Of a DNA stretch of 34,037 bases, positions 1 to 34,037 are shown in pieces (position 1 is the first letter of the stretch; each line of letters begins with the position of its first letter). Below the pieces are notes generated by a model. That model was not told the origin of the DNA and did no database searches. It was given only the letters and a program-made list of their open reading frames with translations. This stretch comes from a bacterium (lineage in GTDB: Bacteria > JAMCPX01): contig JAJYJX010000002.1 in NCBI GenBank assembly GCA_021789095.1, forward strand, positions 1 to 34,037, written 5' to 3'. Made by a program: the position numbers and the translations under genes.

Positions 1-2
1 AA

Positions 3-377
3 ATTTACCGGAAAGCAGGTGGATTAAATACGGATTACTTTATGTTTGGCGAAGATATGGAATGGTGCTACAGGATAAGACGGGCTGGTTACAAAATCCT
101 TTATACCTCCTCATCACAAGTTATGCATCACTTCAATAAGAGTGGTTCTTCTGGTTCTGCACGACGGTATGAGTTGATGTACAAAAATTATTATTCATTC
201 TGTGATACCTATCTTGGCAAAACCAGAACGGCTATTATAAGGCTGCTGAATATCATAGGTCTGCTGCTCAGATACATAAGCTATAAAGCAGGATTGATTA
301 AAACAGATGACCCGTTCCTGTCCTACTGGTTTTCAAATTTCAAGCAGGCTTTATTGGCGCAGTTTAAGCATTCATAG
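3..377 (+). CDS. Glycosyltransferase family 2, C-terminal part (5' end outside window)
   Basis: The reading frame is open from the left edge (first full codon at position 3), so the true start lies outside the window; the first ATG at 42 is internal. The visible 124 residues contain FMFGEDMEWCYRIRRAGYK, the conserved acidic/aromatic motif that closes the catalytic GT-A domain of GT2 rhamnosyl/glucosyl-transferases (the family's 'ED' catalytic-base region followed by a C-R-x-G pattern). The C-terminal 80 residues are basic and partly hydrophobic, as in membrane-associated members of this family. The enzyme would move a sugar from a nucleotide-sugar donor onto a growing glycan at the cytoplasmic face of the membrane. 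The following SAM methyltransferase (starting about 80 bases later) fits a polysaccharide or O-antigen cluster extending to the left. The acceptor and donor cannot be read from this fragment. Confidence 0.85.
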   Translation: MYRKAGGLNTDYFMFGEDMEWCYRIRRAGYKILYTSSSQVMHHFNKSGSSGSARRYELMYKNYYSFCDTYLGKTRTAIIRLLNIIGLLLRYISYKAGLIKTDDPFLSYWFSNFKQALLAQFKHS

Positions 378-459
378 ATATATTCCACCGCATTTTACTG
401 AATAGATAATATCAATGTATTTGACATTGTACGCTTATTCTAATAGCCATTATTTCATT

Positions 460-1521
460 ATGGAACTGCCACCAAAACTGGAAACTATCGAGCAGTGCCC
501 TCTCTGCGGTTCAAAAGAAAAGCGTTTTATCCTCACGAATACAGACAGAATGCATGGCATACCCGGTGAATTTGGGTTAAATCAATGTTTGAAATGCTCG
601 GTTTTCTATATCTCGCCAAGGCCAACACTCAAAGACTTATCAAGTTATTATCCCGATGATTATCCTTCCCATCAGGAACGACAGGCATTACACGGTGTAT
701 CAATCCTCGCGAGGAAATTGTTTGAGTATCTGAGAAATACGGTATTGTATGAAATTTATCATTATAAAAATTATGAAAATAAAAGCAGAATCCGCCCTTC
801 CATAATTGCGAAACCCATTGCTTACTGCCTGGCCCCCTTATGGGAACGTGCACGGTTTAATCTGCCGGAGATACTTCCCTATTCAGAAAATATCAGGGCA
901 CTGGATATAGGCTGCGGGCCTGGATATTATATGCTTGCATTGCAAAAACTCGGTTATAAAACTCAGGGAATAGAACTCTCGGAAAACGCCGCAAGAATCG
1001 GCAGGGAAAAATTCAAGCTTGATATAAGCACAGGAACACTGCTTGAGTACAGGTTTCCTGACAATTATTTTCACGTTATCATCATGAACCATGCGCTCGA
1101 ACATATACACAATCCGGTGGATGTGCTCAGAGAGATAAAACGCATACTGCATCCTGATGGGATAACTATTATAAGAATGCCTAATATGAACAGTCTGGGA
1201 TATAAAATATTCAAGAAAGATTGGGGACCTCTTGAAACACCCAGGCATTTGATTCTTTATTCAAAGCAATCCCTTCTTGCATTATCCGGAATTATAGGGT
1301 TGCGCTTAAAAAGCTTTTCAACAAAAGCATCGAAAGATTTTATCCTGTGGTCAAAGGAATACGAAATTACTTCTGCTAAAGGCATGAATACATACGGAAG
1401 GACGAGCAATGTAAGTTTGTTTCAAAAGTTTTGCGTTGCTATATTGACAGTTTATGAAAAGATACTCGTAGCTTCAGGCAAGGACAGCGGCGAAGAACTG
1501 GTAGCGGTATTAACAAAATAA
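460..1521 (+). CDS. SAM-dependent class I methyltransferase with N-terminal zinc ribbon
   Basis: The 353-residue product starts with a zinc-ribbon-like pair of CxxC motifs (CPLCGS near residue 13, CLKC near residue 48). A Rossmann methyltransferase domain follows, with the SAM-binding motif LDIGCGPG (Asp149 to Gly155) and the post-motif HALEHIHNPVDVLREI / LHPDGITII, typical of Methyltransf_11/23. This CxxC plus methyltransferase architecture is common for enzymes acting on nucleotide sugars or lipid-linked glycans (the C-methyltransferase group), which agrees with the glycosyltransferase just upstream. An upstream ATG at 415 is also in frame, but the 15 extra residues are hydrophobic and non-conserved in character. 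Neither start has a good Shine-Dalgarno sequence, so the start is uncertain. The substrate is unknown. Confidence 0.85.
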   Translation: MELPPKLETIEQCPLCGSKEKRFILTNTDRMHGIPGEFGLNQCLKCSVFYISPRPTLKDLSSYYPDDYPSHQERQALHGVSILARKLFEYLRNTVLYEIYHYKNYENKSRIRPSIIAKPIAYCLAPLWERARFNLPEILPYSENIRALDIGCGPGYYMLALQKLGYKTQGIELSENAARIGREKFKLDISTGTLLEYRFPDNYFHVIIMNHALEHIHNPVDVLREIKRILHPDGITIIRMPNMNSLGYKIFKKDWGPLETPRHLILYSKQSLLALSGIIGLRLKSFSTKASKDFILWSKEYEITSAKGMNTYGRTSNVSLFQKFCVAILTVYEKILVASGKDSGEELVAVLTK

Positions 1522-1603
1522 CTTAAGATATTTCACCGATATGGAAGGATCATATTTTAAAAAATTGGCGCGATATTTATTGGAATAATGATAATAATTT
1601 GGA

Positions 1604-1948
1604 TTAAGTCTGAAAATTATTGTTCTGTAAAAAGCCAAATAGTTTATTTTTATCCGCTTCACTTATATCCTCAAATTTTATACCAAGAACAACATTAAAA
1701 TCGGTATGTTCTTCCACATTTGACCAGACAACCCTGCCTTTTACAATAACAGGGTCAATTTCCGCCGGAAGATTAAAAGAAAGATCAACAATCATGCCTT
1801 TGGCTATTAATGCGGGGGTTTCCACTCTTATGCCTTCCAAACTGATATCCCTTGTGAAATCAGAAAAGAAAACACCGCTTTTTTTACAATTCACTCTGAG
1901 TTTGGTTTTGACTCTCTTTTGTTTTCTTTGCTCTCTATAGAAACGCAT
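1604..1948 (-). CDS. PilZ domain protein (candidate c-di-GMP receptor)
   Basis: This 114-residue protein is essentially a single PilZ domain. The N-terminal c-di-GMP-binding RxxxR motif is visible as RKQKR (residues 8-12), and the second motif, D-x-S-x-x-G, as DISLEG about 30 residues later. The rest has the alternating pattern of a PilZ beta-barrel (VDLSFNLP, VKGRVVWSN, LGIKF), ending in an amphipathic helix. PilZ proteins bind cyclic di-GMP and pass the signal to motility, exopolysaccharide or transcription partners. The ATG at 1948 was chosen over one 21 bases upstream because AGGGAG sits 6 bases in front of it (complement of 1955-1960). The gene is transcribed away from the penicillin-acylase gene. 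A diguanylate cyclase is encoded about 24 kb to the right, so the c-di-GMP circuit has at least two members here. No partner can be named. Confidence 0.88.
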   Translation of the reverse strand: MRFYREQRKQKRVKTKLRVNCKKSGVFFSDFTRDISLEGIRVETPALIAKGMIVDLSFNLPAEIDPVIVKGRVVWSNVEEHTDFNVVLGIKFEDISEADKNKLFGFLQNNNFQT

Positions 1949-2092
1949 AAGTTGCTCCCTATATTGCACAGCAAAAAAACATTTGCAACAAGAAACGTGC
2001 CTGCAATAGTATGAAACGCCTGATTTAGATATGTCTTGCCTTACATTAAAACCTGAATTAGAAAAACATAGATCAATAGACGGAGGTGCTCA

Positions 2093-5089
2093 ATGAATTC
2101 TAAAAAACACGCATGGCAATTTGTTGCGGGGCTTACAATTCCGTTCATGATAATTTTATCACTGACTGCATGCTCAAAGAGCTCCAGTGGAAGCGCATCA
2201 ATCGGTCCAAACGATCCCTTTACAGGTCTTGGCGTAAATCAGACCATCCAGACGCCACAGGGTTCTCTTCAATACCCTGTTGAAATCATAAGGGACACCT
2301 ACGGCATTCCGCACATCTACGGAAGGACCATGACCGATGTTGCATTCGCGCAGGGCTATGCAGAGGCATCAGACAGGCTTTTTGAAATGGACATGTTCAG
2401 GCATATAGCTACAGGCACATTGACAGAGTACTTTGGGGCGGGACCCCGCAATTCGGTATTAACCGAAGACATACATTCAAAAATGATGGGCTTTTCAACC
2501 ATTGCCCAGATTGTATATGACCAGACCCCTGCTGACCTTCAAAACATACTTCAATCGTTCTGCAATGGAATAAATTTCTACCTGAGTCAGCTGTCACAGA
2601 AAGTACAGGCAGATCCAAAGGCAAAGGTCCTGCCTGCGGAGTATTCAACCGCGTTTATGGGGATAACCATTACTGACATAAAACCATTCACACCGCAGGA
2701 CATCATTGCATTCGGTAAGTTTGAATCTTACAGCCTTACCATGGAAAATGAAGGAACAAAGATCAATGCCACGGATTACTTCACCACAGCAGCCGCAACA
2801 TTCACATCCAGTTCATCCGACCCGGGACTGCGTCATTTTTCAGGCATTACGTACGATTTTGCGCGTTCAGAGCCTGCTGCAAAAGCGCCTGCTGTACCCC
2901 TGCCAAACCCGTTTTCTTATGCAACATCAACGACGTTCTCATTGTTGTCGTATAATACCTTTAACCCCATGGCTATCTCAGGTACACAGAACAACACCGC
3001 TTTACAGCCTTTGCAGATAAACCAGAAGTCCTTACAGGGTGCTGAAGCGTTTTATAAATCATTGCAAAGCGGTCCTTTTGGCTTTTTGCATAAAGGTCAC
3101 ACCTCAGGCAGGATCGGCAGCAACAACTGGACGATCCGTGCAAAACTCACAAAAGACGGCCATGCGATCCTTGCCAATGACACGCACCTGCCGCTTTACA
3201 ACCCTCCGATCTTCTATGAAGTCCATATCAATACAAAAGATATAGGAAACGGAAACATTAACACCATCGGCGTTGTATTCCCTATGGCACCCGGTGTAAT
3301 CATAGGACATAATGATTATATAGCATGGGGCGATACAGTGTTTCCTTCTGATGTTATTGACGTTTATCAGGAGACCGTTGTTCCGGGCAGTCCTGATTCG
3401 GTTATGTATAACGGCACTCCCTGCCGAATACAAACTGTGGCTGTACCCTTCACGTTCGGAGGCGCATTAAACGGAAACGTAGTAACAACCGATACCTATG
3501 ACATGTATTACGTTACAATTCCGGGCCACGGTACAATGCCCATAATACCCGGAAGTTACACTCCAGGTTCAACATCAGCCATAGCATTCACATGGACAGG
3601 CATGATACCATCGAATGAACTGCAGGCATTTTACGGCATTGATCAGGCACAAAACCTTGATGGTTTCATAGCAGCACAGGATCTTTTCAAGGTAGGTGCA
3701 CAGAACTTTGTTTATGCTGATATATACGGAAATATCTATTTAACAGACCAGAGTGCTATTCCACAAAGGGGCCCGGATGCATTCACTCATACAACAAACG
3801 CCCTGCCAAGCGGATTGCAATACAACGATTACGCGAATCCACCTTATCTTGTGCTGCCCGGCACAGATCCTAATGTTTACTGGATTGGTATGCTGCCGAC
3901 ATCCGCTTTGCCGTTCACGGAAAACCCTGCACAGAACTATATAGCAACGGCAAATCAGGACCCTGTTGGAGTAACGTACAACAACGAGCCGCTTGATAAT
4001 CCGTATTATCTCGGAGGGTTCTTTGATCCCGGTTTCAGGGCCCAGCAGATAGACAAGGATATAGAAGCAGGAGCGCCAAACATAGATCTTGCCTATGTCC
4101 AGAACAATATACAGGCTGATCATACGGATACGTATGCACTGCGGATACTGCCGTTTCTGCAAAAGGCATACGCTGATCTGCAAAGTTCTATCCTTGGCGG
4201 TTCACTCACTGCAACTGCGATGAATTATCTGAATGCATGGGCAACGAGCACCCATCCCTATGATACGCCTACAGGCCTGTCTCCCTCTGCAACACAGGAG
4301 GACATTAATAACAGCATTGCAACATCCATATTTGAGGCCTTCGTACAGAGGCTGTTTACCAATATCTTTTATGACAAGATACAGGCAATAGGACAGGACA
4401 GGGCGCTCGACGATGGTATCATCATCAATACATTGCTGACCGTGCTTGAGAACCCGACACAGACTGCAACATATTCACTTTCGGGAACACAGAGCACGCT
4501 CCTTGATGCGCTTGCGGGGACAGGACCCTATTCGTACACCGTAAGGAGCCTTGACGAGATCATGATAGACAGCCTTGCTGAAGGCATAAGCGATCTTACC
4601 GCACCACCCAACTCTCAGTACAGCACACCGACAAGCTTTGGAACATCCGACATGACACAATGGCAGTGGGGCAAGCTCCATACCCTGACCTTCTCCGATC
4701 TGCTGAACCTTGCGGCAAACGCTGATTTTTTCCCGCAATTTAATCTGCCAAACAACGGAACAGGCTATCCAAGGCCGGGTAGTATGTTTTCTGTAGATCC
4801 CGGGACATTCGGATTTGAGATGGGCAATGGCTCTGCGCCATTTTATACAAATTATACCTATGATTCCGGTCCTGCTATAAGGTTTTCTGTTGAGATGAAA
4901 CCAGGTGCAATAGTGGGATACAACGTCCTGCCCGGCGGGGAGTCAGGAATGGGGCCGGATCCTGCAAACCCGCCAAAGCATTACGGGGACCAGGTAAACC
5001 TTTGGATAAACAACCAGGTACACCCTCAGTGGTTCTATCCAAAGGACATCATAGCACATGCTGAATCAAGGACCATATTCCAGCCTTGA
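2093..5089 (+). CDS. Penicillin acylase family (Ntn-hydrolase) lipoprotein
   Basis: A 998-residue precursor of the penicillin amidase (S45) family. It begins with a lipoprotein signal peptide ending in the lipobox LTAC (Cys27), so export and lipid anchoring are predicted. The alpha-chain signature RDTYGIPHIYG...GYAEASDRLFEMDMFR lies at about residues 65-105. The autocatalytic site is GSNNW: cleavage after Gly342 would expose Ser343 as the N-terminal nucleophile of the beta chain. Asn621 in TANQDP is the likely oxyanion-hole Asn. The family hydrolyses amide bonds of acylated amines (beta-lactams, N-acyl-homoserine lactones, cyclic lipopeptides); the substrate here is unknown. The precursor is longer than the usual 750-850 residues, mainly in the beta chain. 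The start is well supported by GGAGG 6 bases upstream of ATG. It stands alone and is followed by palindromic repeats. Confidence 0.92.
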   Translation: MNSKKHAWQFVAGLTIPFMIILSLTACSKSSSGSASIGPNDPFTGLGVNQTIQTPQGSLQYPVEIIRDTYGIPHIYGRTMTDVAFAQGYAEASDRLFEMDMFRHIATGTLTEYFGAGPRNSVLTEDIHSKMMGFSTIAQIVYDQTPADLQNILQSFCNGINFYLSQLSQKVQADPKAKVLPAEYSTAFMGITITDIKPFTPQDIIAFGKFESYSLTMENEGTKINATDYFTTAAATFTSSSSDPGLRHFSGITYDFARSEPAAKAPAVPLPNPFSYATSTTFSLLSYNTFNPMAISGTQNNTALQPLQINQKSLQGAEAFYKSLQSGPFGFLHKGHTSGRIGSNNWTIRAKLTKDGHAILANDTHLPLYNPPIFYEVHINTKDIGNGNINTIGVVFPMAPGVIIGHNDYIAWGDTVFPSDVIDVYQETVVPGSPDSVMYNGTPCRIQTVAVPFTFGGALNGNVVTTDTYDMYYVTIPGHGTMPIIPGSYTPGSTSAIAFTWTGMIPSNELQAFYGIDQAQNLDGFIAAQDLFKVGAQNFVYADIYGNIYLTDQSAIPQRGPDAFTHTTNALPSGLQYNDYANPPYLVLPGTDPNVYWIGMLPTSALPFTENPAQNYIATANQDPVGVTYNNEPLDNPYYLGGFFDPGFRAQQIDKDIEAGAPNIDLAYVQNNIQADHTDTYALRILPFLQKAYADLQSSILGGSLTATAMNYLNAWATSTHPYDTPTGLSPSATQEDINNSIATSIFEAFVQRLFTNIFYDKIQAIGQDRALDDGIIINTLLTVLENPTQTATYSLSGTQSTLLDALAGTGPYSYTVRSLDEIMIDSLAEGISDLTAPPNSQYSTPTSFGTSDMTQWQWGKLHTLTFSDLLNLAANADFFPQFNLPNNGTGYPRPGSMFSVDPGTFGFEMGNGSAPFYTNYTYDSGPAIRFSVEMKPGAIVGYNVLPGGESGMGPDPANPPKHYGDQVNLWINNQVHPQWFYPKDIIAHAESRTIFQP

Positions 5090-5106
5090 CAAAAAAATGC
5101 ATTGTT

Positions 5107-5136
5107 AGTAGTGGCGGTTCATGAACCGCCACTACT
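5107..5136. repeat. 30-bp perfect palindrome downstream of the acylase gene
   Basis: The 15-base arm AGTAGTGGCGGTTCA is followed directly by its exact reverse complement. It starts 17 bases after the acylase stop codon, so it can form a stable hairpin in that mRNA, but no run of T follows. It may act as a 3' mRNA stabiliser or weak terminator, or be a mobile intergenic palindrome. Confidence 0.8.
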
Positions 5137-5140
5137 ACTG

Positions 5141-5165
5141 GATTCCCGCTTTCGCGGGAATGACA
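5141..5165. repeat. Dispersed intergenic repeat of the ATTCCCGC...GCGGGAAT type
   Basis: An 8-bp inverted repeat, ATTCCCGC (5142-5149) and GCGGGAAT (5154-5161), with a 4-base loop, followed by GACA. This is the core of a very common interspersed repeat whose complement translates as VIPAKAGIQ in many Gram-negative genomes. It is directly adjacent to the 30-bp palindrome. Confidence 0.75.
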
Positions 5166-5224
5166 GGAAGGGTTGATAATAACACCCCGAAGAGCCCATT
5201 TTTTAGATTAATCTCACGTATTAC

Positions 5225-5260
5225 TTGAATATTTAATTTTAATATGCAATATAGTAAAAT
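5225..5260 (+). promoter_or_regulatory. Candidate promoter for rpsB-tsf-pyrH-frr
   Basis: An AT-rich stretch lies in front of the structured rpsB leader. TTGAAT (5225-5230) and TATAGT (5250-5255) are separated by 19 bases; an alternative pair is TTTAAT (5232-5237) and TAAAAT (5255-5260) at 17 bases. Either would start transcription just before the leader structure. The exact boxes are uncertain. Confidence 0.4.
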
Positions 5261-5274
5261 CAAAATATAAAACA

Positions 5275-5334
5275 CACCTGCGTATTGGCACAAGGGTGCC
5301 CATGAGGGTCTTGGCGCCGAGCAGACCGCAGGTG
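5275..5334 (+). promoter_or_regulatory. Structured rpsB 5' leader, candidate S2 autoregulatory RNA
   Basis: A closing 8-bp perfect helix, CACCTGCG (5275-5282) with CGCAGGTG (5327-5334), encloses two hairpins. The first is GGCAC-AAGG-GTGCC (5287-5300). The second is GTCT/AGAC (5308-5311 with 5323-5326), whose loop holds GGCGCC. The whole forms a compact three-way junction ending 13 bases before the Shine-Dalgarno GGGAGG. In Escherichia coli, ribosomal protein S2 represses its own rpsB-tsf mRNA through a leader structure. By position and form this is a candidate for the same kind of control, but I cannot say whether it is homologous. Confidence 0.6.
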
Positions 5335-5357
5335 GAAGAAAAACCAGGGAGGACAAA

Positions 5358-6164
5358 ATGTTTGACGTAACGATGAAAGACCTGCTCGAAGCAGGCGTGC
5401 ATTTCGGTCACCAGACAAACAGATGGGACCCGAAGATGAAGCCGTACATTTTCGAAGCAAGAAACAAGATCTACATAATCGATCTGCAGAAAACGCTCGA
5501 GTCGCTGAGAATAGCCTACGAAATTGTTGCCAAAACCGTTGCCCAGGGCGGCAACATAATCTTTGTAGGGACTAAAAAACAGGCACAGGAATCTATCAAA
5601 GAAGAGGCGGAAAGAGCGGGCATGTTCTATGTGAATGTGCGCTGGCTTGGCGGCATGCTCACGAACTTTAAAACAATAAGGAGCAACCTGCTCAGGCTTG
5701 AGTCTATCGAGAAGATGCAGACAGACGGTACATTTGAAAAGCTGACAAAGAAAGAACAGATCCAGCTTACCAAGGAAAAGGACAAACTGGCCAAATATCT
5801 CGGCGGGGTAAGGAACATGAAAAAACTGCCTGACATGCTTTTTGTGGTCGATACAAACCATGAAATTATAGCTGTCAGGGAGGCAAATAAACTCGATTTA
5901 CCCATTGTAGGCATTGTAGACACAAACTGCAATCCCGAGCTTATCCGGTACCCGATTCCTGCAAATGACGATGCAATAAGGGCGATAAAGCTCCTGACAT
6001 CAAAGATAGCGGATGCATGCCTTGAAGGTGCAAAACTGAGAAGCGAGCAGATGCCCCAGGTTGAAGAGGTTAAAGAAGCACAGCCACAGGAACAGCCGGC
6101 AGAGACGGTTGTTGAAGAAGCCGTTGATGACAAGCAGCTCGATGTGCCAGATGAATTTGAATAA
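5358..6164 (+). CDS. rpsB: Small ribosomal subunit protein uS2
   Basis: A 268-residue S2 protein of the 30S subunit, which bridges the head and body of the subunit and is needed for S1 binding. The S2 signatures are plain: [27 protein letters not shown] at the N-terminus, the ...[13 protein letters not shown] segment near residue 95, and [12 protein letters not shown]...[15 protein letters not shown] around residues 155-190. The last 40 residues are a glutamate/glutamine-rich acidic tail that is variable in the family. GGGAGG lies 5 bases before ATG. It heads the conserved rpsB-tsf-pyrH-frr order and is preceded by a structured leader. An element made of diverged repeats (6247-6335) separates it from tsf. 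Confidence 0.98.
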
Positions 6165-6246
6165 CAGAATTTGAATAATCGAATGTGAATACAAGAAATG
6201 AGAGGAAACAGGATTCAAACGGTTTGTATTGATAATCCTGCCTCGG

Positions 6247-6335
6247 TGTCATTCTGAGCGGCGCGCTGGCGCCAGGGAGAATCTACAGTTTTAGATTACT
6301 TCGCTTTCGCCTTAAGCGCATCCTTGGTAATGACA
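6247..6335. repeat. Degenerate interspersed repeat between rpsB and tsf
   Basis: The element begins TGTCATTCTGAGCG and ends GGTAATGACA, so the ends TGTCATT/AATGACA are inverted copies. An inner pair, GAATCTA and TAGATTAC, also faces inward. This matches the pattern of the 'GTCATTCTGAGC...GAATCT' palindromic repeat common in environmental bacterial genomes, here with a diverged right half. It adds an insertion inside the rpsB-tsf spacer. Confidence 0.6.
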
Positions 6336-6371
6336 TTTTATTATAAATAATAAGAAAAGGAGCAATACAAG

Positions 6372-6980
6372 ATGGCAGAAATAACAGCTGAAATGGTGAA
6401 AACACTGAGAGAAAAAACAGGCGCGGGTATCATGGAATGCAAAAGTGCCCTCAATGAAGCAAGCGGAGATTTTGACAAGGCTGTTGATATACTGAGGAAG
6501 AAAGGGATTGCCTCAGCGTCCAAAAAGATCGGCAGGACGGCTGTAGAAGGTGTTATCGAATCATACATCCATGCAGGCAGTAAAATAGGCGTGATGGTAG
6601 AAATAAACTGTGAAACAGATTTTGTTGCAAGAACACCGGATTTTAAAATATTTGCAAAAGACATCGCAATGCAGATTGCAGCGGCAAATCCCCTGTATAT
6701 AAACAGGGAATCAGTACCTTCTGATTTACTCCAGAAAGAAAAAGAGATCTATGCGGAACAATCAAAGGCATCGGGGAAACCGGCCGCTGTTATAGACAAG
6801 ATGGTGCAGGGAAAGCTTGAAAAATTCTATAAAGAGGTCTGCCTGCTGGAACAGAGTTACATAAGGGATCCGAACGTAATAATAGGCGATCTGCTTAAAT
6901 CTCTTATTGCGAAGATCGGGGAAAACATTGTCATAAGAAGGTTTACAAGGTATCAGGTCGGCGAAACGTCAAAATCATAA
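6372..6980 (+). CDS. tsf: Translation elongation factor Ts (short form)
   Basis: EF-Ts recycles EF-Tu by exchanging GDP for GTP. The 202-residue protein has the N-terminal UBA-like domain ([23 protein letters not shown], residues 5-27) and the EF-Tu-contacting TDFV motif (residues 82-85, in NCETDFVAR). It is clearly shorter than the ~283-residue E. coli form: it has one core subdomain and no coiled-coil insertion, like the ~200-residue forms known from Thermus and several other lineages. The C-terminal [22 protein letters not shown] segment is conserved. A Shine-Dalgarno AAGGAG lies 9 bases before ATG. pyrH follows after 6 bases. Confidence 0.97.
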
Positions 6981-6986
6981 AAACGA

Positions 6987-7709
6987 ATGGCAGATATTAA
7001 ATATAAAAGGATACTGCTGAAGCTCAGCGGCGAGATACTGGGCGGAGAGAAAGGCACAGGACTTTCATCATCCACGCTGAAGGACATTGCACAGCAGATA
7101 AAAGAGATAACGGAGCTTGGTGTTGAGGTGGCCATGGTCATAGGCGGGGGTAATATCGTAAGGGGCGACAGTCTTTCCCGTGATCTCGGTATTGACAGGG
7201 CAACCGCTGATTACATGGGTATGCTGTCTACAACGATTAACGCAATAGCACTTCAGGACGTACTCGAACACCACAATGTACACACCAGGGTACAGAACGC
7301 AATAGAGATGCATGAGATCGCAGAGCCGTACATAAGGAGGAGGGCTATACGGCACCTTGAGAAAGGCAGGGTCGTAATATTTGCAGGGGGCACGGGTAAT
7401 CCCTACTTCACAACGGATACAGCAGCTGCATTGAGGGCCATAGAGATAAAAGCAGACATCCTCATGAAGGCAACAAAGGTGGATGGCGTTTATGATGCGG
7501 ATCCCAATATTGTAAAATCCGCCATAAAATTTGACCAGTTGAAGTACATTGACGTGCTGAAGCGCGGCCTGAAGGTGATGGATTCGACTGCCGTTTCGTT
7601 AAGCATGGACAACGATTTTCCTATAATTGTTTTTGACATAAATATAAAGGATAATATAAAGAAAATAGTCCTTGGCGAAAAGGTCGGAACACTCATTACT
7701 GGAAGGTAA
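6987..7709 (+). CDS. pyrH: UMP kinase
   Basis: Bacterial UMP kinase phosphorylates UMP to UDP in pyrimidine nucleotide synthesis and is a hexamer of the amino acid kinase fold. Its 240 residues match the family length. Key segments are RILLKLSGE (residues 6-14, phosphate-binding Lys), [16 protein letters not shown] (about 44-59), [19 protein letters not shown] (about 72-90), the UMP-binding [20 protein letters not shown] (about 131-150) and [13 protein letters not shown] (about 160-172). No Shine-Dalgarno is visible, and the ATG is only 6 bases after the tsf stop, so translational coupling is likely. It keeps the usual neighbours tsf and frr. Confidence 0.98.
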
Positions 7710-7715
7710 AAACAG

Positions 7716-8273
7716 ATGAATGATACGATACTGCAAGCTACAAAAGAAAAGATGGAAAAGACCATTGCAGCATTCAGAAGCGAACTTTCAAAGCTAAGGA
7801 CGGGAAGGGCTTCCGTTTCAATACTTGATATTGTCAAAGTCGATTATTACGGGACACTCACACCGATCAACCAGATGGCTTCGGTATCAACGCCTGATCC
7901 AAAACAGATAATGATCCAGCCATGGGACCCTAAGGCAATAGGTGCCATTGAAAAGGCAATACTCGCATCGGATCTCGGGTTGACCCCCGTAAATGACGGA
8001 AAGATTATACGCATATCCATACCACCTTTAACAGAGGAAAGGCGTAAAGATCTTACCAGGCTTATAGGGAAAATGGCTGAAGAGGCAAGGGTGTCTATAA
8101 GGAATATAAGAAGGATATCAAACGACGACATAAAAAAACAGGAAAAGGCCAAACAGCTCAGCGAGGATGAGGCAAAAACACTGCAGAAAAAGGTACAGAC
8201 CGTTACAGATGATTATATAAAGAAAATAGATGAATTTACCGACAAGAAAAACAAGGAATTGATGGAGGTTTAA
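7716..8273 (+). CDS. frr: Ribosome recycling factor
   Basis: RRF, together with EF-G, splits the post-termination ribosome. The 185-residue length is standard. Typical segments are the opening helix (EKTIAAFRSELSKLRTGRAS), the hinge and domain II (LDIVKVDYYGTLTPINQMASVSTPDPKQIMIQPWD), and the C-terminal triple-helix region LTEERRKDLTRLIGKMAEEARVSIRNIRR. GGAAGG lies 9 bases upstream of ATG. The last codons, ATG GAG GTT TAA, double as a strong Shine-Dalgarno sequence (GGAGG) for the next, in-frame reading frame, which lacks a normal start codon. Confidence 0.98.
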   Translation: MNDTILQATKEKMEKTIAAFRSELSKLRTGRASVSILDIVKVDYYGTLTPINQMASVSTPDPKQIMIQPWDPKAIGAIEKAILASDLGLTPVNDGKIIRISIPPLTEERRKDLTRLIGKMAEEARVSIRNIRRISNDDIKKQEKAKQLSEDEAKTLQKKVQTVTDDYIKKIDEFTDKKNKELMEV

Positions 8274-8276
8274 ATA
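8264..8276 (+). promoter_or_regulatory. Shine-Dalgarno GGAGG placed 5 bases before an ATA codon
   Basis: GGAGG at 8264-8268 is followed by TTTAA and then ATA at 8274. The spacing is ideal for initiation, yet the codon is ATA, not ATG, GTG or TTG. No standard start codon occurs in the conserved N-terminal part of the following gene until TTG at 8367, which would remove 31 conserved residues. Confidence 0.6.
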
Positions 8277-9434
8277 TCAACTCCACCTCATTTAAAAGCA
8301 ATAGATCTTGCCTATCCGGAAGCTATAAATACAGCACGGTATCTGTATAATCACCCGGAAACCGGCTTGCATGAATACAGAGCAAAAGCAAGGCTCTGCG
8401 GGGTGCTTAAAGCGCATGGCTTTTCAATAAAAGACATAGGCGGCCTCCCAACCGCATTCATTGCAACCTACGGCAAGGGCAGGCCGCATATTGCCCTTCT
8501 GGCGGAGTACGACGCACTGGAAGGCATTGGTCATGCATGCGGACATCACCTTATTGCCGCCACATCAGTACTTGCAGGCATAGGCATAGCGCGGGCACTG
8601 CGCCCTTCAAACGGGAAACTATCGGTGATCGGCTGCCCTGCAGAAGAAACCATAGGTGCAAAAGCACTTCTTGTTAAAAAAGGCCTGTTCAGGGATGTAG
8701 ATGCTGCAATGATGATACACCCTTCGGATAAAACAGAGATCGTAAAATTATCACTGTCGCTATCAAGGCTCGGCATTACGTTCAATGGCGTTTCTTCCCA
8801 CGCATCTGCAAACCCATGGAAAGGCAGAAGTGCACTTGCGGGCATGCTGTCTTTGTTCCAGGCGGTTGACACAAACAGGATAACGATGGCTGACGGGAAC
8901 AGGATAAACGGCATTATAAAACAGGGAGGCGCAGCTGCAAACGTCATACCAAACACAACGGAGGCTGAATTTTTTATAAGAGCTGCGGACATCGGATCTC
9001 ACAATGCATTGTTAAAAAGATTTTCAACTATGGTAAGGGGAACCGCCGGCGCCTTCGGACTCGGCTATGCCATAAAACACAAAGGCAATGTTTATTATCC
9101 ATTGAAGCCAAACTTTGCATTTGCACGTGTCTTTGAAACACAGTTGAAAAAGATGCGTATAAAAGTCGACAACTTTTTTACAGACAAGGAGCTCGGCTCT
9201 TCGGATATAGGCAATGTAAGTCATGCAGTCCCTACCCTGCACCCTACACTCGCAATATCCGATGCCCCCTGCCCTGCACATTCAGAGGCGTTCAAAAAAC
9301 AGGCTAATACACCGGGGGCGTACAGGACTATCAAAACAGGGGCCGCACTGCTCGCACTTACCGCGATTGACCTCTACAAAAGCCGGATTCTTCTGTCAGA
9401 ACTAAAAAAGGATCATTATATTAAATATAGTTGA
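8274..9434 (+). CDS. M20D-family amidohydrolase/peptidase with apparent ATA start
   Basis: A metal-dependent amidohydrolase of the M20D group (AbgA/PM20D2/aminoacylase-like), which cleaves N-acyl or dipeptide-like amide bonds in the cytoplasm. Visible features are AEYDALEGIGHACGHH (metal ligands His87 and His91), CPAEE (Glu124/Glu125, the general base and a ligand), a dimerisation 'lid' domain (about residues 165-285), and the closing PAHSEAF motif whose His binds metal. Homology clearly begins right after the frr stop (LKAIDLAYPEAINTARYLYN then HPETGLHEY), but the codon at the expected start is ATA. With that start the protein has 386 residues, a normal family length. It is either a rare AUA start, an ATG changed by mutation or sequencing error, or a translationally silenced gene. 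A truncated TTG start at 8367 is less likely. Confidence 0.8.
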   Translation: MSTPPHLKAIDLAYPEAINTARYLYNHPETGLHEYRAKARLCGVLKAHGFSIKDIGGLPTAFIATYGKGRPHIALLAEYDALEGIGHACGHHLIAATSVLAGIGIARALRPSNGKLSVIGCPAEETIGAKALLVKKGLFRDVDAAMMIHPSDKTEIVKLSLSLSRLGITFNGVSSHASANPWKGRSALAGMLSLFQAVDTNRITMADGNRINGIIKQGGAAANVIPNTTEAEFFIRAADIGSHNALLKRFSTMVRGTAGAFGLGYAIKHKGNVYYPLKPNFAFARVFETQLKKMRIKVDNFFTDKELGSSDIGNVSHAVPTLHPTLAISDAPCPAHSEAFKKQANTPGAYRTIKTGAALLALTAIDLYKSRILLSELKKDHYIKYS

Positions 9435-9494
9435 CCATGAACGCAAAGAGATGATAAGAGGGAGTGTTCATAATCTTAAAAGGAGGAAATTGAG

Positions 9495-9695
9495 ATGGCA
9501 ATGAAGATTACAGAGGAGTGCATCGCCTGTGGTGTATGTGAACCGGAATGTCCGCGAGGCGCCATAACCCCTGGGGATCTGTATATAATAGATCCGGAAA
9601 AATGCACTGAAGATGAAGAAGAGATAAAAGCAGGTAAGATAACCGTACAATATTGCGTTGCAGTTTGCCCTGTAAACTGCATCATAAAAGCCTAA
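9495..9695 (+). CDS. Dicluster ferredoxin (YfhL-like) with CxxD in second cluster site
   Basis: A 66-residue electron carrier. The first site is classical: CIACGVCEPECP (Cys9, 12, 15, with Cys19 going to the other cluster). In related YfhL-type ferredoxins the second site reads CxxC...CxxxCP. Here it is Cys37-Thr-Glu-Asp40, with Cys54 and Cys58-Pro59 downstream and an extra Cys62. The second cysteine is therefore replaced by Asp40. CxxD sites in Pyrococcus furiosus and Desulfovibrio africanus III ferredoxins hold clusters that interconvert between [3Fe-4S] and [4Fe-4S]. The insertion between Cys37 and Cys54 is acidic (EDEEEIK). A strong AGGAGG precedes ATG and a terminator follows at once, so it is probably the last gene of its unit. 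Confidence 0.93.
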   Translation: MAMKITEECIACGVCEPECPRGAITPGDLYIIDPEKCTEDEEEIKAGKITVQYCVAVCPVNCIIKA

Positions 9696-9703
9696 ACCGA
9701 GAC

Positions 9704-9739
9704 AAAAGGACGTCCCGCGAAACGCGGGACGTCCTTTTT
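9704..9739 (+). terminator. Strong intrinsic terminator after the ferredoxin gene
   Basis: A 16-bp perfect stem, AAAAGGACGTCCCGCG with CGCGGGACGTCCTTTT, has a 3-base AAA loop and ends in TTTTT. The flanking A and T runs make it potentially bidirectional. It separates the ferredoxin gene from tyrS, which begins only 39 bases later, so tyrS needs either read-through or a promoter overlapping this region. Confidence 0.93.
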
Positions 9740-9777
9740 CATAGTCTGAAACAATACTGAGAGATCAAAAGATATCA

Positions 9778-10968
9778 ATGGAATCATTATCACTTATAAA
9801 AAAGGGTGCTGTTGAGATCATCCGGGAAGACGAATTAAAAAAGAGACTTTCTTCAAGCAGGCCTCTCAGGGTAAAAGCAGGCTTTGATCCAACCTCTGCA
9901 GACATCCATCTTGGGCATACGGTCCTCATGGAGAAATTAAGGCATTTCCAGCTTGCAGGTCATACCGTGATCTTTCTTATAGGTGATTTTACGGCAATGA
10001 TAGGCGACCCTACAGGCGTATCGGTAACAAGGCCACAGCTCTCAATGGAGCAGGTCATGGAGAACGCAAAGACATACACAAACCAGGCTTTCAAGATACT
10101 CGACAGGGAAAAAACTGAGGTAAGATATAATTCTGAATGGTACACGAAGCTCAACATGGAGGAGCTTATAAAGATTGCATCAAGGTACACCCTGGCAAGA
10201 CTGCTCGAACGGGACGACTTTACAAAGCGGTATAACGAAAAAAAGCCTATTGGTATACATGAACTGCTTTACCCCTTAATGCAGGGATACGACTCTGTAA
10301 TGCTGAAGGCAGATGTGGAGATAGGCGGATCCGATCAGAAATTCAATCTCCTTGTCGGAAGAGCATTGCAGGAGGCTTACAACCAGCCCCCCCAGGTGGT
10401 ACTCACCATGCCCCTTCTCCCGGGACTGGACGGCATAAAAAAGATGAGTAAATCATACGGGAATTACATCGGGATTGACGAGCCTGTTGACATGGTATTC
10501 GGTAAGATCATGAGCATATCCGATGAACTTATGTGGAAATACTACGAGCTGCTTACCGAGCTGCCCCAGGATGAGATCGAGAAATTAAAAGATCAATCCA
10601 TAAAGAAAAAGATAAACCCTATGGAGATAAAAAAACAGCTGGCGTTTATGCTGTGCAAAAGATTTTATTCCGGTGATGAAGCACAGCATGCCAGAGAATC
10701 ATTTGAAACGGTGTTCTCCAGAAAAGAGGTTCCTGACAGCATGGATGAGTTTACATTACAATCAAGCACAGGCACCGTTCTTGTTTATCAAGTCCTTGTA
10801 GATGCCGGTATTGCTCCAAGCAAATCAGAGGCGAAGAGACTTATCCTGGGCAGTGCAGTGAATATAAACGGTGCGCCTGTACATGACATATTCCGCAAGA
10901 TAGAGGCCAGGGGTAGCTATATTGTGCAGGCTGGCAAGAGAAAACCGTTCAGAATTGTATTTGTGTAA
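9778..10968 (+). CDS. tyrS: Tyrosyl-tRNA synthetase
   Basis: The enzyme charges tRNA-Tyr with tyrosine. The 396-residue class I synthetase has the HIGH-like signature HLGH (residues 44-47) within [15 protein letters not shown], a tyrosine-pocket region ([13 protein letters not shown]), a KMSKS loop written exactly KMSKS (residues 222-226), and a C-terminal S4 RNA-binding domain (about residues 335-396; [21 protein letters not shown]). The insertion pattern and length fit the TyrZ-like bacterial subgroup rather than E. coli TyrS. The Shine-Dalgarno is weak (GAGA about 7 bases upstream). A 15-base inverted repeat begins at its stop codon. No T-box leader is present; the 39-base gap from the preceding terminator is too short for one. 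Confidence 0.97.
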
Positions 10969-11047
10969 ACCCTGTTACACCTGTCACGAAAAACGGAGCG
11001 TTGTCCAATAATGACGAGTATAAGAAATAAAGCAGGTGTAACGGGGT
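10969..11047. repeat. Inverted repeat with 15-base arms (AACCCYGTTA family), after tyrS
   Basis: The left arm ACCCTGTTACACCTG (10969-10983) and right arm CAGGTGTAACGGGGT (11033-11047) are complementary except for one G-U-compatible position, with 49 bases between them. No T run follows. The core AACCCTGTTA recurs in the inverted repeat near 25792-25859. It may serve as a 3' hairpin for tyrS. Confidence 0.7.
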
Positions 11048-11074
11048 AAATCAACGCACATTTTTAAAAATCTA

Positions 11075-11102
11075 TTGACCGGTAACTTTATAAGTTTATA
11101 TT
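11075..11102 (+). promoter_or_regulatory. Promoter for the rubrerythrin-like pair
   Basis: TTGACC (11075-11080) and TATATT (11097-11102), spaced 16 bases apart, form a good sigma-70-type promoter. Transcription would begin around 11109, leaving a short leader with AAGGAG before the ATG at 11140. Confidence 0.65.
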
Positions 11103-11139
11103 CTTTATTATGCGGACATTGAATCTTTAAGGAGAGTGT

Positions 11140-11592
11140 ATGGTGAATCAGTATAAAGATATATTGGAGTTTGCTATAGAACGGGAAATGGATGCTTATA
11201 CCTTCTATACCCAGGCTCAAAAACTTGCTAAAACTACAAATGCCAGGACATTCTTTGACCAGCTGGCAAAGCAGGAACTCGTGCATAAGCAAAAGCTTGA
11301 AGCCATGAGACTTTCCAGTGAACTTTTAATGGATCTCTCTGTACTGAACATTGATGACTACAAAAATGACGAGGCATTTTCGCCTGATATGCAGTTCCAT
11401 ATGGAGTATCAACAGATACTTTTGCTTGCCATAAAAAGGGAAAATTTGTCTGTACGTTTATATACAGATATGCGCGGGGCTGTAAAAGATTCAGAAGGAA
11501 AGCAATTGTTTGACAGGCTTATAAAAGAAGAAGAAGCGCATCGCGATGCGCTTCAGATCGAATACGATGCATACGTTCTTACGGAAGACTAG
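11140..11592 (+). CDS. Rubrerythrin-like ferritin-fold diiron protein (first of two)
   Basis: A 150-residue four-helix protein with the paired ligand pattern of the ferritin/rubrerythrin superfamily. A lone Glu occurs in helix 1 (EREMDAYTFY), ExxH in helix 2 (KQELVHKQKL), a Glu in helix 3 (AIKRENLSVRLY) and ExxH in helix 4 (EEEAHRDAL). There is no C-terminal rubredoxin Cys4 domain, so electrons would have to come from a separate donor, possibly the nearby ferredoxin. Proteins of this type reduce hydrogen peroxide or handle iron in anaerobes. A clear promoter and an AAGGAG Shine-Dalgarno precede it. The paralogous next gene starts 15 bases after its stop. It could instead act in metal storage. 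Confidence 0.85.
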   Translation: MVNQYKDILEFAIEREMDAYTFYTQAQKLAKTTNARTFFDQLAKQELVHKQKLEAMRLSSELLMDLSVLNIDDYKNDEAFSPDMQFHMEYQQILLLAIKRENLSVRLYTDMRGAVKDSEGKQLFDRLIKEEEAHRDALQIEYDAYVLTED

Positions 11593-11607
11593 ATGAGAGG
11601 AGAATAC

Positions 11608-12126
11608 ATGGAAAACAGAGAAAAAGAGCTTTTAAAGGTATTAAGAACAGCCGATGAGGCAGAAAAAGAGGCGCTTTTAACCTATCTTAAGTTTGCAAGG
11701 CAGACAAAAGATATAGGCGGTAAAAACATGTTCATACGGCTTGCGACAGACGAATTCGGACACATGACGCTCTTGGACAATCAGATAAATAATGTCATTG
11801 CCGAGAAGGGATGGCGGTCAATAGAAATAGACAAATCAGCCGTAGAACCATTGATTCCGAAAATAAGCCAGAAGGATATTCAGACCATGGGTAAGGCAAA
11901 TGCAAATGAGCTTGCCGCACTTGAAACAGCCAGGGCGCTTGAACAGCGTGCCATTAACTATTATTCTACCAATGCAAAGAATGCAGCGTTCCCGGAGATA
12001 CAGGCAACCTTCAAGAGGCTCGCCGAGATGGAGGAAGCGCATTACACGATGATCCAGGCGGAGATTGACAACATAAAGAAAACGGGATTCTGGTTTGATA
12101 CAATGGAGTTTTCCGTAGAGATGTAA
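11608..12126 (+). CDS. Rubrerythrin-like ferritin-fold diiron protein (second of two)
   Basis: A 172-residue relative of the preceding protein, with the same four-helix ligand order: a Glu in AEKEALLTYLKFA, ExxH in DEFGHMTLL, a Glu in ALEQRAINYY and ExxH in EMEEAHYTMI. No rubredoxin domain is present. The C-terminal WFDTMEFSVEM is typical of stand-alone rubrerythrins. ATG at 11608 was chosen over the in-frame ATG at 11593 because GAGGAG lies 5 bases upstream of it. The two genes are co-transcribed. The pair is diverged well beyond a recent duplication, so the proteins may have different roles or form a hetero-oligomer. It converges with the lytic transglycosylase gene after 28 bases. Confidence 0.85.
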   Translation: MENREKELLKVLRTADEAEKEALLTYLKFARQTKDIGGKNMFIRLATDEFGHMTLLDNQINNVIAEKGWRSIEIDKSAVEPLIPKISQKDIQTMGKANANELAALETARALEQRAINYYSTNAKNAAFPEIQATFKRLAEMEEAHYTMIQAEIDNIKKTGFWFDTMEFSVEM

Positions 12127-12154
12127 ATCCCTTTAGAAAGAGAAGTTCTTGGGG

Positions 12155-14377
12155 TTAATGTTTCGGAAGGCAGCTTTTCAGAAACCTGCCTTCCATGTAT
12201 ATATGCTTTTCAAGCGAAATCTTCCCTCCGTAGATCATGGTATACGCCGCCAGATCTGCAATGATACTTTTTATGTAATGCCTCGTTTCACTAAACGGTA
12301 TATCTTCTATAAATTCATCCGTGTTGCATGTGGTCGAACCGGCAAGCCACTTATCAACAGCCTTGCCCCCGGCATTATAAGCAGCAAGAGCAAGCACATA
12401 ATTATCCCTGTACTTTGTCATAAGCTGCCTGAAATGCCATATACCGATACCGATATTTATCTGCGGATCGAAGAGTACCTGTGATGAGAACGGCGTTATT
12501 GATATGTTCTTGGCCACCATTGAAGCGGTGTAAGGCATAAGCTGCATTATACCAATCGCACCTGCATCAGAAACGGCATCCGCTTTGTACCTGCTTTCCT
12601 GCAGTATGATTGCGTATATAAGAGCCGGGTCCAGATTGTATCTTGACGAATATGCTTCTATTATGCGTGAGTAACCTGCCGGGTAGCTGTAAAACCAAAC
12701 AGGCATGGTGCCCTGTGTAAATGTTTGCAGCATGTCCCCCAGTTCGGTACGGGCAATGTAAAGGCTGCGGTAATAATCACCGTTGCTGTAATACGCCTGG
12801 CACAGCAAAAGGTATTCATCCGCAGAGAGTTTCTGATGCGCAAGTAAGTCAAGTTCGTTCCAGGCTTCTTTCGTCATGCCGAGAGATTCGAGAAACCTAT
12901 ATCTGGAATAATGGTAATTGAACAATTTTCCTCTGCCCGACTGTATCCGCATATCTATACTATTTGCCTCATACGTCAATGTATTTTCACCTGCCCACAT
13001 GTTTGACATGATTGTATAGTAATTCACAGGTAGTGTATTCGCTATGTCAAAAAAAATAGAACTTGCTTTCTCTGTTTCACCGCGTTTCAACAAAGTCCTT
13101 GCATACCAGTATTTAGCCTTTATCTTCCCATACTGGTCGCTGTATCTGGAATGCTGCATTTTACCAAAATAGTGAACGGCACGTCGGAAATCATTCTCTG
13201 AATAGAAAAGCCATCCAAGGTGCCAGTACGCATCAAGCGAGAATGGCGTGCCTGTAGCAGCAAGCTTTAACAGCCAATATTCCACATTTTTTTTATCGCT
13301 GTTATCATTGTATAGGGAATACAGCTTGTACATCGCCATAGAGGCATAGCTGCTCTTCGTGTAAGCAACCTGCATAAATGTGCTTATTGCGGAATCTCTG
13401 TCGCCGGTTTTCAAAAAAGCCTTGCCGAGCCAGAACATTGCTTCCGTATAGCTGTGTTTATCCTGATTATAGTGCAGTGACAACTTCAGTACAGGTATCG
13501 CATCGGCATACATGCCGGTATTGTAATATATGATACCGATGCTCTTGTAGATTTCCGACAGTTTATCATTGTCTTTTTCCGACAACGCCTCATGAACAGC
13601 TGCATTCAGTTCACCCAATGCAGAAGAATACCTGCCGTCCATCATAAGCAGTCTTGCCGTCTGATAGTGGTCAATATTCAGTGTGCTTGTATCCGTCAGG
13701 GTGCCGAGCGCGCTAAAGGCAAAAGCTGCGGATGGCGAGCCGGGAAACTGTGTATATACTCTGACATAATTGCTTATGCCATTCTGTTTATCCCCTGTAC
13801 TTATATAAAGTGCAGCCATTGAAGTGAGCATCTCGGGAAGCTGGTTGTAGAACGATGGATTCGTTATATATTCACCGTAAAGGCTTATCGCATCGTTGTA
13901 CAGCTTTAGTTCAGACATGCACTGGCCCATAAGCTGGATAGAAGGCTTATAAAAAATACTCTCGGTATAATGTGCGGCAATATTTTTCAGATACAGGAGT
14001 GCATTGCCGCAGTCACCCGAACCCTCGTAGCTTTCAGCCATATACCAGTTTATGTAATCATGGATACTCATGTTTTGGGAAAGCAGCTTCCTGAAGTGTG
14101 CCTGCGCGTCCTTGTAATTTCCTGTTTTGTAACCAATGACCCCTTTGATAAAATCAAACCTCCGCAAAGTTTCGGGTGTCATACCCGATGTATCTATATA
14201 TTTTATCTCTTTGCCTGCGAGCGCGTAATTCTCAGCAGAGACGGCCTGCGTGACATCATTGATGGTATACTGTTTCTTTATGAGTATCGGGCTGACAATA
14301 CTGCACGAAACTGTTGAAACGATTAAAAACGGAATAAAAGATATCCTCAGTGTTCTAAAAATTATTTTCAAATACAT
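12155..14377 (-). CDS. Lytic transglycosylase (SLT domain) with long TPR-like region
   Basis: A 740-residue exported murein lytic transglycosylase. The N-terminus is a signal/lipoprotein-type hydrophobic segment ending STVSC (Cys25; the lipobox is weak because Thr is at -3). Residues about 30-540 are helical TPR-like repeats, such as YADAIPVLKLSLHYN and AMFWLGKAFLKTGDRDSAIS, forming a superhelix like that of Slt70. The C-terminal SLT domain (about 570-710) has catalytic Glu594 in ILQESRYK, followed by GAIGIMQLMP and AAYNAGG. It cleaves the MurNAc-GlcNAc bond of peptidoglycan to 1,6-anhydro products. It lies 10 bases downstream of rodZ as the last gene of the envelope cluster, consistent with wall remodelling during elongation or pilus/secretin insertion. 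Confidence 0.93.
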   Translation of the reverse strand: MYLKIIFRTLRISFIPFLIVSTVSCSIVSPILIKKQYTINDVTQAVSAENYALAGKEIKYIDTSGMTPETLRRFDFIKGVIGYKTGNYKDAQAHFRKLLSQNMSIHDYINWYMAESYEGSGDCGNALLYLKNIAAHYTESIFYKPSIQLMGQCMSELKLYNDAISLYGEYITNPSFYNQLPEMLTSMAALYISTGDKQNGISNYVRVYTQFPGSPSAAFAFSALGTLTDTSTLNIDHYQTARLLMMDGRYSSALGELNAAVHEALSEKDNDKLSEIYKSIGIIYYNTGMYADAIPVLKLSLHYNQDKHSYTEAMFWLGKAFLKTGDRDSAISTFMQVAYTKSSYASMAMYKLYSLYNDNSDKKNVEYWLLKLAATGTPFSLDAYWHLGWLFYSENDFRRAVHYFGKMQHSRYSDQYGKIKAKYWYARTLLKRGETEKASSIFFDIANTLPVNYYTIMSNMWAGENTLTYEANSIDMRIQSGRGKLFNYHYSRYRFLESLGMTKEAWNELDLLAHQKLSADEYLLLCQAYYSNGDYYRSLYIARTELGDMLQTFTQGTMPVWFYSYPAGYSRIIEAYSSRYNLDPALIYAIILQESRYKADAVSDAGAIGIMQLMPYTASMVAKNISITPFSSQVLFDPQINIGIGIWHFRQLMTKYRDNYVLALAAYNAGGKAVDKWLAGSTTCNTDEFIEDIPFSETRHYIKSIIADLAAYTMIYGGKISLEKHIYMEGRFLKSCLPKH

Positions 14378-14387
14378 GCTTCTGTGA

Positions 14388-15161
14388 TCAGTGCGGCAGC
14401 TTTAGTCTGATTACCTCTGATTTAATCCTGTTGTGCTCGACCTGTTTATTGTCAAGAATGACATTCAGACCTTCCGCATTCCCGACAATGAGCATTGCTG
14501 TTCCCGTAAATTTCCAGGAAACGGCATCACCGGGATTTAACAGGGCTTCCTGTGCTGTCCCTTCTTCATTGTTTTGGACAAGTCTTACCCATGTGTCCTC
14601 TGTCGCCTTTAAAAGCAACGTGTGAAGCTTTGCCGGCTGTGTGAATGCCCCGGAGGAGGTGATCGGTAAAACTGTCGTAGTGGTAATTTCAGCCGCTTGC
14701 TGCTTTGCAGGTTGTTCCGTTACCGTGCCTGTAAAGACAGGCTCTTGAATTTCCTTTTCACTGCCCTGCGGCGGTGTGCCGCCAATAGAACCCATTATTG
14801 AATAGTAGACCGCCAACCCAACAACACTTGCAGCAGCCAGACCGAGCACAACCGTGATAAAAAGCCTTTGCCTGTTTTCCCTGTTATAGAACCTCTTTTT
14901 CTGGGGCTGGGGAGCTTCTTTAAATTTTTCGTCGTAAAATTGCTGGAAATAATTTACGGTTTTATCAGGATCAAGACCTATATAATTACAGTATGCCCGT
15001 ATAAATCCCTTAACAAATGCTGCGTCGGGAAGTTCATCATAATTGTCTGTTTCTATTGCCTGAAGATAAGCTTTTTTTATCCTGGTTATCTTTGCTATCT
15101 CGTTCAATTCAATATGTCTGAGTTCCCTCTCTCTTCTGAGGAACTCTCCGAAACTGTCCAT
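14388..15161 (-). CDS. rodZ: RodZ-like cytoskeletal adaptor (HTH + TM + DUF4115)
   Basis: A 257-residue bitopic protein. Residues 1-75 are the RodZ-type helix-turn-helix (FGEFLRRERELRHIELNEIA...LPDAAFVKGFIRAYCNYIGLD), which binds MreB. A basic juxtamembrane stretch (KKRFYNRENRQR) precedes one transmembrane helix at about 100-123. After a Thr/Gln-rich linker, a periplasmic beta-domain (DUF4115; TWVRLVQN...LNPGDAVSWKFTG...LIVGNAEGLNVILD) occupies about 180-255. RodZ couples MreB to the cell-elongation machinery and so supports rod shape. It starts 1 base after the stop of the TPR lipoprotein and ends 10 bases before the transglycosylase, making a tight envelope operon. Confidence 0.93.
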   Translation of the reverse strand: MDSFGEFLRRERELRHIELNEIAKITRIKKAYLQAIETDNYDELPDAAFVKGFIRAYCNYIGLDPDKTVNYFQQFYDEKFKEAPQPQKKRFYNRENRQRLFITVVLGLAAASVVGLAVYYSIMGSIGGTPPQGSEKEIQEPVFTGTVTEQPAKQQAAEITTTTVLPITSSGAFTQPAKLHTLLLKATEDTWVRLVQNNEEGTAQEALLNPGDAVSWKFTGTAMLIVGNAEGLNVILDNKQVEHNRIKSEVIRLKLPH

Positions 15162-15162
15162 G

Positions 15163-15933
15163 TTATCTTAACATTTTAATATATTTTTTTGCATCCGCGG
15201 CAAAGGGGCTTTCGGGTGCCACTTTCAGCACTGTTTCAAACTGATTTCTTGCTTCAGTGTAATTCCTGCCCTTCATGTATGCCACACCAAGGTTTAGGTG
15301 CGCCTCTGCGTATCCTTTATAATAATATATCGCTGTCTTGAATTCGTACTCGGCGTGTTGCAGCATATTTTTCCTTAAATAAATAAGTCCCATGTTGTTA
15401 TGGGCGATGGGCAGGTCCGGAACTATATCAATGGCACTTTGATAAGCTTTTTGTGCTCTATCAAGCTGGCCTTTCTGATAATAAGCCCAACCAATATTAA
15501 CCCAAGCTATATGAGGCGACATGTATAACGGATTTGCAAGGGCTGAATGGAATGCATTTATTGCGTCGTCCCATTTTGAATCACTGAGGTAAAGCACGCC
15601 CAGATTGTTGTATGCATCGGAGTAATTTTTATTTAATCCTGTTGCCTTCTTGTAAGATGCTTCCGCCTGGGACTTCATACCTTCACCGTAGTATGCAAGC
15701 CCCAATGCATTGTATGTTAATGCATCATCAGGGTTCATCCTTTCTGCCGCTGATAGCCGTTGTATGGCGCCTGGATAATCGCTCTTGTTCAGGAGCATAA
15801 CACCGAGGTCGTAGTTCAAGCTTGCCTGTTTGATCAATTCAGGATCCCTGGTTGAACAACCGGTTGCAAGTACACCTATTGCAAACAGGGCGGATAAAAA
15901 AATTAAAATAAACTTAGAATCTTTGCCAGCCAC
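15163..15933 (-). CDS. TPR lipoprotein, PilF/PilW/Tgl-like (type IV pilus secretin pilotin)
   Basis: A 256-residue lipoprotein whose signal peptide ends LATGC (Cys26), followed by about six TPR units. Examples are ALTYNALGLAYYGEGMKSQAEASYKKA, DAYNNLGVLYLSDSKWDDAINAF and AHNNMGLIYLRKNMLQHAEYEF. PilF/PilW and Myxococcus Tgl have the same architecture and size and help PilQ secretin assembly in the outer membrane; that role is likely but not provable here, since no pil genes are in the window. It uses a GTG start with GGAGG 6 bases upstream. The start overlaps the preceding gene by 31 bases, so the two are translationally coupled. The next gene, rodZ, follows after 1 base. Confidence 0.85.
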   Translation of the reverse strand: MAGKDSKFILIFLSALFAIGVLATGCSTRDPELIKQASLNYDLGVMLLNKSDYPGAIQRLSAAERMNPDDALTYNALGLAYYGEGMKSQAEASYKKATGLNKNYSDAYNNLGVLYLSDSKWDDAINAFHSALANPLYMSPHIAWVNIGWAYYQKGQLDRAQKAYQSAIDIVPDLPIAHNNMGLIYLRKNMLQHAEYEFKTAIYYYKGYAEAHLNLGVAYMKGRNYTEARNQFETVLKVAPESPFAADAKKYIKMLR

Positions 15934-16436
15934 TGCTTACCTCCTTTATTATTCACTGCCTCTTCCGATGCCTTTACAGGTGAATGATCCGCACCTGTCT
16001 CCTCGTACACTGTGTCAAGCATTAGTTCATCCCCTGTCGGAGTGCCTTTGTACATCTTCAGATCTTCCATAAAGACAGGTATAGTCTTTACTATCTCCTC
16101 TCGCTGCCCGGGCGATTCGCCAAGTTCGATCCTTTCCATAATAAATCCCATACTGCCTGTAAAATCAAGCGCATCATTAAAAACAGCCTTTGCATTTACA
16201 AGTTCTACATCCCCTGTTTCATTGGTATAAAAAACACCCTCCCTGCTCTGTTCCCTGAAAAGATATATGTATATCTGCATCTTTTTATCTCTTTTTATCG
16301 CAATAACATATGCCCACGTTGGTTCCGGAGATTTATCGGGCAGGGCTATAACGGGCTGGTTTACCGAACCATGAATTTCCCACACCTTATTGACAAAGGA
16401 TGCCAAATTCTTGATCGATGCATTACTTATAAACAT
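15903..16436 (-). CDS. Hypothetical protein co-transcribed with tRNA-Arg and the pilotin-like gene
   Basis: A 177-residue cytoplasmic-looking protein with no signal peptide or membrane helix that I do not recognise. The first ~115 residues look folded, with an alternating beta pattern (WAYVIAIKRDKKMQIYIYLFRE, GDVELVNAKAVFNDALDF). The last 60 residues are acidic and low in structure (MLDTVYEETGADHSPVKASEEAV). ATG at 16436 has GGAG 5 bases upstream. The gene begins 21 bases after the 3' end of tRNA-Arg and overlaps the TPR lipoprotein start by 31 bases. That placement suggests a role linked to pilus or envelope assembly. It could be a species-group-specific partner of the pilotin. Confidence 0.8.
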   Translation of the reverse strand: MFISNASIKNLASFVNKVWEIHGSVNQPVIALPDKSPEPTWAYVIAIKRDKKMQIYIYLFREQSREGVFYTNETGDVELVNAKAVFNDALDFTGSMGFIMERIELGESPGQREEIVKTIPVFMEDLKMYKGTPTGDELMLDTVYEETGADHSPVKASEEAVNNKGGKQWLAKILSLF

Positions 16437-16457
16437 ACTGTCTCCAATCTGTTATAA

Positions 16458-16531
16458 TGCCCCCGACAGGAGTCGAACCTGCGGCACAGGGATTAGGAAT
16501 CCCTTGCTCTATCCAACTGAGCTACGGGGGC
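16458..16531 (-). tRNA. tRNA-Arg (anticodon CCU)
   Basis: On the minus strand, a 7-bp acceptor stem GCCCCCG/CGGGGGC is followed by discriminator A. The D-arm is AGCTCAGTTGGATAGAGC, and the anticodon stem AGGGA/TCCCT has loop TTCCTAA, giving CCU, which reads the AGG codon. The T-arm contains GGTTCGACTCC. CCA is not encoded. No promoter- or terminator-sized gap separates it from the hypothetical gene downstream. Confidence 0.97.
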
Positions 16532-16695
16532 ATGCGTTAAAACTTACCATAATAATAACTACATTTAAAATGCTTTTGGCAAGCAAATGAGGCAATCCTT
16601 CCTGGTTATCAAAAAAAGTTCAACAGCAAGGTTTGCGAGTGAGTGAAAAACTTCGTTCCTTTTCAAGTGAACGTTTTGGGGTTATAGCTCTTTGT

Positions 16696-17661
16696 TCAGC
16701 TCTGATTCAGCATGCCTTTATAAAATTCTTCTTCCTTCAGGGATTGTATCCACAGCATATCTGACACAATGCTGAAATCCGGGGTGTCTGATTCGGATAT
16801 ACCTTTGAATGTGAGTGAGATATCCGTCCACCTTCCGGCAATATTTTTCATAAGGGATACAAGCCTTTTGTTCGCAAACTTCTCCAGGAAATCTGCATAC
16901 ATCTTCCTGAATCCGCCGCCGCCTGTCCCTCTTTTTTCTATTACCTGATATGCAAAACGCGCTAGCCACTTCCAGTCATCAAGTTCTCTCCATTCTACGA
17001 CCTTCTTTGAAGCAAGTTGAATGCCTTTTACACCATAGCCGTCGAAATCTTCCGATGACAGCATTCGCTGCGCATTCTCTCTGGATGCGTTTGTAAAAAG
17101 CTTTTTCTTGTGCAGTTCCAGAACAGGCCTTGGTACCGTAGCAAAGTTTGCACGTGCGCCTTCAGGGAAGTTTCCGTGCAGGACTCCCTCAAGAAGGGAA
17201 TCAAAACCACATCTTGTAAGTCCTTTGCGTTCCGTATCGGACACATATGCAATATTCTCGTCCATGTTGCAGCCCCATACTATTACTGCATGTCCGGGAA
17301 AATGAGTTTTACTCTTGTAATAATCAAGGTAAAAGATGTCCGTTCTCAACAGTACGGGTATGCCCTTATCAATACTGGTGATCAATGCTTCTCTTATCTC
17401 TTCCTGAGAGCACGATTCCTGCCACTTGAATTCAATGCCCATGCTGCTGAAAAATACCTTTTCTATATCCACGGACCTGAAGTGCATCATCCTTGACGGC
17501 GTCAGTCCTTCAATGTACCAGAAACCGATCCCTTCTCCGATGCCGAAGCACTCCGGTTCTGTCAGATCATATCCGTAAAAATTCATAAGATCACCCAGCG
17601 CCGTTGATGCACAGTGCCTGCCGGGCTTATGTGCCCAGTGTTCAATTATTTTTTCCGGCAT
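16696..17661 (-). CDS. BtrH N-terminal/DUF4872-type cysteine acyltransferase-like protein
   Basis: A 321-residue protein of the BtrH family (butirosin biosynthesis protein H N-terminal domain followed by DUF4872). The opening HKPGRHCASTALGDLMNFYG carries a conserved Cys17. FPGHAVIVWG supplies His124 and YVSDTE supplies Asp142, together a likely papain-like Cys-His-Asp triad. BtrH transfers an acyl chain from an acyl carrier protein to an aminoglycoside. Most family members, like this one, lie outside antibiotic clusters and have no known substrate. The C-terminal ~150 residues (WRELDDWKWLARFAYQVIEKRGTGGGGFRKMYADFLEK) match the helical DUF4872 pattern. A Shine-Dalgarno GAGGT lies 9 bases upstream. 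The gene follows pgi at a distance of 106 bases and no carrier protein is nearby. Confidence 0.8.
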   Translation of the reverse strand: MPEKIIEHWAHKPGRHCASTALGDLMNFYGYDLTEPECFGIGEGIGFWYIEGLTPSRMMHFRSVDIEKVFFSSMGIEFKWQESCSQEEIREALITSIDKGIPVLLRTDIFYLDYYKSKTHFPGHAVIVWGCNMDENIAYVSDTERKGLTRCGFDSLLEGVLHGNFPEGARANFATVPRPVLELHKKKLFTNASRENAQRMLSSEDFDGYGVKGIQLASKKVVEWRELDDWKWLARFAYQVIEKRGTGGGGFRKMYADFLEKFANKRLVSLMKNIAGRWTDISLTFKGISESDTPDFSIVSDMLWIQSLKEEEFYKGMLNQS

Positions 17662-17767
17662 ATAAAGTTAACCTCATAAAAGAATAAGCAACTGAAGAAT
17701 ACCCATATCTGACGCAGGTTTTTCGCTCATTACTCAAACTTCCTTATTTTCAAATGCATTTTTCGGG

Positions 17768-19084
17768 TTAATGCAGCAGTTGTTTTAGTATTTGTTTGCC
17801 TTCCTCAACGCCCGGCTGATCAAACGGGTTTATATGATAAAGATATCCAATGTATACGACCAGCAGTTCAAAGAATACAAAAAGTTCCCCGAGTGTTTTC
17901 GGCATAAGCTCGGGCAGTGAGATCGTAATAGAAGGTCTTGATGAATTGATGAGGGACATTCTTGTTGCGTTCATTTCTGCATGCTGCAGGGCATGAAGCG
18001 TTTTACCGAAGAGATACCCGAATTCCACATCAACTGGGGAAACAGGTACGATCTTTTTTTCTTTTATGCTTACCTTGTTGACCTCCATAAAGGTTATGAG
18101 CTTGTCGGCGGGCCCTTCCTTGTAAAGCTGGAGCTGCGAATGCTGATCAGTCACTCCGAGCGCCCTGACAGGCGTACTGCCTGCAAATACTTCCCTCCCG
18201 TCCCTTGAATGCTTCTTGCCGAGGCTCTCTGCCCATAACTGTGCGATCCATTCGGTAAAATCCGTCAGGAGCGAAGAGTAAGGCATGAATACCATGATGT
18301 TCTTGTTCAGCTCCCTGTGCATAAGATAATAGAGAACGGCGATCTCTCCTATATTGATTCCCTTGGATTTCATAAAAGAATCCCTGATCTTTCTGCCGCC
18401 GTCTATCAGTTCGGAGATATTTACACCCATAAAGCATGCAGGGAAAAGTCCGACAGCAGACAGAACCGAATACCTGCCGCCTGTATTCTGCGGTATTGGC
18501 AGCACAGGAATGCCGTATTTTTGTGACAACGAAAACAGTGCACCGCTGTCATAAGATGTTATAAAAACGAAATGCCTGTTCAATGATTTTACCCCAACAG
18601 ATTTTTTGAAATCGTTTATAAGGATAAACAACTGGGCCATTGTTTCCACTGTCTGTCCCGACTTACTTATTGCAACAACTAGCGTTTTTTTGTGGTTGAG
18701 CTTCTGGATCGTACTGGAAAATATCACGGAATCTATATTGTCAAGGATGTGTACTCTTATCCTGGATTCCGATGCGGAAGCAAAAGCCCGTTTTATCGCA
18801 CGGGCGCCGAGTGCAGAACCGCCAATGCCGAGGACAACAATGTCTGTATATTTTGAAGAAGGATATCTGTTTGCAAGTGTCTTTATGTCCTTTATAATCT
18901 TATCATCTTCAAGAATGGACAAAAATCCCAGCTTGCCGTTCGTTATCGACTGGAGGAGGTCTTCTGCCGTTACATTCAGCTTGCTTTGAGCCGAGAGCAT
19001 GGTATTTGTGGAAAGACCATCCTTTGCAGACAGATACTGGCTCATTGCGAAGTTGGTATTTACAGATATATCCCCGATATTCAT
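17768..19084 (-). CDS. pgi: Glucose-6-phosphate isomerase
   Basis: Interconverts glucose 6-phosphate and fructose 6-phosphate. The 438-residue form is the shorter bacterial type (Bacillus/Thermotoga-like), not the ~550-residue E. coli type. SIS-domain signatures are present: VVLGIGGSALGARAIKRAF, the phosphate-binding VAISKSGQTVETMAQ, GGRYSVLSAVGLFPA, and the catalytic-region segments QLWAESLGKKH and GVTDQHSQLQLYKEGP. The C-terminal HINPFDQPGVEEGK carries the conserved catalytic Lys region. Its ATG lies 1 base after the thioesterase stop, so it is part of the minus-strand operon. With tkt and glk a few kilobases away, this region holds much of the upper glycolytic/pentose-phosphate set. Confidence 0.97.
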   Translation of the reverse strand: MNIGDISVNTNFAMSQYLSAKDGLSTNTMLSAQSKLNVTAEDLLQSITNGKLGFLSILEDDKIIKDIKTLANRYPSSKYTDIVVLGIGGSALGARAIKRAFASASESRIRVHILDNIDSVIFSSTIQKLNHKKTLVVAISKSGQTVETMAQLFILINDFKKSVGVKSLNRHFVFITSYDSGALFSLSQKYGIPVLPIPQNTGGRYSVLSAVGLFPACFMGVNISELIDGGRKIRDSFMKSKGINIGEIAVLYYLMHRELNKNIMVFMPYSSLLTDFTEWIAQLWAESLGKKHSRDGREVFAGSTPVRALGVTDQHSQLQLYKEGPADKLITFMEVNKVSIKEKKIVPVSPVDVEFGYLFGKTLHALQHAEMNATRMSLINSSRPSITISLPELMPKTLGELFVFFELLVVYIGYLYHINPFDQPGVEEGKQILKQLLH

Positions 19085-19085
19085 A

Positions 19086-19499
19086 CTACACCGACATGAG
19101 CATTTTTCTTGCGTTCTCTGGCATCATGCATGCTTTCATTGTCACAGGACTTACCGATACAGTAACGGTATGGGCCGTTGCAACAACACGGTCCTGGTCA
19201 CCTTCGCATGCTATAACATATTCAAGTGTAAATGCCCTGTCCTTCATCTCTTTCAGCCTGACATAGATATTTAATAGATCATCGGCAGTTGCAGGACTTT
19301 TATAATGGATACATGCCTCCACAAGAACGAACTCTATATCATGCGCACCCCTGTCCTTTATCGATATGCCTGCTTTTCTAAAAAACTCTATCCTGCCGAC
19401 TTCAAGGTATAACATATATGCGCTGTTGTTTACAATGCCCTGTGCGTCTGTTTCTGCAAACCTTACCCGGACCTGCGTTTTAAAATTAAATCCTTCCAT
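19086..19499 (-). CDS. Acyl-CoA thioesterase, 4HBT/YbgC-like hotdog fold
   Basis: A 137-residue hotdog-fold thioesterase that would hydrolyse an acyl-CoA to the free acid and CoA. The 4-hydroxybenzoyl-CoA thioesterase signature is visible: RFAETDAQGIVNNSAYMLYLEVGR, with catalytic Asp18, followed by the typical DIEFVLVEACIHYKSPATADDLLNI and VTVSP-like strand near the end. The ATG at 19499 is preferred over an in-frame TTG 15 bases upstream; neither has a clear Shine-Dalgarno. It sits 11 bases after an SCP2-like gene and 1 base before pgi. The SCP2-ADH-SCP2-like-thioesterase order suggests lipid or acyl-CoA processing. The natural acyl chain is unknown. Confidence 0.88.
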   Translation of the reverse strand: MEGFNFKTQVRVRFAETDAQGIVNNSAYMLYLEVGRIEFFRKAGISIKDRGAHDIEFVLVEACIHYKSPATADDLLNIYVRLKEMKDRAFTLEYVIACEGDQDRVVATAHTVTVSVSPVTMKACMMPENARKMLMSV

Positions 19500-19510
19500 G
19501 ATAAGTATTA

Positions 19511-19930
19511 TCAATACACCGAGAATAACTTCGTAAGACGGGTAAGAAGCAGAGGATGTGCAAACAATCCGTTTATCCTGAGCCTGCGTTTAAAAAGCAT
19601 GCCGAGTACTTCCCTGCCGGTCTTATCAAAATAATAAGGCAGGCCTGCCTTTATCTTCAATGTGCTTAATTTAAGTATGTTGTCAGAGTCTGTTTCTATC
19701 TTCAGGCTGTAAGGCGGCTTCACGCCGTCATAGGCGACCATGCCGTCCGGGCTGAACTCAAGCGTAAGGCTTACATCGATATCCTTCGCTACGAGTACAA
19801 CATTCCCCTTCATTGCCCTGAAGACCTTATCCCGCCCGGGATGATTCGAAATGTTCTGCCTTATAAGATCGGTCATCATGCCGGCAAGACCGTTGTTCTT
19901 CGCACCATCATCCAGCCTGATGTCCGCCAT
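19511..19930 (-). CDS. SCP2-like lipid-binding domain protein
   Basis: A 139-residue protein whose pattern matches the SCP-2 sterol-transfer fold. A helical N-terminus is followed by the beta-sheet core (IDVSLTLEFSPDGMVAYDG, PPYSLKIETDSDNILKLSTLK). The closing hydrophobic tunnel helix and strand read GMLFKRRLRINGLFAHPLLLTRLTKLF, typical of 'xLkIxGxxxxxxxLxxll'. Bacterial SCP2 proteins are thought to bind acyl chains or acyl-CoA. It begins 2 bases after the Fe-ADH stop and is followed by a thioesterase 11 bases later. A second, clearer SCP2 protein is encoded on the other side of the ADH. Assignment is by pattern only. Confidence 0.65.
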   Translation of the reverse strand: MADIRLDDGAKNNGLAGMMTDLIRQNISNHPGRDKVFRAMKGNVVLVAKDIDVSLTLEFSPDGMVAYDGVKPPYSLKIETDSDNILKLSTLKIKAGLPYYFDKTGREVLGMLFKRRLRINGLFAHPLLLTRLTKLFSVY

Positions 19931-19932
19931 TA

Positions 19933-21093
19933 TCAGAACGCCTGCTTTAGAATCTTCAGGGTTTCTTCGGGATCAAAAATGGGCTTTGCATTGTATACTA
20001 TGGAGCCGTCTGAGATTGCATCTTCAGCCACCTGTTTGAGTCCTTCTTCCTTTACTCCTACCTCCCTTAATCTCTGCGGCATTTTTATGCGCTTTGTGAG
20101 TGTCCAGATTGCCTCTGCTGCTTTATGTGCCGCAGCTTCGTCGCTCAACTCTTTCACGTCAACACCCATTGCCTGAGCTGCAAGCTTATACTTGTCTGCA
20201 ACTGTCTCAAGATTGTACTCTATGCAGTACGGCAGCAGTATGCTGTTTGCAACGCCGTGAGGTACGCCGAACCTGCCCCCCACGCTGTGGGCAAGTGCGT
20301 GGACAACGCCTACCTGGGCATTACCGAAAGCAACGCCTGCTAAATTCGCTGCTATCTGCATCTGTCCTCGTGCCAGAAGATCTTTACCGTTATCAACTGC
20401 CTTCGGCAAAAACTCTACTATCATCCTTATTCCTTGCAGTGCAAGGCCATCTGTTATCGGTGTTGCCTGCTGCGAGTGCATCGCCTCTATACAGTGGCTC
20501 ATTGCGTCCATCCCTGTTCCGGCAGTTACATTGGGAGGCATGCTGACCGTCATGAGTGGATCGAGTATGCCTACATTCGGAACTATATAATTATCCGCAT
20601 AGAGCAGTTTTCTGTGTTTTGTATGATCCTTTATGACTGCCGCATAGGTAACCTCACTGCCTGTTCCTGCTGTGGTTGGAATAACTATGTGGGGGGTAAT
20701 AGGTCCGGTCAAGAAATTTATGCCTGAGTTATCTTCTATCTTGCCACCAATGGCAAGAACTATTGCGATCCCCTTTGCTGTATCTATGGAGCTGCCTCCA
20801 CCAACTGTTACTATACAATCCGCACCTATTGATCTCGCATAATCCGCACCTTTGTCAACGATATGGGTACCGGTGTCAGGTTCTATATCAGAAAACATGC
20901 CTGCGAATTTAGTAGACAGCGATTTCTTTACCTTCTCGACCATTTCGGATTTTTCAAGGAATTTATCCGTAACAAGCAGCACTCTTTTACCCTTGAGTGC
21001 TTCGACCTCCTCCAAAACTTCTTTTGCAGAACCTTTGCCGAATATGATCTTTGTGGGGTTCCGGAATATAAAATTCAGATCTGCATCGTACAT
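19933..21093 (-). CDS. Iron-containing (group III) alcohol dehydrogenase
   Basis: A 386-residue NAD(P)-dependent dehydrogenase of the Fe-ADH family, converting an alcohol to an aldehyde or the reverse. The Rossmann-like nucleotide site includes GGGSSIDTAKG (98-108) and the TAGTGSEVT loop (141-149). The metal ligands match the FucO pattern: Asp196 and His200 in GMDAMSHCIEA, His265 in VVHALAHSVGG and His279 in VPHGVAN. AAGGAG lies 8 bases upstream of ATG. It lies between two SCP2-type genes and ahead of a thioesterase, which suggests a longer-chain or lipid-derived alcohol/aldehyde rather than ethanol, though this rests on context only. Confidence 0.95.
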   Translation of the reverse strand: MYDADLNFIFRNPTKIIFGKGSAKEVLEEVEALKGKRVLLVTDKFLEKSEMVEKVKKSLSTKFAGMFSDIEPDTGTHIVDKGADYARSIGADCIVTVGGGSSIDTAKGIAIVLAIGGKIEDNSGINFLTGPITPHIVIPTTAGTGSEVTYAAVIKDHTKHRKLLYADNYIVPNVGILDPLMTVSMPPNVTAGTGMDAMSHCIEAMHSQQATPITDGLALQGIRMIVEFLPKAVDNGKDLLARGQMQIAANLAGVAFGNAQVGVVHALAHSVGGRFGVPHGVANSILLPYCIEYNLETVADKYKLAAQAMGVDVKELSDEAAAHKAAEAIWTLTKRIKMPQRLREVGVKEEGLKQVAEDAISDGSIVYNAKPIFDPEETLKILKQAF

Positions 21094-21184
21094 TTACGTT
21101 TCTCCTTTCCTTTAAAGTTTGTGCTACGGCCTGCACAAACAGGTCCCAGCACAATCAGGGGGTACTCAGCACCGGTCATTCCAG

Positions 21185-21655
21185 TTATTCGTCAATAAAC
21201 TTGGTATCCACCATGGTTGCAGAATCCACAAGGTCCTGGGCTGCTTTGACAAACCTTACTATTGTAGGCAGATCGCCTTTCAACTTCAATTTACCCTGCA
21301 TCATGCCCTTTACAGGGTCAAGTTCCTTTTTCAGGACAGCCTTCCATCTGGCATATCCTGCCGAGATCACGAACTTCGCCGTATGAGCCTGCTCGATAGG
21401 CACCCTCTTTGCCTCCCTGCATACGCCGTGGTATAGATCCAGCCATACACCGACCGCTGTCTCTCCTTCCTTGAGCTGCTTGCTCAGCACGGGGTCACTC
21501 TTTGCCTTTTTAAGAAGCTCCTCATCATCAAGTTCCATAACAAGTGCGATTGTTCCGTGCTCCCAGTTTGCGCCTGATTCTTTGTAATTGGGGTTTGAAT
21601 TGATCTTCTCCTTGTACGCTGCTATCCATTCTTCGCTCGGGAACGGGATTGCCAT
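21185..21655 (-). CDS. SCP2 sterol-binding domain protein
   Basis: A 156-residue SCP2-family protein. Features are the N-terminal helix PSEEWIAAYKEKINSNPNYKE, the sheet region (WEHGTIALVMEL... GVWLDLYHGVCREAKR), then AHTAKFVISAGYARWKAVLKKELDPVKGMMQGKLKLKGDL. The last part is the characteristic 'p...al..GklkvkGd' that lines the lipid tunnel. The second ATG (21655) is chosen because GGAGG lies 7 bases upstream of it, while the first ATG is only 1 base from GGAGG. It is the second gene of the cinA-to-pgi unit, 91 bases ahead of the Fe-ADH gene. Such proteins may bind acyl-CoA or phospholipid; the ligand is unknown. Confidence 0.88.
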   Translation of the reverse strand: MAIPFPSEEWIAAYKEKINSNPNYKESGANWEHGTIALVMELDDEELLKKAKSDPVLSKQLKEGETAVGVWLDLYHGVCREAKRVPIEQAHTAKFVISAGYARWKAVLKKELDPVKGMMQGKLKLKGDLPTIVRFVKAAQDLVDSATMVDTKFIDE

Positions 21656-21710
21656 ATGCATACCTCCTTTTTTATTTTATTTTTTTATCACACTTCTGTA
21701 AATAAACAAG

Positions 21711-22496
21711 CTATTTATGCATGGACTGCTCAAGCATGCCAACAGCATCGCTGACCCTTTTCTCAACATAATCTTTGTCGCTGCCGACGGAAGTAAAGAA
21801 CACTTCCAGTGACTTCTCCTCTAAGAATCCGGCAGGGCTTGATTTTATATATACATCCGGGTAAGCAGCTGAGATCTTATCAAGCAGTATCCTTAAAACG
21901 CTTTCATCATAGCTGCTGGTTGCCACTGACCTTTCAACCCAGTGTCCTGTCGGCACATGCCGTTTCATCCACGGCAGGATATGCGTCTCGAATATGGATT
22001 TCATCTCTGCGGGAACGCCGGGCAGGCAGAAGACAGTAGTGCGTTTATAGTTAATAAAAGCAGCCGGTGCAGTACCAACAGGATTGGCAAGCGGTTTTGC
22101 GCCTGAAGGCATGACTGCCATCTTTATCCTCCCTTCATTCAATCCTCCGGTGTGCAGAAGGCCCCTGCGGTAAAGTTCGTCGTAGCGCTTCTTGAGCATT
22201 GAAAATGCCTTCCTGTTCTTTACGAGTTTTTGGCCAAGAGCTTTTGCGACGGATTTAAGAGTCATGTCGTCCACTGTTGGTCCAAGTCCACCTGTTGTTA
22301 TTACAAGAGCAGGTTTTGATGCAAGTGCCGTTCTCATTGTTTTCACAATATCGGCTTCAACATCATCTATTATATGGATGCTCGAAACTTTTGCTCCGAG
22401 GATCGTAATATTCCTCGCCAGATAGTTAGAATTGGTATCCAGAGTCCTGCCGTTTACAAGCTCCCTGCCTATTGCTATAATGATCACATCATTCAT
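21711..22496 (-). CDS. CinA N-terminal (MoCF-like) domain protein
   Basis: A 262-residue protein corresponding to the N-terminal COG1058 domain of CinA (MoaB/Mog fold), without the C-terminal amidohydrolase (PncC) domain. Segments are IIIAIGRELVNGRTLDTNSNYLARNITILGAKV and the nucleotide/phosphate-binding LVITTGGLGPTVDDMTLKSVAKALG, then PVGTAPAA and FCLPGVPAEMKSIFE. Stand-alone COG1058 proteins have ADP-ribose or CoA pyrophosphatase activity, recycling nucleotide metabolites. The usual acidic residue of the 'GDEL' motif is Arg here (GREL), which may affect metal binding. The ATG at 22496 is preferred over an upstream TTG; neither has a clear Shine-Dalgarno. It heads the minus-strand operon and faces the tRNA-Phe promoter. 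Confidence 0.9.
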   Translation of the reverse strand: MNDVIIIAIGRELVNGRTLDTNSNYLARNITILGAKVSSIHIIDDVEADIVKTMRTALASKPALVITTGGLGPTVDDMTLKSVAKALGQKLVKNRKAFSMLKKRYDELYRRGLLHTGGLNEGRIKMAVMPSGAKPLANPVGTAPAAFINYKRTTVFCLPGVPAEMKSIFETHILPWMKRHVPTGHWVERSVATSSYDESVLRILLDKISAAYPDVYIKSSPAGFLEEKSLEVFFTSVGSDKDYVEKRVSDAVGMLEQSMHK

Positions 22497-22568
22497 GGCT
22501 TTATTTATAATAATGTTCAATGTTTCGTAAGTAAAGCAGGAGTAACCTATAAGTTTTTCTATAAATAC

Positions 22569-22596
22569 TTGACTATCATCATAATTTCTTCATAAT
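22569..22596 (+). promoter_or_regulatory. Promoter for tRNA-Phe
   Basis: TTGACT (22569-22574) and CATAAT (22591-22596), spaced 16 bases apart, place a transcription start about 7 to 10 bases downstream, directly before the mature tRNA 5' end at 22607. This is one of the best sigma-70-like promoters in the window. Confidence 0.75.
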
Positions 22597-22606
22597 ACTC
22601 TGTTGT

Positions 22607-22679
<73 letters not shown>

Positions 22680-22712
22680 TTCTCATGCCCAAGGGAGAGG
22701 TCAGGACACGAA

Positions 22713-24797
22713 TCACTTCGTCTTGTTTATGATCTCCAATGCAGTGCTGCAAATATTGTCTATGTTCAAACCGTATTCACGCATGACCGTATTTCCCGGC
22801 GCGGACGCACCGAACCTGTCGATACCGATCGAACCGCCTTTCTCCCCTGCGTATCTGATCCATCCCTGGGTGGATCCTGCTTCAACAGTTAGTCGCGCTT
22901 TTATATCAGCAGGCAGGACAGAGTTCCTGTATTCAGCAGGCTGTGCATCGAACAGCTCCCAGCTCGGCATTGATACAACCCTTGCATTGATGCCATGTTC
23001 ACTGCCCAGCTTCTGTTTCGCCTCCATCGACAGGCTTACCTCGGAGCCGCTTGCAATAAGGATAATATCAGGACTGCCGTTACCAGCGTCCGCAAGTATG
23101 TACGCGCCATGCCTTAAACCTTCAGCCTCGCTTACCTTACCGCGGTCGAGCGTTGGCACATCCTGCCTGGTAAGCACGAGCGCGACCGGCCGGCCCTTCG
23201 TTTCGATTGCTACGCGCCATGCCTCTGCTGTTTCATTTGCATCGCAGGGTCTTATGACAGTAATGTCCGGTATTGCACGAAGGCTCGCAAGCTGCTCAAC
23301 AGGCTGGTGCGTGGGCCCGTCTTCTCCAACGCTTATGCTGTCGTGCGTAAATACGTAAATGACTTTGAGCCCCATGAGTGCAGCAAGCCGGATCGGCGGG
23401 CGCATGTAATCAGAAAAGATCAGGAATGTTGCGCCGAACGGTATAATCCCCCCGTGTGCTGCCATGCCGTTCAGCGCTGCGCCCATTGCATGCTCACGCA
23501 CGCCAAAATGTATGTTTCTTCCTCCGAAGCCCCATGACTTTCCGATAGAGCCCTGCGGGTCGCCGGGTCTCTCCCCCGGGTTCTCAAAATCCCCCATATC
23601 ATGAAGGGCCGTGTGTGTTGACGGATTAAGATCACAGGACCCGCCTATCAAATGCGGCAGTCTTGGTGCAATTTTGTTCATAATAGTACCTGATGCCACG
23701 CGGGTAGCCCCTCCCTTCGCATCTGCAGGGAACAGCGGGATATCACTGTCCCAGCCTTCAGGCAGGTCCCCGCTCATCAGTATACTGACCTCTTTTGCCA
23801 GCTCAGGAAATGCCCTTGAGTATTCCGTAAACCTTGATTCCCATTCTTTCTGTGCCTTTCCCCCCTGATCCACTGCCTTCCTGAAGTGTCCAAGCACTCC
23901 GTCTGGTATGTAGAAAGGAAGGTCAACCGGCCAGCCAAGGTTTTTCTTGGTGAGTTTTACCTCTTCCTCTCCAAGAGGGGATCCGTGCGCTTCAAACGTG
24001 TCCTGCTTGTTGGGAGATCCGTAACCGATGTGTGTCTTCACCAGTATTATCGACGGCCTGTCTTTTTCTTTTCTGGCCGTGCGTATAGCCTTATCTATGG
24101 CGTTGAGATCATTGCCGTCTTTGACTGTCTGGGTGTGCCAGCCGTACGACTCCAGCCGCTTTGCGCGGTCTTCCGTGAATGCCACGTCAGTTGAGGCGGC
24201 AAGTGATACATGGTTGTTGTCGTACAGGTATATAATCTTGCCCAGACCGAGGTGCCCTGCAAGCGATGCTGCTTCTGATGCCACGCCTTCCATAAGGTCC
24301 CCGTCGCTGACTATTGCATAGGTGTAATGGTTTATGATCTTAAACCCCGGACGGTTGTAGCGCGCGGCAAGGTATGCCTCTGCTATAGCCATACCAACAC
24401 CGTTTGCAAATCCCTGGCCAAGCGGGCCCGTGGTCACCTCCACGCCGGGAACAAGCCCGTACTCCGGGTGGCCCGGCGTCATGCTGCCCCATTGTCTGAA
24501 CTTTTTGATCTCATCCAGTGAAACCGCATACCCGGTAAGGTGGAGCAGACTGTACAGAAGCATTGAGCCATGACCTGCTGAAAGAATGAACCTGTCGCGG
24601 TCGAACCATCCCGGATTTGCCGGGTTGTGCTTCATGAAGCGTGTCCAAAGTACGTATGCCATAGGTGCAGCACCCATAGGCATGCCGGGATGCCCGCTTT
24701 TTGCCTTTTCCACGGCGTCTACAGAAAGAAACCTGATCGTGTTTATGGATAGTTCATCCAGCTTTGAAGACCTTCCCGGAACGCTTTTCCTGCTCAT
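22713..24797 (-). CDS. tkt: Transketolase
   Basis: A thiamine-diphosphate enzyme that moves two-carbon ketol units between sugar phosphates in the non-oxidative pentose phosphate pathway. The 694-residue length is normal. The N-terminal PP domain has [51 protein letters not shown] and the ThDP/metal motif [32 protein letters not shown]. The Pyr domain has the catalytic Glu in [20 protein letters not shown] and [17 protein letters not shown]. The C-terminal regulatory domain ends at about residue 690. It overlaps the ROK kinase gene by 4 bases (ATGA), so the two are translationally coupled. Confidence 0.98.
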
Positions 24798-25777
24798 CGT
24801 TTATCTCCTTTTCCCGATAATACATGAATTGCTAATGCGGCGGCCCCGATTACTCCGGCATTGTTGTGCAGCTCCGACATAACAACCTTGAGCTTCATGC
24901 CCGCAGCACCAAGTGCACGGCCATGCACTCCTGTATCCACCATGCCAACAAGCTCAGGCATGCCCTCAATAACACCCCCGCCGAGTATCAGTACGCATGG
25001 GTTGAATGCGTTGACCAGGCTTACGCAGCCGGCCACAAGTGCATCCGCTACACCATCAACGATCCTTGAGGCCAGCGTATCGCCCTGGTGTGCTGCAGCA
25101 GATACGATCTTGGCTGTTATGCTTTTTGCGTCCCCGCCTGCAAGCCGTATCATCGCTGCGCCTGCCGCTGGATCGCGCGCAACCGCATTCTGCGCATCTC
25201 TCGCTATTGCCCATCCTCCTGCAAGCGATTCAAGGCACCCATGATTCGGACAGTGGCATGCAGGCCCGTTGATGTCGATCGTAATATGACCTATCTCGCC
25301 CGCGGTGTTGCTGCATCCTGCAAGCATCGCCCCGCCGCTTACTATACCTCCGCCAACGCCTGTACCAACAAAAATGCACACAATATCATTGTATCCCCTG
25401 CCTGCCCCGTACATCCACTCCCCCCATGCGGCAGCGCGGACGTCATTGGTAACCACCACGGGCTGATCAAGCTTACCGGACAGGTCCTCCTGAAGCGGCA
25501 CATTATGCCAGTCGAGGTTGGGTGCGAAAATAACCATACCGGTTACAGGGTCTATCTGCCCTGCCATGCCCACACCAATGCCTGCAGGCCTGCTACCTGC
25601 AGATTTCATGATTTCCTCTGCTGCCGCGATAATACCGGACTCAACTGTATCCGGGCCTCCGGCAGCATCGGTGTCGCGGTGCATTCGTTTAAGAATACCG
25701 CCGGCGCTGTCTACACCCGCCACCTCAATCTTTGTGGCCCCGAGATCAACACCGATTGCCCATGTATTGCCTGTCAT
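24794..25777 (-). CDS. glk: ROK family sugar kinase, probable glucokinase
   Basis: A 327-residue ROK kinase that would phosphorylate glucose (or another hexose) with ATP. Present are the phosphate-1 loop [16 protein letters not shown] (8-23), the catalytic-base Asp112 in [11 protein letters not shown], the ATP-binding [12 protein letters not shown] (138-149), and the ROK zinc motif (His164 in EIGHITID, then CHCPNHGC, Cys174/176/181) followed by ESLAGG. The C-terminal ILGGGV adenosine motif is also visible. No HTH domain is present, so it is an enzyme and not a ROK repressor. Start: AGGAG 5 bases before ATG. Coupling with tkt and proximity to pgi support a glucose-handling role. N-acetylhexosamine kinase is possible but less likely. 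Confidence 0.92.
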
Positions 25778-25791
25778 CCTTGCTCCTTGTA

Positions 25792-25859
25792 AACCCCGTT
25801 AGAAACAATCTTTCAACACAGTAAAATATCACTTCACTGGATGGACTTCTAACAGGGTT
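25792..25859. repeat. Inverted repeat with 13-base arms (AACCCYGTTA family), glk leader
   Basis: AACCCCGTTAGAA (25792-25804) and TTCTAACAGGGTT (25847-25859) are complementary except at one position, with 42 bases between. On the minus strand this lies in the untranslated leader of glk, only 14 bases from the start codon. The core is shared with the inverted repeat after tyrS. Confidence 0.65.
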
Positions 25860-25911
25860 AACCTCTCGTCCTAAATTATATTATCCAAGTCATAAATAGC
25901 CGGTTTTTCTG

Positions 25912-25930
25912 ACGGGTTAAACCCGTTTTC
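25912..25930 (+). terminator. Possible small hairpin with T tract
   Basis: ACGGG (25912-25916) and CCCGT (25922-25926) with a 5-base TTAAA loop, followed by TTTTC. It could be a weak terminator or just a palindrome between divergent glk and the GGDEF gene; no plus-strand gene precedes it, so its role is unclear. Confidence 0.3.
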
Positions 25931-25984
25931 ATAGTATTTAAAAAAAGTTGACATTATCCTTCTTCTTTGTCAAAGATATTATTA

Positions 25985-26932
25985 ATGTTACGGAGTTTAT
26001 TAATCATTGATGATTCTACCAGGGCCAGAAATGAGATAAAGTCTGTACTTGCAACTACAGGACTGTTCAGCATGTTCTACGAGGCTCCTGACGGCATATC
26101 AGGTTTCAAAGAGATGATTTCAAATCCACCTGATATGGTAATATGTAATGTGTTTATGCAGGACCCCAACGGTTTAAAGTTTCTTAAGCTGAAAAAGTCC
26201 CGCCATGAATTTGACAGCATACCCGTCCTTGTCGTTGCAAACAAGAATGACCTGAAAAAGAAACTGCATGTGCTTGAAGAAGGCGCACATGACTATGTTA
26301 CAAAGCCCTTTACACCCATCGAGCTTGTAACAAGCGTTAAATCGCACCTCAGAATAAAGGTCCTTCATGATGAACTTGTTGCAGCGAACAAGAAACTTCA
26401 GATGCTCGAGATGCTTTCAAACATTGACCCGCTGACAGGCCTGTACAACAGGCGGTTTTTCCTGCATACGCTCGAGAGGGAATTTGAAAGGGTAAACCGG
26501 TATAGCAGGCCATTATCCATGCTGATGCTTGACATGGATCACTTCAAATACATCAATGACAGATGCGGACATCCTTCCGGTGACAAGGTCTTAAACATCG
26601 TTGCCGGAATACTCAACACGGGCCTCAGGAAAATGGATGTCTGCGCAAGGTACGGCGGGGACGAGTTTATAATAATGCTTCCTGAAACAAACAGTCATGG
26701 AGCAATGGCTGTTGCAGAACGGTACATGAAGAAGATGCGGCAGCAGGCTTTTGCCTCTCTGTGCGACAAGTTGGATAAAACAACATGTTCAATCGGCATA
26801 TCGTGCATACCTGCATCCCCTATAAAAAATGTGGATGACTTTTTAAAGTCTGTTGACGATGCACTTTACATAGCAAAGAACTCGGGAAGAAACAGGATCT
26901 CGGTCTATAGCAGCCAGTCACACAATATGTAA
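25985..26932 (+). CDS. Diguanylate cyclase with degenerate receiver domain (REC-GGDEF)
   Basis: A 315-residue PleD/WspR-like protein: an N-terminal receiver domain (about 1-120), a short coiled linker, and a GGDEF domain (about 140-310) that makes cyclic di-GMP from two GTP. The GGDEF active site is intact (RYGGDEF, residues 222-228), as is the inhibitory I-site RKMD (215-218). In the receiver, the acidic pair (Asp9, Asp10) and Lys107 (YVTKPF) remain. The phospho-acceptor Asp is Asn55 (DMVICNVFMQDPNG), and the switch Thr/Ser is Ala85. It is therefore probably not activated by phosphorylation. ATG at 25985 (MLRSLLIIDDS) is preferred over an in-frame TTG at 25967; no Shine-Dalgarno supports either. 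It is divergent from glk and converges with the mutase gene. Confidence 0.9.
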   Translation: MLRSLLIIDDSTRARNEIKSVLATTGLFSMFYEAPDGISGFKEMISNPPDMVICNVFMQDPNGLKFLKLKKSRHEFDSIPVLVVANKNDLKKKLHVLEEGAHDYVTKPFTPIELVTSVKSHLRIKVLHDELVAANKKLQMLEMLSNIDPLTGLYNRRFFLHTLEREFERVNRYSRPLSMLMLDMDHFKYINDRCGHPSGDKVLNIVAGILNTGLRKMDVCARYGGDEFIIMLPETNSHGAMAVAERYMKKMRQQAFASLCDKLDKTTCSIGISCIPASPIKNVDDFLKSVDDALYIAKNSGRNRISVYSSQSHNM

Positions 26933-26939
26933 CAAAAAT

Positions 26940-28577
26940 TTAAAAAATCGCCGGGTCCCTGTACTCCCCGAACACGCTTCTCATTACATCCATGATCTCG
27001 CCTATGGACGCGTATGCCTCAACAGCTTCAAGGACAAAAGGCATAAGATTGTTTTTACCGTTTGCGGCGTCCTGTAACCTTTCCAGCGTGTCTCTGACCT
27101 TCACATTGTCCCTGCCCGATTTTATCCTGCCTGTTCTTTCCTTCTGCTTCTGCTCGACCTCGGGCGGGATAACGAGTATAGGTATGTCTCCTTTTTCTTC
27201 CATCCTGTATTTGTTCACACCCACTACAACCTTCTGCATACCGTCTATCTGCCTCTGATATCGGTAAGCCGCATCCGCTATCTCCATCTGCGGATAACCC
27301 TGTTCTATGGCTGGTATCATCCCGCCCATCTGATCTATCTTGTTTATGTAGTACCATGCATCCTGCTCGATCTCGTCTGTGAGTTTTTCTATAAAATATG
27401 CACCGCCGATCGGATCGATAATATTTGCAACACCGCTTTCCTCCGCGATGATCTGCTGTGTACGCAGCGCAACGGTAACAGCCTGCTCCGTGGGAAGTGC
27501 AAGTGTTTCATCCATGGAGTTTGTGTGGAGCGACTGTGTACCGCCGAGCACTGCTGCAAGCGCCTGCAATGCAACGCGTACAATGTTGTTCATGGGCTGC
27601 TGTGCAACGAGGCTGCAGCCTGCTGTCTGTGTGTGGAACCTCAGCCTCAATGATTCCGCCTTTTTTGCATTGAACCTTCCCTTCATGATCCTTGACCACA
27701 TCCTTCTGGCTGCGCGGAACTTGGCTATCTCTTCAAAAAAATCTATATGTGCATCAAAAAAGAATGAAAGCCTTGGAGCAAAATCATCAACATCGAGCCC
27801 GCGCTCTATGCCCGCCCTGATATACGCTATGCCGTCTGCCAGGGTGAATGCCAGCTCCTGCACAGCAGTTGAGCCTGCCTCCCGTATATGGTATCCGCTT
27901 ATACTTATAGTGTTCCATTTCGGAACATGCTTTGAGCAGTATTCGAATATATCCGTAATGATGCGCATGGAAGGCCCGGGAGGGTATATCCATGATTTCT
28001 GCGCTATGTATTCCTTCAGTATGTCATTCTGGATCGTTCCGCTTATCAGCTTTGGACTCACGCCCTGCTTTCTGGCAACTGCTATATACATTGCAAGCAG
28101 GACTATTGCAGGTGCGTTTATGGTCATGGATGTTGTTATTCTGTCAAGAGGTATGCCGTCAAAAATGACCTCCATATCTTTCAATGTGTCTACGGCAACA
28201 CCGCACTTGCCCACCTCTCCGGCTGCTCTGGGGTGATCGGAATCGTAACCCATTATCGTCGGCATGTGGAATGCAACCGAAAGCCCTGTCTGCCCGTGCG
28301 CTAGGAGATACTTGTAACGCCTGTTTGTTTCCTCCGCAGTGCCGAAGCCTGAGAACTGGCGTATGGTCCATAGCCTTCCCCTGTACATATTCTCATACAC
28401 ACCCCTGGTGTACGGATATCCTCCGGGCAGGCCCAGTTTCATATTATAGTCAAAGCCTTCAAGATCCTGATCCGTGTACAGGGGATCCAGTTCTTTGTCA
28501 GATATCGTTGAATATCTCTTGAGCCTGTTTCCTGAGAATTTTCCCTTGTTGTTTATCGTGTTATTTTTCGATCCCAT
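26940..28577 (-). CDS. icmA: AdoCbl-dependent acyl-CoA mutase large subunit, isobutyryl-CoA mutase type
   Basis: A 545-residue TIM-barrel subunit of the methylmalonyl-CoA mutase family, without the C-terminal B12-binding domain, so a separate small subunit (not in this window) is needed. Family landmarks are [65 protein letters not shown] and [14 protein letters not shown]. Two residues decide substrate choice. Methylmalonyl-CoA mutase has Tyr89 and Arg207, which hold the substrate carboxylate. Isobutyryl-CoA mutase has Phe and Gln at these places. Here RQFSGF gives Phe75 and IAQKSW gives Gln193, the same 118-residue spacing. It should therefore isomerise isobutyryl-CoA and n-butyryl-CoA, or a similar uncharged acyl-CoA, by a radical mechanism. 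It overlaps the adenosyltransferase gene by 17 bases. Confidence 0.88.
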
Positions 28578-29106
28578 CCCTTGCCTGCACTCCTTTGTGA
28601 TAATAATGCTTGATCTCCCTCATCTCTGTAACAAGGTCCGCCCGGTCGATGATCTCCTGTTTTGCATACCTGCCTGTAATGATGAGCTCTACATCGGGAG
28701 GTTTGTGCGATATGAGTTCAAGGGCGTCTTTTAGTGGGATAAGACCGAAGTCTATGGCAACATTGAGTTCATCGAGTATGACAATATTATACTTCCTGCC
28801 CGTAAGCGCCTGCTGTGCGGTTTTCAAACCCTTGCGCGCCATCTTTATGTCCTGTTCCGACGGACTACCCCTTTTTATGAAATGCGGTCCCCCCGCCTGC
28901 ACAATCTTCAGGTACGGCGAGAGCATTTTCTGCGCTTTCAACTCACCGTAATCTATCTTGCCCTTCATGAACTGTATTATGATGCTCTTGTATCCATGCC
29001 CTGCCGCACGTAACGCAAGGCCAAGTGAGGCGGTCGTTTTTCCCTTGCCGTTACCTGTATAAACCTGAATGAATCCGGGTCCTTTCGTATCTTTCTTGTT
29101 CATCAA
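28561..29106 (-). CDS. cobO: Cob(I)alamin adenosyltransferase, CobA/CobO/BtuR type
   Basis: A 181-residue ATP:corrinoid adenosyltransferase that attaches the 5'-deoxyadenosyl group to cob(I)alamin, making the cofactor of the mutase encoded next. It has an N-terminal P-loop ([14 protein letters not shown], Gly18 to Thr25), the family segments [12 protein letters not shown] and [18 protein letters not shown], and [13 protein letters not shown]...[26 protein letters not shown] at the C-terminus. Many family members lack much beyond this, so it is full length. The ATG overlaps the pepA stop by 4 bases, and its 3' end overlaps the mutase start by 17 bases. This placement argues that it supplies AdoCbl locally to the mutase. 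No cobalamin riboswitch is visible upstream in the operon. Confidence 0.95.
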
Positions 29107-30560
29107 AGTCCTTCAAAAAATTGCACAAGCAGCCGTATGCCGGCACCTGTGGCGCCCCTTTTGAAATAGGGCTTTGGCTTTTCGAGATATGCCGTACCGG
29201 CAATATCAATGTGCGCCCAGTTTGCATCTCCGATAAATTCTTTTAAAAATATACCTCCCTGTATAGTGCCTGCCCAGCGCGAGCCTGCGTTCTTGATATC
29301 GGCAACCTCGCTCTTCAGCAGGTCTTTGTAATCATCCCACATGGGCAGTTCCCACAGTCTGTCCCCGCTTTCCTCACCTGCCTTTATAAGTGCTTTCACC
29401 AGCTTGTCATCGCTGCCCATAATGCCGCTTGCCTCGGTCCCAAGAGCAACCACACATGCACCTGTCAGCGTGGCGAGGTCTATAATGGCCTTAGGCCTGT
29501 ATGTTTTGACAGCATAGTTGAGTGCATCTGCGAGGATCATCCTGCCCTCAGCATCCGTCGATATAATTTCCACGGTCTTGCCTGACAGCGTTTTTACGAC
29601 GTCGCCCGGCTTCTGTGCCCTGCCACCCGGCATGTTCTCCGTAAGCGGCATAACGGCAACAATGTTGAGAGGCAGCCGGAGCCTGGCCGCAAGTATGGTA
29701 GTCATTGCAACCGCAGCAGCTCCGCACATGTCAAACTTCATGTCTTCCATACCGCTGCTCGGCTTTATGGAGATACCTCCGCTGTCAAAGGTGATGCCTT
29801 TGCCTACAAGTGCGTACCATCCGGTTTTTTTTGAACCCTTATATTCAAGTATGACGACCTTCGGGGGTTCAGCACTGCCTTGTGCAACGCCCAGGAATGC
29901 TCCCCACCCCATCTTCTGAAGCACAGGCCTGTCAAGCACCTTTACCCGTACACCCTGTTTTTTTGCTTCTGCACTCACCTCTTTTGTAAACACGGTCGGT
30001 GTCATGAGATTGCTCGGTGCATCGGCAAGCCCGCGGGCTTCATTGACCGCATCTGCAACCATACGGGCACGATCCATGACTTTTCCCGATACCTTTTTCC
30101 TGTCAAAGCTGTAAACGGAGATCACCGGCCCCGGTCCTTTACCGGCCTTCTTGTCATCGGATGATGTTTTGAGGTCATCGTAGCTGTACCTTGCCAGTAC
30201 AATGCCTTCGGTCAGGGCGCAGGCGGCGTCATCCGTTGAGATGTTTCCGGACGGCATCACCACAACGACCCTGTTCGCATGCACGGCCTCCGCATCCTTT
30301 GCTGCACCCGCGCCGATCCTCCTGTACGATTCCGTGGTTACCCTTTTTTTATCTTCGAGTTTTAAAAATGAATACCATGTTCCGTCCTGGCTTAAAAACC
30401 GCAGTCCGTTTTTCGCTTCTTTAAGCTGCGATTCAACATGCTTTACAATGCCGGGAGGTAAAGATTTTAGCACAATCTTTATGTTATCTTTAAAATACCC
30501 GTAAATCTTCAGTTCTGCTTTTACCTTATTATAGTCTCCTTCACCGGAAAGGATCTTCAC
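29103..30560 (-). CDS. pepA: Leucyl aminopeptidase (M17)
   Basis: A 485-residue cytosolic dizinc/manganese aminopeptidase that removes N-terminal residues, preferring Leu, from peptides. The N-terminal domain (about 1-165) is divergent, as is usual. The C-terminal catalytic domain has GKGITFDSGGISIKPSSGMEDMKFDMCGAA (Lys254, Asp259 and Asp277 as ligands or catalytic residues) and the signature STDAEGRMILADAL (Asp336, Glu338, Arg340; the first residue is Ser instead of the usual Asn). In some species PepA also binds DNA, which cannot be judged here. Its stop overlaps the cobO start by 4 bases and it follows a 74-residue protein by 24 bases. Coupling with cobO and the mutase suggests peptide/amino-acid catabolism feeding branched acyl-CoA. 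Confidence 0.95.
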   Translation of the reverse strand: MKILSGEGDYNKVKAELKIYGYFKDNIKIVLKSLPPGIVKHVESQLKEAKNGLRFLSQDGTWYSFLKLEDKKRVTTESYRRIGAGAAKDAEAVHANRVVVVMPSGNISTDDAACALTEGIVLARYSYDDLKTSSDDKKAGKGPGPVISVYSFDRKKVSGKVMDRARMVADAVNEARGLADAPSNLMTPTVFTKEVSAEAKKQGVRVKVLDRPVLQKMGWGAFLGVAQGSAEPPKVVILEYKGSKKTGWYALVGKGITFDSGGISIKPSSGMEDMKFDMCGAAAVAMTTILAARLRLPLNIVAVMPLTENMPGGRAQKPGDVVKTLSGKTVEIISTDAEGRMILADALNYAVKTYRPKAIIDLATLTGACVVALGTEASGIMGSDDKLVKALIKAGEESGDRLWELPMWDDYKDLLKSEVADIKNAGSRWAGTIQGGIFLKEFIGDANWAHIDIAGTAYLEKPKPYFKRGATGAGIRLLVQFFEGL

Positions 30561-30584
30561 CTTTGTTTTCCTCCTTTAATAGAT

Positions 30585-30809
30585 CTATGTGTCCTTGTAA
30601 AATGACGGATCAACATACCTGGGTTGTATGTTTGACGATGCACCGGGCTCGCTTATCCTGCTGATGGACGACATCATAATCTCGAGCCAGCCCGAAGCCG
30701 AGAGCAGGCTGATCGCCCTCTCGGAGGCGTCTCGCAGGACGCCGCGGTACACAATGCCGTTCGCAACGACCTCGACTTCTTTTCCTATAAGCTCTCTTAA
30801 TTGTTTCAT
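30585..30809 (-). CDS. Small conserved-looking protein, SH3/Sm-like
   Basis: A 74-residue protein that I do not recognise with certainty. The pattern MKQLRELIGKEVEVVANGIVYRGVLRDASERAISLLSASGWLEIMMSSISRI reads as five short beta strands ('GKEVEVVANGIVYRGVL' and so on), like a small barrel of the Sm/SH3 type often found in short deltaproteobacterial proteins. The last 20 residues are polar. It has a strong Shine-Dalgarno (GGAGG about 6 bases upstream of ATG) and clean spacing: 63 bases after the aldo/keto reductase gene and 24 before pepA. It is therefore very likely translated. Its function is unknown. Confidence 0.75.
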   Translation of the reverse strand: MKQLRELIGKEVEVVANGIVYRGVLRDASERAISLLSASGWLEIMMSSISRISEPGASSNIQPRYVDPSFYKDT

Positions 30810-30872
30810 ATGCTCCTCCGGATACCTCCGGCCATCCTGTCCACTATGAACAACCTGCGCGCCAAATGCAAG

Positions 30873-31889
30873 TTATGCCTTCGGGAGCCGGTCCTGTGCC
30901 TGCGTGTGGATCATCCAGTTCGGGTACTGGAGCCGCGGTGCCGTGATGTCTTCAAGCTTTTTCATGTAATCCTCGCTGATCTTAACATCTACCGATCCGA
31001 GGTTGTCCTTCAGCTGCTCCATATTTCTTGCGCCGAGTATGACAGACGTTACATACGGCTTTGTAAGGAGCCATGCGAGGGAGATCTGGGAGGGCGAGGA
31101 TTTCATCTTTGCCGACATCTCTTTTAGTACATCGACGACTTTGAACCCCACTTCCTTTTCAAAGAACGGGAACCATACTCCCCTGTCCCCTATGCGCGTG
31201 CCCGCAGGCGGCTGTTCATCCTTTTTGTACTTGCCGCTGAGGAACCCTCCTGAAAGCGGGCTCCACGGCAGTATGCCTATGCCCTTCTCCTGACATAACG
31301 GCACGATCTCGTATTCGATGTCCCTGCACAAAAGGCTGTAGTGCACCTGCGCCGTTTCAAACCGTGCAAGCGACAGCTTTTCGGATATACCCATGCTCAG
31401 CGCTGCCTGCCATGCCGCATAGTTCGAAAACCCGATGTACCTGACCTTGCCCGATCTGACGACATCATTCAGGCTAATCATGGTCTCCTCGAGCGGCGTC
31501 AGCGAGTCCCAGCCGTGCACCTGGTACAGATCGATGTAGTCCGTCCCCAGCCTTTTGAGGCTCCTGTCGACCGCATCGAAGATGTGCTTCCTGCTGAGCC
31601 CTGCATCGTTGTGTCCCTTGCCTGTCCTGCCCCTTACCTTCGTGGCTATGATAACATCCTGTCTCTTCGATCCAAGTGCCTTGCCCAGCATCTCTTCTGA
31701 CTGGCCTGCGCTGTATACATCCGCTGTGTCAAAGAAGTTAATACCATTGTAAATTGCTGTATTTACCATCTCGTCAGCTAGCTTCTGGTCAACACCGCCA
31801 AGTTTCCACTGGCTCTGCCCGAACGTCATAGTGCCGAAACAAAGCCTTGAAACTATAACACCTGTACTGCCCAATTTTGTGTATTCCAT
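30873..31889 (-). CDS. Aldo/keto reductase
   Basis: A 338-residue NADPH-dependent oxidoreductase of the AKR superfamily (YajO/Tas-like group). The catalytic tetrad is visible: Asp54 and Tyr59 in FFDTADVYSAGQSE, Lys84 in IIATKVRG and His125 in LYQVHGWD. The barrel is completed by VRSGKVRYIGFSNYAAWQ, GIGILPWSPLSGGFLSGKY and the cofactor-binding SVILGARNMEQLKDNL. It would reduce an aldehyde or ketone to an alcohol; the substrate is unknown. It is the first gene of the pepA-cobO-mutase unit. A good promoter (31917-31945) lies in front, and GGAGG is 6 bases before ATG. A link to the downstream acyl-CoA mutase is possible but not shown. Confidence 0.95.
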   Translation of the reverse strand: MEYTKLGSTGVIVSRLCFGTMTFGQSQWKLGGVDQKLADEMVNTAIYNGINFFDTADVYSAGQSEEMLGKALGSKRQDVIIATKVRGRTGKGHNDAGLSRKHIFDAVDRSLKRLGTDYIDLYQVHGWDSLTPLEETMISLNDVVRSGKVRYIGFSNYAAWQAALSMGISEKLSLARFETAQVHYSLLCRDIEYEIVPLCQEKGIGILPWSPLSGGFLSGKYKKDEQPPAGTRIGDRGVWFPFFEKEVGFKVVDVLKEMSAKMKSSPSQISLAWLLTKPYVTSVILGARNMEQLKDNLGSVDVKISEDYMKKLEDITAPRLQYPNWMIHTQAQDRLPKA

Positions 31890-31916
31890 ATTAACCTCCT
31901 TTCTTATACTAAGATA

Positions 31917-31945
31917 AATATAGTAAAACGGAATGCAATAGGCAA
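31917..31945 (-). promoter_or_regulatory. Promoter for the AKR-pepA-cobO-mutase operon
   Basis: On the minus strand, TTGCCT (complement of 31940-31945) and TATATT (complement of 31917-31922) are spaced exactly 17 bases apart. Transcription would start near 31910, giving a leader of about 20 bases that contains GGAGG. The leader is too short to hold a riboswitch. Confidence 0.6.
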
Positions 31946-31964
31946 TGGATTGAAAAAATAAAGA

Positions 31965-32658
31965 TTAGCGCTTGTGTTTGAAGGACGGTGGTATTGCAGA
32001 TCTGTATGCTTTGCCCCTGAGGAGCCTTGCCAGGGTAAGTGACGATTTCCCGAACCGCTTGTTTATGTTGTCCATTGTCATAAAAGCCCGCCGTAATTTG
32101 TTTTCCGACCGGAACAACGACCCGGTCGTAAACCTTGTAAGACCCGATACCGACACGCCGACAATCCTGACAGGCATTTTAAATCTGCGGTCTGAAAACA
32201 GCGTCAGAGCAGTCTCGGTCAAGCGTCATGCTGTTGCCGATGGAGCGGGCAAGCCCCAGCTCACGTCGTATACGCGGCTTGATCTTTTCCGCGATAGTAA
32301 GCGGATCTCCCATAAGATCACGTGAACCTGTTACATCCATGAATGCCTCGTCAATGGAATAGGCCTCGACAAGCGGAGTAAAATCATACAGGATCTTCAA
32401 GAAGGCATGCGAGTACTTTATGTATTCTTCGATATGAGCGTTCGTAAATATGATACCGGCGTATCGCTTTTTTGCCTCTCCTACTGTCATGCCCGTCTTA
32501 ACGCCGTATTTTCTCGCTTCATAGGACGGAGAAAGGACAACCGTCCTCTTGCCTGTACCTATAACAGCGATAGGCTTGCCTGCCAGGGACGGATTAAAGA
32601 TCTTCTCGACAGACGCGAAGTACGCGTCCATATCAACATGGAGTATGTCTTTGTCCAT
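31965..32658 (-). pseudogene. dinB: DNA polymerase IV remnant with internal deletions and frameshift
   Basis: The Y-family lesion-bypass polymerase should be about 350-400 residues; only about 240 codons remain. The first 145 residues are intact palm/finger sequence (ILHVDMDAYFASVE with Asp9; SPSYEARKYGVKTGM; catalytic YSIDEAFMDVTGS). The frame then runs from RRELGLA directly into RSIGNSMTLDRD, which resembles the later linker before the little-finger domain, so about 90 residues are missing in between. A second break near 32222 changes frame: the last 80 codons read LTETALTLFSDRRFKMPVRIVGVSVSGL, the true C-terminal part, in another frame, ending KHKR. The product cannot fold as a polymerase. 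It lies beside the DUF2007 remnant and a restriction-modification pair. Confidence 0.88.
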
Positions 32659-32705
32659 ACTTTCATTCTATAGCATAAACCAGAAAAGGAAAAGAATGGC
32701 GATGT

Positions 32706-32867
32706 TTACGTCCCTTCGTCAGGAAAGCGTGCTTCGCGGATGATCTGTTTCACCCTTTCCAGATCCTCTTCCCTGACCATAAGGCGCACACCGATTGCAG
32801 CCGGGAAAACCCTGCCTATAGTATTGTCGGCGAGAAAGCTCTCTATGCTTTCCGCTGTTCGATAATT
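32706..32867 (-). pseudogene. Remnant of a DUF2007-like small protein gene
   Basis: A 53-codon open stretch without start codon or ribosome-binding site (upstream TAA at 32868). It translates to YRTAESIESFLADNTIGRVFPAA then IGVRLMVREEDLERVKQIIREA. The ending matches the usual close of DUF2007 'putative signal transducing' proteins ('GVRVMVREEDLEKAKEIL'), and 'YRTA...ESFLADN' their beginning. The middle of the domain is missing, so it is probably an internally deleted gene fragment. The bases between it and dinB or the methyltransferase hold nothing else that I recognise. Confidence 0.5.
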
Positions 32868-32908
32868 TTAATAGGTTATAAGGGACAATTGTACTTATTT
32901 TCTATAGA

Positions 32909-33844
32909 TTACTTTGAGGCCTTCTTTGCTCTGGCCCCATACTTTTCCTGCTTCTCACGTACAGATGTCTTGGGTTCATTCTCTCGTGCGGGATATATGA
33001 ATTCAAGGTTTGCTGACGAGAACATATCATCGTTCTCCTTTCGCAAGCGATCCTCGGTCATTTTGCAGTATTCAGGGTCAACTTCGATCCCAACGCTGTT
33101 CCTTACAGCCTTCATAGCAGCAACCATAGTCGTCCCTGTTCCGCAGAAGGGATCAACAACCGTATCACCAATAAAGGAAAACATCCTGACAAGCCTATAC
33201 GCCAGCTCCAACGGGAAAGGAGCAGGGTGCTCTCTGGTTGATGCTCCGGTAATATTCCAAAATTGCTGAAACCACTTATTGTACTCCTCCTTGGAAATCA
33301 TGCTGAACTTGCGTTGATGCTCCGTCGGTTGACGGTAGCCTCCCGGCTTCCGCTGCATCAGAATGAATTCAATATCATTTTTTATGATAGCATTTGGCTC
33401 ATATGGCTTCCCAAGAAACTTTGATCCATTGTTTACTTCGTAACTGGCATTGGCGATTTTGTGCCAGATAATCGGGTTAAGGTTGTCAAACCCGATCTTG
33501 CGACAGGCGACTGCAATGTCTGAGTGCAACGGCAAAACGACGTGTCTCCCGTAATGTTTTCTCGATAAACAAACGTCGCCAACAACACAAACTAATCGGC
33601 CCCCGGGGACCAGGATGCGATACATTTCCTTCCAGACTTTGGCCAACTCACCTACAAATTCCTCATAATCGGCCACGTGTCCAAGTTGATTCGGGTTCTC
33701 ATTGTACCGCTTGAGCGTCCAGTAAGGGGGAGAGGTAACAATAAGATGGACGGATTCATTCTCCAAAAATGGAACATCCCTCGCATCACCCTGTATCAGG
33801 CGGTGCGTCGTAACTTCCTGCTGGCCGGTCTCTTTTGTTGTCAT
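32909..33844 (-). CDS. DNA methyltransferase, beta-class amino-MTase (m4C or m6A)
   Basis: A 311-residue site-specific DNA methyltransferase of the N6/N4 type. Motif order is IV then I: catalytic TSPPYW (residues 37-42) comes first and the SAM-binding VDPFCGTGTTM (230-240) near the C-terminus, followed by VGIEVDPEYC. This is the beta-class circular permutation. TSPPY(W) is most often found in N4-cytosine enzymes, but some m6A enzymes share it. The central region (about 130-205) would hold the target-recognition part. The start overlaps the stop of the upstream gene (ATGA), an arrangement typical of restriction-modification pairs. The C-terminus is basic (EKQEKYGARAKKASK). The recognition sequence cannot be read from sequence alone. 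Confidence 0.93.
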   Translation of the reverse strand: MTTKETGQQEVTTHRLIQGDARDVPFLENESVHLIVTSPPYWTLKRYNENPNQLGHVADYEEFVGELAKVWKEMYRILVPGGRLVCVVGDVCLSRKHYGRHVVLPLHSDIAVACRKIGFDNLNPIIWHKIANASYEVNNGSKFLGKPYEPNAIIKNDIEFILMQRKPGGYRQPTEHQRKFSMISKEEYNKWFQQFWNITGASTREHPAPFPLELAYRLVRMFSFIGDTVVDPFCGTGTTMVAAMKAVRNSVGIEVDPEYCKMTEDRLRKENDDMFSSANLEFIYPARENEPKTSVREKQEKYGARAKKASK

Positions 33845-34035
33845 TGTTTTTTTGATACTCCGAATGCCGTCACCTGAGCAACAAGTGACCTGGCGAAGAT
33901 CCCGAATGTAAGGTCCTCCGCCGGTTCTGAATATTGACCCCGGAGCCCGCCTTTTCTCTCAGACATCAGGAAAGCAGCAACATTATAGTAACGTTCACGC
34001 ACAAGCTTCCGGCAGAACAATTCATAGCGCTTAGA
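33841..34035 (-). CDS. C-terminal part of a candidate type II restriction endonuclease (5' end outside window)
   Basis: The frame is open from the right edge and ends with TGA at 33841-33843, overlapping the methyltransferase ATG by 4 bases. The 64 visible residues read RYELFCRKLVRERYYNVAAF, then a short GG-containing turn and SEPAEDLTFGIFARSLVAQVTAFG. The spacing 'RYxxxCRKLVxExxY...' plus a 'GxYxE...F..SL..hv.a' ending resembles the C-terminus of PaeR7I/XhoI-type endonucleases, which cut CTCGAG; I offer that only as a possibility. The coupled position before a DNA methyltransferase is the main reason to call it a restriction enzyme. An accessory R-M protein is the alternative. Confidence 0.6.
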   Translation of the reverse strand, partial: SKRYELFCRKLVRERYYNVAAFLMSERKGGLRGQYSEPAEDLTFGIFARSLVAQVTAFGVSKKQ

Positions 34036-34037
34036 AT

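Follow-up and report, generated by a model that had tools for sequence, protein, structure and literature searches.

Introduction

The AdoCbl-dependent acyl-CoA mutases are enzymes in which homolysis of AdoCbl leads to a radical 1,2-shift of the CoA-carbonyl group. In methylmalonyl-CoA mutase (MCM), Tyr89 and Arg207 hold the free carboxylate of the substrate, and the isobutyryl-CoA mutase (ICM) of Streptomyces has the pair Phe80/Gln198. The latter enzyme is IcmA/IcmB (Zerbe-Burkhardt 1998 and Ratnatilleke 1999, both cited in PMC2847961). Isobutyrate arises in protein breakdown, and its degradation is known from relatively few anaerobes. Syntrophothermus lipocalidus isomerises isobutyrate, and its ICM cluster (Slip_0757-0760) consists of both subunits, an adenosyltransferase and MeaB (PMC5017805). 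In addition, more putative ICM genes have been published (PMC6687939, PMC8674449), as has the misannotation of ICM-type enzymes as MCM (PMC7764203).

Here a mutase gene is described that lies in a stretch of bacterial DNA of 34,037 nucleotides, called the window below, and that probably encodes the large subunit of an AdoCbl-dependent ICM (EC 5.4.99.13). As in S. lipocalidus, the system appears to comprise separate large and small subunits, a CobA-type adenosyltransferase and MeaB, and it would convert isobutyryl-CoA to butyryl-CoA for β-oxidation. Unlike the S. lipocalidus cluster, its parts are split over three contigs (CobO and mutase; small subunit, thiolase and DUF35 protein; MeaB), and a leucyl aminopeptidase gene heads the mutase operon. 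It resembles Streptomyces IcmA/IcmB in the two-subunit architecture and in the Phe/Gln pair as described for that enzyme, but the role of the Streptomyces enzyme is a different one, the supply of polyketide building blocks. Because two-subunit ICM clusters and the misannotation are already published, the assignment is a sound reannotation within a known kind of enzyme.

The mutase gene and its putative operon

The features of the window that concern the mutase are as follows.

29103..30560, minus strand: leucyl aminopeptidase, first gene of a putative three-gene operon (NF002073/NF002074 above cut-off)
28561..29106, minus strand: cob(I)alamin adenosyltransferase of the CobO/CobA/BtuR type, 181 aa (TIGR00708, 177.4 bits, above cut-off)
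26940..28577, minus strand: probable isobutyryl-CoA mutase large (substrate-binding) subunit (ORF, TIGR00641, F/Q columns, tree)
28353..28355, minus strand: codon of Phe75, in the column of MCM Tyr89 and IcmF Phe598 (alignments)
28272..28274, minus strand: codon of Ala102, in the column of HCM Asp117; Ala speaks against HCM (alignments)
28266..28268, minus strand: codon of His104, Asp in MCM, IcmF and HCM (alignments)
27999..28001, minus strand: codon of Gln193, in the column of MCM Arg207 and IcmF Gln742 (alignments)
25967-26932, plus strand: response regulator/diguanylate cyclase, convergent with the mutase gene

The mutase ORF starts with ATG and encodes 545 aa with no B12-binding domain. 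On the minus strand the genes follow in the order leucyl aminopeptidase, CobO and mutase, overlapping by 4 nt and then by 17 nt. CobO is found directly upstream of the mutase gene in seven of the eight other family genomes, the eighth ending at a contig end, and the aminopeptidase is also present in six of these eight, the rest being cut by contig ends. Through the aminopeptidase, the degradation of peptides (valine) might conceivably be connected with isobutyryl-CoA. Within the window no β-oxidation gene was identified and no cobalamin riboswitch was found, Rfam giving two tRNAs only.

Other genes of the window include one for a 998-aa penicillin-amidase family protein (2093-5089, plus strand), possibly an acylase of another kind, and one (16696-17661, minus strand) whose 321-aa product carries BtrH_N and DUF4872 domains and is akin to a protein of butirosin biosynthesis. 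Furthermore, the match of a 159-aa ORF (32179-32658, minus strand) to DNA polymerase IV is limited to the initial 140-odd residues of the latter, and the ORF is a truncated gene, a split gene or an assembly error.

Substrate-binding and catalytic residues

Alignments (phmmer against PDB, and MAFFT) place Phe75 (RQFSGF) of the window mutase opposite Tyr89 of P. shermanii MCM and Gln193 (IAQKSW) opposite Arg207, and the two residues are 118 apart in both enzymes. The sequence-only reading had claimed this pair, in these motifs, at this spacing and at these columns, and the alignments agree with it; neither Tyr nor Arg occurs there. In the IcmF chain 4xc6_A the specificity columns hold Phe618 and Gln762, that is, 598 and 742 after subtraction of a 20-residue tag, and the chain 4r3u_A of 2-hydroxyisobutyryl-CoA mutase (HCM) has Ile and Gln there, plus an Asp that the window mutase is without. 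The window mutase keeps R82, T85, S114, T195, Q197, Y243 and H244 as well as H328, Q330, Q361, S362, N366 and E370 (MCM numbering), and since the substrate and catalytic positions that were checked are conserved, the enzyme appears non-degenerate. His104 occupies the column of Asp118 of the characterised enzymes, but His is also found there in 22 of 94 sequences with the Phe/Gln pair.

The window mutase resembles IcmF (4XC6) in Phe and Gln at the specificity columns and in most of the catalytic residues checked; unlike it, IcmF is a single chain fused with G-protein and B12 domains, with 36% identity. IcmF was rejected as an identity because the 545-aa ORF is the mutase domain only, with no such fusion. 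HCM (4R3U; homologues in Methylibium, L127, and Xanthobacter, L126), the nearest PDB match at about 51% identity, is likewise of the two-subunit type with Gln at the Arg207 column, but differs from the window mutase in having Ile and Asp in place of Phe and Ala. Two-subunit MCM (L002 of the same genome; homologues in Acetomicrobium and Fervidicola) is similar in sequence family, length and catalytic residues, but has Tyr/Arg, and in other genomes genes for an epimerase, a carboxyltransferase and a biotin carrier lie next to it. No close relative of the window mutase with measured ICM activity was found.

Classes of large subunits and their tree

Among 122 aligned large subunits, 94 have Phe/Gln (F/Q), 25 Tyr/Arg (Y/R) and three Ile/Gln with the additional Asp (I/Q/D), and mixed pairs do not occur. 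The F/Q pair is kept in all eight family members of the window mutase, which are 78-83% identical to it. In a tree made by a quick maximum-likelihood method, with SH-aLRT support only and containing no biochemically characterised two-subunit ICM, the three classes can be separated with two changes, the minimum. The window mutase and its eight family members are grouped with a support of 100 and are joined by L012 (a MAG labelled Bdellovibrio) at 93, and the branch uniting all F/Q sequences has a support of 88, which is good but not decisive. The window mutase is located inside the F/Q group and outside the Y/R group of true MCM. The F/Q group includes Syntrophomonadaceae loci having the gene set of the published ICM cluster, and it contains the sub-motifs RQF..AQKSW, RMF..AQKTFM and AQKEW, which may differ in substrate.

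Divergent members of the family were also encountered. For the mutase large subunit, 19 hits were obtained in the 2.5 Mb genome G039 (loci L215-L228); about ten of the 14 long ones show unusual Tyr89/Arg207 columns (V/G, I/R, L/N, Q/A, I/G and L/L) and most of these rows are without His at the His244 column, the alignment of such divergent rows being less sure. These mutase-like proteins may carry out different chemistry. In addition, a mutase-like protein from a Dehalococcoidia MAG (L041, 8574-10442, minus strand) is highly diverged, with 35% identity, and is accompanied by B12-binding, CobO and MeaB genes of its own; its specificity columns are neither Y/R nor F/Q.

Gene neighbourhoods

Neighbourhoods were counted at 79 named loci with a single class, 70 F/Q and 9 Y/R. 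Acyl-CoA dehydrogenase genes occur at 43 of the 70 F/Q loci and CobO at 35, whereas neither occurs at the nine Y/R loci; conversely, methylmalonyl-CoA epimerase is found at eight of nine Y/R loci and none of the 70 F/Q loci, and the carboxyltransferase marker at eight of nine versus seven of 70. The P values are indicative only, because the markers were picked from L024, L019, L026 and the host genome and the loci are mutually related; the Y/R sample is small (9 loci) and kindred loci are not independent.

At L024 the F/Q mutase and its small subunit lie beside a thiolase, 3-hydroxyacyl-CoA dehydrogenase, enoyl-CoA hydratase, acyl-CoA dehydrogenase and an ETF subunit, and L019 and L023 resemble it (some gene names at these three loci were confirmed by Pfam and others judged from sequence). 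L012 too has an F/Q mutase beside β-oxidation genes of the butyryl-CoA type.

Partners in the host genome

The host genome (2.15 Mb, 203 contigs, 92% complete) contains exactly two PF01642 genes, the window mutase and L002 on contig C181. L002, with Tyr/Arg at the specificity columns, is next to a gene for a biotin carrier protein, and the presence of this true MCM indicates that the MCM pathway is real in the same genome as well. The earlier expectation of a B12-binding subunit of about 135 residues and a MeaB elsewhere in the genome was borne out: a stand-alone B12-binding subunit of 133 aa is encoded on contig C148, not adjacent to the window mutase, and the single MeaB gene on contig C122. 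The small subunit gene stands in an operon-like run with genes for an SCP-x type thiolase and a ChsH2-like OB-fold/zinc-ribbon (DUF35) protein, and all four family members inspected retain it. The conserved run with the small subunit stands at L093 (3-2082, minus strand) and L178-L181, and its thiolase shares 69% identity with a thiolase of the F/Q locus L024.

Metabolism of the host was sampled by family searches, which gave 16 acyl-CoA dehydrogenase, 8 enoyl-CoA hydratase, 9 thiolase and 4 2-oxoacid oxidoreductase gamma domain matches. These counts, together with an HBDH-ECH-ACAD run on C16, make a β-oxidation lifestyle likely. The residues, the conserved catalytic positions, the gene order, the presence of the partners and the membership in the F/Q group are established here.

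One small subunit and two large subunits

Two large-subunit genes were found in each of the family genomes searched, and a fragment besides in G006. Seven of these genomes (G000-G006) contain a single stand-alone small subunit each, including the 99% complete G001, the copy in G006 being cut by a contig end, and in the two least complete family genomes the small subunit was not found. In the host genome, G000, one small subunit (contig C148) stands against an F/Q (C57) and a Y/R (C181) large subunit. This small subunit is nearest to F/Q-type small subunits (L024 and L105, 71% each), but in the small-subunit tree the classes are not cleanly separated. Small subunits of the Y/R type from other loci share about 61% identity with the query, a level at which a second copy should not have escaped detection. 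A weak extra hit on C11 was rejected as a second stand-alone subunit, being a response regulator, and the other B12-binding hits in the host genome lie in frames of 442-773 aa, the 773-aa one on C36 resembling, by length only, a short methionine synthase.

The same pattern of one F/Q and one Y/R large subunit with a single stand-alone small subunit recurs in ten genomes from outside the family (G016, G017, G022, G027, G028, G040, G042, G044, G047 and G051). Their Y/R frames, 491-615 aa, are too short for a fused B12 domain, and no small subunit was found near these Y/R genes; the small subunit gene is close to the F/Q gene or stands apart from both large-subunit genes. As counter-examples, L090 carries a small subunit beside the large subunit of each class, two in all, and G031 has three. 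Sharing is suggested as the simplest reading of the two-to-one pattern, and we lean towards the view that one small cobalamin-binding subunit is common to F/Q isobutyryl-CoA mutase and Y/R MCM within the family and in ten or more genomes outside it. The C148 small subunit, the sole stand-alone one found, probably serves the true MCM large subunit on C181 too. A limited literature search gave nothing relevant on a shared small subunit, by which the idea is not shown to be new.

Substrate and proposed mechanism

The substrate, the cellular direction and the subunit pairing of the window mutase are what we infer from these data. The sequence-only reading had proposed an uncharged acyl-CoA in place of methylmalonyl-CoA, and the residues, the placement in the F/Q group and the gene context all support this; isobutyryl-/n-butyryl-CoA is our best guess, and a larger uncharged acyl-CoA is possible. 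In the proposed mechanism, the product of the overlapping CobO-type gene would supply AdoCbl, the G protein MeaB (C122) would load and guard it, and Phe and Gln would adapt the carboxylate pocket of MCM to an uncharged group. Isobutyryl-CoA, likely derived from isobutyrate or valine, would be converted to n-butyryl-CoA and then enter β-oxidation by the HBDH-ECH-ACAD run on C16.

A somewhat larger uncharged substrate, such as 2-methylbutyryl-/n-valeryl-CoA or a longer 2-methyl acyl-CoA, is unlikely but is the best of the alternatives. The F/Q pair indicates an uncharged substrate and nothing more, the F/Q sub-motifs may not all share one substrate, and the pairing of an SCP-x type thiolase with an OB-fold/zinc-ribbon protein, as in the run of the small subunit, also occurs with larger acyl chains. 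However, both specificity residues and Ala102 agree with IcmF, and L019 and L023, which share the RQF..AQKSW motif with the window mutase, adjoin genes of the butyryl-CoA type.

A pivalyl-CoA/isovaleryl-CoA mutase is less probable still. In pivalyl-CoA mutase a smaller residue replaces the Phe of ICM, and the F598A exchange in IcmF reportedly increases activity on pivalyl-CoA and decreases that on isobutyryl-CoA; the window mutase retains this Phe, as judged from an alignment without a characterised pivalyl-CoA mutase, and acyl-CoA β-oxidation genes are often present at F/Q loci. On the other side, IcmF with the same F/Q pair also converts pivalyl-CoA and isovaleryl-CoA (PMC9974510, PMC10481361). 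The retained Phe makes the pivalyl-CoA type, mentioned as possible from the sequence alone, less likely than was then allowed.

That the enzyme is an MCM in which F/Q is a tolerated variant is very improbable. Family-level matches bear the MCM name, and the window mutase is 58.7% identical to L002; nevertheless, both carboxylate-binding residues are missing, the epimerase gene is confined to the Y/R loci in our counts, and a separate Y/R mutase exists in the genome. MCM identity was rejected on Phe75/Gln193 in place of Tyr89/Arg207 and on the MCM equivalog NF006944, which gave 690 bits, below its cut-off of 876, a miss that is weak on its own because the model represents the 721-aa full-length form. 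The warning that routine annotation would give the wrong pathway was only partly right: the generic TIGR00641 (NCBIfam) matches with 829 bits while the equivalog misses its cut-off, and a real MCM is present. An HCM, suggested by the top PDB match and by Gln at the Arg207 column, is hardly to be expected and was rejected, because Phe75/Ala102 stand in place of Ile90/Asp117 and the HCMs form a separate, fully supported branch.

Significance

The isobutyryl-CoA mutase assignment corrects a gene that generic names place in the propionate/methylmalonyl route, and the two-residue test, which sorted all 122 sequences, is applicable to automatic annotation. If the sharing of the small subunit is true, the B12 carrier would be an exchangeable module for which both pathways compete, and the usual view of these mutases as one large and one small subunit would need revision. 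Moreover, the assignment predicts the use of isobutyrate across a whole uncultured family, represented by nine genomes.
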